Made by a program: the position numbers and the translations under genes
Part shown: positions 1-64,000 of the stretch, in pieces
Layout of the letters: each line of letters opens with the position of its first letter
How positions within the stretch are numbered: the stretch's first letter is position 1
NCBI RefSeq assembly: GCF_004365705.1
Contig: NZ_SOBN01000001.1
Coordinates: 5,318,001 to 5,382,000, forward strand
Direction of reading: 5' to 3'
Length of the DNA: 64,000 bases
DNA from: Streptomyces sp. 846.5
GTDB lineage: Bacteria; Actinomycetota; Actinomycetes; Streptomycetales; Streptomycetaceae
The notes under the pieces: model-generated
Told to the model about the DNA's origin: nothing
The model's database searches: none
What the model saw: the letters and a program-made list of their open reading frames with translations, nothing else

Positions 1-7
1 CCGGACC

Positions 8-36
8 GCGTCCGGGGCCCGCCGGGCCCCGGACGC
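8..36. terminator. GC-rich hairpin upstream of the GT4 gene
   Basis: A perfect 13-bp stem (8-20 pairs with 24-36) with a 3-nt loop lies 42 nt before the first gene. There is no clear U-run, although a short A-rich stretch follows. It is probably the terminator or attenuator of a gene that lies outside the window. Confidence 0.5.
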
Positions 37-78
37 GCCGCGCCGCGAAAAAACTGGAGCAGGGGGAAACGCAGGGAC

Positions 79-1566
79 ATGCACGGACCAGTCGAAGTCA
101 CCCTCCTCACCGAGGGCACCTATCCCTACGTACACGGCGGGGTGAGCGTCTGGTGCGACCAGCTCGTCCAGGGCATGCCCGATGTGCGCTTCCATGTGCT
201 GGGCATCACCGGGAGCGGCCGCGAGCCCCAGGTCTGGACGCTGCCGCCGCAGGTCGCCTCGGTCAGCTCGGTGCCGCTCTGGGGGCGCACCCCCGGCGGT
301 TCCGCGCCGCGCGGCCGGGACCTGCGCCGCTTCCTGGCCGGGTACGAACGCTTTCTGCTGTCGCTGCTGGACCAGGACTTCGAGAAGTACTTCGCCGACG
401 AGCTGTACGAGCTGGCCGAGTTCGCCCTGACCGGCGGCTCGCTCACGGCGGCACTGCGGACCGAGGGCGCGCTGCGCTCGCTGCAGAAGCTCTGGCAGCG
501 GCCCTTCCTGGCGACCCACGCCTCCCGGCCCACCGTCCAGGACGCACTGGAGGCCACCGACCTGCTGGAGCACGCGCTGCGGCCGCTCACCGTCCAGCCG
601 CCCAGCCGGGGTGTCGCGCACGCGGTCACCGGCGGGCTCGCGGTACTGCCCGGGCTCACCGCCCGGCGCTTCCACGGGGTGCCGCTGCTGCTCTCCGAAC
701 ACGGCATCTACCTGCGGGAACGCTATCTCAGCTACCGAGCGGCGCCGTACCGCTGGCCGGTCAAGGCGCTGATCCTGGGCTTCTTCCGGCTGCTGGCCAC
801 CGAGGGCTACCGCGGCGCCGACCTGATCACCCCGTGCAACCGCTACAACCGCCGCTGGGAGGAGCGCGGGGGCTGCGACCCGCAGCGCATCCGCACCGTC
901 TACAACGGCGTCGATCCCGAACTCTTCCCCTACGCCGGGCCCGAGCCCGAAGTGCCGACGCTCAGCTGGGCCGGACGGGTCGACCCGATCAAGGACCTGG
1001 AGACCCTGATCCAGTCCTTCGCCCTGGTCAGGGCGGAGATCCCGAACGCCCGGCTACGTCTGTTCGGAGCGCCGCCGGCCGGCGGCGAGGCCTACCAGGA
1101 GCGCTGCCGGGCGCTTGCGGCGGAGCTCGGCGTCGAGGCCGCCGTCAGCTTCGAGGGGCGGATCGACACGGTCCGGCACGCCTACGCGGCCGGCAGCGTG
1201 GTGATGCTGTCGAGCATCTCCGAGGGTTTCCCGTTCAGCCTGATCGAGGCCATGGCCTGTGGCCGGGCCACCGTCTCCACGGACGTCGGCGGGGTGCGCG
1301 AGGCCGTCGCCGACACCGGGCTGGTGGTTCCGCCCAGGGATCCCGCGGCGATGGCGCGGGCGGCCGTCGGCCTGCTGCGGGACCAGGCGCGGCGGCAGGA
1401 GCTGGGCGACGCCGCCCGGGCGCGGGTCATCGAGCAGTTCACCCTCGGCCGGACCGTGGCGACCTTCCGTACGGTCTACGAGGCGCTGCTGGACGATCCG
1501 ACCAGGCTGTGGTCCCCGGCCGGCGACCCGGTACCGGTCCGCACCCGGATGGCGGCCGGCGTATGA
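79..1566 (+). CDS. PelF-like GT4 family glycosyltransferase
   Basis: Predicted cytosolic retaining glycosyltransferase of family GT4, 495 aa. The N-terminal half carries the GGVSVWCDQL region typical of the DUF3492/PelF N-terminal domain. The C-terminal half (about residues 290-470) is a Glycos_transf_1 domain with SWAGRVDPIKD and the E-x7-E motif in SEGFPFSLIEAMACG, the nucleotide-sugar binding signature. PelF in Pseudomonas uses UDP-linked sugars to build the Pel amino-sugar polymer. The gene overlaps the next by ATGA and is followed by two putative galactosaminidases, which supports an amino-sugar polymer as product. The substrate is inferred from context only. The ATG at 79 follows a purine-rich stretch (aggggg/agggac). 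Confidence 0.85.
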   Translation: MHGPVEVTLLTEGTYPYVHGGVSVWCDQLVQGMPDVRFHVLGITGSGREPQVWTLPPQVASVSSVPLWGRTPGGSAPRGRDLRRFLAGYERFLLSLLDQDFEKYFADELYELAEFALTGGSLTAALRTEGALRSLQKLWQRPFLATHASRPTVQDALEATDLLEHALRPLTVQPPSRGVAHAVTGGLAVLPGLTARRFHGVPLLLSEHGIYLRERYLSYRAAPYRWPVKALILGFFRLLATEGYRGADLITPCNRYNRRWEERGGCDPQRIRTVYNGVDPELFPYAGPEPEVPTLSWAGRVDPIKDLETLIQSFALVRAEIPNARLRLFGAPPAGGEAYQERCRALAAELGVEAAVSFEGRIDTVRHAYAAGSVVMLSSISEGFPFSLIEAMACGRATVSTDVGGVREAVADTGLVVPPRDPAAMARAAVGLLRDQARRQELGDAARARVIEQFTLGRTVATFRTVYEALLDDPTRLWSPAGDPVPVRTRMAAGV

Positions 1567-2966
1567 GCGCCGTCCTGGAACTGCTGCAGGGCCTGCGGCT
1601 CAGTCCGCTGCCGACCCCGCTGCCGAAACCGGTCGGACCGGTGGACCCGGCGGAGGAGGCGGCACTGCGCTTCGGGAGCGTGGCCGCTGCCGCCGTGCAC
1701 CCCTTCGAGGTGGCTGCCGCCATCGAGGCCGAAGGGGTGACCGACCGTCAGGTCCAGCGCCGCTACGGCAGATCGGACGCCTTCGAGCTCGCCGAGGAGC
1801 TGTACGCCGAGACCCCGCGCAGCTACCCCGAGCCGGAGGCGGCCTCATCGCCCTGGCATGCCCCGCTGTCCACCAGCGTGCTGCGCGGCTGCCTCTACGC
1901 CCTCCCCGGTCTGGCATTCCCGCTGGGCGCGCCGATGCTCTCGGGCCCGCCGGACGCCGGCGGACTGCCGCACGGCACCTTCGCCCTGGCCCTCTCCGTC
2001 GTCCTCAACTGGGCCTGGAACCAGGCGCTGGCGCACCGCACCCATGTCCGGATCGGCCGGGGCCAGCGCCGCTCCGGGGGCCGCTGCCTGCTGCGCGGGG
2101 CCTTCGTCGGGGCCGGGCTCGGTCTGCTCGGCGCCCTGATCGGCGCGCTGGTGGCCGGACACCACAGCGGCGGCGTGCTGCTCTTCTGCGGCGGCCAGGC
2201 GCTCTACCTCGGCGGCTCCTGCGTCCTGCTGGTGCTGGGCCGGGAGTTGCTGCTGCTCCGCGCGCTGGCCCCGGCGACGCTGGGCGGGGCTGCCGCGCTG
2301 CTGGGGCTGATCCGGCCCTCGCCGCTGACGGCGCTGCTGCTCGTCTGGACCGTGCTGCTGACGCTGCGGCTGGCCCGGCGCGAACTGCGGGGCTGCCTGT
2401 CCGAGTTGGACGGCGACAGTGCGATCGAGCCGCTGCCGCCGCTCCGGGCCTCGGTGCCGCACGGACTGTTCGGCATGGCGATGTCGCTGCTCACCCTGGG
2501 GATCGCGCTGCGCGGCGGCCGCCTCGACCTGGGGCCGACGGTGGCGCTCACCATCAGCATGGGCCCGGCCGAGTGGCTGCTGTACGGGTACCGGCACCGG
2601 ATCCACGGCGCCCTGCGGGCCGCCCACACCGCGCGGGGTTTCGCCCTGCTGTCGGCCCGGTCGCTGGCCCTGGGGCTGGGCAGCTATCTCGTCCTGCTCG
2701 CGCTTCTGGGCGGCGCGGTCGGGACGGCCCTGGCCGGCGGCCCGTTCGGACAGCAGTTGCCGGCGCTGCTCGCCCTGGGCGCGACGGTCTGGACGGCGCT
2801 GCTGCTCCAGGCGTTCGGGCGGGCCTGGGCTGCGACCGGGATCTGCGTCCCGGCCGCGGCCGCGACGGTGGCCGGGGTGGCCGAGCCGGCGGTGGGATCG
2901 ACGGCAGCCGCCCTGCTGCTGGCCGTCGCCTGCTGGTCACTTGGTCGGGTCACGGTGCACAGGTGA
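1563..2966 (+). CDS. multi-span membrane protein of the PelF-like operon (PelG-like position)
   Basis: 467-aa protein with a roughly 100-residue soluble N-terminus followed by about 10-12 hydrophobic segments rich in Leu, Ala and Gly. It starts within the stop codon of the glycosyltransferase (ATGA overlap), so the two are translationally coupled. In Pel systems the PelF partner is PelG, a polytopic membrane protein of the flippase superfamily. Length and topology fit a PelG-like export role, but I recognise no diagnostic motif, so the function is inferred from position. A longer upstream open frame exists but is only a shadow of the glycosyltransferase gene. Confidence 0.75.
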   Translation: MSAVLELLQGLRLSPLPTPLPKPVGPVDPAEEAALRFGSVAAAAVHPFEVAAAIEAEGVTDRQVQRRYGRSDAFELAEELYAETPRSYPEPEAASSPWHAPLSTSVLRGCLYALPGLAFPLGAPMLSGPPDAGGLPHGTFALALSVVLNWAWNQALAHRTHVRIGRGQRRSGGRCLLRGAFVGAGLGLLGALIGALVAGHHSGGVLLFCGGQALYLGGSCVLLVLGRELLLLRALAPATLGGAAALLGLIRPSPLTALLLVWTVLLTLRLARRELRGCLSELDGDSAIEPLPPLRASVPHGLFGMAMSLLTLGIALRGGRLDLGPTVALTISMGPAEWLLYGYRHRIHGALRAAHTARGFALLSARSLALGLGSYLVLLALLGGAVGTALAGGPFGQQLPALLALGATVWTALLLQAFGRAWAATGICVPAAAATVAGVAEPAVGSTAAALLLAVACWSLGRVTVHR

Positions 2967-3000
2967 CACTGGTGGACATTCAGGACCGAGGAGCGTGGCA

Positions 3001-3708
3001 GTGACGACCCGTGAACCGGGAGAACGGTGCCTGCTGGTGCCGTTGTACGTCCACCCGGGGGCGGACCCGGCCGCCTGGGAGGCGACGGCGGCGAACGCGG
3101 CGACCGTGGCCTGGGTGGTGTTCAATCCGGCGAGCGGGCCCGGCGGCGCGCCTCAGCCCGAGTTCGTCGAGGCGGCCGCGGTGCTGAGGGCGGCGGGGGT
3201 ACCGCTGCTCGGCTATGTGGACACCGACTACGGCAGGCGGGGCCATCACGAGGTCGTCGCCGACATCGAGCGCTACCAGGAGTGGTACCGGGTCGAGGGC
3301 GTGTTCCTGGACCAGGCCGCCGCCGCGCCCGAACTGCTGGCCCACTACCGGCGGCTGGCCGTGGCCGCGCGTTCGCTGGAAGCACGGCAGGTGGTGCTCA
3401 ACCCGGGGACGCACCCCGACCCGGGGTACGCGGAGCTCGCCGATGTGGTCGTCACCTTCGAGGGCGACGCCGACAGCCACCGCAGGCTGCTGGTACCGGA
3501 CTGGACCGCGGGCTTCCCGCGGCAGCGCTTCGCCCACCTGGTGCACGGGGCGACCCCGGAGGACTGCGCCGGCATCCGGGAGCCGGCGCGCCGCCACCGG
3601 GCCGGATACTGCTACGCCACTCCGGGCAGCGGCAACAACCCCTGGTCCGTGGTCATGCCGGAGCTGCTGCTGACGGCCGCCCAGCCCGCACGGGGGACGC
3701 GGTGGTGA
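3001..3708 (+). CDS. spherulation-specific family 4 (GH135-like) protein
   Basis: 235-aa protein with the Spherulin-4 fold signature. It begins VPLYVHPGADPAAWEAT, followed by WVVFNPASGPGG, LLGYVDTDYG, GVFLDQAA and VVLNPGTHPDPGY, typical of the TIM-barrel family that includes fungal Sph3 (GH135, endo-alpha-1,4-galactosaminidase). No signal peptide is visible, so it may act inside the cell or be exported non-classically. The GTG at 3001 was chosen because GAGGAG (2987-2992) sits 8 nt before it; the GTG at 2995 is too close. Its stop overlaps the next gene. It probably trims or degrades the galactosamine-containing polymer made by the first two genes. Confidence 0.8.
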   Translation: MTTREPGERCLLVPLYVHPGADPAAWEATAANAATVAWVVFNPASGPGGAPQPEFVEAAAVLRAAGVPLLGYVDTDYGRRGHHEVVADIERYQEWYRVEGVFLDQAAAAPELLAHYRRLAVAARSLEARQVVLNPGTHPDPGYAELADVVVTFEGDADSHRRLLVPDWTAGFPRQRFAHLVHGATPEDCAGIREPARRHRAGYCYATPGSGNNPWSVVMPELLLTAAQPARGTRW

Positions 3709-4556
3709 GGTGGGGCCGGGTCGCGGCTGCCGCCGGGGCGCTGCTGCTGGCGCTGGCAGGATGCACCTCGGGCGGCGGCTCCGGTTCCGATGACACCGCG
3801 CCCACTCCCGGTACTAGCACCAGCACCAGTCCCAGCACCGGCGCGGGCTCAGGGGCTGCCCGCTGGCAGCCGGCCCCCGGTACCAGCTGGCAGTGGCAGC
3901 TCAGCAAGAGCGTGGACACCGGCGTGGACGCGGCCGTGTACGACGTCGACGGATATGACACCGGTGCCGCCGTGGTGGCCGCGCTGCATGCCAAGGGCCG
4001 CAAGGTGATCTGCTACATCAACGCCGGCGCCTACGAGGACTTCCGTCCGGACCGCTCCGCCTACCCGGCGTCGCTGTTGGGCTCCGGCAACGGCTGGCAG
4101 GGCGAGCGCTGGCTGGACATCCGCCGCCTCGACGCCCTGCGGCCGATCCTCGGCAAGCGGTTCGACCTGTGCCGGAGCAAGGGCTTCGACGCGGTGGAGC
4201 CCGACAACGTCGACGGCTACAAGAACGACACCGGCTTCCCGCTCACCGCGGCCGACCAGCTCGCCTTCAACCGCATGGTCGCCGGTCTCGCCCACGCCAG
4301 GGGACTGGCCGTCGGCCTCAAGAACGATCTCGACCAGATCCCACAGCTGGTCGGCGACTTCGATTTCGCGGTGAACGAGCAGTGCGCCGAGTTCGGCGAG
4401 TGCGACGCGCTGACCCCGTTCGTCGCCCGGGGCAAGGCGGTGTTCGAAGCGGAGTACAACCTGCCGACCACCGCGTTCTGCCCGCAGGCACGGCGCCTGG
4501 ACTTCAGCGCCCTCCGCAAGCACCTCGACCTGGACGCCTGGCGGCAGACCTGCTGA
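3705..4556 (+). CDS. lipoprotein of the endo-alpha-1,4-polygalactosaminidase family (GH114)
   Basis: 283-aa predicted lipoprotein. The signal peptide ends in lipobox LALAGC (Cys20) and is followed by a Ser/Thr/Gly linker to about residue 55. The GH114 domain shows WQWQLSKSVD, VICYINAGAYEDFRPD, GERWLDIR, GFDAVEPDNVDGY (likely acidic catalytic region), GLAVGLKNDLDQ and FAVNEQCAEFGEC. Known relatives cleave alpha-1,4-linked galactosamine polymers, as does the hydrolase domain of PelA. GTG 3705 overlaps the upstream stop (GTGA); GTG 3702 is an alternative. Last gene of the operon. An inverted repeat spans the stop codon (gacgcctgg/ccaggcgtc), possibly a terminator. Confidence 0.87.
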   Translation: MRWGRVAAAAGALLLALAGCTSGGGSGSDDTAPTPGTSTSTSPSTGAGSGAARWQPAPGTSWQWQLSKSVDTGVDAAVYDVDGYDTGAAVVAALHAKGRKVICYINAGAYEDFRPDRSAYPASLLGSGNGWQGERWLDIRRLDALRPILGKRFDLCRSKGFDAVEPDNVDGYKNDTGFPLTAADQLAFNRMVAGLAHARGLAVGLKNDLDQIPQLVGDFDFAVNEQCAEFGECDALTPFVARGKAVFEAEYNLPTTAFCPQARRLDFSALRKHLDLDAWRQTC

Positions 4557-4795
4557 GCCCGGCCAGGCGTCGATCCTGGGCCGCCTCAGTAATTTTTCAT
4601 GTCCGTTTTGTTCACTGTTGGTCGGAGTGGTAGACCCACTCGGGAGGGTGACACCCAGCCGGTCTGCTGACGGACCTCCCGACCCGATCGTTTCCTCGCA
4701 TACGATGGCCACGCGGTGGTGCGTCTCCATCGCCGGTGCGCAGAACGCAAGTGCACAGACCGCCCAGTGCCAGCCCAGGCAAGGAGCCAGCCCAC

Positions 4796-7561
<2,766 letters not shown>

Positions 7562-7584
7562 CCACAGGCGCAGTCCGGGCGTTC

Positions 7585-7630
7585 GCATGGCGGTTCACCA
7601 CCTGGTTTCCAGGGCGGTGAACCGCCATGC
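7585..7630. terminator. compound hairpin between secA and the convergent gene
   Basis: A perfect 15-bp stem (7585-7599 with 7616-7630) encloses a second small hairpin (cctgg-ttt-ccagg, 7601-7613). It lies 23 nt after secA and also covers the last codons of the convergent gene, so it is a likely bidirectional terminator. Confidence 0.75.
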
Positions 7631-8035
7631 CGGTTCCGGGCGCCGGGGAGTGCGGTGCTGCTCCAGCCGGAAGGCCAGGAACTCCAGCCGTTCCTCCACG
7701 CCGACCGTCGCGGTCACCTCCAGCACTCCGGGGGCGGGGCAGTCGTCGAAGACCCGCCGCAGCACCGGGCGCGCGGTTCCCGGGCCCGGGCCGTGCAGGC
7801 AGCGCCGCCGGACCAGGGTCCGGACGTCGTCGTAGACGTCCTCGGTGGCCAGCGCGGCGAGCTGGTCGCAGACCCGGTGCCCGCTGAGCACCTCCAGCAG
7901 CCGCACCGCGTAGTGGCGCGCCAGGGTGTTGTGCCCGGTGCGGGTGGGCGCCGTGCCGCTGTGCTGCCTGGCTCTCGTCGCCCCCAGGCTGTGCACCCGT
8001 CCGATCCTGACCCCGGTGGCTGCTGTGTCGACCAT
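7595..8035 (-). CDS. Rv3235-family hypothetical protein
   Basis: 146-aa protein of the actinobacterial family found next to secA (Rv3235/DUF6459-like). Recognisable parts are ARHYAVRLLEVLSGHRVCDQL, then VYDDVRTLVRRR and a C-terminal EFLAFRLEQH. Function is unknown. A longer frame extends upstream to 8143, but I chose ATG 8035 because a GGGGG run precedes it and the family homology begins close to it. It is convergent with secA, and its last codons lie within the terminator hairpin. Confidence 0.75.
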   Translation of the reverse strand: MVDTAATGVRIGRVHSLGATRARQHSGTAPTRTGHNTLARHYAVRLLEVLSGHRVCDQLAALATEDVYDDVRTLVRRRCLHGPGPGTARPVLRRVFDDCPAPGVLEVTATVGVEERLEFLAFRLEQHRTPRRPEPAWRFTALETRW

Positions 8036-8343
8036 GCCCGTACCCCCTTGACTCGCGGTGGTGTGCGTGAGGTCAGTGGTATCGGCTGCCACTGACAGCG
8101 ACAAGGCTCCCGCCGGCGCGTCGAGGGTCCCGGCGAAGTTCACCTATCCGAGTGAGCAGACGGCGCTGAGCTGGGAAGATGTCAGCGGCACCGGAAACCG
8201 ACCGGTCACGCAGCGCAGTCAAACCCCACTCGATCGGTGACTCTCCGCAGTCGTCCGGGGAGGCCGCCCGGCTGCGCGGGTCCGGTCCTCCGGCCGCATA
8301 TGCTGGACGCCGGTCCCACCCCACCGTCGACCGGAGTGCCCCG
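8036..8343. other. divergent intergenic region
   Basis: 308 nt between the Rv3235-like gene (minus) and the DUF6912 gene (plus). The only signal I trust is a -10-like TATGCT at 8299-8304 for the plus-strand gene. No RNA gene or convincing small ORF was seen. Confidence 0.4.
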
Positions 8344-8859
8344 ATGCGCGTGTACGTTCCCACCACCCTGCACGCGCTCGCGCAGGCGCACGCCGACGGG
8401 AGCCTCGGACCGCTGCCGCTGCGGGCCTACGCGGTCACCCCGGCCCTGCGCGAGTGGTACCTCAGCGATGACATCGAGGAGCTGGAGTACGCCGCCCTGG
8501 TGCGCGCGGCCCAGTCCTCGCTGCGCCTGCTCGCCGCGGACGGCGCGGCCCCACGCCGCCGGGTGGTCGTCGCCCTGGACGTCCCGGACCAGGCCGTCGC
8601 GCTGCAGAACGACGCCGAGCACGCGGACGCCTCCGCCCTCGGCGCGGTGACCCTCTCCGAGGCCCCGCCGCTGGCCAGGGCGGCCGCGGTGCACGCCGAC
8701 GCGGACGAGCCCGAGGTCCGCGAGGACGTCTCGGCGGCGGCCGCCGCGGTGGCCGCCGCGGACACCGGGGACGAGGACGCCCGGTTCACCGTGGACGGCG
8801 CCGAGGACCACGAGCTGCTCTGGTTCGCGACCCAGGAGATCCCCGGCCTGCTGGCCTGA
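8344..8859 (+). CDS. DUF6912 family protein
   Basis: 171-aa conserved actinobacterial protein of unknown function. The N-terminus MRVYVPTTLHALAQAH and the blocks YAVTPALREWYLSDD and EELEYAALVRAA are characteristic of the family. The C-terminus HELLWFATQEI is preceded by an Ala/Asp/Glu-rich linker. No signal peptide or membrane segment is visible, so it should be cytosolic. The start is supported by ACCGGAG 7-8 nt upstream. It lies between the secA region and the HAD hydrolase gene. An acidic, two-domain look is all that can be said about its role. Confidence 0.8.
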   Translation: MRVYVPTTLHALAQAHADGSLGPLPLRAYAVTPALREWYLSDDIEELEYAALVRAAQSSLRLLAADGAAPRRRVVVALDVPDQAVALQNDAEHADASALGAVTLSEAPPLARAAAVHADADEPEVREDVSAAAAAVAAADTGDEDARFTVDGAEDHELLWFATQEIPGLLA

Positions 8860-8932
8860 CCGTCCCCCGAGGAAGGGCCCACGGAACAACCCGGGCTCCC
8901 CGGTTGTCGGTGCCGCCGGGTACCGTGCGGCC

Positions 8933-9589
8933 ATGCGCGCACATATCGTCTGGGACTGGAACGGCACGCTCTTCGACGACGTCGAGGTGGTGGTGGAGGC
9001 GAGCAACGCCGCCTTCGCCGCGATCGATCTGGCCCCGCTCACCGTCCAGCAGTACCGCGAGCAGTACCAGGTCCCGGTCATCGGCTTCTACGAGCAGGTG
9101 ATGGGGAGGACGCCGACCGCCGAGGAGTGGCTGGTCATGGACGCCCGCTTCCACCGCCACTACGAGACGCTCAGGGACAGCTGCGGGCTGACCGAGGGGG
9201 CGGACGACGTCCTGGCCGGATGGTCCGGGTCGCAGTCGCTGCTGTCCATGTACGCCCACGACGACCTGCTCCCGCTGGTGCGCCGGCTGGGCGTGGACCG
9301 GCACTTCATACGCGTGGACGGGCGGACCAGCACCAGCGGTGTCAGCGGCAAGGCGGAGCACCTGGTCCGGCATCTGGCGGCGATTCAGGTCGAGGGCGTG
9401 CACCCGTCCCGGACGGTGCTCATCGGCGACGTGGTCGACGACGCGCTCGCGGCGGCGCATGTGGGCGCGCAGGCGGTGCTGTTCACCGGCGGTTCGCACG
9501 CCCGCTCGGAGTTGGAGCGGGTCGGTGTACCGGTCGCCGACACCTTGGCGCAGGCCGTCGAATATGCCCAGGACCTGGTCAAATCGTGA
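8933..9589 (+). CDS. HAD family hydrolase (phosphoglycolate phosphatase-like)
   Basis: 218-aa haloacid dehalogenase superfamily member. Motif I is VWDWNGTLFDD near the N-terminus, with Asp nucleophile and Asn in place of the usual second Asp (DxNGTL variant). Motif II is in SLLSMYAHDDL, and motif IV in VLIGDVVDDALAA, with the metal-binding Asp residues. A helical cap lies between motifs I and II. The substrate cannot be told from sequence. A TACCGT element ends 6 nt before the ATG, so the mRNA may be leaderless. It ends 13 nt before the P5C dehydrogenase gene and may be cotranscribed with it. Confidence 0.85.
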   Translation: MRAHIVWDWNGTLFDDVEVVVEASNAAFAAIDLAPLTVQQYREQYQVPVIGFYEQVMGRTPTAEEWLVMDARFHRHYETLRDSCGLTEGADDVLAGWSGSQSLLSMYAHDDLLPLVRRLGVDRHFIRVDGRTSTSGVSGKAEHLVRHLAAIQVEGVHPSRTVLIGDVVDDALAAAHVGAQAVLFTGGSHARSELERVGVPVADTLAQAVEYAQDLVKS

Positions 9590-9602
9590 CAGCATAAGAC
9601 GT

Positions 9603-11228
9603 ATGGACGCTGTCACGCAGGTACCGCTGCCCGTGAACGAGCCGATCCACGGGTACGCCCCCGGCAGTCCCGAGCGGGCCCGGATCGAGTCGAGACTCGG
9701 TCAGCTCGCGGGGGAGTACGCGACGCTGTCGATGACGGTCGGCGGGGTGCAGCGGATGGGCGGCGGCGAGCGGATCGAGGTGGTCCAGCCGCACCACCAC
9801 TCCGCCAAGCTGGGCGTCCTCGGCAACGCCACCCGCGAGGACGTCCAACTCGCCGTCGACGCGGCGGTCACAGCGGCCCCCGGCTGGCGGGAGCTGTCCT
9901 TCGACGACCGGGCCGCGGTCTTCCTCAGGGCCGCCGACCTGCTGGCCGGCCCCTGGCGGGAGACCATCGCCGCGGCCACCATGCTGGGCCAGTCCAAGAC
10001 CGTGCAGCAGGCGGAGATCGACGCGCCCTGCGAGCTGGTCGACTTCTGGCGCTTCAACGTCCACTTCGCCCGGCAGATCCTGGCCGAGCAGCCCGTCAGC
10101 AGCCCAGGAGTGTGGAACCGCAGCGACCACCGGCCGCTGGAGGGCTTCGTCTGCGCCATCACGCCCTTCAACTTCACTGCCATCGCCGGGAATCTGCCCA
10201 CCGCGCCGGCGCTGATGGGCAACACCGTGGTCTGGAAGCCCTCGCCCACCCAGACCCTCTCGGCCTGGTACACCATGCGGCTGCTGGAGGAGGCCGGGCT
10301 GCCGCCCGGTGTGATCAACCTGGTGACCGGCGACGGGCAGGCGCTGTCGCAGGTCGCGCTTCCGCACCGGGACCTGGCCGGGATCCACTTCACCGGTTCG
10401 ACCGGGACGTTCCAGCACCTGTGGCGGACGGTCGGCGCCAACATCGCCGGCTACCGCGGCTACCCCCGGCTGGTCGGCGAGACCGGCGGCAAGGACTTCG
10501 TGGTCGCGCACCCCAGCGCGGATCCGGCGGTGCTGCGCACCGCGCTGGTCCGCGGTGCGTTCGAGTACCAGGGGCAGAAGTGCTCCGCGGCCTCGCGCGC
10601 CTACATCCCGCGCAGTCTGTGGCGGCTGATGAAGGACGACTTCCTGGCCGAGGTGCGCGGCCTGACCGCGGGTGACGTCACCGACTTCTCCAGCTTCATG
10701 GGGGCGCTGATCGACGCCCGCGCCTACGAGAAGAACAAGAACGCCATCGACCGGGCGCGCAACGACCACAGCCTGGACATCGTGGCCGGCGGCCACTGCG
10801 ACGACGCCATCGGATACTTCGTCAGCCCCACGGTGATCGTTTCCACGGACCCGCGTCATGAGATCTTCTCGACCGAGTACTTCGGACCGGTCCTGGCGGT
10901 GCACGTCTACGAGGACGGCCGCTGGGAGCAGACCCTGGACCAGTTGGAGTCCGTCGCCCCCTACGCCCTGACCGGCGCGGTCATCGCCCGGGACCGGACC
11001 GCGATCGCGGCGGCGACGCAGCGGCTCCGCTTCGCCGCGGGCAACTTCTACATCAACGACAAGCCGACCGGGGCAGTGGTCGGCCAGCAGCCCTTCGGGG
11101 GTTCGCGGGCCTCCGGCACCAACGACAAGGCGGGGTCGGCCCAGAACCTGCTGCGCTGGACCTCGACCCGGTCCGTCAAGGAGACGTTCGTGCCGCCGAC
11201 GGACTACCGCTACCCGCACATGCTCTAG
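9603..11228 (+). CDS. pruA: L-glutamate gamma-semialdehyde (P5C) dehydrogenase
   Basis: 541-aa aldehyde dehydrogenase that oxidises glutamate semialdehyde (from proline or ornithine) to glutamate with NAD+. The Rossmann/ALDH core contains AITPFNFTAI, GNTVVWKPSPTQ and GIHFTGSTGTF. Catalytic Glu293 lies in GETGGKDFV and nucleophile Cys327 in YQGQKCSAASRAY. The C-terminal QQPFGGSRASGTNDKAG is typical of P5CDH rather than generic ALDH. The length matches monofunctional P5CDH, and no proline dehydrogenase domain is fused or adjacent. Its product glutamate is the substrate of the next gene, so the pair form a glutamate-to-2-oxoglutarate route. Confidence 0.93.
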   Translation: MDAVTQVPLPVNEPIHGYAPGSPERARIESRLGQLAGEYATLSMTVGGVQRMGGGERIEVVQPHHHSAKLGVLGNATREDVQLAVDAAVTAAPGWRELSFDDRAAVFLRAADLLAGPWRETIAAATMLGQSKTVQQAEIDAPCELVDFWRFNVHFARQILAEQPVSSPGVWNRSDHRPLEGFVCAITPFNFTAIAGNLPTAPALMGNTVVWKPSPTQTLSAWYTMRLLEEAGLPPGVINLVTGDGQALSQVALPHRDLAGIHFTGSTGTFQHLWRTVGANIAGYRGYPRLVGETGGKDFVVAHPSADPAVLRTALVRGAFEYQGQKCSAASRAYIPRSLWRLMKDDFLAEVRGLTAGDVTDFSSFMGALIDARAYEKNKNAIDRARNDHSLDIVAGGHCDDAIGYFVSPTVIVSTDPRHEIFSTEYFGPVLAVHVYEDGRWEQTLDQLESVAPYALTGAVIARDRTAIAAATQRLRFAAGNFYINDKPTGAVVGQQPFGGSRASGTNDKAGSAQNLLRWTSTRSVKETFVPPTDYRYPHML

Positions 11229-11475
11229 TCGGTGGTGCCGGTTGGACAACTCGTACAGGTGGGACCAATGGTCCTGACGCAGTGCACCGTTCCGGCCCCT
11301 GACAGGGTCTCTTACCCCAGTTAGGCTCGCTGGGAAACCTCGCGAAAGGCGGGATTTCGCCGGGCGGTTCGCATCCTCTTCCGGACATGCGGGAGGATAC
11401 GGACAGACCCGGCGGGTGCCCGTCCGACGCACACCACCGAGTCACGCAACGGCGCGCGACAGGAGCCAGATAGCC

Positions 11476-14400
11476 ATGCAGACCCAGCTGGACGCGGCGA
11501 AGGCCGAACTGCTCAGCAAGGCGACAGTCCAGGGAGAATCCGGGACGGAGTTCGGCGACGGAGCCGGCGGCGCTCTCGCCACCTACCTGAAGCACTACTA
11601 CCTGCACACCGCCCCCGAGGACCTGCTCGAACGGGATCCGGTCGACGTCTACGGCGCCGCGGCCTCGCACCACCGCCTGGCCGGCCGGCGGCCGCAGGGC
11701 ACCGCCGAGGTCCGGGTGTCCACCCCCACGGTCGAGGAGAACGGCTGGTCCTGCGGCCACACCGTGGTCGAGATCGTCACCGACGACATGCCCTTCCTGG
11801 TCGACTCGGTGACCAATGAGCTGACCCGTCAGAATCGCGCCATCCATGTGGTGATCCACCCTCAGTTGCTGGTCCGCCGTGACATCACCGGCAGACTGCT
11901 GGAGATCCTGGACGCCGACGCCTGCAGCGCCACCGGCGCGGACCTGCCGAAGGACGCCCTGCTCGAATCGTGGATGCACGTCGAGATCGACCGGGAGACC
12001 GATCGCGAGGACCTGCGCTCCATCGAGACCGATCTGCGCCGTGTCCTCGGTGACGTCCGCGAGGTCGTCGAGGACTGGGGCAAGATGCGCGATGGCGCGC
12101 TGCGCCTCGCCGACGAGCTGGGCACCGAGCCGCCCAAGGAGCTGCCGGCCCAGGAGGTGGAGGAGGCGCAGGAGCTGCTGCGCTGGCTCTCCGACGACCA
12201 CTTCACCTTCCTCGGCTACCGCGAGTACGACCTGGTGCAGGCCGAGGACGGCGAGGACCTGCTGCAGGCCGTGCCCGGCACCGGTCTCGGCGTGCTGCGT
12301 TCCGATCCCCGCGCGCACGCCCACGCGGGCGACACCATGGCCTCCGCCTCCTTCGGCCGGCTGACGGCCCCGGCCCGTGCCAAGGCCCGTGAGAAGAAGC
12401 TGCTGGTGCTCACCAAGGCCAACAGCCGCTCCACCGTGCACCGTCCGTCCTACCTGGACTACATCGGCGTCAAGAAGTTCGACGCGCAGGGCAATGTCGT
12501 CGGCGAGCGCCGCTTCCTCGGCCTGCTCTCCGCGGCCGCCTACACCGAGTCGGTCAACCGCATCCCGGTGGTGCGCCGCAAGGTCCAGCGGGTCGTCGCC
12601 GACTCGGGATTCACCGTCGAGAGCCATGACGCCCGCGACCTGGTGCAGATCCTGGAGACCTACCCCCGCGACGAGCTGTTCCAGACCCCGGCCGACGAGC
12701 TGCTCTCGGTCGCGCTGAGCGTGCTCTACCTCCAGGAGCGCCGCAAGCTGCGGCTGTTCCTGCGCCAGGACGAGTACGGCCGCTACTTCTCCGCGCTGGT
12801 CTACCTGCCCCGGGACCGCTACACCACCAGGGTCCGGCTGCGGCTGATGGACCTGCTGATGAAGGAGCTCAGCGGCACCGCCATCGACTACACCGCCTGG
12901 AACACCGAGTCGGTGCTGGCCAGGCTGCACTTCGTGGTGCGGGTCGAGCCGGGCAGCGAACTGCCCAAGCTCTCCGACTCCGACGTCGAACGGCTGGAGG
13001 CCAGGCTCGCCGAGGCGGCCCGCTCCTGGATGGACGGCTTCGGCGAGGTGCTGACCCGCGAGTGCGGCGAGGAGCGCGCGGCCGAGGCGTCGCGCCGCTA
13101 CGCCAACGCCTTCCCGGACGGTTACCGCGCCGACTTCACCCCGGCCACCGCCGTCGCCGACCTGCGCCAGCTGGAGACGCTGACCGGTCCGACCGACTTC
13201 CGGCTGAACCTCTACATGCCGGTGGACGCCGCCGAGGGCGAGCGCCGCTTCAAGATCTACTGGGTGGGCCGCTCGGTCTCGCTCAGCGAGGTGCTGCCGG
13301 TGCTGCAGCGCCTCGGCGTCGAGGTGCTCGACGAGCACCCGTACGAGCTGCGCCGCAGCGACTCCACCGTCGCCTGGGTGTACGACTTCGGCCTGCGGCT
13401 GCCGGCCGATGTCGCCACCACGGTCAACGAGGACGCCCGGGACCGCTTCCAGGAGGCCTTCGCCGCCACCTGGACCGGCCGGGCCGAGAACGACGGCTTC
13501 AACTCGCTGGTCCTGCGGGCCGGACTGACCTGGCGTCAGGCCGTGGTGCTGCGCTCCTACGCCAAGTACCTCAGGCAGGCCGGGTCGACCTTCTCCCAGG
13601 ACTACGTGGAGGACGCGCTCACCAACAACGTCCACACCACCCGGCTGCTGGTGAACCTGTTCGAGGCCCGGCTGTCGCCGGCCCACCGCTCCGGCGGCGA
13701 GGAGCTCACCGACGGGATCATGGAGGAGCTGGACGGCGCCCTGGACCAGGTCGTCAGCCTGGACGAGGACCGCATCCTGCGCTCCTTCCTGACCCTGATC
13801 AAGGCCACCCTGCGGACCAACTTCTTCCAGCGCGACTCGGTCACCGGCGAGCCGCACTCCTACGTCTCGATGAAGTTCGACCCGCAGGCCATCCCCGAGC
13901 TGCCCGCGCCGCGCCCGGCCTACGAGATCTGGGTCTACTCGCCGCAGGTCGAGGGCGTGCACCTGCGCTTCGGCAAGGTCGCCCGCGGCGGGCTGCGCTG
14001 GTCGGACCGGCGCGAGGACTTCCGCACCGAGGTGCTGGGCCTGGTCAAGGCGCAGATGGTGAAGAACACCGTGATCGTGCCGGTCGGCTCCAAGGGCGGC
14101 TTCGTCGCCAAGCAGCTGCCCGACCCGACGGTGGACCGGGCCGCCTGGCTGGCCGAGGGCATCGCGTCCTACAAGACCTTCATCTGCGGTCTGCTGGACA
14201 TCACCGACAACCTCATGCCCGAGGTGGGGGTGATCCCGCCCAAGGACGTGGTGCGCCACGACGGCGACGACACCTACCTGGTGGTGGCCGCGGACAAGGG
14301 CACCGCGACCTTCTCCGACATCGCCAACGAGGTCGCCCAGTCCTACGGCTTCTGGCTGGGCGACGCCTTCGCCTCCGGCGGCTCGGCCGGCTACGACCAC

Positions 14401-16428
14401 AAGGGCATGGGCATCACCGCCCGCGGCGCCTGGGAGTCCGTCGAGCGGCACTTCCGCGAGCTGGGCCACGACACCCAGACCGAGGACTTCACCGTCGTCG
14501 GGGTCGGCGACATGTCCGGCGACGTCTTCGGCAACGGCATGCTGCTCAGCGAGCACATCCGGCTGGTGGCGGCCTTCGACCACCGCAACGTCTTCATCGA
14601 CCCCAACCCGCTCGCGGCCGCCTCCTTCGCCGAGCGCAAGCGGCTGTTCGACCTGCCGCGCAGCTCCTGGGAGGACTACGACAAGTCGCTGATCTCGGCC
14701 GGCGGCGGGATCTTCCCGCGCAGCGCCAAGTCGATCAACATCACCGCGCAGATGCGGGCCGCGCTGGGCATCGAGCCCGGCGTCAGCAGGCTCACCCCGG
14801 CCGAGCTGATGAAGGCGATCCTGCTGGCCCCGGTCGACCTGCTGTGGAACGGCGGCATCGGCACCTACGTCAAGTCCACGGCGGAGAACAACACCGAGGT
14901 CGGCGACAAGGCCAATGACGCGATCCGGGTCAATGGCGCCGACCTGCGGGTCAAGGTCCTGGGTGAGGGCGGCAACCTGGGCGCGACCCAGCTGGGCCGG
15001 ATCGAGTTCGCCTCCGTCGGCGGCCCGGTCGGCGAGCGAACCGGCGGCGCGGTCAACACCGACGCCATCGACAACTCCGCCGGCGTGGACACCTCCGACC
15101 ACGAGGTGAACATCAAGATCCTGCTCAACCGGGTGGTCACCGACGGCGATCTGACGGTCAAGCAGCGCAACAACCTGCTCGCCGCGATGACCGACGAGGT
15201 CGGCGCGCACGTCCTGGAGAACAACTACGCCCAGAACGTCGCCCTGGCCAACGCCCTGGCCCAGGCGCCGAGCATGCTCGACGTGCACTCCCGGATGATG
15301 CGCAGGCTGGTCGCCGAGCGGCAGCTCAACCGGGCCCTGGAGTTCCTGCCCAACGGTTCGCAGATCCGCGAGCGGGCGGCGGCCGGGCGCGGGCTCACCC
15401 AGCCCGAGCTGTCGGTGCTGCTGGCCTACACCAAGATCACCCTCGCCGACGAGATCCTGGCCTCGGACCTGCCCGACGACGCCTACCTCCAGGGCAAGCT
15501 GCACCGCTACTTCCCGGAGCAGCTGCAGCAGCGCTTCGGCGAGCAGATCGACGCCCATGCGCTGCGCCGCGAGATCATCACCACGGTGCTGGTCAACGAG
15601 ACCATCAACCGCGGCGGCTGCACCTTCGCCTTCCGGCTGAAGGAGGAGACCGGGGCGACGTACGAGGAGATCGTGCGCTCGCACACGGCGGCCCGGGCGA
15701 TCTTCGACCTCAAGGGCATCTGGGCGCAGATCGAGGGCCTGGACAACCGGGTCCCCGCCGCGGTGCAGACCCGGATGCGGCTGCACAGCCGCCGCCTGGT
15801 CGAGCGGGCCACCCGCTGGCTGCTGAACAACCGGCGCCAGCCGCTGGACATCGCCGGCACCATCGAGATGTTCCGGGAGCGCTGCAACCAGGTCTGGAGC
15901 CTGCTGCCGGAGCTGCTGCGCGGCTCGGACCGCGCCTGGTTCGACCTGGTGTACGGCGAGCTGGCCGAGGCCGGGGTCCCGGCCGAGCTGGCCGTCCGGG
16001 TCGCCGGGCTGTCCTCGGTCTTCCCGACGCTGGACATCGTCGAGACGGCCGACCGCTCGGGCCAGGACGTCCGCACCGTTGCCGAGCTGTACTACGACCT
16101 GGCCGACCGGCTGCAGATCTCCGACCTGCTGGACCGGATCATCGAACTGCCCCGCGGGGACCGCTGGCAGTCGATGGCCCGGGCCGCGATCAGGGAGGAC
16201 CTGTTCGCCGCGCACGCCTCGCTGACCGCGGACCTGCTGACCCACGGCGATCCGGGATCGACCCCCGAGCAGCGGTTCGAGGCCTGGTCGCAGACCAATG
16301 CCACCCTGGTCAACCGGGCCCGTGCCACGCTCGACGACATAAGGGGTGCGGAGGCCTACGACCTGGCGAACCTCAGTGTCGCGATGCGGGTGATCCGGAC
16401 TCTGCTGCGGAGCGGTTCGATGCGCTGA
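11476..16428 (+). CDS. large (180-kDa type) NAD-dependent glutamate dehydrogenase
   Basis: 1650-aa GDH of the L_180 class known from Streptomyces clavuligerus. It deaminates glutamate to 2-oxoglutarate and is usually catabolic. The long N-terminal half contains ACT-like regulatory regions. The catalytic core holds KVARGGLRWSDRREDFRTE, GSKGGFVAKQL (catalytic Lys873) and the NAD-binding DMSGDVFGNGML. A long C-terminal helical domain follows. ATG 11476 is preceded by AGGAG at 11461. It overlaps the convergent glycosyltransferase gene by 56 bp, and a large antisense open frame across it is a codon-bias shadow. Confidence 0.95.
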   Translation: MQTQLDAAKAELLSKATVQGESGTEFGDGAGGALATYLKHYYLHTAPEDLLERDPVDVYGAAASHHRLAGRRPQGTAEVRVSTPTVEENGWSCGHTVVEIVTDDMPFLVDSVTNELTRQNRAIHVVIHPQLLVRRDITGRLLEILDADACSATGADLPKDALLESWMHVEIDRETDREDLRSIETDLRRVLGDVREVVEDWGKMRDGALRLADELGTEPPKELPAQEVEEAQELLRWLSDDHFTFLGYREYDLVQAEDGEDLLQAVPGTGLGVLRSDPRAHAHAGDTMASASFGRLTAPARAKAREKKLLVLTKANSRSTVHRPSYLDYIGVKKFDAQGNVVGERRFLGLLSAAAYTESVNRIPVVRRKVQRVVADSGFTVESHDARDLVQILETYPRDELFQTPADELLSVALSVLYLQERRKLRLFLRQDEYGRYFSALVYLPRDRYTTRVRLRLMDLLMKELSGTAIDYTAWNTESVLARLHFVVRVEPGSELPKLSDSDVERLEARLAEAARSWMDGFGEVLTRECGEERAAEASRRYANAFPDGYRADFTPATAVADLRQLETLTGPTDFRLNLYMPVDAAEGERRFKIYWVGRSVSLSEVLPVLQRLGVEVLDEHPYELRRSDSTVAWVYDFGLRLPADVATTVNEDARDRFQEAFAATWTGRAENDGFNSLVLRAGLTWRQAVVLRSYAKYLRQAGSTFSQDYVEDALTNNVHTTRLLVNLFEARLSPAHRSGGEELTDGIMEELDGALDQVVSLDEDRILRSFLTLIKATLRTNFFQRDSVTGEPHSYVSMKFDPQAIPELPAPRPAYEIWVYSPQVEGVHLRFGKVARGGLRWSDRREDFRTEVLGLVKAQMVKNTVIVPVGSKGGFVAKQLPDPTVDRAAWLAEGIASYKTFICGLLDITDNLMPEVGVIPPKDVVRHDGDDTYLVVAADKGTATFSDIANEVAQSYGFWLGDAFASGGSAGYDHKGMGITARGAWESVERHFRELGHDTQTEDFTVVGVGDMSGDVFGNGMLLSEHIRLVAAFDHRNVFIDPNPLAAASFAERKRLFDLPRSSWEDYDKSLISAGGGIFPRSAKSINITAQMRAALGIEPGVSRLTPAELMKAILLAPVDLLWNGGIGTYVKSTAENNTEVGDKANDAIRVNGADLRVKVLGEGGNLGATQLGRIEFASVGGPVGERTGGAVNTDAIDNSAGVDTSDHEVNIKILLNRVVTDGDLTVKQRNNLLAAMTDEVGAHVLENNYAQNVALANALAQAPSMLDVHSRMMRRLVAERQLNRALEFLPNGSQIRERAAAGRGLTQPELSVLLAYTKITLADEILASDLPDDAYLQGKLHRYFPEQLQQRFGEQIDAHALRREIITTVLVNETINRGGCTFAFRLKEETGATYEEIVRSHTAARAIFDLKGIWAQIEGLDNRVPAAVQTRMRLHSRRLVERATRWLLNNRRQPLDIAGTIEMFRERCNQVWSLLPELLRGSDRAWFDLVYGELAEAGVPAELAVRVAGLSSVFPTLDIVETADRSGQDVRTVAELYYDLADRLQISDLLDRIIELPRGDRWQSMARAAIREDLFAAHASLTADLLTHGDPGSTPEQRFEAWSQTNATLVNRARATLDDIRGAEAYDLANLSVAMRVIRTLLRSGSMR

Positions 16429-17662
16429 GCGAGTCCTCCGACACCGTTGGGCGGTCCCCGCGCGGGGACCGCCCAACGGCGTTGCGCAGCACCGAGCGCA
16501 CCGCGCAGACCACCGCGACGGCCAGCGAGGCCCAGGCGAGCATGCCGAGTTGGGACTGCGCGGCGTCCCACGGAATGGCCTTGGCGACATCCCAGGTGCC
16601 CTGGGTCCAGGCGTCGTAGAGCTTGAAGAGGAACACCCCGGCGACGAGGCTGTAGAGCGCTGCGGTCCAGGGTTCGGCGATGAAGAGGGCGGCCACGGCC
16701 CAGGACAGGTACTGGGTCCCGGTGGCGGTGCTCAGCAGCAGCAGGCAGGCCAGCGAGACGCCCACGGCCGGGGCCAGTGCGTCCCTGCGCCGCCAGACCA
16801 GGAACATGCCCAGCAGGGCGGAGACGGCGACGACCGGGGTGCGCAGCTGGTCCAGCAGCGGGTGCAGGTCGCTGCTCTTGAGGCCCAGGTCGCTGAGGAT
16901 CGGGGCGAGGCCCCACTGGGGGTTGCTCCAGCCGTTGTAGCCGAGGACGTTGTCGCGGATCGCGGGCCAGTGCAGCGCCACGGACGGGCCCCAGATCACG
17001 GCAAGGGCGGCGACGAGTCCGCCGGCGAACATCAGCAGGGTGCGCCGGCTGCGCAGCAGTGCCCACAGCAGCACCACCGGGAGTGCGACCAGCGGCACGA
17101 CCTTGATGCTCAGGGCCAGGGCGAAGGTGAGCCCGGCGAGCAGCGGGAGGTCGCGTCGCGTCAGCAGCCAGACCGAGAGCAGCACGAACATGACGAACAC
17201 CGGGTCGGTGTTGCCGTGGAAGCCCGAAATGATGACGAGGACCGGGCTGCAGGCCGCTCCGATTCCGGCCCACATGGCCAGGCGGGCACTGTTCCGCCAG
17301 CCGCGTACCAGTTCGAACACGAGCAGGCTGGTGAACACGTCGGCCACGGTCGCCGGGAGCCGGATCAGCAGCGGGAACGACGCGCCGTGCCGGCTGAGCT
17401 GCTGGAGCACCCAGAGCAGGTCACCGGTGAGCGGCGGGTGGTTGTAGAGGTCGTACGCCGGGTGCGCGACCCCGTAGATGCCCACCGGGCCCACCTGGCC
17501 GATGACCTTGGCGAACTGCGCGAAGGTACGGACGTCCTGGGTCCCGTGCGTCGTCGCCGCCAGCCATACCTTCAGGGCGAAGACCGCCAGGGCGGCTCCG
17601 AGCACAACCAGACGGGCACGCAGGGCTGATTCGGTTGGCGTTTGCTGTGCAGGCGACGACAT
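16373..17662 (-). CDS. GT-C type membrane glycosyltransferase, paralogue 1
   Basis: 429-aa polytopic protein (about 10 membrane segments). After the first membrane segment it has a large loop with LAATTHGTQDVRTFAQFA and VAHPAYDLYNHPPLTG. The Asp residues there resemble the catalytic loop of GT39/GT87-like polyprenyl-phosphate-sugar dependent mannosyltransferases. Other blocks are SGFHGNTDPVFVMF, LSIKVVPLVALPVVL and TATGTQYLSWAV. It is closely similar to the protein at 19267-20610. A -10 box 6 nt before the ATG suggests a leaderless transcript. The Ser/Arg-rich C-terminal tail is partly encoded by a perfect 36-bp palindrome and by the overlap with the GDH gene. Confidence 0.8.
   Translation of the reverse strand: MSSPAQQTPTESALRARLVVLGAALAVFALKVWLAATTHGTQDVRTFAQFAKVIGQVGPVGIYGVAHPAYDLYNHPPLTGDLLWVLQQLSRHGASFPLLIRLPATVADVFTSLLVFELVRGWRNSARLAMWAGIGAACSPVLVIISGFHGNTDPVFVMFVLLSVWLLTRRDLPLLAGLTFALALSIKVVPLVALPVVLLWALLRSRRTLLMFAGGLVAALAVIWGPSVALHWPAIRDNVLGYNGWSNPQWGLAPILSDLGLKSSDLHPLLDQLRTPVVAVSALLGMFLVWRRRDALAPAVGVSLACLLLLSTATGTQYLSWAVAALFIAEPWTAALYSLVAGVFLFKLYDAWTQGTWDVAKAIPWDAAQSQLGMLAWASLAVAVVCAVRSVLRNAVGRSPRGDRPTVSEDSLSASNRSAAESGSPASRH
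16444..16479. terminator. 36-bp perfect palindrome, probable bidirectional terminator
   Basis: A perfectly self-complementary sequence centred on ccccgcgcgggg lies 16 nt after the GDH stop. It sits inside the C-terminal codons of the convergent glycosyltransferase gene. Confidence 0.7.
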
Positions 17663-17668
17663 GGGCGG

Positions 17669-17674
17669 ATCCTA
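17669..17674 (-). promoter_or_regulatory. -10 box for leaderless transcription of GT-C paralogue 1
   Basis: On the minus strand TAGGAT ends exactly 6 nt before the ATG at 17662. This places the transcription start at or next to the start codon. No good -35 is visible, because that space is taken by the hairpin at 17682-17709. The paralogous gene has the same arrangement. Confidence 0.55.
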
Positions 17675-17681
17675 TACGGCG

Positions 17682-17709
17682 CGGGCGGCCCCCCGTGGGG
17701 GGCCGCCCG
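17682..17709 (-). terminator. hairpin after the GT2-methyltransferase gene
   Basis: A perfect 13-bp G/C stem (17682-17694 with 17697-17709) lies downstream of the 17728-19266 gene and immediately before the promoter of the next minus-strand gene. It separates the two transcription units. Confidence 0.65.
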
Positions 17710-17727
17710 TACCGTGACACGAGTGGA

Positions 17728-19266
17728 TCAGCTGGTGCCGGTCTCGGCCGCGCGCGCGGACTGGAGCAGCAGCAGTTCCTCGACGTGGTCGCCGTCGCCC
17801 GCGGTGAGGAGCCGCTCGGCGTGCGGGGTGAGCCGGGCGACGAACTGGTAGCCGAACAGCGTCGGCCGTGCCTTCACCAGGGTCCTGGAGATCCCCCCGG
17901 CGATCTTGGTGAGCTTGCTGCCCTCGCCGGCGAAGTTGACGAAGGGCGAGCCCGTGGAGGTCAGCTCCAGCAGGTCGTAGCCGGCGTTGCGCACCGCGCG
18001 GCGCAGGCTGGCGCGGGAGTAGAAGCGCAGATGCGTCTCGTCGAGGATGCCGCGGCGGTCGTAGTCGAAGCCGCCGAGGGCCACCCGTCCGCGCGAGTAC
18101 CAGTGGCCGATGTTGGGCACCGAGAGCAGGAGCTGCCCGCCCGGCCGCAGCACCGCGCGGATCTCCTCCAGCACCCGCTCCGGCCGGTACAGGTGCTCTA
18201 TCACGTCGCCGGCCACGACCAGGTCGTAGCCGTCGCCCACCTCGTCCGGGAGACCGTTGTTGAGGTCCGCCACCAGGAAGCGGTCGGTGCGCTCGCGCAC
18301 GCCCTCGACCTCGATGTAGTCCACGCCGGTGACCTGGTGGCCCATCGCGCGCACCCGCTCGGCGAACAGGCCGCCCGAGCAGCCCAGGTCCAGGACCTTG
18401 GACGGAGGCATGTCCTTCAGCAGCTTGAGGATGGCGGCGTGGGAGGAGCCGTCGCCCTCCTTGAAGGCGTACTCGTCGGGCTTGGGCACCCAGGGGCAGG
18501 TGCCGAAGCCCTTCTGGGCGAGCCGGTACTCCAGGACGTCCTTCACCACGTCCTTGGCGTACTTGACCCCGTTGACGTAGCAGATCTCGTCGCCGTAGTA
18601 GGTGGGGATCGGAATCTCCACGATCTTCTTGCCGGCGTCGATCAGCTGGACGATGATCTGGGTGTCGAAGTCGAAGGCGTCCGTGTTGTTGTCGATCAGC
18701 AGCTCGGCCAGGGTCGACACGCGGTAGGCGCGGTAGCCGGAGTGGAACTCGGTGAGGCTGGTCTTCAGCAGGCCGTTCTCGACCTTGGTGAGAATGCGGT
18801 TGCCCAGGTACTTGTAGGCCGGCATGCCGCCGCGGCGGGCTCCGCCGTCCTCCATCATCCGCGAACCGAAGACCGCGTCGGCCTCACCGGACTCGATCGG
18901 CGCGACCATGTCGGCGAGCCGTTCGGGCGCGTACTGCCCGTCGCCGTGCAGCATCACCACGATGTCCAGGCCGCGCTCCATGGCGAGCCGGTAGCCCGCC
19001 TTCTGGTTGCCGCCGTAGCCCAGGTTCTTGGTGTGCCGCATCACCACGGTGGGCGGGGCGTCCTCCTGCTGGGACCAGCGCCAGCCGGCCAGGAACGTCG
19101 TGTCATGGCTGGCGTCGTCCATGATGAGTATCTCGGTGATCCGCGACCGGAAGTCGACCGGGATACGACTGAGAGTCTTCTCCAGCGTCGATTCGGCGTT
19201 GTAGGCAACGACGAGGACACCGATTCTGGGGGACTCGATCGGACTGCGTGACAAGGTTCTCTCCAC
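17728..19266 (-). CDS. GT2 glycosyltransferase fused to SAM-dependent methyltransferase
   Basis: 512-aa two-domain protein. Residues about 14-250 form a dolichyl-phosphate-mannose-synthase-like GT2 domain, with VLVVAYNAE, IMDDASHD, NLGYGGNQKAGY and HGDGQY (DxD-type metal site). Residues about 275-480 form a class I methyltransferase, with motif I VLDLGCSGGLFAE (291-303), GVDYIEVE, VVAGDVIEHL and LRPGGQLLLSVPNIGHW. It probably transfers a sugar to a lipid or glycan and methylates it, or makes the lipid-linked sugar used by the flanking GT-C proteins. The annotated GTG abuts the upstream stop. An in-frame TTG at 19254, with GGAGAG just ahead of it, is a credible alternative start. Confidence 0.87.
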   Translation of the reverse strand: MERTLSRSPIESPRIGVLVVAYNAESTLEKTLSRIPVDFRSRITEILIMDDASHDTTFLAGWRWSQQEDAPPTVVMRHTKNLGYGGNQKAGYRLAMERGLDIVVMLHGDGQYAPERLADMVAPIESGEADAVFGSRMMEDGGARRGGMPAYKYLGNRILTKVENGLLKTSLTEFHSGYRAYRVSTLAELLIDNNTDAFDFDTQIIVQLIDAGKKIVEIPIPTYYGDEICYVNGVKYAKDVVKDVLEYRLAQKGFGTCPWVPKPDEYAFKEGDGSSHAAILKLLKDMPPSKVLDLGCSGGLFAERVRAMGHQVTGVDYIEVEGVRERTDRFLVADLNNGLPDEVGDGYDLVVAGDVIEHLYRPERVLEEIRAVLRPGGQLLLSVPNIGHWYSRGRVALGGFDYDRRGILDETHLRFYSRASLRRAVRNAGYDLLELTSTGSPFVNFAGEGSKLTKIAGGISRTLVKARPTLFGYQFVARLTPHAERLLTAGDGDHVEELLLLQSARAAETGTS

Positions 19267-20610
19267 TCAGGATTCCACGTTGGTCTGCCCGACCGCGCCG
19301 GTGGCGGCAGGAGTTGCGTGCAGGGCGGCCCGGACCGCGGCGCCGAGCCGGCGCTCCGTCTCGGTCTCCTGCGAGGAATTCGGCGATGAATTCGGCGACG
19401 TACGGCTTTGTGACGGAACGTCGGGGGAGCGCAGCACCGCGCGCACCGCGCAGACCAGCGCGGCAGCCAGGGAAGCCCAGGTCAGCAGCCCGAGCTGGCT
19501 GTCCTCGGGCGACCATCTCGCGGCTCGGGCCACGTCCCATGTCCCCTTTGTCCAGGCGTCGTAGAGTTTGAAGAGGAAGACGCCGCCGACGAGGCTGTAG
19601 AGCAGCGCGGTCCAGGGTTCGGCGATGAAGAGGCCGGCGACGGCCCAGGCCAGGTACTGAGTGCCGGTGGCGGTGCTGAGGAGCAGCAGGCCGGCCATCG
19701 AGATGCCCACGGCCGGGCCCAGTGCGTCTCTGCGCCGCCAGACCAGGAACATACCCAGCAGGGCGGAGGCAACGACGACCGGGGTGCGGAGCGTGCCCAG
19801 TAACGGGTGGAGTGCTGTGTTCTTCACGCCAAGGTCACTCAGGATCGGGGCGAGGCCCCACTGCGGAGAACTCCAGCCATTGTAGCCGAGGACGTTGTCG
19901 CGCACCGCGGGCCAGTGCAGCGCCAGGGACGGGCCCCAGACCACGGTGAAGGTGGCGGCCAGGCCGCCTGCGAACATCAGCAGGGTGCGGCGGCCGCGCA
20001 GCAGCGTCCACAGCAGCACCACCGGCAGCGCCACCAGCGGAACCACCTTGATGCTCAGGGCCAGGGCGAAGGTCAGCCCGGCGAGCAGCGGGAGGTGGCG
20101 CTGTGTCAGCAGCCAGACCGAGAGCAGGACGAACAAGATGAACAGTGGGTCAATATTTCCGTGGTAGCCCGAAATGATGATCAGCACCGGGCTGCAGGCC
20201 GTTCCTATTCCGGCCCACATGGCTCGACGGGTGCTGTTCCGCCAACCGCGTACCAGTTCGAACACGAGCAGGCTGGTGAACACGTCGGCCACGGTCGCCG
20301 GGAGCCGGATCAGCAGCGGGAAGGAGGCGCCGTGCCGGCTCAGCTGCTGGAGCACCCAGAGCAGGCAGCCGGTCAGCGGCGGATGGTTGTAGAGGTCGCC
20401 GGCCGGGTGCGCCACCCCGTAGATTCCCACCGGACCGACCCGGTCTATTACCCCCGCGAACTGCTGGAATGTACGGACGTCGTCGGTTCCGTGCGTTGTG
20501 GCCGCCAGCCATACTTTCAGCACCAGGAACGGAAGGGACACCGCCAGGACGACCAGCCGGGCGCGTATGGCTGAGACTGTGGTGTCTGCTTGCTGTGCGG
20601 GCGGCAACAT
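19267..20610 (-). CDS. GT-C type membrane glycosyltransferase, paralogue 2
   Basis: 447-aa membrane protein closely similar over its whole length to the protein at 16373-17662. Shared blocks include FPLLIRLPATVADVFTSLL, PLLAGLTFALALSIKVVP, YNGWSSPQWGLAPILSDLG and LFKLYDAWTKGTWDVA. The tandem-like layout (paralogue, GT2-MT, paralogue) suggests duplication and specialisation for two sugar additions. The open frame continues upstream to 20865, but homology and a -10 box 7 nt before the ATG at 20610 fix the start. The stop directly abuts the start of the GT2-methyltransferase, so the two are cotranscribed. Confidence 0.82.
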   Translation of the reverse strand: MLPPAQQADTTVSAIRARLVVLAVSLPFLVLKVWLAATTHGTDDVRTFQQFAGVIDRVGPVGIYGVAHPAGDLYNHPPLTGCLLWVLQQLSRHGASFPLLIRLPATVADVFTSLLVFELVRGWRNSTRRAMWAGIGTACSPVLIIISGYHGNIDPLFILFVLLSVWLLTQRHLPLLAGLTFALALSIKVVPLVALPVVLLWTLLRGRRTLLMFAGGLAATFTVVWGPSLALHWPAVRDNVLGYNGWSSPQWGLAPILSDLGVKNTALHPLLGTLRTPVVVASALLGMFLVWRRRDALGPAVGISMAGLLLLSTATGTQYLAWAVAGLFIAEPWTALLYSLVGGVFLFKLYDAWTKGTWDVARAARWSPEDSQLGLLTWASLAAALVCAVRAVLRSPDVPSQSRTSPNSSPNSSQETETERRLGAAVRAALHATPAATGAVGQTNVES

Positions 20611-20617
20611 GGGCCGG

Positions 20618-20623
20618 ATACTA
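20618..20623 (-). promoter_or_regulatory. -10 box for leaderless transcription of GT-C paralogue 2
   Basis: Minus-strand TAGTAT lies 7 nt before the ATG at 20610, in the same context (CCGTATAG) as paralogue 1. The promoter-start-codon unit seems to have been duplicated with the gene. Confidence 0.55.
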
Positions 20624-20791
20624 TACGGCGCTGAATAACACCGAGCGCCGGTCACGAACTTCTTACCGTAGCCGATCTGTAGCTTTCTTCCGCATTCGAT
20701 CCATCGGACCGGTCCGGTCGCTCCTCTCCCGGGGCGAATGACGGGCAGCCGTCCAGACAGCACTCCGAACAGCACTCCGAGAGGCCGAAAC

Positions 20792-22129
20792 GTGCCTGAT
20801 CCCGTCTCCGACTCCAGGGCGGCCGCGCTGCGCGCGGTCGTTCGCCGACTTCCCCCGGGGACCATTCCGGTCGGCGGTGGTGTCTGCGCCCTCGCGCTGG
20901 CCTCCTATGTGTACCTGGCGATCGCCGGCCGTACCCTCTCCGTCGACGGCCTGGCCGGCCTCTCGGTGCTCTGGTCCCTCGCCTTCTCGGTGGGCACCGG
21001 TCTCTTCCTGCCGCTGGAACAGGAGTTGACCCGGGTGGTCGCCGCGCGGCGGGCCCGGGGCGAGGGCGCCAGGCCGGTGGCGCTGCGCGGGGTGCGGATC
21101 TCCGCGAGCCTGCTGCTGCTCTGCCTGCTCGGCCTCGGCCTGTTCGCCGGACCACTGGCCCGGCACCTGTTCCGTGGCGACCGCTCGCTGGTCTGGGGAC
21201 TGGCCGCCGCACTCGCCGGCCTCTCGGTGGTCCACATCACCAGGGGAATCCTCGCCGGCTCCGGGCACTTCCGTGCCTACGGCGCCCAGCTGGGCGTCGA
21301 CTCGGCCCTGCGGGTGGTTCTCGCGCTGGCCCTGAGCGTGGCCGGTTCCACCTCGCCGCTCGCCTTCGCCCTGCTGCTCAGTCTCGCGCCGCTGGCCTCG
21401 GTCGCCGTGGGCATCGTGATCACCGCCCGGGCGGCGCAGCCGGGGCCGCCGGCCGGACCCGCGGAACTGCGCAAGGGCCTGGCGCCGCTGACCCTCTCGA
21501 CGCTGCTCGGCCAGGTGCTGCCGAACGCTCCGGTCGTTCTCGCCGAGCTGATGACGGACAAGGGGTCGCCGCTCACCCCTGCACTGCTCAGCGCCATGAT
21601 CATCGTGCGGCTGCCGATCTTCGCGGCGGTCTCGGTGCAGCCGTCGGTGCTCAGCGTGCTCAGCCGCGCCTACGCACTCGGGAACCGGGCCGCCTTCCGG
21701 CGTCAGCTGCTGGGGGCGGCCGCGGGAGCGATCCTGCTGGGCCTGGCCGGACTGCTGCTGAGCGGGGCTCTCGGGCCCTGGCTCGCGACAACGTTGTTCC
21801 ACACCCCCCGGGCGCTCGGGAACGGCGACTTCGCGGTGCTCTCGTTCGCGACCGCCGGGCTGCTGCTGGCCCTGATCCTCAGTCAGGGACAGCTGGCGAT
21901 GAACCGGCAGCGGGCCCAGGGCACCGCCTGGGCCCTGGGCGCCGCGGTGTTCCTCGGGCTGGCGCTGCTGCCGGGGTCGGTGATGGCACGGCTGGAGGCC
22001 AGTTACACAGGAGGCTGCTGGACCGTGGCGGTGGTCCTGGGAGTCGGCATCGCCCGCCACCTGCGCCGGAACCCCGCCGGGACGGCTTCGGGGGCCTCGT
22101 CCGCGGAGGCCGAGACGGTCACTGTGTGA
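20792..22129 (+). CDS. Wzx/MOP-like polysaccharide flippase family membrane protein
   Basis: 445-aa protein with about 12 hydrophobic segments. Their order and small-residue-rich helices fit the MOP flippase/oligosaccharide exporter superfamily (for example YLAIAGRTLSVDGLAGLSVLW, then FLPLEQELTRVVAARRARG). It is transcribed divergently from the glycosyltransferase block and probably moves the lipid-linked glycan made there across the membrane. GTG 20792 was chosen because GAGAGG at 20779-20784 lies 7 nt ahead. An in-frame ATG at 20738 would add 18 residues. No enzymatic motif is present, so substrate and direction are inferred. Confidence 0.78.
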   Translation: MPDPVSDSRAAALRAVVRRLPPGTIPVGGGVCALALASYVYLAIAGRTLSVDGLAGLSVLWSLAFSVGTGLFLPLEQELTRVVAARRARGEGARPVALRGVRISASLLLLCLLGLGLFAGPLARHLFRGDRSLVWGLAAALAGLSVVHITRGILAGSGHFRAYGAQLGVDSALRVVLALALSVAGSTSPLAFALLLSLAPLASVAVGIVITARAAQPGPPAGPAELRKGLAPLTLSTLLGQVLPNAPVVLAELMTDKGSPLTPALLSAMIIVRLPIFAAVSVQPSVLSVLSRAYALGNRAAFRRQLLGAAAGAILLGLAGLLLSGALGPWLATTLFHTPRALGNGDFAVLSFATAGLLLALILSQGQLAMNRQRAQGTAWALGAAVFLGLALLPGSVMARLEASYTGGCWTVAVVLGVGIARHLRRNPAGTASGASSAEAETVTV

Positions 22130-22303
22130 CACCGATATCGGATCGGTATGCGTTCGGGAGTCGAAGGCTGCGCGATCTATTGGCGTGGCTCTCCCTGCAA
22201 GTTATGGTCCAGTTCTTGCTCCGTCGAAGAGTTCTGCCAGCAAAGAGATTCAGCACCTCGGGATATGACAACGCGGTCGACTTCCCTCTAGGAGGCTTGT
22301 CCT

Positions 22304-23692
22304 ATGCACACCCAAGTCGGTCGGGGTGGGGGGTGGCGTCGGCAGCTCATCGCCGCCGGCGCGGTGACCTCCCTGGCACTGCTCGCTGCCTGCTCCAACG
22401 GCTCGTCGACGTCCGGCAGCTCCACCAAGGCCTCGGGATCGGCGGCGACCCTCACCGGGGACTGCGCCCAGTTCCAGGCGTACGCAGGGCATGCGGGCAC
22501 CAAGGTCACCATGTTCGCGTCCATCCTCAGCCCCGAGTCGGACTCGCTCCAGACCTCCTGGAAGCAGTTCAGCACCTGCACCGGGATCACCATCTCCTAC
22601 GAGGGCTCCAACGACTTCGAGTCCCAGCTCCCGGTCCGGGTCAACGGCGGCAACGCCCCCGACCTGGCGATCATCCCGCAGCCCGGTCTGCTGGCGCAGA
22701 TGGTGAAGACCGGCAAGGTGGTCAAGCCGCCGGCGCAGACCGTCGCCAACGAGGACAAGTGGGCGCCGATCTGGAAGACCTACGGGTCGGTCAACGGCAC
22801 CTTCTACGCGGCGCCGAGCAGCGCCAACATGAAGTCGCTGGTCTGGTACTCGCCCAAGGCGTTCACCGCGGCCGGTTACAAGGTCCCCACCACCTGGGCC
22901 GACCTGATGACGCTCAGCGACACCATCGCCAAGGCCGGGAAGAACAAGCCCTGGTGCGGCGGCCTCGGCTCCGGGACGGCCACCGGCTGGCCGGCCACCG
23001 ACTGGCTGGAGGAGATCGTCCTCGGCAAGTACGGCGGTGACGTCTACGACCAGTGGGTGAACCACACGGTCAAGTTCAGCGACCCGAAGATCATCGCGGC
23101 GATGAACGTGCTGCAGGGCTGGATGCACAACCCGGCCTGGGTCAACGGCGGTTTCGGCGGGGTCAGCACCATCGCCTCCACCACCTTCCAGGACGCCGGC
23201 TCGCCCATCCTCACCGGCAAGTGCTCGATGCTGCAGCAGGCGTCGTTCTACGAGGCGCAGTGGCCCAAGGGCACCAAGATCGGCCCGACCGGCGACATCT
23301 GGGCCTTCAAGCTGCCGGCCGCCGACCCGACGGTCACCGACCCGGTCGAGGGCGGCGGCGAGTTCATGACCGCGTTCTCGGACCGGCCCGAGGTGCAGGC
23401 GGTGCAGAACTACCTCTCCACCGCGGCCTGGGCCACCAGCCGGATCAAGGTCGCGCCCGGATGGGTCTCCGCCAACCAGGGCGTCGACCCGGCGGTCTAC
23501 ACCGACCCGGTCGACCAGCTGTCGGCGAAGTACCTGACGGACCCGGCGGCGACGTTCCGCTTCGACGCCTCCGACCTGATGCCGGCCGCGGTCGGCTCCG
23601 GCAAGGAGTGGTCCGAGTTCACCGCGTGGTTCTCCAACAACCAGTCGGTCACCAAGACGGCGTCCAACATCGACGCGGCCTGGCCCCAGTAG
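22304..23692 (+). CDS. sugar ABC transporter substrate-binding lipoprotein
   Basis: 462-aa extracellular solute-binding protein (family 1, alpha-glucoside/maltose type). It has a basic n-region, a hydrophobic core and lipobox LLAAC (Cys30), followed by a Ser/Gly linker. The fold is marked by GNAPDLAIIPQPGLLAQM, YSPKAFTAAGYKVPTTWADL, EEIVLGKYGGDVYDQWV and GGGEFMTAFSD. It should capture an oligosaccharide outside the membrane for the two permeases that follow. RBS TAGGAGG precedes the ATG. A strong hairpin follows the gene, as is common where the binding protein is made in excess over the permeases. Confidence 0.92.
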   Translation: MHTQVGRGGGWRRQLIAAGAVTSLALLAACSNGSSTSGSSTKASGSAATLTGDCAQFQAYAGHAGTKVTMFASILSPESDSLQTSWKQFSTCTGITISYEGSNDFESQLPVRVNGGNAPDLAIIPQPGLLAQMVKTGKVVKPPAQTVANEDKWAPIWKTYGSVNGTFYAAPSSANMKSLVWYSPKAFTAAGYKVPTTWADLMTLSDTIAKAGKNKPWCGGLGSGTATGWPATDWLEEIVLGKYGGDVYDQWVNHTVKFSDPKIIAAMNVLQGWMHNPAWVNGGFGGVSTIASTTFQDAGSPILTGKCSMLQQASFYEAQWPKGTKIGPTGDIWAFKLPAADPTVTDPVEGGGEFMTAFSDRPEVQAVQNYLSTAAWATSRIKVAPGWVSANQGVDPAVYTDPVDQLSAKYLTDPAATFRFDASDLMPAAVGSGKEWSEFTAWFSNNQSVTKTASNIDAAWPQ

Positions 23693-23699
23693 CCACCAA

Positions 23700-23758
23700 G
23701 GGCGCGGGGGACCGTGCGGCGGAGGCTCCGCCGCACGGTCGCGCGGTCCCCCGCGCCC
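23700..23758 (+). terminator. nested hairpin between binding-protein and permease genes
   Basis: Outer arms 23700-23714 and 23744-23758 are complementary over 15 nt and enclose a second stem (23711-23724 with 23726-23739). It could act as an mRNA-stabilising or partial-termination element that lowers expression of the downstream permeases. Confidence 0.65.
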
Positions 23759-23783
23759 CTTCGAACGAAGGAGCGCCACGACG

Positions 23784-24758
23784 ATGTGGGCTGACGCGCT
23801 GACCAAGTTCGGCAATGCGGCTGGTGCCGTGGTGGTCTTTGTCGCCGTTCTGCTGCTGATCTTCTTCGCCGCCGGACGCGCCAGCGGCCGGGTGTCCAAG
23901 CCGCTCGCCGTCACGATCTTCCTCGGCCCCGCGCTGCTGCTGCTGGCCGTGGGGCTGGTCGTCCCGGCGATCAGGACGATCACGCTCAGCTTCTACAACG
24001 ACGACTCCACCAAGTTCCTCGGCGGCTCCAACTACTCCTGGGCCTTCACCAGCAGCGGTGAGCAGCAGATCCTGCTCAACACACTGCTGTGGATCATCGT
24101 GGCCCCGGTCGTCACCACCGTGCTCGGGCTGGTGCTCGCGCTGCTGGTGGACCGGTTGAAGCACCAGGGGCTCTACAAGGCGTTCATCTTCATGCCGATG
24201 GCGATCTCCTTCGTCGGCGCGAGCATCATCTGGAAGTTCGTCTACAACTACCGGGACCCCTCGCAGCCGCAGATCGGGCTGCTCAGCCAGATCTGCCTCT
24301 GGCTGGGCTGGCACAACCCGCCCAACTGGATCCTCTCGCACCCGCTGAACAACTTCCTGCTGATGGTGATCATGGTCTGGGTGCAGACCGGCTTCGCCAT
24401 GGTGGTGCTCTCGGCGGCGATCAAGGCCATCCCGGACGAGATCACCGAGGCGGCGGTGCTGGACGGGGCGCGGGGCTGGCGGCTGTTCCAGTACGTCACC
24501 ATTCCGATGATCCGCAACACCCTGGTCGTGGTGCTGACCACCGTCATGATCACCACGCTGAAGCTGTTCGACATCATCCGCACCATGACCGGCGGGAACT
24601 TCGGCACCCAGGTGCTGGCCAACGAGATGTACTCGCAGTCGTTCACCGAGTTCAACACGGGCCGGGGCAGCGCGCTCGCGGTGATCCTCTTCGTCGCGGT
24701 GCTGCCCCTGGTGGGCTACAACATCGTCCAGCTGCGCAGGGAGCGTGCGACCCGATGA
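23784..24758 (+). CDS. sugar ABC transporter permease, first subunit (MalF-like)
   Basis: 324-aa integral membrane protein of the binding-protein-dependent transport family. Six or more membrane spans are visible. The EAA loop EAAVLDGARGWRLFQYVTIPM, where the ATPase docks, is intact. The N-terminal extra segment (residues 1-45) includes an additional hydrophobic helix. It sits 91 nt after the binding-protein gene, beyond the intergenic hairpin, and overlaps the next permease by ATGA. The importer probably takes up a plant- or starch-derived oligosaccharide, but the substrate is not fixed by sequence. Confidence 0.9.
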   Translation: MWADALTKFGNAAGAVVVFVAVLLLIFFAAGRASGRVSKPLAVTIFLGPALLLLAVGLVVPAIRTITLSFYNDDSTKFLGGSNYSWAFTSSGEQQILLNTLLWIIVAPVVTTVLGLVLALLVDRLKHQGLYKAFIFMPMAISFVGASIIWKFVYNYRDPSQPQIGLLSQICLWLGWHNPPNWILSHPLNNFLLMVIMVWVQTGFAMVVLSAAIKAIPDEITEAAVLDGARGWRLFQYVTIPMIRNTLVVVLTTVMITTLKLFDIIRTMTGGNFGTQVLANEMYSQSFTEFNTGRGSALAVILFVAVLPLVGYNIVQLRRERATR

Positions 24759-25726
24759 GCGAAGAGACCGTCGAAGCGGCACCGGCCGGCGCGGCACCGG
24801 TGGTCACGGCCGGGGGCCAGGCCGGGGCCAAGGCGGTGCGCCGGGCGTTCAGCAGCCCGATCGCCTCCTTCCTGGTGATCGCGCTCACCGTGGTGTGGAC
24901 GGTCCCCACCCTCGGCCTGCTGGCCACCTCGCTGCGTCCGGAGAAGGACGTGGCGCAGACCGGGTGGTGGACCTTCTTCGCCCACCCCGGCATCACCCTG
25001 GCCAACTACCACGACGTGCTGTTCAACGGCGGGTTCGGGGTGCAGAACGGTCTGATGCCCTATCTGATCAACTCGCTGGCGATCACCGTCCCGGCGACGA
25101 TCTTCCCGCTGGCGCTCGCCTCGATGGCGGCCTACGCGCTGGCCTGGGTGCGGTTCCGGGGCAGCGACGTCATCTTCTTCGTGATCTTCGCGCTGCAGGT
25201 GGTGCCGCTGCAGATGGCCCTGGTGCCGCTGCTCCAGCTTTACTCCGGCGGAGCGCACATCGGCACCGCCACCATCTTCCCGAGCCTGGGCCTCGGCGGC
25301 ACCTACGCCCCGGTGTGGGTCTCGCACACTATGTTCGCGCTGCCGCTGGCCGTGTTCCTGCTGCACAACTTCATCGCCCAGCTGCCCAACGACCTCATCG
25401 AGGCGGCCCGGGTGGACGGGGCCAGCCACTTCCGGGTGTTCCGCTCCATCGTGCTGCCGCTGGCCACCCCGGCGCTGGCCTCCTTCGCGATCTTCCAGTT
25501 CCTCTGGGTCTGGAACGACCTGCTGGTCGCCCTCACCTTCGCCGGCGGCACCCCTGAGGTCGCCCCGCTGACGGTCCGTCTGGCCCAGCTGTCCGGCTCC
25601 TTCGGGGACCACTGGGAGATCCTGACGGCGGGCGCGTTCATCTCCATCGTCATTCCGTTGGCGGTGTTCTTCAGCCTCCAGCGGTACTTCGTCCGGGGGC
25701 TGCTGGCCGGGAGCGTCAAGGGTTAG
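24755..25726 (+). CDS. carbohydrate ABC transporter permease, second subunit (MalG-like)
   Basis: 323-aa permease with about six spans and the EAA loop EAARVDGASHFRVFRSIVLPL. A cytoplasmic N-terminal stretch of some 40 residues precedes the first span. It starts inside the stop of the upstream permease. No ATP-binding subunit and no LacI-type regulator gene lie nearby. In streptomycetes such systems generally share the ATPase MsiK, which I infer here. A long inverted repeat follows at 25728-25828. Confidence 0.9.
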   Translation: MSEETVEAAPAGAAPVVTAGGQAGAKAVRRAFSSPIASFLVIALTVVWTVPTLGLLATSLRPEKDVAQTGWWTFFAHPGITLANYHDVLFNGGFGVQNGLMPYLINSLAITVPATIFPLALASMAAYALAWVRFRGSDVIFFVIFALQVVPLQMALVPLLQLYSGGAHIGTATIFPSLGLGGTYAPVWVSHTMFALPLAVFLLHNFIAQLPNDLIEAARVDGASHFRVFRSIVLPLATPALASFAIFQFLWVWNDLLVALTFAGGTPEVAPLTVRLAQLSGSFGDHWEILTAGAFISIVIPLAVFFSLQRYFVRGLLAGSVKG

Positions 25727-25727
25727 G

Positions 25728-25828
25728 TGCGGACCGTAAGTGGCTGGGCGCGCAGTTCCCCGCGCCCCTACGGTGCTGCAGCACCCAGGGGCGCGGGGAA
25801 CTGCGCGCCCAGCCCACTACGGTCCGCA
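25728..25828. repeat. long imperfect inverted repeat with dispersed core
   Basis: Arms 25728-25769 and 25787-25828 match at about 39 of 42 positions, and the loop holds its own palindrome (ggtgctgcagcacc). It can form a cruciform of about 100 nt between convergent genes and probably terminates both. A 26-nt block of the arm (25744-25769) occurs again, identical, at 48783-48808. Confidence 0.8.
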
Positions 25829-25843
25829 GCCGAAGAGGCACCT

Positions 25844-28789
25844 TTACAGGAGCCCTGCGGCGGCCCCCGCCCCCGCGGTCTCCGCGGCCCGCTGCAGCGC
25901 GCTGGCCAGCAGCGCCAGGTCGGTCGGGCCGTTGCCGAGCTCCCGCACCGGGCGGCGGGAAGGCGGGTCGCCCATCGCGGCCCAGTCGATCGGCGCCACG
26001 GTCGGGCGCAGCGTCGCGGTACGGGGGATCCGCCCGCTCACCCTGGCGCCCTGAAAGGCCGTCACCCCGCCGTCGGTGTACCGGATCCAGCCGCGTCCCG
26101 GGCGGTCCTCCGGGACGCCCGCGGCGTCGTCGACATGGATCAGCAGTGACGACAGCCGGGAGTCGTCGGTGCGCAGGGCGATCCGGAGGTGGACGGCCTC
26201 GTCGAGATCGGTGCCGCTGCTGCGGTCGGGGCGGCCGGTTGCCACCGCCAGGAGCACGCCCAGGCGCGGCCCGCGGACGGCGACCGCGTCCAGCGCCGCG
26301 GCCAGCAGCGCGCGCTCGCGGCCGGGCAGCAGCAGCTCGTCGTGGTCGTCCACGACCACCAGCAGATGCGCTGGCGGGGCGGTGTCGACGGCCACCCGCG
26401 CGGGGGAGGGCGTGGCGGGCGCGGGCGCGCCGTTGGGGTGGTCGTCGGCGGCCCGGCGCGGGGGCGCGAGCCTGGCGAGCGCGCGCTCGGCGTGCCAGGA
26501 GGCGAAGGAGCGCCCCTGCAGCAGCAGTTCACGCCGGTCCAGCTCGCTCTGCAGGCCCTGCGCCGCCTGCAGCAGGCGCTGCGGATCCGAGCCGTCCACG
26601 TAGTCGGTGACCTGCGGCAGCTCGGTACAGGGCAGCAGCCCGTCGGCCGGATCGCGGGGCGGGCGGCCCTCGATGAGCATGACGCCGAGGCGGTCCGGCC
26701 GCTCGGCGACGGAGAGCGAGGCCAGCAGGGTGCGCAGCAGCTCGGTCCGTCCGGAGCCGGGGGCGCCGCCGATCAGCAGATGGCTGGACAGGTCGAGACC
26801 GCAGGCGCCGTCCCGGTCCGCACCGACCAGCACCCCGGGCAGGGCGCCCGAGGCGACCTGGAGGTCCTCCCAGCGGGCCGCCAGCTTGGCCGGGGTGACC
26901 GTGTCGAGGCCCAGCAGGTCCAGCAGCCTGGGGGCGTCGGGCAGGGCGCCGCGACCCGGCCTGCGGTTGGCGTCGGGCTCCCGCAGCGGGGCCAGCGCAC
27001 GGGCCAGCCGTTCGGCCCAGGCGGCGGAGACCGCGTCCAGGGCGATCCCGTCGACCAGCTCCCGGGCCGGTGCGGCCCGGTGCTGGCCGCCGGCCGGCGG
27101 ACCGGGGAGCTGGTCGACGGGATCGCCGGCCGGACGCTCCAGCGTGAGCAGGGTGTCGACCTCGCCGCCGATCGCGGCGGTGGCGCCGCAGCCGTGCGGC
27201 AGCAGGTCGGGCCGTTCGGCGAGGACGAGCACATGGACGCCCTGGGCGGGGCCGTGCGCCAGCAGACTGTCCAGCGCGGCACGGGCCTGGGTGCTGCCCG
27301 GGTCGCCGTCGACCACCAGGACGGTGAGCGCGCAGCCCCGGGGAACCGCGCTGCCGCCCGCGGCGCCCAGCTCGGCCAGCCGGGCCAGCGCCTGCTCCGG
27401 GTCCAGCGCGGTGAGCAGCCGGCACGGCTGCCCCCGCAGCGGCCGCAGCTGCGGCAGCCAGAACGCCCAGGACCAGTCCTGGGCGCGCAGCTCCGCGGGG
27501 CGCGCCGGGTCGGCGGCGATCAGCACGAGCTCCAGGGCGGCGGGCCCGTGCTCCACGGCGAGCTGGGCGACCAGCGCGCGGGCCAGCCCGGCCAGCCGGG
27601 GCTGCGGGCCGCTGAGGCCCAGGCTGCCGACAGCGCGCAGGTCCAGGGTGACCGGATCGGCGTGCGGTCCGGCGCTGCCGAGCCGCAGCGCCAGCGTGTC
27701 CGGGTGTTCGGTGCCGCGCTCCCACAGCCGTGGGCCCGGCCCGAGCGCGGTGTGCAGCAGTTCGGCCGGATCCGGCCAGCGCGAGGCGTCGGCGCTGCGC
27801 GCGGCCCGCGCCGGGGCCAGCCGCAGGCCGTGCGGGGGAGTGGCGCCCGGGCCCGGGGCCGGGCCGCTCTCGGCGCCCGCGACGGCCGGACCCGCCGGGG
27901 CCGCCTGCGGGCGCCCCGCCGACCTGCCGCCGCGCAGCAGCCGCTCCCCGCCGCGGGCCAGCAGCCCGCGGGTGCGTCCCGGGGACGGCTTCGGCACCGG
28001 GGAGCTGCCGGTGCCGCTGGCGGTGGGGCCGCCGAGCCGCCTGGGCGCGGGCGCCGGCGGGGCGGGCGGACGCTGGGTCAGCTGCAACTGGCCTCGGCCG
28101 TCCGCCAGCAGGTCGGAGCCGCCGAGCGGGCCGGGGCGGCCCGCTCCGGGGGCGAGCATCAGGGCCGACTCGCCGAGGCCGAGCACCGCGCCCGGCGGCA
28201 CCGGGACGGGGTCGGCGCCGACCGGCAGGCCGTCCAGCACGGTGCCGTTGGTGGAGCCCAGGTCGGCCACCGTGACCCGGCCGTCGGCAGCGACGTCCAG
28301 GGCGAGGTGGAACCGGGAGACGTCGGGGTCGTCCAGCGGGACGTCGGCCTCGGCGGAGCGCCCCACCCGCACCTGGCCCGGCAGCAGCAGATGGATCCCG
28401 CCCGCGTCCGGGCCGCCGACGACTCGCAGCTCGACCGGCGACCCGGCCCGGGTGTCCGGAACATGGTCGGGGTCCGGCTCGTCCAGCCACAGGACCGCGC
28501 CGTCCACCAGCGGGGGGTGGCCCAGCACGGCCCGCTCGTCCAGCCGCTGGTCGCCCGCGTAGAGGTGGACATGGGTGGACGAGCGGGTGCCGCGCGACCC
28601 CGGGCGGCCGGCCACCGCGCCCGCGAGGGCGCCGGCGACCGCGCCGAGGGTCGTCCCGGCCGGGGCCGTCACCAGCACGTCCGCGGCCTGCACGGGCGGC
28701 CTCGACCGCTGGCCCTGCGGGCCCAGGGCATGGGCACGTGACGGCGACGCGCCGTCACGTGCCGCGAGCACGCTCAGCCGGATCTGCAT
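25844..28789 (-). CDS. FHA-domain FtsK/SpoIIIE-like ATPase
   Basis: 981-aa protein. It has an N-terminal ubiquitin-like/basic region, then an FHA domain (about residues 135-195, with GRSAEADVPLDDPDVSRFH and DLGSTNGTVLDG) that binds phosphothreonine, and a Pro/Ala-rich linker. FtsK/SpoIIIE-like ATPase modules follow. The last has a P-loop-like GGAPGSGRTE (about 674-683), with Arg in place of the usual Lys, and Walker B LLVVVDDHDELLL (about 809-821). No transmembrane segment is obvious. ATG 28789 was preferred to the longer frame (28873) because GAGGGA precedes it. It is divergent from two Ser/Thr kinase genes, whose phosphorylated products are natural FHA ligands. Confidence 0.82.
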   Translation of the reverse strand: MQIRLSVLAARDGASPSRAHALGPQGQRSRPPVQAADVLVTAPAGTTLGAVAGALAGAVAGRPGSRGTRSSTHVHLYAGDQRLDERAVLGHPPLVDGAVLWLDEPDPDHVPDTRAGSPVELRVVGGPDAGGIHLLLPGQVRVGRSAEADVPLDDPDVSRFHLALDVAADGRVTVADLGSTNGTVLDGLPVGADPVPVPPGAVLGLGESALMLAPGAGRPGPLGGSDLLADGRGQLQLTQRPPAPPAPAPRRLGGPTASGTGSSPVPKPSPGRTRGLLARGGERLLRGGRSAGRPQAAPAGPAVAGAESGPAPGPGATPPHGLRLAPARAARSADASRWPDPAELLHTALGPGPRLWERGTEHPDTLALRLGSAGPHADPVTLDLRAVGSLGLSGPQPRLAGLARALVAQLAVEHGPAALELVLIAADPARPAELRAQDWSWAFWLPQLRPLRGQPCRLLTALDPEQALARLAELGAAGGSAVPRGCALTVLVVDGDPGSTQARAALDSLLAHGPAQGVHVLVLAERPDLLPHGCGATAAIGGEVDTLLTLERPAGDPVDQLPGPPAGGQHRAAPARELVDGIALDAVSAAWAERLARALAPLREPDANRRPGRGALPDAPRLLDLLGLDTVTPAKLAARWEDLQVASGALPGVLVGADRDGACGLDLSSHLLIGGAPGSGRTELLRTLLASLSVAERPDRLGVMLIEGRPPRDPADGLLPCTELPQVTDYVDGSDPQRLLQAAQGLQSELDRRELLLQGRSFASWHAERALARLAPPRRAADDHPNGAPAPATPSPARVAVDTAPPAHLLVVVDDHDELLLPGRERALLAAALDAVAVRGPRLGVLLAVATGRPDRSSGTDLDEAVHLRIALRTDDSRLSSLLIHVDDAAGVPEDRPGRGWIRYTDGGVTAFQGARVSGRIPRTATLRPTVAPIDWAAMGDPPSRRPVRELGNGPTDLALLASALQRAAETAGAGAAAGLL

Positions 28790-29063
28790 CGTCCCTCGGC
28801 CCCTTCCGCAGGCTCCTGGCAGCGGCACTTGCCAACCCACCCGGTACAGCACCACCCGGTCCCACCAACTCAACGATCAGACCCCGCAAGCGGAGTGGTC
28901 GCCACGGTGCTGAGTGCATCCTCCCATCCGCCACCGACAACTCGCCCCCACCACCCGTATCAGTGATCTTGGGAACTTGCGGCACCCTGAAGCACGTCCT
29001 TCGGGTAGGGGCTTACTGTTGCCTCCCAGAGGCTCGACGAATGCATGGGCGAGGAGCGCACGG

Positions 29064-30836
29064 GTGCGGCCTGTCGGCAGTAAGTACCTCCTGGAGGAAC
29101 CGCTGGGACGCGGGGCCACCGGAACGGTGTGGCGTGCGCAGGTGCGGGACGAGTCCGGCAGCGGAGCGGTGCTCCAGCAGGTCGCGATCAAGGTCCTCAA
29201 GGAAGAACTGGCCACCGACCCCGACGTGGTCATGCGGTTCCTGCGGGAGCGCTCGGTGCTGCTGCGCCTGGTGCACCCCAATATCGTCCGGGTCCGCGAC
29301 CTGGTCGTCGAGGGCGAGCTGCTCGCCCTGGTGATGGACCTGATCGACGGCCCCGACCTGCACCGCTATCTGCGCAGCCACGGCCCGCTGAGCCCGGTCG
29401 CGGGGGCGCTGCTGATGGCGCAGATCGCCGACGCGCTGGCGGCCAGCCACGCGGACGGCGTGGTCCACCGGGACCTCAAGCCGGCCAACGTGCTGCTGGC
29501 GACGGTCATGACCGCGGACGGCAGCCGGCAGATGCATCCGCTGCTCACCGACTTCGGCATCGCCAGGCTGGCCGACTCGCCCGGCCTGACCCGCACCCAT
29601 GAGTTCGTCGGCACGCCCGCCTATGTCGCACCGGAGTCCGCCGAGGGCCGCGAGCAGACCTCGGCCGTGGACGTCTACGGCGCCGGGATCATGATGTACG
29701 AGCTGCTGACCGGCCAGCCGCCGTTCCACGGCGACGGACCGCTGCAGATCCTGCAGATGCACCTCTCGCAGGAGCCGGTGCGGCCGCGCAACCTGCCGGA
29801 ACCGCTGTGGAACGTGATCGAGCACTGTCTGCGCAAGAACCCGGCGCAGCGTCCGACCGCTGTGGTGCTCGCCACAGCGCTGCGTACCGTCGCGGCCGGG
29901 ATCGGCGTGCACTCCACCCCGGCCCAGATCGACGCGGCCATCGCGGTCGGCGCGCTGCTGGCGCCGCCGCGCGCGCCGGTGGGGCAGGACCCGACGGTGC
30001 CCAACGGCATGCGCTACGACCCGGGTGCGCCCACGGTGTTCGGCGCCTCGCCGGTGGGGGGCCCGGGGGCCACGGTGCTGAACGCCTTCGGTGCGGCCGA
30101 CCCGACCCAGGTGCTGCCCCCGGGCGCGGCCGAGCGCACACAGCGGATCGACCCGGGTCTCGCCCCCGGCGCGCCCCAGCGCACCCGGGTCATGCCCATG
30201 CCCGCCGGGCAGAACCAGAACCAGAACCAGCAGTTCGGCCAGGACGCCCCGCCACAGCCGGCCGGTCCGCACCCGTGGGAGAACCAGCTGCGGGCGGCCC
30301 GGACCCGCAACGAGCAGACCCAGGTCGGTTATCCGCTGCAGGGCGGCCCCGAGCAGGCGCCGCAGGTGGCCCCGCCGCCGTACCGCAGCCAGGCCCAGCC
30401 CCAGCAGCGGCCGCAACCGCAGTACCGCCAGCCGCCGCCCTACCAGGAGGACTACCAGGAGCAGCAGCGGTCGCCTCAGCGGCGCTCCGAGCCCCCCGCC
30501 GTGCGCCCCGAACCGCAGCGCCCCGCGCCCAAGCGCGAACCCCGGCGCGAGCCGGAGCGCGAGCCCGAGCCCGCGCCGCGCCGGGAGCGCGAACCCCGGC
30601 CCCCACGCCGCAGACGGATGCGCATCCCGGGCGGCGGCTGCCTCCGCACGCTGCTGTTCCTGGTGGTCATCGGCGTGGTGGTCTGGTACTTCACGCCGAT
30701 GCAGCACTGGATCAGCAACGTCCAGACCTGGTATCACGACGTGGTGAACTGGATCCACAGCATCACCAACACCGCCAACTCGGTGAAGAAGGTCGTCAAC
30801 AACGTCCCCACCGGTCTGCCCAGCAGTCTTCCCTAG
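29064..30836 (+). CDS. membrane-anchored serine/threonine protein kinase 1
   Basis: 590-aa Hanks-type kinase. The N-terminal domain (about 8-280) has the glycine loop GRGATGTV, VAIK (Lys43), catalytic loop HRDLKPANVLL (Asp137), DFGIARL and GTPAYVAPE. A long Pro/Gln/Arg-rich linker follows. A single membrane span, TLLFLVVIGVVVWYF (about residues 527-545), is near the end, and only a short external tail without PASTA repeats follows. GTG 29064 was chosen because GAGGAG (29051-29056) lies 7 nt ahead and the kinase fold begins at once; upstream frame extension lacks homology. It is divergent from the FHA-ATPase gene. Confidence 0.9.
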   Translation: MRPVGSKYLLEEPLGRGATGTVWRAQVRDESGSGAVLQQVAIKVLKEELATDPDVVMRFLRERSVLLRLVHPNIVRVRDLVVEGELLALVMDLIDGPDLHRYLRSHGPLSPVAGALLMAQIADALAASHADGVVHRDLKPANVLLATVMTADGSRQMHPLLTDFGIARLADSPGLTRTHEFVGTPAYVAPESAEGREQTSAVDVYGAGIMMYELLTGQPPFHGDGPLQILQMHLSQEPVRPRNLPEPLWNVIEHCLRKNPAQRPTAVVLATALRTVAAGIGVHSTPAQIDAAIAVGALLAPPRAPVGQDPTVPNGMRYDPGAPTVFGASPVGGPGATVLNAFGAADPTQVLPPGAAERTQRIDPGLAPGAPQRTRVMPMPAGQNQNQNQQFGQDAPPQPAGPHPWENQLRAARTRNEQTQVGYPLQGGPEQAPQVAPPPYRSQAQPQQRPQPQYRQPPPYQEDYQEQQRSPQRRSEPPAVRPEPQRPAPKREPRREPEREPEPAPRREREPRPPRRRRMRIPGGGCLRTLLFLVVIGVVVWYFTPMQHWISNVQTWYHDVVNWIHSITNTANSVKKVVNNVPTGLPSSLP

Positions 30837-30957
30837 CGGAACCGGGTTTGACGCTTTGTCGACATCTGACCTGCGGCAATGGGTGTCCCGTACCCCCAAC
30901 CGGCCCCATTCCGCGTACTTTGGTCGCTGACATCCGCCCTACGCGCACGGAGCAGCC

Positions 30958-32400
30958 TTGGCACGCAAGATCGGCAGCCGCTACACCGCGCACCAGGTGA
31001 TCGGCCGTGGCTCGGCGGGGACCGTCTGGCTCGGCGAGGGTCCCGAGGGTCCGGTGGCGATCAAGCTGCTCCGTGAGGACCTCGCCTCCGACCAGGTCCT
31101 GGTGGGCCGTTTCGTCCAGGAGCGCACCGCCCTCACCAGCCTGGACCACCCGCGCGTGGTCGGCGTGCACGACCTGGTCGTGGACGGCGACGACCTCGCC
31201 CTGGTGATGGAGCTGGTGCACGGCACGGACCTGCGCTCCCGGCTGGACCGCGAGGGCCCGCTCACCCCGCAGGCGGCCGTCTCCGTCGCCGCCGACGTCG
31301 CCGAGGGCCTGGCCGTGGCCCACGCCGCAGGCATCGTCCACCGTGATGTGAAGCCCGAGAACATCCTGCTCGACCAGGCGTCCTCGCCCGGCCCCGGCGG
31401 CGCGCCGCGGGCCAAGCTCTCCGACTTCGGCATCGCCCGCCTGGTCGACGCACCCCGCCGCACCCGGGCCACCCGGATCATCGGCACCCCCGACTACCTG
31501 GCCCCCGAGGTCATCGAGGGGCTGGAGCCGCGCGCGGCCGTCGACATCTACGCCCTGGCCACGGTGCTGTACGAGCTGCTGGCCGGCTTCACCCCGTTCG
31601 GCGGCGGCCACACCGGCGCGGTACTGCGGCGGCATGTCACCGAGAGCGTCGCGCCGCTGCCGGGGCTGCCCGAGGACCTGTGGCGGGTGATCGCCCAGTG
31701 CCTGGCGAAGGCGCCGGCCTCCCGGCTGCGCGCCACCGAACTGGCCGCGCGGCTGCGGGAGCAACTGCCCTCGCTGACCGGCCAGCCGGTGCTCCGGGTG
31801 AGCCACCCCGACTCCTCGGGGGCCCGGGTCTCCGACTACGACGACGGCTATGACCCGCACGGCCCGGATGATGCCGATGACCTGGATGACCTGGGTCATG
31901 TCTCCACCCGCCAGCGGATCGCCCGTCGGCGCGGGCCCGCCGTCCCGCTGGTGCCCGGCGCCCAGCCGGACTCCAGCCGGGACACTCACACCAGCCTGCG
32001 CCGCCCCAACCGCGAGGAGCTGGCCGCGTTCGCCGAGGCCTCCCGTCAGGAGCGCGCCGCCAGGGAGGCCGCCGCGGCCAGGCCCGGATCCGGCAGCACC
32101 CACCGCCGCTCCGGCACCCGGCGCAGCGGCGCCGGAAGCAACGTACGGCGGCGTCGCCGGCTGCTGGTCGGCGTGCTCGCGCTGCTGATAGCGGCGGGGG
32201 CGCTGGGCGCCTACAAGGCCTTCGCCGGCGACGGCGGCGGTACCGCCGGCAGCCCCGGCAGCGGCCCCTCCGGCTCCCCGTCCGTGAGCGCCGGCGCCAG
32301 CAGCACGGACCAGGCCGACGGACTCGAACAGGTCCAGGTCGCGGGCGGTACCCCGGTGCACTCACCGGCCGGTATACCGGTCGGCGTCCCCCCGGCCTGA
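30958..32400 (+). CDS. membrane-anchored serine/threonine protein kinase 2
   Basis: 480-aa Hanks-type kinase with TTG start and GGAG 5 nt upstream. The glycine loop is GRGSAGTV, with VAIK (Lys36), HRDVKPENILL (Asp130), DFGIARL and GTPDYLAPE. After the kinase domain (to about 265) comes an Asp/Arg-rich linker. One membrane span, LLVGVLALLIAAGALGAY (about 400-418), precedes a Ser/Gly-rich external tail. It lies 121 nt downstream of kinase 1 and is similar in design but not identical, so the two look like an old tandem duplication. Substrates are unknown; the FHA protein next door is an obvious candidate partner. Confidence 0.9.
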   Translation: MARKIGSRYTAHQVIGRGSAGTVWLGEGPEGPVAIKLLREDLASDQVLVGRFVQERTALTSLDHPRVVGVHDLVVDGDDLALVMELVHGTDLRSRLDREGPLTPQAAVSVAADVAEGLAVAHAAGIVHRDVKPENILLDQASSPGPGGAPRAKLSDFGIARLVDAPRRTRATRIIGTPDYLAPEVIEGLEPRAAVDIYALATVLYELLAGFTPFGGGHTGAVLRRHVTESVAPLPGLPEDLWRVIAQCLAKAPASRLRATELAARLREQLPSLTGQPVLRVSHPDSSGARVSDYDDGYDPHGPDDADDLDDLGHVSTRQRIARRRGPAVPLVPGAQPDSSRDTHTSLRRPNREELAAFAEASRQERAAREAAAARPGSGSTHRRSGTRRSGAGSNVRRRRRLLVGVLALLIAAGALGAYKAFAGDGGGTAGSPGSGPSGSPSVSAGASSTDQADGLEQVQVAGGTPVHSPAGIPVGVPPA

Positions 32401-32440
32401 GCTCCGGCACAGGCAGGCGGGACCCGCTCCCGCAAACCGT

Positions 32441-32446
32441 TAGGCT
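32441..32446 (+). promoter_or_regulatory. -10 box for leaderless prfB transcription
   Basis: TAGGCT lies 6 nt before the GTG start of prfB, with no Shine-Dalgarno in between. The predicted transcription start coincides with the start codon. Confidence 0.5.
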
Positions 32447-32452
32447 TGGCCC

Positions 32453-33562
32453 GTGGCAGCCATCGATCCTTACGAAGCAATCAAGTCCCTCGAAACGACC
32501 ATGTCGTCGATCGAGGCTGTGGTCGATCTCGACAAGATCCGTGCCGATATCGCGATCTTCGAGGAGCAGGCAGCCGCTCCCAACCTCTGGGACGACGTGG
32601 ACGCGGCCCAGCAGGTCACCAGCAAGCTGTCCTTCCTCCAGGGCGAGCTGCGCAAGGTGCAGACCCTTCGCGGCCGGATCGAGGACCTCTCGGTCATGTT
32701 CGAGCTGGCCGAGGACGAGAACGACGCCGACGCCCGCGCCGAGGCCGAGGCCGAGCTGGAGAGCGTCCGCAAGGCCGTGGACGAGATGGAGGTCAGGACC
32801 CTTCTGGCGGGCGAGTACGACGCCCGCGAGGCCCTGGTCAACATCCGCGCCGAGGCCGGCGGCGTCGACGCCGCCGACTTCGCCGAGCGGCTGATGCGGA
32901 TGTACCTGCGCTGGGCCGAGCGCCACGGCTACCCCACCGAGGTCTACGACACCTCCTACGCCGAGGAGGCCGGCATCAAGTCGGCGACCTTCGGCGTCAA
33001 GGCGCCCTACGCCTACGGGACGCTCTCGGTCGAGCAGGGCACCCACCGGCTGGTCCGGATCTCCCCGTTCGACAACCAGGGCCGCCGGCAGACCTCCTTC
33101 GCCGGCGTCGAGGTGCTCCCGGTCGTGGAGAAGAGCGACCACGTGGACATCGACGAGTCCGAGCTGCGGGTGGACGTCTATCGCGCCTCGGGCCCCGGTG
33201 GCCAGGGCGTCAACACCACCGACTCGGCGGTCCGGATCACCCACCTCCCCACCGGGATCGTGGTCTCCTGCCAGAACGAGCGCTCGCAGATCCAGAACCG
33301 CGCCAGCGCGATGAACGTCCTCCAGGCCAAGCTGCTGGAGCGCCGCCGCCAGGAGGAGAAGGCGGAGATGGACGCGCTGAAGGACGGTGGCAACTCCTGG
33401 GGCAACCAGATGCGCTCCTATGTCCTGCACCCGTACCAGCAGGTCAAGGACCTGCGCACGCAGTACGAGGTGGGCAACCCGCAGGCGGTTCTCGACGGCG
33501 AGCTGGACGGCTTCATCGAGGCCGGGATCCGCTGGCGCAAGCAGAACGAGAAGGCCGAGTAG
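32453..33562 (+). CDS. prfB: peptide chain release factor 2
   Basis: 369-aa class I release factor that reads UGA/UAA and triggers hydrolysis of peptidyl-tRNA. The codon-recognition tripeptide SPF is in [11 protein letters not shown]. The peptidyl-transferase motif GGQ (249-251) is in [10 protein letters not shown]. The N-terminal alpha-helical domain is complete. No programmed +1 frameshift is present, unlike E. coli prfB. The gene starts with GTG. The last 29 nt of the gene are repeated after the stop codon at 33621-33649. Confidence 0.96.
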
Positions 33563-33649
33563 CACCCGCCCGGGTTTCGCAGGGGTACGGGGCGTCGCGC
33601 CCCGAAAAGTTGGAGTCGCCGGCGCAAGCAGAACGAGAAGGCCGAGTAG
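33534..33649. repeat. 29-nt direct repeat of the prfB 3' end around a GC-rich element
   Basis: 33534-33562 (the end of prfB with its TAG stop) and 33621-33649 are identical over 29 nt. Between them lie 58 nt, which include 33571-33616, a copy of a repeat also found at 52702-52748. The arrangement looks like insertion of a small element with target duplication, or slippage at the end of prfB. Confidence 0.85.
33571..33616. repeat. dispersed GC-rich repeat, copy 1
   Basis: The core 33582-33616 matches 52714-52748 at 30 of 35 positions, and the preceding cgggtt... stretch is also similar. It contains a small palindrome (ggggcg-tcg-cgcccc). Confidence 0.75.
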
Positions 33650-33687
33650 AGGCGTTGTACAGGTTCCGTCAATAATTCGTCATGATC

Positions 33688-33722
33688 ACGGCGATCTGCC
33701 CCCGAAAGGGACAGATCGCCGT
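33688..33722 (+). terminator. hairpin downstream of prfB
   Basis: An 11-bp stem (33688-33698 with 33712-33722) has an inner ccc/ggg extension and a GAAA-type loop. It lies before the wall-protein gene and is a likely prfB terminator. Confidence 0.55.
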
Positions 33723-33802
33723 TGACGTTACCGGGGGTGATTGACCATGCTGACGCGCAATGCCCGCCAAGGGCGGGACCTGAAGTGGCGAGAGGGGCCG
33801 TT

Positions 33803-34360
33803 GTGGCCATGGCACGGCGCGGGCACCGGAAGAAGTACACCGGTATACGTTCACGCGGGGTGCGGGTCGCCACGGCTGTGCTGGCCCTGACCGGCACAGG
33901 ACTGCTGGTGGGCGGGGTCGCCTCGGCCGCCACCACGCCTACGCTGGTGCAGAGCAAGGTGATTGGCGGACCGTTGGACGGCGCCGTCACCCTCGACCCC
34001 ACGGTGACCGACTCCACCGCGACGGACACCGCTACGGCGAGTGACGGGGCAACGGCGGTATCCACGGCGACCGCCGCCGCGACGGCGACCGGCACCGCGG
34101 CCTCGTCCGTGGTCGGGGGCTCCGCGACGCCCACGGCGACGGCCTCCGCGACCCCCTCCGCCAGCAGCAGCGGCAGTAGCGCCGCCGGCAGTGGTTCCTC
34201 GGGCGGCGGGACCAGTGCTCCGCAGCCCCGGCAGATGCTCGCCGAGACCGGGAGCGACCAGAGCGCCCCGCTGCTGTTCGCCGGCGGGCTCACCCTGCTC
34301 GCGGGCGGCCTGGTGTTCCGCTTCGGCCCGCGTACCGGTACACCCCGGCACGCCGCCTGA
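33803..34360 (+). CDS. LAETG-anchored cell-wall protein, Ser/Thr/Ala-rich
   Basis: 185-aa secreted protein. A twin-basic n-region (ARRGHRKKY) and hydrophobic core VATAVLALTGTGLLVGGVASA form the signal peptide. A low-complexity Thr/Ala/Ser region follows, then the sorting signal: LAETG, a hydrophobic segment (LLFAGGLTLLAGGLVFRFG) and a basic tail. LAxTG is the motif used by class E sortases of high-GC actinomycetes. The protein is short and has no folded domain, so it may be a spacer or small surface protein. GTG 33803 with AGAGGGG 5 nt ahead was chosen; ATG 33809 is nearly as good. Confidence 0.82.
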   Translation: MAMARRGHRKKYTGIRSRGVRVATAVLALTGTGLLVGGVASAATTPTLVQSKVIGGPLDGAVTLDPTVTDSTATDTATASDGATAVSTATAAATATGTAASSVVGGSATPTATASATPSASSSGSSAAGSGSSGGGTSAPQPRQMLAETGSDQSAPLLFAGGLTLLAGGLVFRFGPRTGTPRHAA

Positions 34361-34389
34361 CCGCAGGCGACGGCAGGCGTGGAAACGCC

Positions 34390-34434
34390 GCAGAGGCCGG
34401 GCCCCGGAACACGGTTCCGGGGCCCGGCCTCTGC
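34390..34434. terminator. bidirectional terminator hairpin
   Basis: A perfect 21-bp stem (34390-34410 with 34414-34434) with a 3-nt loop lies between two convergent genes. Confidence 0.85.
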
Positions 34435-34453
34435 GCTGCGCCGCTGTGCGGGG

Positions 34454-34648
34454 TCAGGCGAAGGCGTGCCGGGCTATCAGGGCACAGGCGACGAGTGCGA
34501 CGAGCAGCGCGATCAGCGCGGCGGGGGAGAGGGAGCCGAACAGACCCTGCTGCTCCTGCATCCGCTGCCGACTGGCGCGGCAGGTGGGGCAGCGGCCCTC
34601 TGCCACGGGTCCGGCACAGTTGGCGCACACCAGACGGTCGAGCGTCAT
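34454..34648 (-). CDS. small zinc-ribbon membrane protein
   Basis: 64-aa protein with two CxxC pairs (VCANCAGPV and RCPTCRASR), which could bind one zinc, and a C-terminal membrane helix (PAALIALLVALVACALIARH). The start was set at 34648 because GGAGGA lies just upstream; the longer frame to 34750 has no Shine-Dalgarno. Tail-anchored orientation would place the zinc ribbon in the cytoplasm. Similar small proteins occur near ftsE in streptomycetes as far as I recall. The function is unknown. Confidence 0.68.
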   Translation of the reverse strand: MTLDRLVCANCAGPVAEGRCPTCRASRQRMQEQQGLFGSLSPAALIALLVALVACALIARHAFA

Positions 34649-35086
34649 ATCGATCTCCTCCTTCGACCTGCCCAACGAGACACCATGCCGGGTGGGTTCC
34701 CTCCACTGTGCCATGCCGAACGCAATCAGGTCGGGTTCCCGGTCGGCCACCGGGTCCGGCGAGGGGTGCGGACGGGCAGAGACTGTCAGGTATCGATCAC
34801 AGTGAGTGAATCCCCTAGCAGGTTCCCATGATTCTTACGCTTGAATATTCCGATTTGATGTCGTTTGGCCGTGAACTCCCCCACCTTTCCGTGAGCGCGA
34901 CTGCGAGTCTGCGTCGGCTTCGCGTAAGGTCGGCCAACCGGGGGAGCTGTCACGCGGGTGCACCATGCCGTCCTGCGGTGCGGCTCCGTCAGACCTGTCC
35001 CTGTCCGCAAGGGGGTGGTGAAGGTTCCGGAGTAACCGGCGCCGGCATCCTCCCTTCCACCTAGACTGGCCGACCGTGATGCAGCC
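34649..35086. other. 438-nt intergenic region upstream of ftsE
   Basis: A lower-GC stretch (about 34800-34860) is followed by a GC-rich segment (34920-35045) containing several short inverted repeats (ggagc/gctcc, gcacc/ggtgc, a ccgg-rich end). A -10-like TAGACT at 35062-35067 could serve ftsE. No gene is convincing; a 78-codon open frame from 34828 lacks support. Confidence 0.4.
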
Positions 35087-35776
35087 GTGATCCGATTCGA
35101 CAACGTCTCCAAGACGTATCCGAAGCAGAACCGTCCCGCCCTCGACAACGTCTCGCTGGAGATCGAGAAGGGTGAGTTCGTCTTCCTGGTGGGCTCGTCT
35201 GGCTCGGGGAAGTCGACCTTCCTGCGGTTGATCCTGCGCGAGGAGCGGCCCTCCATCGGTGAGGTGCACGTCCTCGGCAAGGACCTGGCCAAGCTGTCCA
35301 ACTGGAAGGTTCCGCAGATGCGGCGCCAACTGGGCACGGTGTTCCAGGACTTCCGACTGCTCCCGAACAAGACGGTCGGGCAGAACGTCGCCTTCGCGCT
35401 GGAGGTGATTGGCAAGCCGAGGTCCGTCATCGGCAAGGTCGTCCCCGAGGTGCTCGAACTGGTCGGCCTGGCCGGCAAGCAGGACCGCATGCCCGGCGAG
35501 CTCTCCGGTGGTGAGCAGCAGCGTGTGGCCATCGCCCGCGCGTTCGTGAACCGGCCGATGCTGCTGATCGCGGACGAGCCGACCGGAAACCTCGACCCGC
35601 AGAACTCCGTCGGCATCATGAAGCTGCTGGACCGGATCAACCGGACCGGCACCACGGTGCTGATGGCCACCCACGACCAGGCGATCGTGGACCAGATGCG
35701 CAAGCGCGTCATCGAGCTGGACACCGGCCACCTCGTCCGCGACCAGTCCCGCGGCGTCTACGGCTACCAGCACTGA
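35087..35776 (+). CDS. ftsE: cell division ATP-binding protein FtsE
   Basis: 229-aa ABC ATPase. Walker [10 protein letters not shown] (36-44), Q-loop VFQDFRLL, signature [14 protein letters not shown], Walker [13 protein letters not shown] and the switch His in MATHDQ are all intact. With FtsX it forms the membrane complex that couples ATP hydrolysis to activation of peptidoglycan hydrolases at the septum. The GTG start has no clear Shine-Dalgarno, and a TAGACT box about 20 nt upstream implies a very short 5' leader. ftsX follows after 73 nt. Confidence 0.95.
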
Positions 35777-35849
35777 CCGCCGGATCCGTCGCACGCACCG
35801 CACGCCCAGGCGTCCGCACCAGGCCGACGTCCCGACCAGCTAGGAAGTC

Positions 35850-36770
35850 ATGCGAGCACAGTTCGTCATGTCGGAGATCGGAATCGGTCTCCGCCGAAAT
35901 CTGACGATGACCATCGCGGTCGTCGTGAGCGTGGCGCTCTCGCTTGCCCTGGCGGGGGCGGCGCTCCTCCTGCGCGACCAGGTCAGCACCATGAAGGGCT
36001 ACTGGGACGGCAAGATCGAGGTATCGGTCTACTTCTGCAACAAGACCGACGCCAACCAGGGTTCGGTGAACAAGAACTGCTCCACCGGAGCGGCGACGCA
36101 GAACCAGATCGACTCGGTCCAGGCCCAGTTGGAGAAGACCGGCCTGGTCGACAAGATCTACACGGAGACCCCGGCGCAGGCGCTGGCCGAGTACACCAAG
36201 CAGGACCCCACCAACCCGCTGCTGACCTCGCTGACGCCGGACAGCATGGAGTACTCGCTCCGGATCAAGCTCAAGGACCCGCAGAACTACCAGATCGTGA
36301 GCGGTCTGGTGGGCGGGCAGCCCGGGGTGATGAAGGTGGAGGACCAGAGTCAGGTCCTGAAGCCGCTGTTCAACCTGCTCAACGGCGCACAGGTGGTGGC
36401 CCTGGTGGTGATGGCCATCATGCTGGGGGTCACCCTGCTGCTGATCGTCAACACGGTCCGGGTGTCCGCGTTCAGCCGCAAACGCGAGACCGGGATCATG
36501 CGGCTGGTCGGCGCCTCCAACTACTACGTGCAGATGCCGTTCATCGCGGAGGCCGCCTTCGCGGCCCTGGTGGGCGCGGTCCTTGCGTCGGGGATGCTGG
36601 CGATCGGCAAGTACCTGCTGATCGACCGGTTCCTGAAGGGTCAGATCCAGTTGATCAACTTCATCGGCTGGGGTCCGGTGTTCCAGGTCATGCCGCTGAT
36701 GCTGGTGCTCGGGGTCGGGATGTCCTCCATCGCCGCCTTCCTGACGCTGCGTAAGTACCTGAAGGTCTGA
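35850..36770 (+). CDS. ftsX: cell division membrane protein FtsX
   Basis: 306-aa permease-like protein with four membrane spans. The first (TIAVVVSVALSLALAGAALLL) precedes an extracellular loop of about 140 residues (IEVSVYFCNKT, then LTPDSMEYSLRIKLKDP) that would bind a cell-wall hydrolase. Three spans follow, with SRKRETGIMRLVGAS between them. AGGAAG lies just before the ATG. The partner NlpC/P60 hydrolase is not obvious nearby; instead a secreted S41 protease gene follows. Confidence 0.95.
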   Translation: MRAQFVMSEIGIGLRRNLTMTIAVVVSVALSLALAGAALLLRDQVSTMKGYWDGKIEVSVYFCNKTDANQGSVNKNCSTGAATQNQIDSVQAQLEKTGLVDKIYTETPAQALAEYTKQDPTNPLLTSLTPDSMEYSLRIKLKDPQNYQIVSGLVGGQPGVMKVEDQSQVLKPLFNLLNGAQVVALVVMAIMLGVTLLLIVNTVRVSAFSRKRETGIMRLVGASNYYVQMPFIAEAAFAALVGAVLASGMLAIGKYLLIDRFLKGQIQLINFIGWGPVFQVMPLMLVLGVGMSSIAAFLTLRKYLKV

Positions 36771-36862
36771 CTCAGGTCCGACTTTCCGATGATCGCCCCG
36801 GCCGCTGTACTGCGTCCGGGGCGTTCTGCTGCGTACCCGCCATAGCGGCCGGTCCGCAGCCC

Positions 36863-36868
36863 TAGACT
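36863..36868 (+). promoter_or_regulatory. -10 box, near-leaderless start of the S41 protease gene
   Basis: TAGACT ends 8 nt before the ATG at 36877 and no Shine-Dalgarno is visible. The same hexamer lies before ftsE and the DUF3039 gene. Confidence 0.45.
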
Positions 36869-36876
36869 CAGCTGCC

Positions 36877-37995
36877 ATGTCCGGTAGCTACCCGCATCTC
36901 CGCCTGCAGCTGGCCCTGGGCCTGCTGTTCGGCACCGTGCTCGCCACCGGCGCGGCCACCGGCGCCTGGGGCAGCGAGGGGCAGTCGGCCCAGCTGCCCC
37001 GACCGCCCGGGGTGCGGCTCAGCGGCGACGCCGCGGCCCGCAGCTGGGTGGACCAGGGCGGCGACCGCTGGGCCGCGTTCTACACGGCGCAGCAGTACGC
37101 GACCATGACCGAGGCGCTGGACGGCCGCTACACCGGCGTCGGACTCTGGGTCTCCCGCAGCTCCGCGGGCGAAGTCACGGTCTCCAGGGTGCCCGCCGGC
37201 GGCCCCGCAGCCCGCGCCGGGGTGCGCGTCGGCGAGCGGCTGCTCGCCGTCGACGGGCGTGCGGTGGACGGCCTTCCGGTGACCGAGACCGTCGCCCTGC
37301 TGCGCGGCGCCCCTCAGGACGCCGGCAGCACCGTGGTGCTGCGGCTCCAGCAGGGGCGGACCGTGCGTCAGGTCGAGCTGCGCCGCGAACTCCTGGACAC
37401 CGACGACGTGGTGGTGGACCGGCCCGCGGCCGGGATCACCCGGATCGCGGTCTCGGCCTTCACCGTCGGCACCGGCGAGCAGGTCGCGGCGGCGGTGCGG
37501 GCAGGCGGCGCCGGCACTGGCGGCGGCATCCTGCTCGACCTGCGCGGCGACTCCGGCGGCCTGGTGGACGAGTCGGTCCGGGCCGCCTCCGCCTTCCTGG
37601 ACGGCGGCCCGGTCGGCTCCTACCAGGCGGACGGGACCACGCACTGGCTCACCGCGACGCGAGGCGGTGACACCCGTACCCCGGTGGTGGTGCTGGTGGA
37701 CGGCGGCACCATGAGCGCCGCCGAACTGCTCACCGGCGCCCTGCAGGACCGGGACCGTGCCGTGGTCGTCGGCTCGCGCACCTTCGGCAAGGGCGCGGTG
37801 CAGCTGCCCAGCGCGGTCAGCGGCGGCGGCACCCTGGAGCAGACCGTGGGCCACTACCGCACCCCGGCCGGACGCGACCTCGACGGCACCGGCATCACCC
37901 CGGACGTCGCCGTCCCGCCGGCCGCCGGGCCGCAGGCGGCGGAGCGCACCGCGATCACCGTGCTGGACGACCTGGCCAGTGCGGACCCGCACTAA
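36877..37995 (+). CDS. S41 family carboxy-terminal processing peptidase (CtpA-like)
   Basis: 372-aa secreted or membrane-tethered serine protease. The N-terminal hydrophobic segment (LQLALGLLFGTVLATGAATG) is a signal peptide or anchor. A PDZ domain (about 85-165) has GVGLWVSRS and GVRVGERLLAVDGRAVDG. The catalytic domain has LLDLRGDSGGLVDES, nucleophile Ser280 in DGGTMSAAELL and general-base Lys305 in FGKGAVQ. The Ser-Lys spacing of 25 residues is standard. It lies downstream of ftsEX as in many actinobacteria and probably processes envelope proteins. Confidence 0.92.
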   Translation: MSGSYPHLRLQLALGLLFGTVLATGAATGAWGSEGQSAQLPRPPGVRLSGDAAARSWVDQGGDRWAAFYTAQQYATMTEALDGRYTGVGLWVSRSSAGEVTVSRVPAGGPAARAGVRVGERLLAVDGRAVDGLPVTETVALLRGAPQDAGSTVVLRLQQGRTVRQVELRRELLDTDDVVVDRPAAGITRIAVSAFTVGTGEQVAAAVRAGGAGTGGGILLDLRGDSGGLVDESVRAASAFLDGGPVGSYQADGTTHWLTATRGGDTRTPVVVLVDGGTMSAAELLTGALQDRDRAVVVGSRTFGKGAVQLPSAVSGGGTLEQTVGHYRTPAGRDLDGTGITPDVAVPPAAGPQAAERTAITVLDDLASADPH

Positions 37996-38040
37996 CTCCC
38001 GTGCCGAGAGCTGCTCCGGAGTGCGAGAATGGCCCCCATC

Positions 38041-38526
38041 ATGGCCAAGACAAAAGAACCCGGACGCAAGATCATCGCGCAGAACAAGAAGGCGCGGCAC
38101 GACTACCACATCCTGGACGAGATCGAGTGCGGCCTGGTGCTGACCGGCACCGAGGTCAAGTCGCTGCGCGCGGGACGCGCCTCACTGGTGGACGGCTTCG
38201 CCGAGATCACCAGCGGCGAGGCCTGGCTGCACAACGTCCACATCATGGAGTACGCGCAGGGCACCTGGACGAACCACGCCGCCCGGCGCAAGCGCAAGCT
38301 GCTCATGCACAAGGAGGAGATCAACAAGCTCGACGCCAAGCTGCGCGAGTCGGGCTTCACCCTGGTCCCGCTGTCGCTGTACTTCAAGGACGGCCGGGCC
38401 AAGCTGATGCTGGCGCTGGCCCAGGGCAAGAAGCTGCACGACAAGCGGCAGACGCTGCGGGAGAAGCAGGACCGCCGCGAGACCGACCGGGCCCTGTCGG
38501 CGGTGCGCCGCCGCGCGCAGGGCTGA
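38041..38526 (+). CDS. smpB: SsrA-binding protein SmpB
   Basis: 161-aa RNA-binding OB-fold protein that delivers tmRNA to stalled ribosomes. Family blocks: [48 protein letters not shown] and [24 protein letters not shown]. The basic C-terminal tail that enters the mRNA channel is present. ATG 38041 was chosen by homology; an in-frame ATG at 38029 would add MAPI. The tmRNA gene follows 115 nt downstream on the same strand. Confidence 0.95.
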
Positions 38527-38546
38527 CCCGGCGTAATGAGCTGGAC

Positions 38547-38565
38547 CGTCCCCCTGGCGGGGACG
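38547..38565 (+). terminator. short hairpin between smpB and ssrA
   Basis: A 7-bp stem (38547-38553 with 38559-38565) with a 5-nt loop comes 20 nt after smpB. It is weak but plausible as the smpB terminator. Confidence 0.4.
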
Positions 38566-38641
38566 TAGGATGACAGAGTTGCGCAGGACCCCCCAGGTCC
38601 ACGCGGAACGGCAGGCAATTGACAAATGAATAGCACCCCAT

Positions 38642-39011
38642 GGGGGTGATCGGTTTCGACTGGGGATGTCGATCCAGGGGAAGCGAGCCGAGGAACGCGG
38701 CAATGATCTCGTAAACCATATGTCGCAAACTATAATCGCCAACTCCAAGCGCGATTCCTTCACCCTCGCCGCCTGAGCGAGTAACTGAAGGTGTCAGACC
38801 GGGCGTGTTCCCGTCCCGGACCCTGGCATAATCTAGGGAACTCCACCGTCGCATCCGGTCACGGGATACGGCGGGAAATCAAACAGTGACTGAGCCTGTC
38901 GGCGGCTTGTCCGCGTGACTGCCGGGGCCGAGAAAAGCACAGCGGACTGCGCTCGGAGAAGCCCTGGTTTTGCACCACAGGACGCGGGTTCGATTCCCGC
39001 CACCTCCACCA
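38642..39011 (+). ncRNA. ssrA: transfer-messenger RNA (tmRNA)
   Basis: The 5' end GGGGGTGATCGGTTTCGAC and the 3' end with a T-loop (ggttcgattcc) and encoded CCA form the tRNA-like domain; the acceptor arm pairs GGGGGTG with CACCTCC. The tag reading frame runs from GCC at 38738 to TGA at 38774-38776 and encodes ANSKRDSFTLAA, with the hydrophobic LAA degron end recognised by proteases. It is directly downstream of smpB, its protein partner. Total length is 370 nt, which is normal. The resume codon was inferred from the preceding ATAATC context. Confidence 0.95.
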
Positions 39012-39159
39012 ACCACCCCATGCGTCATGAGCCGCCCGTCCTGAAGACGAGGCGGCTTTCGGCGTTCCGGGCCCGAGAGTTCTGGAACTCAGGAATTGGA
39101 GCACGGCCATCGAAAAGCTGACCGCCCGTTCGCTCAACCGCGCCCTGCTGGCCCGGCAG

Positions 39160-40215
39160 ATGCTGCTGGCCCGGGAGCGGCGCGGGGTGCTGGAGAGCGT
39201 TCGGTTCCTGGCCGGAATGCAGTCGCAGGTGCCGGTGGCGCCCTATGTCGGGCTGTGGACCCGGCTGCTCGGCTTCGACCCCGAGGAGGTGTCCGCGCTG
39301 ATGACGGAGCGGGCCCTGGTCCGGGTCTCGGCGATGCGCGGCACCGTGCACCTGCTCGACGCCGAGGACGCGCTCGCCTGGCGGCCGCTCTGCCAGGTCG
39401 TCAACGACCGTGGCCCGTACGGGAAGAACATCTACCGCAAGGCGCTGTCCGGGATCGACCCGGTGCGGTTCAAGCAGACCGCGAGCGAGCTGCTGGCGCG
39501 GGAGCCGATGACGAACGCCGCCCTGGGGGCCGCGCTGGCCGAGGTCTTCCCGGGCCACGACCCCGGGACCCTGGCCTGGGCGATCCGCGACGGCCTGGCC
39601 CTGGTGCAGGTGCCGCCGCGCGGGCTGTGGGGCAAGAGCGGCCAGACCACCTCCACCACCCTGGAGCACTGGCTCGGCCGACCGCTCGACCCGGACCCCG
39701 ACCCGGACGCCATGGTGCTCCGCTATCTCGCCGCCTTCGGCCCGGCCGGCGTCCTGGACGCCCAGGCCTGGTCGGGGCTGACCCGGCTGGTGGAGGTCTT
39801 CGAGCGGCTGCGCCCGCAGCTGCGGACCTTCCAGGACGCGCTGACCGGCCGCGAACTGTTCGACCTCCCCGACGCGCCCCGCCCGGACCCGGACACCCCG
39901 GCGCCGCCGCGCTTCCTGCCCGAGTACGACAACGTCGTCCTCGGCCTCGCCGACCGCACCCGGATCGCCGCCAGGGAGGCGGAGCTCGGCCTGCGCAACG
40001 GCAACGGCTACCGGGCCGCCTTCCTGGTGGACGGCACGGTGCGCGGGCACTGGTCGCTGAGCTTCACCAAGCAGGGGCCGGATCTCACCGTCAGCGCCTT
40101 CACCAGGCTCACCGCGGCCGAGCGTGAGGCGGTGGAGGAGGAGGCCGGAGGGCTGATGCGGTTCCACCGCCCCGGCCTGACCGGATCGACGACGCGCTTC
40201 CCCGACCCGGGGTGA
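39160..40215 (+). CDS. winged-helix DNA-binding domain protein (AlkZ/YcaQ-like, HTH_42)
   Basis: At least 351 aa of the winged-helix family related to DNA glycosylase AlkZ/YcaQ. Visible blocks: FLAGMQSQVPVAPYVGLWTR, RALVRVSAMRGTVHLL, LPEYDNVVLGLADRTRI and FLVDGTVRGHW. The QxQ motif (GMQSQ) is kept. The first ATG is 39160, but the frame upstream encodes family-like EKLTARSLNRALLARQ with no ATG, GTG or TTG. The true start may be ACG 39103 or ATC 39109, both near a Shine-Dalgarno. Role: DNA repair or DNA binding, not proven. Confidence 0.75.
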   Translation: MLLARERRGVLESVRFLAGMQSQVPVAPYVGLWTRLLGFDPEEVSALMTERALVRVSAMRGTVHLLDAEDALAWRPLCQVVNDRGPYGKNIYRKALSGIDPVRFKQTASELLAREPMTNAALGAALAEVFPGHDPGTLAWAIRDGLALVQVPPRGLWGKSGQTTSTTLEHWLGRPLDPDPDPDAMVLRYLAAFGPAGVLDAQAWSGLTRLVEVFERLRPQLRTFQDALTGRELFDLPDAPRPDPDTPAPPRFLPEYDNVVLGLADRTRIAAREAELGLRNGNGYRAAFLVDGTVRGHWSLSFTKQGPDLTVSAFTRLTAAEREAVEEEAGGLMRFHRPGLTGSTTRFPDPG

Positions 40216-40309
40216 GAACCCGCAGGAGGGGGCGGATGACGTAGGATCGTCCGTCTCCCTTTGCGCATCAAGGGGCGAGCGCCGCACACCACGTACACAG
40301 GGGGCCTTC

Positions 40310-42631
40310 TTGACCGCGCCCAGCGACACCGCCGCTGCCGCCAACACCGCCGCGGAGACCCTGCGCGATCGCGAGATCGCCGTCGAGCAGCAGCACTTGG
40401 ACCGGGTCTACCGCCGACTGGAGGAGAAGCTGGCGGAGGCCGAGTTCATCCTCAGCGACGCCAGCCGCAAGGGCTTCGTCGGCACCCCGGGCGCCCTGGC
40501 CGAACGCGACGCCCAGGTCTACACGGCCGGACGGCACCTCCAGCGGCTGAACAACGAGTTCGAGGACTTCCTCTTCGGGCGCATCGACCTGCAGCAGCCG
40601 GACGGTCCGGAGGAGGACGGCTTCCCCTCGCAGACCCCGCTCGACCCGGCCGACCCGGCCGTCGCCGAGACCCTGCACATCGGCAGGCTCGGGGTGCTGG
40701 ACACCGAGTACGGGCCGCTGGTCATCGACTGGCGCGCGCCCGCCGCCGCGCCCTTCTACCGGTCCACCCCGCTGCAGCCCGGACGGGTGGTCAGGCGCCG
40801 GGTGATCCGCTCCCGCGGCCGCCGGGTGCTCGGCGTCGAGGACGACCTGCTGCGCCCCGACCTGGAGCCGGTGCTGGACGGCGAGCCGCTGGCCGTGGTC
40901 GGCGACGGCGCGCTGATGGCCACCCTGGGCCGGGCCCGCAGCCACACCATGCGGGACATCGTCTCCAGCATCCAGCAGGAGCAGGACATCGTGATCCGGG
41001 CCCAGGCGGCCGGGGCCACCCTGGTCACCGGCGGCCCGGGCACCGGCAAGACCGCTGTCGCCCTGCACCGCGCCGCCTTCCTGCTCTACCAGGACCGCCG
41101 CCGCTACGCCGGCGGCATCCTCGTGGTCAGCCCCACCCCGCTGCTGGTGTCCTACACCGAGGGCGTGCTGCCGGCGCTGGGCGAGGAGGGCCAGGTCGCG
41201 ATCCGGGCCGTCGGCAGCCTGGTCGACGGCGTCGAGGCGGACAGCTACGACAGCCCCGAGACGGCCAGGATCAAGGGCTCCTCGCGCATGGTCGCGCTGA
41301 TGCGCCGTGCCTCCCGGGCCGCGCTGGACGGCTGCGGTACCCCCGGAGACTCCGGAATCCCCGCCGAGCTGCGGGTCAGCGCCCTGGGCGAGGTGCTGCG
41401 GATGGACGCCAACGCGCTGCGCAACCTGCGCCGCACCGTCCTGGGCAACGGGTCGACCCCGATCAACCTGCTCCGCCCCCGGGCCCGCCGGCTGCTGCTG
41501 GACGCCCTCTGGTCCCTGCTGCTGCGTACCCGCCCCCGGACCGGGGACCGGGTCGACCGCGAGCAGCAGCAGCGCGAGCGGGAGACCTTCGACGACCATG
41601 TCGGCGACGACGACCGTTTCCTCGCGTTCCTGGACGCGTGGTGGCCCGCGCTGACCCCGCGCCGGGTGCTGGCCACCCTGCGTGACCCGCGCCAGCTGGC
41701 CCGGCAGGCGCGCGGCTCGCTCAGCCAGCAGGAGACCCGGCTGCTGGCCGGCTCCTGGCGGCACCTGGACGACGCCGGCCGCGGCAGCCTGACCGCGCAC
41801 GACGTCGCGCTGCTGGACGAGCTGGAGCTGCTGCTCGGCGAGCCGGCCAGGTCCCGGGTCCGCGAGGTGGACGCGGCCGACCTGCTGACCGGCCTGGACG
41901 AGGTCACCACCTTCGCCGACCGCACCCGCCGCGGCGAGCGGGAGCCGGTCGAGCGCAGCGAGTACGCCCACGTCATCGTGGACGAGGCGCAGGACCTGAC
42001 GCCGATGCAGTGGCGCATGATCGGCCGCCGGGCCCGCCAGGCCACCTGGACCATCGTCGGCGACCCGGCCCAGAGCTCCTGGATCGACCCCGCCGAGGCC
42101 CAGGCCGCGATGGACGAGACGCTGGGCTCCAAGCCGCGGCGGCGCTACACGCTCACCACCAACTACCGGAACCCGGCCGAGATCGCCGAGGTCGCCGCCC
42201 GGGTGCTGGCACAGGCGGCGCCGGGGACGGAGTCGCCGCGCGCGGTGCGCTCCACCGGCGTGCACCCGCGCTTCGTCTCGGTGGCCGCCGAGGTCGAGGT
42301 GGGCCGGGCGGCCCGGGCCGAGGTCGAGCGGCTGCTGGCCGAGGTGGACGGCACCGTCGGCATCGTGGTGCCGATGGACCGGCGCGGCGAGGCGGCCGGC
42401 TGGATCGCCGGGCTCGGCGAGCGCGCGGTCGCCCTGGGCAGCCTGGAGGCCAAGGGCCTGGAGTACGACGCCACGGTGGTCGCCGACCCGTCCGGGATCG
42501 CCGGCGAGTCCGACGCCGGGCTGCGGGTGCTCTACGTGGCGCTGACCCGGGCCACCCAGCGGCTCACCGTGCTGTCCGGACCGCTGGACCTGCCGGACGC
42601 CGCGGGTGTGCCGGCGCTGCTGCACGAGTAG
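40310..42631 (+). CDS. helD: HelD-like RNA polymerase recycling motor (UvrD/Rep-type ATPase)
   Basis: 773-aa SF1 helicase-like protein that in Gram-positives binds RNA polymerase and frees it from nucleic acid. An N-terminal coiled-coil arm (REIAVEQQHLDRVYRRLEEK) precedes the split ATPase: Walker A VTGGPGTGKTAVAL (about 240-253), HVIVDEAQDLTPMQW (motif II), TIVGDPAQSS (III), TLTTNYRNPAEI (IV) and LYVALTRATQRL (VI). TTG start with AGGGGG 5 nt ahead. The related HelR protects against rifampicin; I found no rifamycin-associated palindrome upstream, so this is better called HelD. A strong terminator follows. Confidence 0.87.
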   Translation: MTAPSDTAAAANTAAETLRDREIAVEQQHLDRVYRRLEEKLAEAEFILSDASRKGFVGTPGALAERDAQVYTAGRHLQRLNNEFEDFLFGRIDLQQPDGPEEDGFPSQTPLDPADPAVAETLHIGRLGVLDTEYGPLVIDWRAPAAAPFYRSTPLQPGRVVRRRVIRSRGRRVLGVEDDLLRPDLEPVLDGEPLAVVGDGALMATLGRARSHTMRDIVSSIQQEQDIVIRAQAAGATLVTGGPGTGKTAVALHRAAFLLYQDRRRYAGGILVVSPTPLLVSYTEGVLPALGEEGQVAIRAVGSLVDGVEADSYDSPETARIKGSSRMVALMRRASRAALDGCGTPGDSGIPAELRVSALGEVLRMDANALRNLRRTVLGNGSTPINLLRPRARRLLLDALWSLLLRTRPRTGDRVDREQQQRERETFDDHVGDDDRFLAFLDAWWPALTPRRVLATLRDPRQLARQARGSLSQQETRLLAGSWRHLDDAGRGSLTAHDVALLDELELLLGEPARSRVREVDAADLLTGLDEVTTFADRTRRGEREPVERSEYAHVIVDEAQDLTPMQWRMIGRRARQATWTIVGDPAQSSWIDPAEAQAAMDETLGSKPRRRYTLTTNYRNPAEIAEVAARVLAQAAPGTESPRAVRSTGVHPRFVSVAAEVEVGRAARAEVERLLAEVDGTVGIVVPMDRRGEAAGWIAGLGERAVALGSLEAKGLEYDATVVADPSGIAGESDAGLRVLYVALTRATQRLTVLSGPLDLPDAAGVPALLHE

Positions 42632-42944
42632 TTCTGGGAACGTCGAAGGGCCTCCCAACTCACGGTTGGGAGGCCCTTTCTGACGGTCAGTACGACACCG
42701 ACCCGCCATGCTCGCCTCGCGGCAAGTGGTCGCTCGAAGCGACTAAGGTTGGGCCCGGGGGCTTGGATCGAGCCGGTGTCGCACACCCAGACTAACAAAG
42801 CCTCCCGGAAACGCATTCCCTTCCCGCCAGAAACCTGGGTGCCTCCACTGTGTGGAACAACATTTCCAGTTACGCGGCAGTAGGTGCGACGATCAGACCA
42901 CAACGGTAAGTCTGATGAGTGCGCGTACGAGAGAAGGAACGTCG
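42632..42944. other. intergenic region between helD and malic enzyme genes
   Basis: 313 nt. Holds the terminator at 42647-42677 and a possible -10 TAAGGT at 42744-42749 for the malic enzyme gene, leaving a leader of nearly 190 nt. No further gene seen. Confidence 0.45.
42647..42677 (+). terminator. intrinsic terminator of helD
   Basis: A perfect 13-bp stem (42647-42659 with 42665-42677) has a 5-nt loop and is followed by TTTCT, the best canonical terminator of the window. Confidence 0.9.
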
Positions 42945-44396
42945 ATGGCGACCGTGCCCAGTGTGTCGAACTCGATCACGGTGCGGATGGAGGTCCCGGC
43001 CCGCGGAAACGCTGTGAGCCAGGTCACCACCCTTGTGGAGTCCTGCGGCGGGACCGTCACCGGCCTCGACGTCACCGCGTCGGGCCTGGAGGCGCTGCGG
43101 ATCGACGTGACCATTGCCGCGGCCTCGGTCGCGCACGCTGAGGAGATCGTCGACAAGCTCCGCACCATCGACGGCATCAGCATCGGCAAGGTCTCCGACC
43201 GCACCTTCCTGATGCACCTCGGCGGCAAGATCGAGATGTCGTCCAAGGTCCCGATCCGCAACCGTGACGACCTGAGCATGATCTACACCCCGGGCGTGGC
43301 CCGGGTCTGCATGGCCATCGCCGAGAACCCCGACGACGCCCGCCGGCTCACCATCAAGCGCAACAGCGTCGCCGTGGTCACCGACGGCTCCGCGGTGCTG
43401 GGCCTCGGCAACATCGGCCCCAAGGCCGCGCTGCCGGTGATGGAGGGCAAGGCGGCGCTGTTCAAGCGGTTCGCCGGCATCGACGCCTGGCCGCTCTGCC
43501 TGGACACCCAGGACGCCGACGAGATCGTCGCCATCGTCAAGGCCATCGCCCCCGGCTTCGCCGGCATCAACCTGGAGGACATCTCCGCGCCGCGCTGCTT
43601 CGAGATCGAGGCCCGGCTGCGCGAGGCCCTGGACATCCCGGTCTTCCACGACGACCAGCACGGCACCGCCATCGTGGTGCTCGCCGCGCTCACCAACGCG
43701 CTGCAGGTCGTCGGCAAGGCGATCGGCGACGTACGGGTCGTCATGTCCGGTGCGGGCGCGGCCGGTACGGCCATCCTGAAGCTGCTGCTGGACGCGGGCG
43801 TGCAGCACGCCACCGTCGCCGACGTCCACGGCGTGGTCCACGGCGGGCGCCAGGACCTCGACGACTCGCTGCGCTGGATCGCCGACAACACCAACCGCAG
43901 CGGGCGCACCGGCAGCCTGAAGGAGGCCGTCCGCGGCGCCGACGTGTTCATCGGCGTCTCCGCGCCCAACGTACTCGACGGCGACGACATCGCGGCCATG
44001 GCCGACAACGCCATCGTGTTCGCGCTGGCCAACCCGGACCCCGAGGTCGACCCGGCGGTGGCCCGGCAGACCGCCGCGGTGGTCGCCACCGGCCGCAGCG
44101 ACTTCCCCAACCAGATCAACAACGTGCTGGTCTTCCCGGGCGTCTTCCGCGGCCTGCTGGACGCCCAGAGCCGCACCGTCAACAGCGAGATGATGATCGC
44201 CGCGGCGCTCGCCCTGGCGGCCACCGTCAGCGCCGAGGAGCTCAACGCCAACTACATTGTCCCCAGCGTGTTCCACCCGGACGTGGCCAAGACCGTCGCG
44301 GCCGCCGTCCGTGACGCGGCACACGCGGCCGGGACGGCGCAGGCGCCGTCCAACCCGATCGGGGAGACCGGGTCGTTCCCGGCCGTGCAGCTCTGA
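42945..44396 (+). CDS. NAD(P)-dependent malic enzyme with N-terminal ACT domain
   Basis: 483-aa enzyme that decarboxylates malate to pyruvate. Residues about 10-80 form an ACT domain (ITVRMEVPARGNAVSQVTT), expected to bind a small regulatory ligand. The malic domain has MIYTPGVARVC, the catalytic Lys region GNIGPKAALPVMEGKAAL, and the metal/substrate sites GINLEDISAPRCF and FHDDQHGTAIV. The dinucleotide fold is in VVMSGAGAAGTAILKLL, and QINNVLVFPGVFRG is near the end. ATG 42945 has GAAGGA upstream; ATG 42915 is an alternative. Cofactor choice is not clear from sequence. Confidence 0.93.
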   Translation: MATVPSVSNSITVRMEVPARGNAVSQVTTLVESCGGTVTGLDVTASGLEALRIDVTIAAASVAHAEEIVDKLRTIDGISIGKVSDRTFLMHLGGKIEMSSKVPIRNRDDLSMIYTPGVARVCMAIAENPDDARRLTIKRNSVAVVTDGSAVLGLGNIGPKAALPVMEGKAALFKRFAGIDAWPLCLDTQDADEIVAIVKAIAPGFAGINLEDISAPRCFEIEARLREALDIPVFHDDQHGTAIVVLAALTNALQVVGKAIGDVRVVMSGAGAAGTAILKLLLDAGVQHATVADVHGVVHGGRQDLDDSLRWIADNTNRSGRTGSLKEAVRGADVFIGVSAPNVLDGDDIAAMADNAIVFALANPDPEVDPAVARQTAAVVATGRSDFPNQINNVLVFPGVFRGLLDAQSRTVNSEMMIAAALALAATVSAEELNANYIVPSVFHPDVAKTVAAAVRDAAHAAGTAQAPSNPIGETGSFPAVQL

Positions 44397-44741
44397 GGCT
44401 CCGAGGCGGGTCTGAGGCATTTGGGCCCATCTGGCCCGAGGGCGTACGGTAGGCCCTGCACCGGCGTGGCGCGCCCTGCTGACATGGCGCGCGACCCTAG
44501 AGTGTGCCGCGGGAGTCAACGAACCGTCACTGCGCGTGCTGCATGGCGCTGTTCGTGTGACCCCCGCTGAAGCCGGATTCGCTTTCCCGGCGGTGGTGGG
44601 GGCAGGATTCGTCCCAAGGCAAGAGATTTGCGCAGCCTGGGGCGTCCAGCGGAACCCCCATCGCCTGTCGGTACGGCAGTCGAGGCGGCGGTCCTCCGGG
44701 GCAGCCGAGGATCGCAACGCGACAGACCAAATGGAGTACAC
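44397..44741. other. leader/promoter region of the HU gene
   Basis: 345 nt with a -10-like TAGAGT at 44498-44503 and several inverted GC repeats, giving a predicted leader of about 230 nt. A 69-codon open frame (44536-44745) ends in an ATGA overlap with HU but lacks Shine-Dalgarno and typical coding features. Confidence 0.4.
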
Positions 44742-45023
44742 ATGAACCGCAGTGAGCTGGTGGCCGCCCTCTCCGAGCGCGCCGAGGTGACCCGCAAGGA
44801 CGCCGACGCCGTCCTGGCCGCGCTCGCCGAGGTCGTCGGCGACGTCGTCGCCAAGGGTGACGAGAAGGTCACCATCCCCGGCTTCCTGACCTTCGAGCGC
44901 ACCCACCGTGCCGCTCGCACCGCGCGCAACCCGCAGACCGGCGACCCCATCCAGATCGCCGCCGGCTACAGCGTCAAGGTCTCCGCGGGCTCCAAGCTCA
45001 AGGAAGCCGCCAAGGGCAAGTAA
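44742..45023 (+). CDS. hup: HU family nucleoid-associated DNA-binding protein
   Basis: 93-aa histone-like protein that bends and compacts DNA as a dimer. The N-terminal helices MNRSELVAALSERAEVTRKDADAV, the conserved VTIPGFLTFERTHRAARTARNPQTG beta-arm and the end KVSAGSKLKEA are canonical (each only summarised here). This is the short HU type (HupA-like), not the streptomycete HupS with a long lysine-rich tail. TGGAG precedes the ATG. A hairpin follows the gene. Confidence 0.95.
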   Translation: MNRSELVAALSERAEVTRKDADAVLAALAEVVGDVVAKGDEKVTIPGFLTFERTHRAARTARNPQTGDPIQIAAGYSVKVSAGSKLKEAAKGK

Positions 45024-45050
45024 GTCCCCCTGGGCAGCAGCAGTACCGCA

Positions 45051-45095
45051 GCGCCGGGTTCACCGACCCCCTCACGGGGCCGGGGGACCCGGCGC
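45051..45095. terminator. hairpin between HU and the convergent gene
   Basis: A 9-bp outer stem (45051-45059 with 45087-45095) holds additional inner cccc/gggg pairing. It serves convergent genes. Confidence 0.65.
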
Positions 45096-45120
45096 TGTGC
45101 GTTCGGCGCATTGGCGCGGG

Positions 45121-45885
45121 CTACCAGCGCACCCAGACCTTGAGCGGCCCGAGGGTGTCGAAGCCCTCGGCGAGGGCGGCGTCGAGGTTCTCGCCGTGCT
45201 CGTAGCCGACGACCGGCAGGCCCGGCCAGTGATGCGCGGCAGCGGCGGGCGCGCCCGCCCAGGCCTCGGCGAGGCCGCCGCCCTCGGCCGCGTCGACGGC
45301 CTCGGTGGCGAAGACGTTGGAGAGGCCGACCACACCCGTTACGGCGGCACTGCGGTTGGCCACGGCGCCCGCGATCACCTGTCCGTCGCCGTCCCGCGCC
45401 TGCAGCACGGCCACGTCCTGCTCGTCCAGCAACCCGGCCCGGAAGATCTCGCCGTACCCCTGCCCGCCGTCCCAGGCGGCCGCCCAGGCGGCCAGGCCCT
45501 CGGCGTCGCCGACCACGGACCACCCCGGGGCGGGCCGCGGCCGCTCCTCCGGCGCCCGGATGATCCACTGGGCCTCGAACAGCGGCGAGAATCCCGCCCC
45601 GGCCAGGTCCAGGCAGTCGAAGGAGTCCTTCACGGACGCAGTGGCCGGGGTCAGCTCGATCCGCCCCACCGCCTGCGCCCCGGTGGCCGCCGGGTCCAGC
45701 GTCACCACATCGGGATAGAGCGGGGGCGGGGTCCCGTCACTGCTCCACAGCCCCCCGGCGAACGTCCCACCCCCGGCCGCGCCCAGCTCCTGACAGTGCG
45801 TCCGACACACGGCCGCGCACCACTCCGCGTTGTTCCAGGCCGCTGCCCGTATCCAGGTACGGCGGTCGGTAGCTGTCCTGATCAC
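45121..45885 (-). CDS. hypothetical protein, possible GNAT-like acetyltransferase
   Basis: 254-aa cytosolic protein with GTG start. I do not recognise the family with certainty. The C-terminal half (VAVLQARDGDGQVIAGAVAN, then VVGLSNVFATE and GLPVVGYEHGENLDAALAEGF) has the layout of an acetyltransferase-type beta sheet and ends in KVWVRW. The N-terminal part (WNNAEWCAAVCRTHCQELG) has three Cys and could bind a substrate. No signal peptide or membrane segment is visible. It is convergent with HU and separated from murA by about 300 nt. Confidence 0.6.
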   Translation of the reverse strand: MIRTATDRRTWIRAAAWNNAEWCAAVCRTHCQELGAAGGGTFAGGLWSSDGTPPPLYPDVVTLDPAATGAQAVGRIELTPATASVKDSFDCLDLAGAGFSPLFEAQWIIRAPEERPRPAPGWSVVGDAEGLAAWAAAWDGGQGYGEIFRAGLLDEQDVAVLQARDGDGQVIAGAVANRSAAVTGVVGLSNVFATEAVDAAEGGGLAEAWAGAPAAAAHHWPGLPVVGYEHGENLDAALAEGFDTLGPLKVWVRW

Positions 45886-46183
45886 CCGTTCGAGTCAACC
45901 AGCGAGGCCCGCCGATGGCAAAGCATTATGTCCGCCTGCCGCGGCCCGCGGATTCGCCGCACGCCTGAAACGGCAACGTTGGGTGGGGCGCGTTGGCCAC
46001 CGTTTCCCGGGCTCGCGCCCGGACAGAAGCGGCTTCGCCGCGCGACAGGGGCCGGGGGCGGCCCGGGTCCGGCGCGGAGCGTGCGGCGGGGGCGTGCGGC
46101 TGGGGCTCGGCCGCCGACGTATCCCGCCGCTCGGCGGCGGCGTCCCGCCCCCGCCGAGCACGGACCGGACCGCCCCCGGAGGG

Positions 46184-47515
46184 CTACTCCGCTTCGCCCG
46201 GGAGTTCCACGTGGGCGCCCAGGGCGCGGAGCTTCTCCATGAAGTTCTCGTAGCCGCGGTTGATCAGGTCGATGCCGTGGACCTTCGAGGTGCCCTGCGC
46301 GGCGAGGGCCGCGATGAGGTAGGAGAAGCCGCCGCGGAGGTCGGGGATGACGAGTTCGCCGCCCTGGAGCTTGGAGGGGCCGGAGACGACCGCGGAGTGC
46401 AGGAAGTTGCGCTGGCCGAAGCGGCAGGGGGTGCTGCCCAGGCACTCGCGGTAGAGCTGGATGTGGGCGCCCATCTGGTTCAGTGCGGAGGTGAAGCCGA
46501 GCCGGGACTCGTACACCGTCTCGTGGACGATGGAGAGGCCGTCGGCCTGGGTGAGGGCCACCACCAGGGGCTGCTGCCAGTCGGTCTGGAAGCCGGGGTG
46601 GACGTCGGTCTCCAGGGCGATGGCGTTGAGCTCGCCGCCCGGGTGCCAGAAGCGGATGCCCTCGTCGTCCACCTCGAAGGCGCCGCCGACCTTCCGGAAG
46701 GTGTTGAGGAAGGTCATCATCTCCAGCTGGCGCGCGCCGTGGACGTAGATGTTGCCGCCGGTGGCCAGGGCCGCACAGGCCCAGGAGGCGGACTCCAGGC
46801 GGTCCGGCAGGGCCCGGTGGTTGTAACCGGTGAGCCGGTCCACGCCGGTTACCAGGATGGTGCGGTCGGTACCCATGGAGATGATCGCGCCCATCTTCTG
46901 CAGTACGCAGATGAGGTCGACGATCTCCGGCTCGATCGCGGCGTTGCGCAGCTCGGTGACGCCCTCCGCGAGCACCGCGGTGAGCAGCACCTGTTCGGTC
47001 GCGCCGACCGAGGGGTAGGGCAGCTCGATCTTGGTGCCGCGCAGCCGCTGCGGCGCGGTCAGCACGGTGCCCTGCGGGTGCTTCTCGATGACGGCGCCGA
47101 ACTGCCGCAGCACGTCGAAGTGGAAGTCGACCGGCCGGCCGCCGATGTCGCAGCCGCCGAGGCCGGGGATGAAGGCGTGGCCGAGCCGGTGCAGCAGCGG
47201 GCCGCAGAAGAGGATCGGGATGCGCGAGCTGCCGGCGTGCGCGTCGATGTCGGCGACGTTGGCGCTCTCGACGTGGGAGGGGTCCAGGATCAACTCACCC
47301 GGCAGGTCCCCCTCGTGGACCAGGACGCCGTGCAGCTCCAGCAGTCCCCGGACGACCTTGACGTCGCGGATGTCGGGGACGTTGCGGAGCCGACTGGGTT
47401 CGTGTCCGAGCAGTGCGGCCACCATGGCCTTCGGCACAAGGTTCTTCGCGCCGCGGACACGGATCTCGCCCTCGAGCGGGTTGCCGCCGTGGACAAGCAG
47501 GACATCGTCGGTCAT
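46184..47515 (-). CDS. murA: UDP-N-acetylglucosamine 1-carboxyvinyltransferase MurA
   Basis: 443-aa enzyme for the first committed step of peptidoglycan synthesis: enolpyruvyl transfer from PEP to UDP-GlcNAc. LVHGGNPLEGEIRVRGAKN at the start holds the catalytic Lys-Asn, and the active-site Cys is residue 122 in GGCDIGGRPVD. A Cys here predicts fosfomycin sensitivity, unlike the Asp of mycobacterial MurA. Other blocks: YPSVGATEQVLL and IPDLRGGFSYLIAALAA. The upstream open frame runs to 47611, but homology begins at the ATG at 47515. It is monocistronic, with its own divergent promoter region. Confidence 0.95.
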   Translation of the reverse strand: MTDDVLLVHGGNPLEGEIRVRGAKNLVPKAMVAALLGHEPSRLRNVPDIRDVKVVRGLLELHGVLVHEGDLPGELILDPSHVESANVADIDAHAGSSRIPILFCGPLLHRLGHAFIPGLGGCDIGGRPVDFHFDVLRQFGAVIEKHPQGTVLTAPQRLRGTKIELPYPSVGATEQVLLTAVLAEGVTELRNAAIEPEIVDLICVLQKMGAIISMGTDRTILVTGVDRLTGYNHRALPDRLESASWACAALATGGNIYVHGARQLEMMTFLNTFRKVGGAFEVDDEGIRFWHPGGELNAIALETDVHPGFQTDWQQPLVVALTQADGLSIVHETVYESRLGFTSALNQMGAHIQLYRECLGSTPCRFGQRNFLHSAVVSGPSKLQGGELVIPDLRGGFSYLIAALAAQGTSKVHGIDLINRGYENFMEKLRALGAHVELPGEAE

Positions 47516-47843
47516 GTTCTCGCGATCCAGGGGAGGAGAGGAGTGGTTCAGGATGATGCGGACGGACCGGGCGGGCACACCTGGGCCTGTGAGTTGATGC
47601 CGGTTCGTCACCCCTGGAGATGGTAATCCGGATGGCCCTGGTTCCCCAGCAGACTACGACCTTGGTATAGGGGAGGGTCCGGCTGAGGCAAACGGCAGGT
47701 GGGCGCGGACGTACGGGTGGACGAATGTGTCGAACAACACACGGATCGGGTCGGAGCGCGGAGCTGACCACGGGTCAGCCGAGCTCGGCCGGCCCGATCG
47801 ACAGCCGACGAATTCGTTGCCCGCTCGCCGGTACTGCGGGATC
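47516..47843. other. divergent region between murA and the YqgE/AlgH gene
   Basis: 328 nt. On the minus strand a -10-like TAGTCT (47651-47656) could serve murA. No RNA gene or convincing small ORF was seen. Confidence 0.4.
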
Positions 47844-48422
47844 ATGTCGACCATGACCGAGGCCGTCTCACTCGCGGGCAGGCTGCTCGTGGCGACGCCC
47901 GCGCTCACCGACCCCAACTTCGACCGTGCCGTCGTGCTGCTGCTCGACCACGACGAGGAGGGGACCCTCGGGGTGGTGCTGAACCGGCCGACCCCGGTGG
48001 ACGTGGAGTCCGTGCTGGAGCCCTGGGCCGAGCTGGCCGGCGTCCCCGCGGTGGTCTTCCAGGGCGGTCCGGTCGCGCTGGACTCGGCGCTGGCGCTCGC
48101 GGTCGTGCCGGGGGACCAGCCGATCGAGGAGCTGCTCGGCTGGCGCCGGGTGCACGGGGCGATCGGCCTGGTCGACCTGGAGGCCCCGCCGGAGCTGCTG
48201 GCCTCCGAGCTGGGCTCGCTGCGGGTCTTCGCCGGGTACGCGGGCTGGGGCCCAGGGCAGCTGGAGGACGAGCTGCTGGAAGGCGCGTGGTACGTGGTCG
48301 AGTCCGAACCGGGGGACGTGTCGGTCCCCGACCCCGCACGGCTGTGGCGGTCGGTGCTGCGACGGCAGCGCGGGGAGCTGGCGATGGTGGCGACGTATCC
48401 GGACGACCCTTCGATGAACTAG
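47844..48422 (+). CDS. yqgE: YqgE/AlgH family protein
   Basis: 192-aa conserved bacterial protein (DUF179) of unknown molecular function. Signature: GRLLVATPALTDPNFDRAVVLL near the start, GTLGVVLNRPTPVDV, FQGGPVALDSALAL and RVFAGYAGWGPGQLEDEL. It is cytosolic and has a compact alpha/beta fold. The start was taken at ATG 47844, with ATG 47853 also possible; the frame upstream to 47727 lacks homology. It is followed by the DUF3039 gene after 41 nt, a conserved pairing in streptomycetes as far as I recall. Confidence 0.9.
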   Translation: MSTMTEAVSLAGRLLVATPALTDPNFDRAVVLLLDHDEEGTLGVVLNRPTPVDVESVLEPWAELAGVPAVVFQGGPVALDSALALAVVPGDQPIEELLGWRRVHGAIGLVDLEAPPELLASELGSLRVFAGYAGWGPGQLEDELLEGAWYVVESEPGDVSVPDPARLWRSVLRRQRGELAMVATYPDDPSMN

Positions 48423-48449
48423 CCCCTCCTGGTCCACGGGTCACGGTTC

Positions 48450-48455
48450 TAGACT
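48450..48455 (+). promoter_or_regulatory. -10 box, near-leaderless start of the DUF3039 gene
   Basis: TAGACT ends 8 nt before the ATG at 48464. The gene therefore has its own promoter besides readthrough from yqgE. Confidence 0.45.
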
Positions 48456-48463
48456 GGTCTGCT

Positions 48464-48748
48464 ATGAGCACCCTTGAACCTGAACCCGAGCGTATAGGCG
48501 GCCTTGGCACCCTCGTCGAGCCGGTACCGCAGACGTCCCACGGGGACGGCGACCACGAGCGCTTTGCGCACTATGTGAAGCGCGACAAGATCATGGACAG
48601 TGCGCTGTCCGGGTCGCCGGTCGTCGCACTGTGCGGCAAGGTCTGGGTCCCCGGGCGTGACCCGAAGAAGTTCCCCGTCTGCCCGATGTGCAAGGAGATC
48701 TTCGAGGGCCTCGATGGTGGCGGAGGCAAGGACAAGGACAAGAAGTAG
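48464..48748 (+). CDS. DUF3039 domain-containing protein
   Basis: 94-aa actinobacterial protein. The conserved part is HGDGDHERFAHYVKRDKIMDSAL followed by GSPVVALCGKVWVPGRDPKKFPVCPMCKEIF. The lone Cys in ALCGK and the CPMC pair could together bind a metal, with His as a possible fourth ligand. The tail is Gly/Lys/Asp-rich. It is cytosolic and of unknown function. Its own TAGACT box suggests independent expression. Confidence 0.85.
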   Translation: MSTLEPEPERIGGLGTLVEPVPQTSHGDGDHERFAHYVKRDKIMDSALSGSPVVALCGKVWVPGRDPKKFPVCPMCKEIFEGLDGGGGKDKDKK

Positions 48749-48782
48749 CCGGGTCCGGTCGGCGCTCTACCTCGGCGCGGGG

Positions 48783-48808
48783 CTGGGCGCGCAGTTCCCC
48801 GCGCCCCT
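48783..48808. repeat. second copy of the dispersed 26-nt repeat
   Basis: Identical to 25744-25769 (core gcgcgcagttccccgcgcc). It lies in the gap between the DUF3039 and hexosaminidase genes and here appears as a single arm without its inverted partner. Confidence 0.8.
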
Positions 48809-48873
48809 GCGGGGGTGCGGGAGACGCGGCCTGGTCTGGACCAATCGGCGTCTGCGGGGCAGGATGACTCGTC

Positions 48874-50484
48874 ATGGATCTCATACCTGCTCCGCTGCGC
48901 GTTCGCGCGGGTGCTGATCAGTTCTTGTCGCTCGACGCCGGAACGGGGCTGACCGGCGGGCCCGGCACCGAGGGGGTCCAGCGCTGGCTGCGGGCCACCG
49001 TCGGCGGGGCCACCGGGCTGCCGCTGCTGCCCGGGGCGGGGGGCATCGAGCTCGCGCTGGCGCCGGAGCTCGGCGCGGAGGCCTACCGGCTGGAGGTGTC
49101 GGCCGACGGGGTCGTGCTCACCGCCGGCGGCCCGGCCGGGCTGCTCTGGGGGGCGCAGACGCTGCGCCAGCTGCTCGGTCCGGAGGCCTTCCGGCGCGCC
49201 CCGCTGAAGCACGAGGGCTGGCGGCTGCCCCTGCTGACCGTCGAGGACGAGCCCCGCTTCGGCTGGCGCGGGGTGCTGTTGGACGTCGCCCGGCACTTCC
49301 TGCCCAAGGCGGACGTGCTGCGCTACCTGGACCTGCTGGCGGCCCACAAGCTCAATGTGCTGCATCTGCACCTCAACGACGACCAGGGCTGGCGCGTCGA
49401 GATCAAGCGCTATCCGAGGCTGACCGAGGTCGGCGGCTGGCGCGAGCGGTCGATGGTGGGTTTCCGCTCCGGCGGGCTCCGGGACAACCGTCCGCACGGC
49501 GGCTTCTACACCCAGGACGACCTGCGCGAGATCGTCGCCTACGCCGCCGAGCGGCAGATCACCGTCGTCCCCGAGATCGACCTCCCCGGCCACTCGCAGG
49601 CGGCCATCGCCGCCTACCCCGAGCTGGGGAACCACGACGTCGTCGACACCGCAGCCCTTGCCACCTGGACCGACTGGGGCGTCAACCCCAATGTGCTGAA
49701 CGTCGAGGACGGCACGCTGCGCTTCTACGAGAACGTCCTGGACGAGGTGCTGGAGATCTTCCCGTCCCGCTTCGTCCACCTGGGCGGCGACGAGTGCCCC
49801 AAGGAGCAGTGGAAGGCCAGCCCCTCCGCCCAGGCCCGGATCAGGGAGCAGGGCCTGGCGAACGAGGACGAGCTGCAGAGCTGGTTCCTGCGGCACTTCG
49901 ACAGCTGGCTGTCCGCCCGTGGACGTCGCCTGATCGGGTGGGACGAGATCCTCGAAGGCGGCCTGGCCCCCGGCGCGGCGGTGTCGTCCTGGCGCGGCTA
50001 CGCGGGCGGGGTCGCCGCGGCCAGGGCCGGCCACGACGTGGTGATGTGCCCGGAGCAGTACGTCTACCTGGACCACCGGCAGGCGCCCGGCGCCGACGAG
50101 CCGGTCCCGGTCGGCTGGGTGCGCACCCTGGAGGACGTGTACCGGTTCGAGCCGCTGCCCCCGGCGCTGCGTCAGGACCCCGAGGCCGCCGCCCATGTGA
50201 TCGGAACTCAGGCGAACCTGTGGAGCGAGTTCATGGACGACGTCCGCGAGGTGGACTACCACGCCTTCCCCAGGCTGGCGGCGTTCGCCGAGGTGGCCTG
50301 GTCGCGGCTGCCGCAGGAGCCGGCCGAGCGGGACTGGGCCGGGTTCGAGGCCCGGATGGCCGTCCACCGTGCGCGGCTGGACGCGCTGGGTGTGGAGTAC
50401 CGCCCGGATGCCGGTCCGCGGCCGTGGCAGCGGCGGCCCGGGGTGGAGGGGCGTCCGATCGAGGGGGCCCCGCCGGAGGCGTGA
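48874..50484 (+). CDS. beta-N-acetylhexosaminidase, GH20
   Basis: 536-aa glycosidase that removes terminal GlcNAc/GalNAc from chitin oligomers or glycans. The N-terminal GH20b domain (about 1-125) is followed by the TIM barrel with FGWRGVLLDVARHF, LHLHLNDDQGWRVEI and the catalytic Asp306-Glu307 pair in HLGGDECPKEQW (substrate-assisted mechanism). The downstream Trp/Tyr residues are kept (SSWRGY, GTQANLWSEF). There is no signal peptide, so it acts inside the cell on imported oligosaccharides. Tandem repeats begin 3 nt after its stop. Confidence 0.93.
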   Translation: MDLIPAPLRVRAGADQFLSLDAGTGLTGGPGTEGVQRWLRATVGGATGLPLLPGAGGIELALAPELGAEAYRLEVSADGVVLTAGGPAGLLWGAQTLRQLLGPEAFRRAPLKHEGWRLPLLTVEDEPRFGWRGVLLDVARHFLPKADVLRYLDLLAAHKLNVLHLHLNDDQGWRVEIKRYPRLTEVGGWRERSMVGFRSGGLRDNRPHGGFYTQDDLREIVAYAAERQITVVPEIDLPGHSQAAIAAYPELGNHDVVDTAALATWTDWGVNPNVLNVEDGTLRFYENVLDEVLEIFPSRFVHLGGDECPKEQWKASPSAQARIREQGLANEDELQSWFLRHFDSWLSARGRRLIGWDEILEGGLAPGAAVSSWRGYAGGVAAARAGHDVVMCPEQYVYLDHRQAPGADEPVPVGWVRTLEDVYRFEPLPPALRQDPEAAAHVIGTQANLWSEFMDDVREVDYHAFPRLAAFAEVAWSRLPQEPAERDWAGFEARMAVHRARLDALGVEYRPDAGPRPWQRRPGVEGRPIEGAPPEA

Positions 50485-50486
50485 GG

Positions 50487-50566
50487 GCAGGAGCACGTCC
50501 GTGCGTGGTTTCGCAGGAGCACGTCAGTGCGTGGTTTTCGCAGGAGCACGTCAGTGCGTGGTTTTC
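50487..50566. repeat. three tandem 26/27-bp repeats
   Basis: Units 50487-50512, 50513-50539 and 50540-50566 differ by one substitution and one T, and a partial fourth unit (gcag) follows. Each unit has a small inverted repeat (gcac-gtc-agtgc). They lie just after the hexosaminidase gene. Confidence 0.85.
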
Positions 50567-50773
50567 GCAGTGTGGGAGTGCCTGTTTGCGACCTGAGAGT
50601 TTCCCTAAAAGGCATCAATTCGGGCAATAAGGGCGACTGATGGGCTCCTTCGGCTGTCACCACGCAGTCGGAGGAGCGGGAGGGTGCGCTGGCCACCCGT
50701 TTGCACGTACCGTACGGGCGCAAGCTCTAAAAAAGCAGCGGCGTGTGCGGAACCCGAGCACGGTGGGACACAG

Positions 50774-51661
50774 GTGAACCAAACGATCATGCTCCCGGCC
50801 TCGCTGGACGAGGCTGTCACGGCGCTGGCGGCGTCTCCGGCCGCTGTCCCCGTGGCCGGCGGGACCGACCTCATGGGGGCGGTCAACGCCGGCCTGCTGC
50901 GCCCGATGGCGCTGATCGGCCTGGGTCGGATCAATGAGCTGCGCGGGTGGCAGTACCAGGACGGCGCCGCCCAACTGGGCGCCGGACTGACCCATGCCCG
51001 GATGGGCCGCCCCGACTTCGCGGCGCTGATGCCCGCGCTGGCGGAGGCGGCCCGCAGCGCCGGACCGCCGCAGGTGCGCAACGCCGGCACGCTGGGCGGC
51101 AACATCGTCACGGCGGACCCGGCCGGGGACACCCTGCCGGTGCTGGCCGCGCTGGAGGCCACGGTCACCCTGGTCGGCCCGGAGGGCGGCCGTGAGGTGC
51201 CGGTCAGCCATCTGCTGACGGGTCTGGACCCGATGCGCGGCGGCGAACTCCTCGGCTACGTCCGGGTACCGCTGCTGCACGCGCCCCAGGTGTTCCTCAA
51301 GGCGACCGGGCGCACCGGCCCCTCCCGGGCCATCGCCTCGGTCGCCCTGGTGCTCGACCCGGGCCGGCGCGCGGTGCGCTGCGCGGTCGGCGCGGTCGCG
51401 CCGGTGCCGCTGCGGCCGCTGGAGGCCGAGCAGTGGGTGTCGGGCTGCATCGACTGGGAGGGCGACCGGGCCATAGACCCCGCTGCGGCGGCGGCCTTCG
51501 GCGACTACGTCGCCGCGGCCTGCGTGCCCGAACCGCAGCTCTCGGGTCTGCCGGACGGCCAGCCGGAAGGCATGGATGGGGGCCCGGGCGCGGCGGCCGC
51601 GCGGCTCCGTCGTACCGTGTCCGTACTGGCCCGCCGCGCACTCGGGAGGGCGTTGAAGTGA
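50774..51661 (+). CDS. xanthine-dehydrogenase-family FAD-binding subunit
   Basis: 295-aa FAD subunit of a molybdo-flavoenzyme. The FAD-binding PCMH domain has VPVAGGTDLMGAVN, and QVRNAGTLGGNIVTADPAGD binds the flavin. The C-terminal CO_deh_flav_C domain follows (RTGPSRAIASVALVL). It takes electrons from the molybdenum centre via the 2Fe-2S subunit. GTG 50774 starts the gene and its stop overlaps the next start (GTGA). First gene of a three-gene operon ordered FAD, 2Fe-2S, Mo. Confidence 0.9.
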   Translation: MNQTIMLPASLDEAVTALAASPAAVPVAGGTDLMGAVNAGLLRPMALIGLGRINELRGWQYQDGAAQLGAGLTHARMGRPDFAALMPALAEAARSAGPPQVRNAGTLGGNIVTADPAGDTLPVLAALEATVTLVGPEGGREVPVSHLLTGLDPMRGGELLGYVRVPLLHAPQVFLKATGRTGPSRAIASVALVLDPGRRAVRCAVGAVAPVPLRPLEAEQWVSGCIDWEGDRAIDPAAAAAFGDYVAAACVPEPQLSGLPDGQPEGMDGGPGAAAARLRRTVSVLARRALGRALK

Positions 51662-52653
51662 CCGACGCTGCAACGACCAACGCTGTGACATCCAACTTCG
51701 CACCCCACCCGCAGGAGCCGGGCTACGAGCTGTCCGGCTTCGGCGCCGCGGACGGCTCCCCCCGGGTCTCCTACCTGCTGCGGGTCAACGGCGTCGAGCG
51801 CCCGGTGAACGGCGCCTGGATCGGCGAGAGCCTGCTCTACGTGCTGCGCGAGCGGCTCGGCCTCGCCGGCGCCAAGGGCGGTTGCGACCAGGGCGAGTGC
51901 GGTGCCTGCTCGGTGCAGCTGGACGGGCAGTTGACGGCGGCCTGCCTGGTCCCGGCGGCGCTGGCGGCCGACAGCGAGATCCGCACCGTCGAGGGGCTGG
52001 CCGCCGACGGCACCGCCTCCGACGTGCAGCGGGCGCTGGCCGAGAGCGGCGCGGTGCAGTGCGGCTACTGCATCCCCGGCATGGCGATGGCCGTCCACGA
52101 CCTGCTGGAGCGCAACCACCAGCCGACCGAGCTGCAGGCGCGGGAGGCGCTGTGCGGCAACCTGTGCCGCTGCACCGGGTACCAGGGCGCGCTGGCCGCG
52201 ATCGAGGCGGTGGCGCGGGCCCGGGCCGAGGCGGCGGAGGCGGCCGAAGCGGCAGAGGCTGAGGCAGCCGAACCCGAGGAGCAGGCCGACCAGGTGGACA
52301 CCGCCGCTGAGCCCGACTACCCGGTCTACGCCGACGTGGAGATCCCGAGCCAGCAGCAGGGCGAGCCGCAGCACCTGGCGCAGGCGGACCCGCTGTTCGG
52401 ACCGATGGACGGGCTGAACTCCGAGCAGCAGCAGTACGCGTCGTACCCGTCCTACGCCCAGCAGCCGCATCCCGAGCCCTACCAGGCCGGCTTCCAGCCG
52501 CAGGCCTACCCGCAGGCGGACTACCCGCTGCCGGGTACGCAGGTGCCCGGTGCGTCCGAGGGCGCCGAACCCGGCGTCTACGTCCTGCCGCACCAGAGCA
52601 CGCACCAGCAGGGCACGCACCAGAGCACCCACGCCCCGGAGGCCGGAGCATGA
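51658..52653 (+). CDS. xanthine-dehydrogenase-family 2Fe-2S subunit with long Pro/Gln-rich tail
   Basis: 331 aa. Residues about 35-195 form the normal two-cluster iron-sulfur subunit: CDQGECGACSVQLDG plus a fourth Cys (LTAACLV) for the plant-type cluster, and QCGYCIPG with CGNLCRCTGYQG for the second. The remaining 135 residues are unusual: an Ala/Glu-rich stretch, then Pro/Gln/Tyr-rich sequence (QPHPEPYQAGFQPQAYPQAD) with Gln/His at the end. Family members usually stop near residue 160-180. The tail may be disordered and used for assembly or partner binding. It overlaps both neighbours. Confidence 0.88.
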   Translation: MTDAATTNAVTSNFAPHPQEPGYELSGFGAADGSPRVSYLLRVNGVERPVNGAWIGESLLYVLRERLGLAGAKGGCDQGECGACSVQLDGQLTAACLVPAALAADSEIRTVEGLAADGTASDVQRALAESGAVQCGYCIPGMAMAVHDLLERNHQPTELQAREALCGNLCRCTGYQGALAAIEAVARARAEAAEAAEAAEAEAAEPEEQADQVDTAAEPDYPVYADVEIPSQQQGEPQHLAQADPLFGPMDGLNSEQQQYASYPSYAQQPHPEPYQAGFQPQAYPQADYPLPGTQVPGASEGAEPGVYVLPHQSTHQQGTHQSTHAPEAGA

Positions 52654-55220
52654 CCACTCAGCCTGAACCGGCGGGGTCCGGTCCGCAGGGACCCGCCGCC
52701 TCGGGTTCCCGTGGGGGTGCGGGGGGTCGCTCCCCGGAAGGTTGGAGTACCCCCTCCAGCTCCGGCGACGACACCCTCACCGCGCCGCTCCCCGGCGTCC
52801 GGCAGGGCGATCCGGGCAGTGCCACCGGTGCGGCGCTGGGTGGGGGCACGGCGGCGGCCACGGCTGCCACGGTGGGCGGCGGCACGCTCACCCAGCCGCG
52901 GATGCCCGCGCAGGCCGCCGAGCGCGGCGAGGGGGCCGACGCGACCGACGCCTCCGAGCCCGTCGGGCTGGGCACCTCGCCGACCCGGGCCGACGCGCTG
53001 GCCAAGGCGATGGGGACCTTCCCCTACGCCGCCGACCTCTGGGCCGAGGGCCTGCTCTGGGGCGCGGTCGCCCGCTCCCCGTACGCCCACGCCCGGATCC
53101 TCTCCATCGACTACGCCCCGGCCCTGGCCATCCCCGGCGTGCACGCCGTGGTCACCGCCGCCGATCTGCGGCTCGGCCCGAGCGGGGTGCCGGACGGCGC
53201 CCCCAGCGGACCGATCGTGCAGGACCGCCCGGTCTTCGCCGCCGACGTGGTGCGCCACTTCGGCGAGCCGGTGGCGGCCGTCGCCGCCGACCACCCCGAC
53301 ACCGCCCGCCTCGCGGCCGCCGCGATCACCGTCGCCTACGAGCCGCTGGAGCCGCTGACCGACCCGGAGGCGGCGTTCACCGCCCCGCCGATCCACCCCG
53401 ACGGCAATCTGTTCCGGCACCAGCCGGTGCGCTTCGGCGATCCGGAGGCGGTCGGCGACGTCGTGGTCGAGGGCCTCTACAAGGTCGGCCGCCAGGACCC
53501 CGCCCCGATCGGCGCCGAGGCCGGCCTCGCCGTGCCGCGCCCCGACGGCGGCGTTGAACTGCATGTCGCCAGCACCGATCCGCACGGTGACCGGGACCGG
53601 GCCGCGCACTGCCTGGGCCTGGAGCCGGACCGGGTCCGACTGGTCGTCAGCGGCGTCCCCGGCGCCACCGCGGACCGCGAGGACGTCGGCTTCCAGGTCG
53701 CCCTCGGGCTGCTGGCGATCCGTACCGGACACCCGGTGAAGATGGCGCTGACCAGGGAGGAGTCCTTCCTGACGCATCCTCACCGGCATCCGGCGCTGCT
53801 CCGCTACCGGCACCACGCCGACGCCGAGGGCCGACTGCTCAAGGTCGAGGCCCAGCTGCTTCTGGACGGCGGCGCCTACGCCGAGGTGTCCAGCGAGGCG
53901 CTGGCGGCGGCCGCGGCGATGGCCGCGGGCCCCTATGTGGTCCCGCATGTCTTCGTGGACGCGTGGGCGGTGCGCACCAACAACCCGCCGGCCGGACGGA
54001 TGCGCGGCGAGGGCTCGCTGCAGACCTGCTTCGCCTACGAGTCCCAGCTGGACCGGCTGGCGGCGGCGCTGGACCTGGACCGGCTGGAGATTCGTCGACG
54101 CAACGCCATGTCGACAGGCGACCTGCTGCCCACCGGCCAGGCCGTCACCTGCCCGGCCCCGGTCAGCGAACTGCTCGACGCCCTGGCCGCCGAGCCGTTG
54201 CCGCCGCTGCCGGTGGACCTGCCCGACGACGAGTGGCTGCTGCCCGGCGGCCCCGGCGGCGCGGGCGACCCGGCCGCGGTGCGGCGCGGGATCGGCTACG
54301 CCGTCGGCATGGTGCACATCCTGGGCGCCGAGGGCACCGACGAGGTCTCCACGGCCTCGGTGCGGGTCAGCGGCTCGCAGGCCTCGGTGATGTGCACGGC
54401 CGTGGACACCGGCACCGGCTTCTCCACCCTGGCCCGGCAGATCGTCCAGGACGTGCTGGGCATCACCGACGTCTACATCGCGCCGGTGGACACCGACCAG
54501 CCCCCGGCCGGACCGTCCGCGCGCGGACGGCAGACCTGGGTCTCCGGCGGAGCGGTCGAGCGTGCCGCGCTGATGGTGCGGCACCAGCTGCTGCAGCCGC
54601 TGGCGATGCAGTTCGGGATGTCGCCGGAGCTGCTCACCATCAGCGACGGCAAGATCACCTCCTACGACGGTGTACTCGGCATGCCGGTGCTCCAGGCGCT
54701 GGAGGGCAAGGACCTGTGGGCGACGGCGCAGTGCCGGCCGCACCCCACCGAGCCGCTGGACGCGGAGACCGGGCAGGGCGACGCCTTCGTCGGTCTGGCC
54801 TTCTGCGCGATGCGCGCCGTGGTGGACGTCGACGTGGAGCTGGGCACCGTACGGGTGGTCGAGCTGGCCGTGGCCCAGGACGTCGGCCGGGCGCTCAACC
54901 CCGAGCAGATCGAGGCCAGGATCGAGGCCGGCGCCACCCAGGGGCTGGGGCTGGCGCTGATGGAGGACCTGGTCAGCGAGGGCGGCCGGATCTCCAACGC
55001 CTCCTTCACCCGCTACCGGCTGCCCACCTCGCTGGACGCCCCCGCGATCAGGGTGGTGGCCCTGCTGGAGGAGCGCGACGTGGTCGCCCCCTTCGGCGCC
55101 AAGGCCGTCGGCGCCGCCCCGGCCGCGGTCGCCCCGGCGGCGGTCGCCGCGGCGGTCCGGGCGGCCACCGGGCGACAGGTCAACCGGCTGCCGATACCGG
55201 CGGAGGACGTCGCCGGGTAA
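52650..55220 (+). CDS. xanthine-dehydrogenase-family molybdopterin-binding subunit
   Basis: 856-aa large subunit. The enzyme fold begins near residue 110 (GTFPYAADLWAEGLLWGAV). The molybdopterin-binding part has GRMRGEGSLQTCFAYESQ, and QGDAFVGLAFCAMRAVVDVD is near the end. The position of the catalytic Glu of xanthine dehydrogenase (K-x-V-G-E-P) reads KAVGAAP, with Ala822 instead. The Arg-Gly-Phe loop reads MRGEG. Classical purine hydroxylation is thus doubtful. The first 105 residues are low complexity, and residues about 19-33 are encoded by a dispersed intergenic-type repeat. Last gene of the operon, ATGA overlap. Confidence 0.87.
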   Translation: MTTQPEPAGSGPQGPAASGSRGGAGGRSPEGWSTPSSSGDDTLTAPLPGVRQGDPGSATGAALGGGTAAATAATVGGGTLTQPRMPAQAAERGEGADATDASEPVGLGTSPTRADALAKAMGTFPYAADLWAEGLLWGAVARSPYAHARILSIDYAPALAIPGVHAVVTAADLRLGPSGVPDGAPSGPIVQDRPVFAADVVRHFGEPVAAVAADHPDTARLAAAAITVAYEPLEPLTDPEAAFTAPPIHPDGNLFRHQPVRFGDPEAVGDVVVEGLYKVGRQDPAPIGAEAGLAVPRPDGGVELHVASTDPHGDRDRAAHCLGLEPDRVRLVVSGVPGATADREDVGFQVALGLLAIRTGHPVKMALTREESFLTHPHRHPALLRYRHHADAEGRLLKVEAQLLLDGGAYAEVSSEALAAAAAMAAGPYVVPHVFVDAWAVRTNNPPAGRMRGEGSLQTCFAYESQLDRLAAALDLDRLEIRRRNAMSTGDLLPTGQAVTCPAPVSELLDALAAEPLPPLPVDLPDDEWLLPGGPGGAGDPAAVRRGIGYAVGMVHILGAEGTDEVSTASVRVSGSQASVMCTAVDTGTGFSTLARQIVQDVLGITDVYIAPVDTDQPPAGPSARGRQTWVSGGAVERAALMVRHQLLQPLAMQFGMSPELLTISDGKITSYDGVLGMPVLQALEGKDLWATAQCRPHPTEPLDAETGQGDAFVGLAFCAMRAVVDVDVELGTVRVVELAVAQDVGRALNPEQIEARIEAGATQGLGLALMEDLVSEGGRISNASFTRYRLPTSLDAPAIRVVALLEERDVVAPFGAKAVGAAPAAVAPAAVAAAVRAATGRQVNRLPIPAEDVAG
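52702..52748. repeat. dispersed GC-rich repeat, copy 2, inside a coding sequence
   Basis: Core 52714-52748 matches 33582-33616 at 30 of 35 positions. It lies in frame within the N-terminal extension of the molybdenum subunit. Confidence 0.75.
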
Positions 55221-55354
55221 GCCGCACGGCCGGAAAATAACGGGCCGATCACGGCGGAACGCTCAGGCACAGCTCATAGCTCTCTCACAAATCCCCCGCA
55301 GGGTGGTGGACGACGGACCGAGGTCCGCACCATTCGAGCGAAGGGAGCAGCGTG

Positions 55355-55729
55355 ATGGCACGGAAGGCAGGTCGTACCCCCGAAGCCGCGCGCAAGGGGG
55401 CGAACAGAACCACGGCGGTGAGCGCCGGCGTGGCGGTGGTGAGCGTGGCGGGGACGCTGGCGCTCATGGCGTCGATGCCGGCCAGTTCGACCACGGCAAG
55501 CACGAGCACCGCAAGCACAAGCACGCCGAGCACCACGACGACGACCACGACGCCGACCCCCACTGCGTCGGCGTCGTCCTCGGCCTCGACGTCCACGTCG
55601 ACCTCGTCCGGTACGAGCGCGCTGTCCACGCCCAGCTCCAGTCCGACCGCGAGCAAGAGCAGCGCGTCGAGCTCCAGCAGCACATCCAGCTCCAGCAGCA
55701 GCTCCCACTCCACCTCGGGCGGCTCCTGA
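55355..55729 (+). CDS. secreted Ser/Thr-rich protein of the ApbE module (FMN-binding domain missing)
   Basis: 124-aa protein. The basic n-region (ARKAGRTPEAARKGANR) is followed by a signal/anchor helix (VSAGVAVVSVAGTLALMAS), then almost only Ser and Thr with a few Ala, Pro and Gly to the end (SHSTSGGS). The N-terminus resembles actinobacterial FMN-binding-domain proteins, which have the same signal and Ser/Thr linker before the domain. Here the stop comes directly after the linker, so the domain with the flavinylation Thr is absent. ATG 55355 with AAGGGAG upstream; the stop overlaps apbE (TGATG). Confidence 0.72.
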   Translation: MARKAGRTPEAARKGANRTTAVSAGVAVVSVAGTLALMASMPASSTTASTSTASTSTPSTTTTTTTPTPTASASSSASTSTSTSSGTSALSTPSSSPTASKSSASSSSSTSSSSSSSHSTSGGS

Positions 55730-56688
55730 TGACCGCCGCCGCCGACTGGCGCGCCCTCGGCTGCGCCGTGCGCCTGGTGGTCACCGACCCGAGCCGCCTG
55801 GACGACTGCCGTGAATCCCTGGAGCACTGGCTCGACGAGGTCGACGCCGCCTGCAGCCGCTTCCGCGACGACTCGCACCTGGTGGGCCTGAACACCGCCG
55901 CCGCGTACGCCGACGGGCATCCGGTCCCGGTGATCCCGCTGCTCGGCGAGGCCCTGGCCGCCGCCCTGCGCGCGGCCGAGCTCACCGACGGCGACGTCGA
56001 CCCCACCGTCGGCTCGGCGATGGCGGCCATCGGCTACGACCGTGACTTCCGGCTGATCGAGCGTGAGGGCAGGCCGGTACGGCTGCTGGTGCGGCCGGTG
56101 CCGGGCTGGCGCAAGGTCGTGCTGGACCCCGTCGCCTGCACCGTCGCCATGCCGCCGGGGGTGGAGCTCGACCTCGGCGCCACCGCGAAGGCCTGGGCCG
56201 CGGACCGGGCTGCCACCCGGCTCGCCGCCGACGCCGGCTGCGGCGTCCTGGTCAGCCTGGGCGGTGACACCGCCGTGGCCGGGGAGGCCCCCGAGGACGG
56301 CTGGCGGATACGCGTCCAGGACGCCACCGGACCCGTCGACGCCGTCGCCGAGGGCCCGCACGCCCTGGTCACCATCCGCGACGGCGGCCTGGCCAGCTCG
56401 GGCATCAGCGCCCGGCGCTGGCGGCGCGGCAGCCGTCCGATGCACCATCTGGTCGACCCGCGCACCGGTCTTCCGGCGGCGACGCCCTGGCGCACCGTCA
56501 GCGTGGCGGCCGGCACCTGCCTGGACGCCAACACCGCCAGCACCGCCGCCATGGTGCGCGGCGCGGCGGCCCCGGAGTGGCTGGCCGCGCACCGCCTCCC
56601 GGCCCGGTTGGTCGCGGCCGACGGCACCGTCACCGCGGTCGCCGACTGGCCCGCCGACGCGGAAGCGCACCCGGAGGTGGCGGTATGA
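55729..56688 (+). CDS. apbE: FAD:protein FMN transferase ApbE
   Basis: 319-aa flavin transferase that attaches FMN to a Thr of target redox proteins via a phosphoester bond. Family marks: MAAIGYDRDFR, VELDLGATAKAWAADRA (FAD/metal binding), GVLVSLGGDTAVAG and HHLVDPRTGLPA with VSVAAGTCLDANTASTAAM (Mg-binding Asp/Thr). There is no signal peptide or lipobox, so this copy works in the cytoplasm unless export is unconventional. It is coupled to the Ser/Thr-rich gene before and the membrane protein gene after (ATGA). Its usual substrate, an FMN-binding domain, is not encoded here. Confidence 0.9.
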   Translation: MTAAADWRALGCAVRLVVTDPSRLDDCRESLEHWLDEVDAACSRFRDDSHLVGLNTAAAYADGHPVPVIPLLGEALAAALRAAELTDGDVDPTVGSAMAAIGYDRDFRLIEREGRPVRLLVRPVPGWRKVVLDPVACTVAMPPGVELDLGATAKAWAADRAATRLAADAGCGVLVSLGGDTAVAGEAPEDGWRIRVQDATGPVDAVAEGPHALVTIRDGGLASSGISARRWRRGSRPMHHLVDPRTGLPAATPWRTVSVAAGTCLDANTASTAAMVRGAAAPEWLAAHRLPARLVAADGTVTAVADWPADAEAHPEVAV

Positions 56689-57338
56689 GCTCGTCCTCCC
56701 CTGTGCTCTGGTACGCGGGCCAGGCCACCGGCGTGGTGTCGCTGGTGCTGTTCTCCGCGGTCACCCTGCTGGGGGTGATGGTGCAGCTCAGGAGCCAGCT
56801 GCCGGGCCTGCCCCGGTTCGGCACGGTCACCCTGCACCGCACCCTCTCGATGCTGGCCATGGTCTTCCTGGCGATCCACATCGTGACCGCCGTCGCGGAC
56901 TCCTATGTGAACATCAACCTGGTCGACAGCGTGGTGCCGTTCGTCAGCGACTTCCAGCCGCTCTGGCTCGGTCTGGGCACGGTCGGCTTCGACCTGCTGC
57001 TCGCCGTGATCGTCACCAGCCTGCTGCGGGCCAGGATCGGCCACCGGGCCTGGCGCGCCGTGCACTGGCTGGCGTACGCGTCCTGGCCGGTGGCCGTGGT
57101 GCACGGGCTCACCCTGGGCTCCGGCACCGGCGGCATGGCCTCCGGCGTGGCCCTGTGGCTGACCGTGGCCTGCGTCGTCGCCGTCCTGGCCGCTGTGGCG
57201 GTACGGATCCGGGTCGCGCTGCGGCCCGCCGCACCCAACACCCCGGCCGCGCTGCTGGCCCGGGCCGCCGCGCCCGCCACTGCGCCGCCCGCCACCGCCC
57301 CGCACCACCACTACGCCGGCACCAGCAAGGGAGCCTGA
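56685..57338 (+). CDS. ferric-reductase-like transmembrane protein
   Basis: 217-aa protein with five to six spans. Paired His residues (LHRTLSMLAMVFLAIHIV and WRAVHWLAYASWPVAVVHG) are placed to ligate b-type hemes, as in the ferric-reductase-like/YedZ superfamily. The C-terminal tail is Ala/Pro-rich with a HHH stretch. It should carry electrons across the membrane between a cytosolic flavin/iron-sulfur unit and an outside acceptor. It overlaps apbE by ATGA and is followed after 2 nt by the NuoF-like gene. Confidence 0.82.
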   Translation: MSSSSPVLWYAGQATGVVSLVLFSAVTLLGVMVQLRSQLPGLPRFGTVTLHRTLSMLAMVFLAIHIVTAVADSYVNINLVDSVVPFVSDFQPLWLGLGTVGFDLLLAVIVTSLLRARIGHRAWRAVHWLAYASWPVAVVHGLTLGSGTGGMASGVALWLTVACVVAVLAAVAVRIRVALRPAAPNTPAALLARAAAPATAPPATAPHHHYAGTSKGA

Positions 57339-57340
57339 TC

Positions 57341-58606
57341 ATGGCGACGATCCCCCAGCCCGCCGGGGCCGTGCTGCAGGACGCCCTGCCCCGGCTGCTG
57401 CCGCGGACCCCGCTCGACCTGGCCGCCCACACCGCCCAGTACGGCCCTAGGGCCGGCGGGCAGGGACTGGCCGCGCTGCTCGCCGAGGCCGGGCTGACCG
57501 GACGCGGCGGGGCCGCCTTCCCGGTGCACCGCAAGGTGGAGGCCGTCGCCGCGGCGGCCCGGCGGAGCGGGAGGACCCCCGTCGCCGTCGCCAACGGCTG
57601 CGAGGGCGAACCGGCCAGCCACAAGGACGCGACCCTGCTGCGGCTGGCCCCGCACCTGGTCCTGGACGGGCTGCTGACCGCGGCCGAGGCGATCGGCACC
57701 CGGACCGCGCACCTCGCCGTGGAACAGGGCAGCGGTCTGCTGCCGGGACTGCGCGCGGCGCTGGCCGAGCGCCCCGGCGACACGGTGGTGCTGACCGAGG
57801 TGCCGCGCCGGTTCCTCTCCGGCGAGTCCTCCGCGCTCACCGGCTACCTCTCCGGCGGCAGCGGCCTGCCCCGCTTCCCGCAGCCGCCGACCCGCGAGCG
57901 CGGCGTCGCCGGGGCGCCCACCCTGGTGCAGAACGTGGAGACGCTCGCCCAGCTGGCGCTGATATCCCGTTACGGCCCCGGCTGGTTCCGCACCGCGGGG
58001 ACCGTGGCGGAGCCCGGCTCCATGCTGTGCACCGTCCACACCGCCGGCGGTCCGCCCCGGGTGTTCGAGGCATCCACCGGAACACCGCTGCGGCGGCTGT
58101 TCGGTCCGCTCCCGTACGCGGTCCAGGCGGTGCTGGTCGGCGGCTACCACGGCAGCTGGCTGCCGGCGGCCGCGCTGGACCGGCGACTGGCCGCGGCCGA
58201 CCTCGGCGTACCGCTGGGCGCGGGGGTGCTGGCGGCGCTGCCGGCCAACCGCTGCGGGCTGGTCGAGACGGCGCGGGTGCTGCGCTACCTGGCGCTGGAG
58301 TCGGCCGGACAGTGCGGCCCCTGCCTCAACGGGCTTCCGCGGATCGCCGCCGCCTTCGCCGATCTGGCCTCCCCGGCCAAGGCGGCCTGGGAACCCCGGC
58401 TCCTGGACGACCTGGCCCGCTGGTCCGGCCTGGTCGAGGGCCGCGGCGTGTGCCACCACCCGGACGGGACGGTGCGGCTGGTGCGCAGCGCCCTCACCGT
58501 CTTCGCCGCCGAGGTCTCCGCCCACCAGGCCGGCTACTGCACCGGGAACAGCCCGGCTCCGCTGCTGCCGGTCCCGTCCGACTCCGCACCGGAGGTCCTG
58601 CGATGA
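57341..58606 (+). CDS. NuoF-like NADH-oxidoreductase iron-sulfur/SLBB protein
   Basis: 421-aa homologue of the 51-kDa subunit of complex I. The FMN/NAD-binding N-terminal region has GLTGRGGAAFPVHRK and VANGCEGEPASHKD, a SLBB segment follows (GTPLRRLFG), and the C-terminal 4Fe-4S domain ends the protein. The cluster motif reads ESAGQCGPCLNG, where NuoF has ESCGxCxPC, so the first Cys is Ala. A later Cys (GRGVCHHPDG) can be the fourth ligand, and GYC near the C-terminus is a possible substitute. It probably oxidises NAD(P)H or ferredoxin for the module. AAGGGAG lies before the ATG. Confidence 0.85.
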   Translation: MATIPQPAGAVLQDALPRLLPRTPLDLAAHTAQYGPRAGGQGLAALLAEAGLTGRGGAAFPVHRKVEAVAAAARRSGRTPVAVANGCEGEPASHKDATLLRLAPHLVLDGLLTAAEAIGTRTAHLAVEQGSGLLPGLRAALAERPGDTVVLTEVPRRFLSGESSALTGYLSGGSGLPRFPQPPTRERGVAGAPTLVQNVETLAQLALISRYGPGWFRTAGTVAEPGSMLCTVHTAGGPPRVFEASTGTPLRRLFGPLPYAVQAVLVGGYHGSWLPAAALDRRLAAADLGVPLGAGVLAALPANRCGLVETARVLRYLALESAGQCGPCLNGLPRIAAAFADLASPAKAAWEPRLLDDLARWSGLVEGRGVCHHPDGTVRLVRSALTVFAAEVSAHQAGYCTGNSPAPLLPVPSDSAPEVLR

Positions 58607-58815
58607 GTACCAGCCTGCACCTCGCCGTCGACTGGACCGCCTGCACCGCCCACGGGCTGTGCGCGGAGCTGCTGCCGGAGCGGGTCACCCTGGACGAGTG
58701 GGGCTATCCGCTGGTCGAGGGCGCCCCGGTCCCGGACGAGGCCGTGCGGCGGGCGAGGAAAGCCGCCGCCGACTGCCCGGTACTCGCGCTGAAATTGCTC
58801 CATAAAAAGGCATGA
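58603..58815 (+). CDS. single-cluster ferredoxin
   Basis: 70-aa ferredoxin with three Cys: Cys14 and Cys20 (CTAHGLC) and Cys58 (ADCPVLAL). This is the C-x5-C...C pattern of streptomycete [3Fe-4S] (or convertible [4Fe-4S]) ferredoxins, as used with P450s. It overlaps the NuoF-like gene by ATGA and closes the redox operon, so it is probably the electron donor or acceptor of that protein. A hairpin follows within 2 nt. Confidence 0.88.
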   Translation: MSTSLHLAVDWTACTAHGLCAELLPERVTLDEWGYPLVEGAPVPDEAVRRARKAAADCPVLALKLLHKKA

Positions 58816-58816
58816 A

Positions 58817-58855
58817 AATATCCGGGCGGTCGAATTCCCCGACCGTCCGGATATT
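58817..58855. terminator. bidirectional hairpin between ferredoxin and tRNA-Cys genes
   Basis: A 16-bp stem (58817-58832 with 58840-58855) with one G-U pair and a 7-nt loop is flanked by A-rich sequence on the ferredoxin side. It ends both convergent units. Confidence 0.8.
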
Positions 58856-58875
58856 GACTGCTGCGACACGACAAG

Positions 58876-58947
58876 AGCCCATGACCGGATTCGAACCGGC
58901 GTAAACCGCTTTGCAGGCGGTTCCCTCAACCACTCGGGCACACGGGC
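58876..58947 (-). tRNA. tRNA-Cys (anticodon GCA)
   Basis: Reads on the minus strand from 58947. The acceptor stem pairs GCCCGTG with CATGGGC, the discriminator is U and CCA is not encoded. The anticodon stem ACCGC/GCGGT encloses loop CTGCAAA, giving anticodon GCA. The T arm GCCGG-TTCGAAT-CCGGT is standard, and the D arm has three base pairs. U73 and GCA are the main CysRS identity elements. It is isolated, whereas I recall the main streptomycete tRNA-Cys lying in a Gly-Cys-Val cluster, so this is probably a second tRNA-Cys species. Confidence 0.93.
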
Positions 58948-58984
58948 GTGACAGGGGTGGTACGAAGAGCGAGCAGACAGTGTT

Positions 58985-59068
58985 TCAGCTGACGGCGGGA
59001 CAACAACACGCCGTGCAGCGACAGTGGGCGCGACAGGTGCCGATGCGAACCAGGCTGCTGGTGTTCAT
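58985..59068 (-). CDS. 27-codon cysteine-rich leader ORF upstream of tRNA-Cys
   Basis: Encodes MNTSSLVRIG, then TCRAHCRC, then TACCCPAVS: 27 aa with six Cys, three of them consecutive. Five Cys codons are TGT, which is rare at this GC content. AGGGAGG ends 4 nt before the ATG, one of the strongest Shine-Dalgarno sequences in the window. It is preceded by a TTGACT/TAGAGT promoter, and its stop is 37 nt before the tRNA-Cys. It is too short for ordinary annotation. It may be a regulatory leader peptide sensing charged tRNA-Cys, or a small Cys-rich peptide. Confidence 0.6.
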   Translation of the reverse strand: MNTSSLVRIGTCRAHCRCTACCCPAVS

Positions 59069-59113
59069 CGGTCCTCCCTCAGGTCGCCATTCCCGTACTG
59101 CTCGATGCATTTG

Positions 59114-59144
59114 ACTCTACGGTATTCACCCCCGCATAAGTCAA
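59114..59144 (-). promoter_or_regulatory. promoter of the leader ORF/tRNA-Cys unit
   Basis: Minus strand -35 TTGACT (59139-59144) and -10 TAGAGT (59114-59119) with a 19-nt spacer, slightly long for HrdB. The predicted start near 59107 gives a leader of about 39 nt before the Cys-rich ORF. Confidence 0.6.
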
Positions 59145-59223
59145 CACCCCGCCGGAAAGAAATGCGGACCTAGGGCGGAAGGATGAGTGGCCCTCCGTCG
59201 CACGACAGGGGCCAACCCGGCAG

Positions 59224-60636
59224 ATGACCCTTACACTCGCTTCAGTGACCACCCACACCACCCACCCCGCCGCGACCGATGCCGAGCTCGCCCAGGACAC
59301 CGTGCTGAGCCCCCAGTACCGGGCGCTGACCCTCGGCATCGTGTCCACCGTGCTGCTCGTCGCCTTCGAGGCCACCGCGGTGAACACCGCGATGCCGGTC
59401 GCCGCCCGCGCCCTGCACGGCCTCGGGCTCTACGCCTTCGCCTTCTCCGGCTTCTTCACCGCCAGCCTGCTCGCCATGGTGGTCTCCGGGGAGTGGTGCG
59501 ACAAGCGCGGCCCGCTGGGACCGCTCAGCGCGGGCATCGCCGCCTTCGGCGCCGGCCTGCTGATCGCGGGCACCGCGCAGGGCATGGGGGTCTTCGTCGC
59601 GGGCCGGGCGGTCCAGGGGCTGGGCGGCGGGCTGGTCATCGTGGCGCTCTACGTGGTCGTCGGCCGCGCCTACCCGGAGCGGCTGCGGCCCTCCGTCTTC
59701 GCGGCCTTCTCGTCGGCCTGGGTGCTGCCCTCGATCGTCGGCCCGGTGGTGTCCGGGACGGTCACCCAGCACCTGGGCTGGCGCTGGGTGTTCCTCTCCA
59801 TACCGGTGCTGGTGCTGCTGCCGGTCTCGCTGATGCTCCCTCAGCTCCGCCGACTCCAGACCGAGGACGGCTCCGAACGCAGCTGGGCGCTGGACCGCAG
59901 CCGGCTGCTGTTCGCCCTGGCGATGGCCACCGGCGCCGGACTGCTCCAGTACGCGGGGCAGCTGCTCGACCTCTACGCGCTGATCCCGGCCGTGGCCGGG
60001 CTGCTGCTGCTCGTCCCCGCCGTCCGCCGACTGCTCCCGCGCGGCACCTTCCGGGCCGCGCGCGGCCTGCCGACGGTGATCCTGCTGCGCGGCGTCGCGG
60101 CCGGCACCTTCTTCGCCGCCGAGGCCTTCATCCCGCTGATGCTGGTCACCCAGCGCGGCCTCTCGCCGACCCTGGCCGGGCTCTCACTCACCAGCGGCGG
60201 GCTGAGCTGGGCGCTCGGCTCCTGGATCCAGGGCCGCTCCTGGGCCGACCGGCACCGCGGTCTGCTGATCCGCACCGGCTTCCTGATGTCGGCGGCGGCC
60301 ATCGCCGGGGCGGGCCTCGGCCTGGTCCAGTCGGTCCCGCCGTACGCAGTCGCCATCGCCTGGGCGGTCGGCGGGCTGGGCATGGGGCTGACCATCGCCA
60401 GCGTGGGCGTGCTGATGCTGGGCCTCTCGGACGCCGACGACACCGGCGAGAACTCCGCCTCGCTCCAGGTCAGCGACGCCCTGGGCAACGTCCTGCTGGT
60501 CGGCTTCGCCGGCGTGCTCTTCGCGGTCGTCGGGACCGGGACGAAGGGCGGTTTCGCCGCGATCTTCGCCGTGATGGCGACGATTGCCCTGGTCGGCGCG
60601 GTGGTGAGCGGACGCACGGCGAAACGGCCGCATTGA
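59224..60636 (+). CDS. MFS transporter (multidrug-efflux-like)
   Basis: 470-aa major facilitator with 12-14 spans. Motif A-like GEWCDKRGPLGPLSAG lies after the second span, and ending motif C-like sequence PSIVGPVVSGTVTQHLGWRW is characteristic of drug:H+ antiporters. The first span carries FEATAVNTAMPVAARAL, close to the D1 motif of DHA2-type exporters. The ATG at 59224 has little Shine-Dalgarno, and the in-frame GTG 59245 is an alternative. Substrate unknown. No regulator gene is adjacent; the helicase gene follows 105 nt on. Confidence 0.88.
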   Translation: MTLTLASVTTHTTHPAATDAELAQDTVLSPQYRALTLGIVSTVLLVAFEATAVNTAMPVAARALHGLGLYAFAFSGFFTASLLAMVVSGEWCDKRGPLGPLSAGIAAFGAGLLIAGTAQGMGVFVAGRAVQGLGGGLVIVALYVVVGRAYPERLRPSVFAAFSSAWVLPSIVGPVVSGTVTQHLGWRWVFLSIPVLVLLPVSLMLPQLRRLQTEDGSERSWALDRSRLLFALAMATGAGLLQYAGQLLDLYALIPAVAGLLLLVPAVRRLLPRGTFRAARGLPTVILLRGVAAGTFFAAEAFIPLMLVTQRGLSPTLAGLSLTSGGLSWALGSWIQGRSWADRHRGLLIRTGFLMSAAAIAGAGLGLVQSVPPYAVAIAWAVGGLGMGLTIASVGVLMLGLSDADDTGENSASLQVSDALGNVLLVGFAGVLFAVVGTGTKGGFAAIFAVMATIALVGAVVSGRTAKRPH

Positions 60637-60741
60637 AGACGCGGGGAGGACACATGGCCCCGGTAGGGTAGGCGGGTTGTCCGAAGACCCTCGAAGTGCG
60701 TCCGCCGAAGTGCGTCCCTGCCGCCGACCCTGCCGGAGACC

Positions 60742-62526
60742 GTGAGTACTGCAACCGCCTCCCATCATCTGTCCCCTGCCTTCCCCGGCCGGGCCCCCTG
60801 GGGTACCGCGGGGAAGCTGCGCGCCTGGCAGCAGGCCGCCATGGAGCGCTACGTCGAGACGCAGCCACGGGACTTCCTGGCCGTGGCGACGCCCGGCGCC
60901 GGGAAGACCACCTTCGCGCTGACGCTGGCGTCGTACCTGCTGCACAACCACGTGGTGCAGCAGATCACCGTGGTGGCGCCGACCGAGCATCTGAAGAAGC
61001 AGTGGGCGGAGGCCGCGGCGCGGATAGGGATCCGGCTGGATCCGGCCTACAGCAGCGGCCGGCTGTCGCCCGACTACCAGGGGATCGTCGTCACCTACGC
61101 CGGTGTCGGCGTCAACCCGATGCTGCACCGGAACCGGGTCGAGCAGCGGAAGACCCTGGTGATCCTGGACGAGATCCACCACGCCGGCGACTCCAAGTCC
61201 TGGGGCGAGGCCTGCGCGGAGGCGTTCGAACCGGCGACCCGGCGGCTCGCGCTGACCGGGACGCCGTTCCGCTCCGACACCAATCCCATCCCCTTCGTCA
61301 GCTACGAGGCCGGCAACGACGGGATCCGCAAGAGCGTCGCGGACTACACCTACGGCTACGGCCACGCCCTGGACGACCATGTGGTCCGGCCGGTGATCTT
61401 CCTCTCCTACAGCGGCAACATGCGCTGGCGCACCAAGGCCGGGGACGAGGTCGCCGCGCGGCTGGGCGAGCCGATGACCAAGGACGCCATCGCCCAGGCC
61501 TGGCGGACCGCGCTGGCGCCGCAGGGCGAGTGGATGCCCAATGTGCTGCGGGCGGCCGACCGACGGCTGACCGAGGTGCGCAAGGGGATCCCGGACGCCG
61601 GCGGGCTGGTGATCGCCACCGACCAGAACGTGGCCCGCGCCTACGCCAAGATGATCAGGGAGATCACCGGGGAGAAGGTCACCCTGGTCCTCTCCGACGA
61701 GGCCGAGGCCTCGCAGCGGATCTCCGACTTCTCCGAGGGCACCCAGCGGTGGATGGTCGCAGTGCGGATGGTGTCCGAGGGCGTGGACGTGCCGCGCCTC
61801 GCCGTCGGCGTCTACGCCACCTCGATCTCCACCCCGCTGTTCTTCGCCCAGGCGGTGGGCCGCTTCGTCCGGGCCAGGAAGCGGGGCGAGACGGCCTCGG
61901 TCTTCCTGCCCTCGGTGCCGACGCTGCTGACCTTCGCCAATGAGATGGAGCTGCAGCGCGACCACGTCCTGGACCGGAAGAAGAGCAAGGAGGACGGCCT
62001 CTTCGACGAGGAGGACGCCCTGCTCGCCGAGGCCGAGAAGACCAAGGACGAGGCCGACGGCGGCATGGACGAGCTGCCCTGGGAGGCGCTGGAGTCCGAC
62101 GCGGTCTTCGACCGGGTGCTCTACGACGGCCATGAGTTCGGGATGCAGGCGCACGCCGGGTCGGAGGAGGAAGAGGAGTACCTGGGCATTCCGGGCCTGC
62201 TCGAACCCGACCAGGTGCAGATACTGCTGCAGAAGCGGCAGACCCGGCAGATCCAGCGCAGCAAGGCCAAGCCGGCCGAGGAGGCCGACCTGATCGAACT
62301 GCCGGCCGAGAAGCGCCCGGTGGTCACCCACAAGCAGCTGCAGGAGCTGCGCAAGGAGCTGAACGGGCTGGTCGGCGCCTGGCACCACCGCACCGGCCAG
62401 CCGCACGGCACCATCCACAACGAGCTGCGGCGGGTGTGCGGCGGGCCGCTGACCGCGCAGGCGACGGCGGGTCAGCTGCAGGCGCGGATCAGGAAGATCC
62501 AGGAGTGGGCCACGAAGATCACCTGA
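60742..62526 (+). CDS. DEAD/DEAH-box SF2 helicase
   Basis: 594-aa helicase. Motif I VATPGAGKTTFAL (about 48-60), Ia VVAPTEHLKKQW, II LDEIHHAGDSKSWGE, III LTGTPFRSD, then ATDQNVARAYAKMI, V VRMVSEGVDVPRLAVG and VI QAVGRFVRARKRG. The C-terminal 150 residues are charged and form a helical tail unlike RecG or UvrB. It belongs to the streptomycete helicases of unknown target (DNA or RNA). GTG start with CCGGAGACC just before. Two 12-nt direct repeats (cgaagtgcgtcc, 60692 and 60706) lie in the leader. A possible -10 is TAGGGT at 60665. Confidence 0.88.
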   Translation: MSTATASHHLSPAFPGRAPWGTAGKLRAWQQAAMERYVETQPRDFLAVATPGAGKTTFALTLASYLLHNHVVQQITVVAPTEHLKKQWAEAAARIGIRLDPAYSSGRLSPDYQGIVVTYAGVGVNPMLHRNRVEQRKTLVILDEIHHAGDSKSWGEACAEAFEPATRRLALTGTPFRSDTNPIPFVSYEAGNDGIRKSVADYTYGYGHALDDHVVRPVIFLSYSGNMRWRTKAGDEVAARLGEPMTKDAIAQAWRTALAPQGEWMPNVLRAADRRLTEVRKGIPDAGGLVIATDQNVARAYAKMIREITGEKVTLVLSDEAEASQRISDFSEGTQRWMVAVRMVSEGVDVPRLAVGVYATSISTPLFFAQAVGRFVRARKRGETASVFLPSVPTLLTFANEMELQRDHVLDRKKSKEDGLFDEEDALLAEAEKTKDEADGGMDELPWEALESDAVFDRVLYDGHEFGMQAHAGSEEEEEYLGIPGLLEPDQVQILLQKRQTRQIQRSKAKPAEEADLIELPAEKRPVVTHKQLQELRKELNGLVGAWHHRTGQPHGTIHNELRRVCGGPLTAQATAGQLQARIRKIQEWATKIT

Positions 62527-62548
62527 TGGCTGGTCAGGGGCAGGTCGG

Positions 62549-63475
62549 TCACGCTGCCGCGGGGCCGGTGATGTAGGTGCCCGAGGTGCTGTAGGGCCAG
62601 CCGTTGTCGACGCAGCCCTTCATGCCCTTGAGCTGCTGCATCATCACCGGCGCCGGCTGCCCGGCGCCGGCGCAGGTGACATGGTTGTGGCCCAGCGAGT
62701 GGCCGACCTCGTGGTTGATCGCCAGCGCGTGGTACAGGTCGGCCTGGCCCTTGTAGGCCGGGGTCAGGTCGATCCAGCGGGCCACGTTCTCGGCCACCTG
62801 GTTGCCGCTGTTGCTGCAGTTCACCCCGCCCTTCAGCACCTCGAAGACGGTGGTGATGCCGAAGGTCTGGCAGCGGCGGTTGGTCGTCTCCGGCGAGGCC
62901 AGGTAGATGGTGAAGGCCACCGGACCGGAGTCCACCCGCTGGAACGACCACAGGCCGCCGGCGCTCCAGCCCTGCTTGGTGTTGTCCAGAATGGCGTCCA
63001 CCTCGGAGGCGAACAGCGCCGCGCTGATCCCCAGGCCGTTCTCCACGGCGACCTTGTAGCGCTTGAGCGTGCCTGTGCCGAAGCGCTTGGTGGTGCCGGT
63101 CGCGTAGGTGTAGGTGCCCGGACCCGAAGAGGGCCAGCTGGTCGGGAGCAGGGCCGCGGTGGACGAGGGGGACTGCGCGGCCGAGGGCGAGGACGAGGGG
63201 GAGGCGCTGGGGGAGGCGCTGCTCGCCGCCGCCGAGGCGGCGTCGCTCCCGGGGGCCGGCAGCACCGATGCGGCGGTGGCCTTGTCGTTGCCCGAGCCGT
63301 TCAGCATGTAGCCGCCGACCCCGAGCACCGCCACCAGCGCCAGGGCGGCCAGCGCCTTGGGACCGGAGCTTCGTTTCGGTTTACGACGTCCGCTGCCCCG
63401 GCCGGACGCGCGTCTGCGCCCGCCGCCGCTCTGACCGGCGGAACGGGCTGGCGTGCGGCGGGTGCTCTGGGGCAT
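62549..63475 (-). CDS. DUF3152 putative secreted zinc metalloprotease
   Basis: 308-aa protein. A basic N-terminus of about 40 residues (Arg/Lys/Gly-rich) precedes one membrane span (ALAALALVAVLGVGGYML). A Ser/Ala/Pro linker follows to about 110, then the DUF3152 domain. The zinc motif HEVGHSLGHNH (His255 first) is of the metzincin-like HExxHxxGHxH type, with conserved Cys pairs (RRCQTFG, NCSNSG, VTCAG, KGCVDNG) that probably form disulfides outside. It is convergent with the helicase gene, only 22 nt apart. The target is unknown. Confidence 0.85.
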   Translation of the reverse strand: MPQSTRRTPARSAGQSGGGRRRASGRGSGRRKPKRSSGPKALAALALVAVLGVGGYMLNGSGNDKATAASVLPAPGSDAASAAASSASPSASPSSSPSAAQSPSSTAALLPTSWPSSGPGTYTYATGTTKRFGTGTLKRYKVAVENGLGISAALFASEVDAILDNTKQGWSAGGLWSFQRVDSGPVAFTIYLASPETTNRRCQTFGITTVFEVLKGGVNCSNSGNQVAENVARWIDLTPAYKGQADLYHALAINHEVGHSLGHNHVTCAGAGQPAPVMMQQLKGMKGCVDNGWPYSTSGTYITGPAAA

Positions 63476-63752
63476 GGGGCAGTAACTCTCTGTGTGGAAA
63501 GAGGGCTGACTCGCACCAACGAATACATCTGAGTCACGCGGATGGTTGCATACGTTCCTGGCGACCTTGACAGCAAAGAGGACTCGGTCACGAATCGGTA
63601 AGGCGAGATGTCCGGTTGCCCCGTCTCGCCCCGGTCGGCGCCTCGCTCAGCGATGAATCCTGACCGAATTCTGGACAACCCCTTCCGCTGGGCGGTGCAA
63701 CGTCACTAGCGTCCACCCTCACCATGCATCCGGCGGAAGAGGAGTACAGGCC

Positions 63753-64000
63753 GTGACCGCCGAGACGTCACAGACCCTGGACCGGGGGGTCCAGGTCCTC
63801 AAGCTCCTCGCGGACTCCGAGCGGGGGCTCACCGTCACCGAGCTCGCCGGGCGCCTCGGCGTCAACCGCACCGTCGTCTACCGGCTGCTGGCGACCCTGG
63901 AGCAGCACGGCCTGGTCCGCCGGGACATCGGCGGCCGGGCCAGGGTCGGCCTCGGCGTGCTGCGGCTCGCCCACCGGGTGCACCCGTTGCTGCGGGAGGC
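63753..64000 (+). CDS. IclR family transcriptional regulator (partial, runs off the window)
   Basis: The first 82 codons are visible. The winged helix-turn-helix is clear: TLDRGVQVLKLLADSERGL, TVTELAGRLGVNRTVVYRLL and ATLEQHGLVRRD, followed by the wing (GGRARVGLGVLRLAH). The effector domain lies beyond the window. GTG 63753 has AAGAGGAG about 8 nt upstream. The 277-nt divergent gap to the DUF3152 gene probably carries both promoters. Target genes are not in view. Confidence 0.85.
   Translation, partial: MTAETSQTLDRGVQVLKLLADSERGLTVTELAGRLGVNRTVVYRLLATLEQHGLVRRDIGGRARVGLGVLRLAHRVHPLLRE

Follow-up and report, generated by a model that had tools for sequence, protein, structure and literature searches.

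The window, as we call the whole stretch of 64,000 nucleotides analysed here, carries on its minus strand a short Cys-rich ORF ahead of an extra tRNA-Cys gene, and we consider it probable, at roughly 70%, that this ORF is a leader in which stalling ribosomes report on the supply of charged tRNA-Cys and so regulate transcription of the tRNA-Cys gene behind it. Bacterial tRNA genes are generally regarded as controlled chiefly at their promoters, in step with growth rate, and leaders that sense amino acids have been described for genes of biosynthesis, transport, and tRNA charging; in the present case, the sensed molecule would itself be the output. As a type the sensor is already known, Cys leaders before protein genes being established or proposed, and what is new is the tRNA target and a closed loop that, if true, would place a bacterial tRNA gene under the control of ribosomes reading the very codons that its product decodes. 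With rather less assurance, we also lean towards the fuller version of this reading, in which the second tRNA-Cys gene is a dedicated one whose transcription is set by the level of charged tRNA-Cys through stalling on the leader, a feedback loop that would date back to the common ancestor of Kitasatospora, Peterkaempfera, and Streptacidiphilus and have been retained since then.

The apparent transcription unit and its tRNA gene

Read along the minus strand, the window presents what appears to be a complete small transcription unit, consisting of promoter-like boxes, Shine-Dalgarno (SD) sequence, ORF, spacer, tRNA-Cys(GCA), and hairpin, and flanked on one side by a convergent ferredoxin-like gene and on the other by a divergent gene of MFS transporter type (59224..60636, plus strand; both genes named from their look), the latter marking a conserved locus outside the device itself. 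The promoter-like boxes TTGACT and TAGAGT (59114..59144) are 19 nt apart, which exceeds the spacing of the textbook promoter, and are followed by the SD sequence AGGGAGG (59073..59079), both features being read directly in the sequence. The leader ORF (58985..59068, with its ATG at 59068) has 27 codons including the stop and encodes the peptide MNTSSLVRIGTCRAHCRCTACCCPAVS, with Cys at codons 12, 16, 18, 21, 22, and 23, of which five are TGT and one is TGC; the row of three TGT codons at 21-23 (59000..59008) is the candidate for the main putative stalling site. The same frame has a second ATG 14 codons upstream (a 41-aa ORF), lacking an SD sequence and located at the presumed transcript start. 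A C-rich spacer of 37 nt with little predicted structure (58948..58984) separates the leader stop from the second tRNA-Cys(GCA) gene (58875..58947 by ARAGORN; Rfam RF00005, 60.1 bits, 58876-58947), behind which stands a terminator-like hairpin of 9 + 7 bp with TTTT at its 3′ side (58817..58855). The earlier note had described this series of elements, from the boxes and the six-Cys ORF with its five TGT codons to the final hairpin, and all of them were found where it had placed them.

The presumed target of the leader is the tRNA-Cys, followed by the terminator-like hairpin, with no cysteine or sulfur protein gene downstream in the unit. At gathering scores, Rfam models matched only the tmRNA and the second tRNA-Cys in the window, with no T-box or other riboregulator, and the NCBIfam leader peptide profiles gave no family up to an E value of 10, a weak test for so short a query. 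Beside the tRNA, at 56577-58815, is a convergent cluster resembling ferric-reductase-type, NuoF-like, and ferredoxin-like genes, again named from their look.

Three tRNA-Cys genes occur in the genome from which the window comes: a standard one in a Gly-Cys-Val cluster, an isolated one (L215 401-471; G000:C1:4687305-4687375) for which no Cys-rich leader was called, and the leader-bearing one, itself a diverged gene with 80% identity to the standard copy across 58 bases. Of 394 genomes sampled from the family, 318 gave a match to the second type (E up to 1e-9). At 60 of 71 loci, some of which are the same place twice, the tRNA has upstream of it a divergently oriented relative of the window's transporter gene, so that the position of the second tRNA-Cys is orthologous in most of the examined loci, including those of Streptomyces. 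Over the 90 nt that follow the tRNA, predicted folds are stable, at -28.9 kcal/mol or lower, at 49 of the 50 leader-bearing sites introduced below (raw energies, not set against shuffles), the exception being L052 (-12.2 kcal/mol), where a tandem tRNA occupies this region.

Conservation and selection of the Cys codons

Chance was gauged against the 32 ORFs in the window that have 250 codons or more and a GC3 above 0.88, together 16,763 codons, which hold 9 TGT and 122 TGC and so bear out the earlier remark that TGT is rare at this GC content. Six or more Cys among 26 codons would arise with a probability of 4.6e-8 at the Cys frequency of these long ORFs, and of 1.4e-4 if that frequency is instead 3.2%, as in the short SD-led ORFs that precede tRNAs in the window's own genome; given the latter value the window ORF alone is notable but not decisive, and it is conservation that decides.

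Upstream regions of 120 distinct sites of the second tRNA-Cys, taken from fetched loci and leaving out tRNA-Cys genes that fail the start-motif filter for the second type, were surveyed for an SD-led ORF with at least 2 Cys between promoter and tRNA. From 54 ORFs called, four (L005, L019, L120, and L123, with L120 belonging to genus g9) were removed as lying upstream of the promoter, as judged by eye, and the leader was accordingly counted at 50 of the 120 sites: 6 in Streptacidiphilus, 2 in Peterkaempfera, and 42 in Kitasatospora. Three further Kitasatospora leaders in loci added later stand outside the 50, and the 70 sites with no called leader include two, L052 and L086, that are second copies in tandem behind a leader. 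The genus groups were tied to names by identical sequences in named records (g1, Streptacidiphilus; g14, Kitasatospora; g11, Peterkaempfera); some g14 records carry the name Streptomyces and one Saccharothrix, and the window genome falls in g1. Promoter-like boxes, a TTGAC-type box with one mismatch allowed and a -10-like box 17-19 nt on, lie upstream of the leader in 50/50 cases, and the distance from the -10-like box to the ATG, with an SD sequence in between, is 33-68 nt (start sites being predicted).

Cys accounts for 272 of 1,296 codons in the 50 leaders (21%), as against 0.8% in the window ORFs, and the TGT:TGC ratio is 189:83, as against 9:122 (Fisher 8e-36, a nominal value because related leaders are not independent). 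The long ORFs of 13 Kitasatospora loci have 9 TGT to 186 TGC. TGT outnumbers TGC in 43 of the 50 leaders, with totals of 27:3 in Streptacidiphilus, 9:5 in Peterkaempfera, and 153:75 in Kitasatospora. Since the non-Cys codons of the leaders show the usual GC3, 0.93, the preference for a rare codon is particular to Cys. At least two consecutive Cys occur in 48/50 leaders, and the last Cys is one codon ahead of the stop in 31.

Over 23 disjoint pairs of leaders, counting single-base differences, the nonsynonymous-to-synonymous ratio is 0.12 at Cys codons versus 1.78 at non-Cys codons. The aligner being biased toward Cys matches, the comparison was repeated on 16 ungapped pairs of equal length, where nonsynonymous changes number 4 per 217 sites at the Cys codons of the first member versus 70 per 697 elsewhere (Fisher 2.4e-5); a laxer count, with Cys in either member, is weaker but runs in the same direction (8 per 225 versus 66 per 689). 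By these counts selection keeps the Cys codons rather than the peptide, which is the mark of a codon-reading sensor. A working Cys-rich peptide, whether for metal binding, redox chemistry, toxicity, or signaling, that is co-transcribed with tRNA-Cys by happenstance receives very little credence from us: the ORF is conserved and SD-led, and an MNRKTVALAAPRTC-like N-terminus is common to many Kitasatospora leaders, as such a peptide might have it, yet residues other than Cys change as freely as synonymous sites or more so, lengths range from 12 to 39 residues, and the preference for TGT, rare in these genomes, would be left unexplained. Conservation beside the tRNA was the test that the earlier note had set beforehand for its own idea, and the ORF and its TGT-biased Cys codons proved to be conserved in three genera of these soil actinobacteria while the remaining peptide drifts.

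A similar caller was applied to the upstream regions of tRNA genes in the window genome (75 distinct genes) and in one Kitasatospora genome (73). The leader of the second tRNA-Cys stood out for enrichment in cognate codons (4.6e-8 and 1.8e-9, respectively), the next-best cognate scores being 0.007, for a Gly-containing ORF, in the window genome and 0.14 in Kitasatospora; any qualifying ORF was present upstream of only 22/75 and 8/73 genes, so that most had nothing to score. Among the tRNA genes of these two genomes, judged by called ORFs, a strongly cognate-enriched leader is unique to the second tRNA-Cys. Least credible of all the readings is that of an untranslated chance ORF in GC-rich upstream DNA. 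Four of the 54 called ORFs were just such chance ORFs upstream of the promoter, and the value of 1.4e-4 obtained with short SD-led ORFs as the reference is modest, but conservation across three genera, selection specific to codons, the TGT bias, and the lack of anything comparable before other tRNA genes of the two genomes all speak against it.

Proposed mechanism and known leaders

According to the sensing leader that we favor, a single transcript would begin at the promoter (59144), cover the leader and tRNA-Cys, and end at the terminator. Ribosomes would translate the leader and, when charged Cys-tRNA is short, stall at its rare, TGT-rich Cys codons, many of them near the stop, or otherwise pass; the position of the ribosome would then determine whether RNA polymerase continues through the tRNA gene. 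Rho acting on the C-rich spacer would be the most likely effector, and a stall near the stop would spare the transcript, with the presumed consequence that more tRNA-Cys is made at low charging. The idea of sensing, as raised in the earlier note, is well supported by the TGT-biased Cys codons kept in three genera and the boxes upstream of every one of the 50 ORFs, whereas translation coupling, among the mechanisms then offered, has no room since the target is not translated.

Rho is favored because the spacers are C-rich and G-poor (0.49 versus 0.22 pooled, with C exceeding G in 50/50) and the Cys codons lie near the stop, a layout shared with mycobacterial cys leaders, yet the composition of the spacer may be mere avoidance of mispairing, so that it points to Rho only weakly. 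The sign could also be the opposite, with an early-stalled ribosome exposing RNA to Rho and lowering tRNA synthesis. An argument against the best explanation is that, were cysteine itself short, extra tRNA would give no help.

A classical ribosome-mediated attenuator has a short ORF, here putatively translated, that lies between promoter and target and abounds in regulatory codons, and this the leader shares, but the intrinsic terminator before the target is lacking: a run of four T occurs in 1/50 spacers, and the window spacer forms no stable hairpin. Hairpins exceeding shuffles enclose the stop in 33/50 leaders and lie in the spacer in 34/50, but they vary by lineage, the window has neither, and there is no universal pairing, for which reasons a conserved attenuator hairpin was rejected. 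The earlier statement that no attenuator hairpin lies between ORF and tRNA holds for the window; in many relatives, hairpins do occur there. As a separate observation, the last Cys codon and the stop of Kitasatospora leaders (e.g., L018, L088, and L091) fall in a predicted hairpin, TGTTGCGCCTGA..CGCAAC, which is lineage-specific and absent from the window.

Folding also bears on a post-transcriptional alternative, unlikely in our estimate, in which the translated ORF senses Cys-tRNA and the position of the ribosome alters folding between upstream RNA and tRNA, or the processing of the precursor by RNase P or another RNase. It draws on the predicted probability of the acceptor stem, whose mean over the 50 leaders rises from 0.26 in the full transcript to 0.48, 0.62, and 0.64 with a ribosome at the first Cys, the last Cys, and the stop, respectively, and on pairing between SD region and ORF that is stronger than in codon-shuffled ORFs (mean -17.8 versus -14.3 kcal/mol; p <0.05 in 18/50). 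Shuffled upstream RNA, however, gives an acceptor stem probability of 0.15, so that interference with tRNA folding is general for GC-rich RNA, and the values scatter widely among relatives. A tRNA-misfolding switch was rejected, shuffled upstream RNA interfering at least equally, and so was a hairpin between SD and Cys codons as a universal switch, its pairing being significant in only those 18 leaders. Nor does such pairing account for the TGT bias, as TGT leads by 63:18 in total among the 19 leaders, the window's included, without a complementary ACAGG in the SD region. On the whole, these predicted folds do not separate the mechanistic models.

Returning to the sensing leader, its nearest counterparts precede protein genes. 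Candidate Cys leader peptides have been described for cys operons of Mycobacterium and Propionibacterium acnes and for cbs of Bifidobacterium longum (Seliverstov 2005, PMC1262725), whose authors propose Rho for the mycobacterial leaders and grade the prediction weak; these share with the present leader a short ORF, a Cys run near the stop, pyrimidine-rich stretches behind it, and no conserved terminator hairpin, and differ from it in having a protein-coding operon rather than a tRNA gene as target. The polycysteine short ORFs of mycobacteria (Canestrari 2020, as cited in PMC13236596) resemble it as poly-Cys ORFs of a cysteine-responsive attenuator, but are leaderless by title and cited for translation attenuation of protein genes, whereas the leader here has an SD sequence and a presumed 5′ UTR, by its predicted start site does not lie at the 5′ end of the transcript, and precedes a target without a start codon to occlude. 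Before cysS in Rhodobacterales, tandem Cys codons of the uORFC-8-2 motif are thought to sense tRNA-Cys charging (PMC8632094), and Cys-tRNA supply would be set there as here, but that motif, as its source presents it, controls a synthetase, ends in an intrinsic terminator, and is dominated by UGC, as opposed to a tRNA target and UGU here. In the same bacterial family, leader peptides precede the synthetase genes leuS, trpS, alaS, and thrS (PMC8079986; trpS and leuS also in PMC1262725) of Streptomyces and presumably likewise sense tRNA charging via cognate codons; their output is a protein, whereas here it would be the sensed tRNA, closing the loop. Our search of the literature, with most subscription papers outside it, yielded no description of a tRNA gene preceded by a leader ORF, in agreement with the earlier note, which knew of no described case of a Cys leader before a tRNA.

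The sparing of the transcript has its own precedent. In tnaC of E. coli, Rho is kept from the RNA by a ribosome that has stalled close to the stop of the leader, the arrest peptide senses free tryptophan, and protein genes are controlled; a stall near the leader stop would similarly spare the transcript from Rho in the present case, although charged tRNA would be sensed and a tRNA gene controlled.

History and variation among relatives

No leader was found at the sampled sites of g6, g7, g8, g9 (Streptomyces, 13 sites), g13, and g16, nor by the caller at six loci with a related tRNA-Cys (L147, L151, L155, L157, L165, and L167), which we take to be Streptosporangiaceae. A tree built on the neighboring transporter (56 rows from 71 loci with long flanks) requires three changes of leader state, and these are most simply explained if the leader was gained once, in the ancestor of the three genera, and lost twice, although parsimony leaves the direction unfixed. 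Absent at leaderless sites and probably lost twice, the leader is dispensable. Relatives with and without the leader share this locus and offer a natural experiment for asking whether the level of one tRNA species is set homeostatically by its own decoding.

Some sites depart from the common form. Apparent decay is seen in Kitasatospora humi (L087/L145), which retains an ORF with a single Cys; L087 was left out of the leader counts, and its relative L145 was scored as leader-bearing in the tree. In one Streptacidiphilus assembly (L015/L148), also left out of the counts, the leader frame is broken, perhaps through assembly error (the L015 genome is 76% complete). The second tRNA-Cys occurs in tandem behind one leader in Peterkaempfera (L052/L132), in Kitasatospora G232 (L086), where one of the two copies has an altered anticodon loop, and in Sinosporangium (L157).

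In most leaderless Kitasatospora, a similar-looking promoter (TTGAC ... GAATTCACT) stands directly before the tRNA. Leaderless relatives (e.g., L107, L103, and L016) also have a conserved element like GTGAACGGCGTATGGCAGTCGTATGGCA upstream of the promoter, about 83-93 nt before the tRNA; it is present at 15/68 leaderless sites by a strict pattern, and at more by eye, and it looks operator-like and may provide alternative control.
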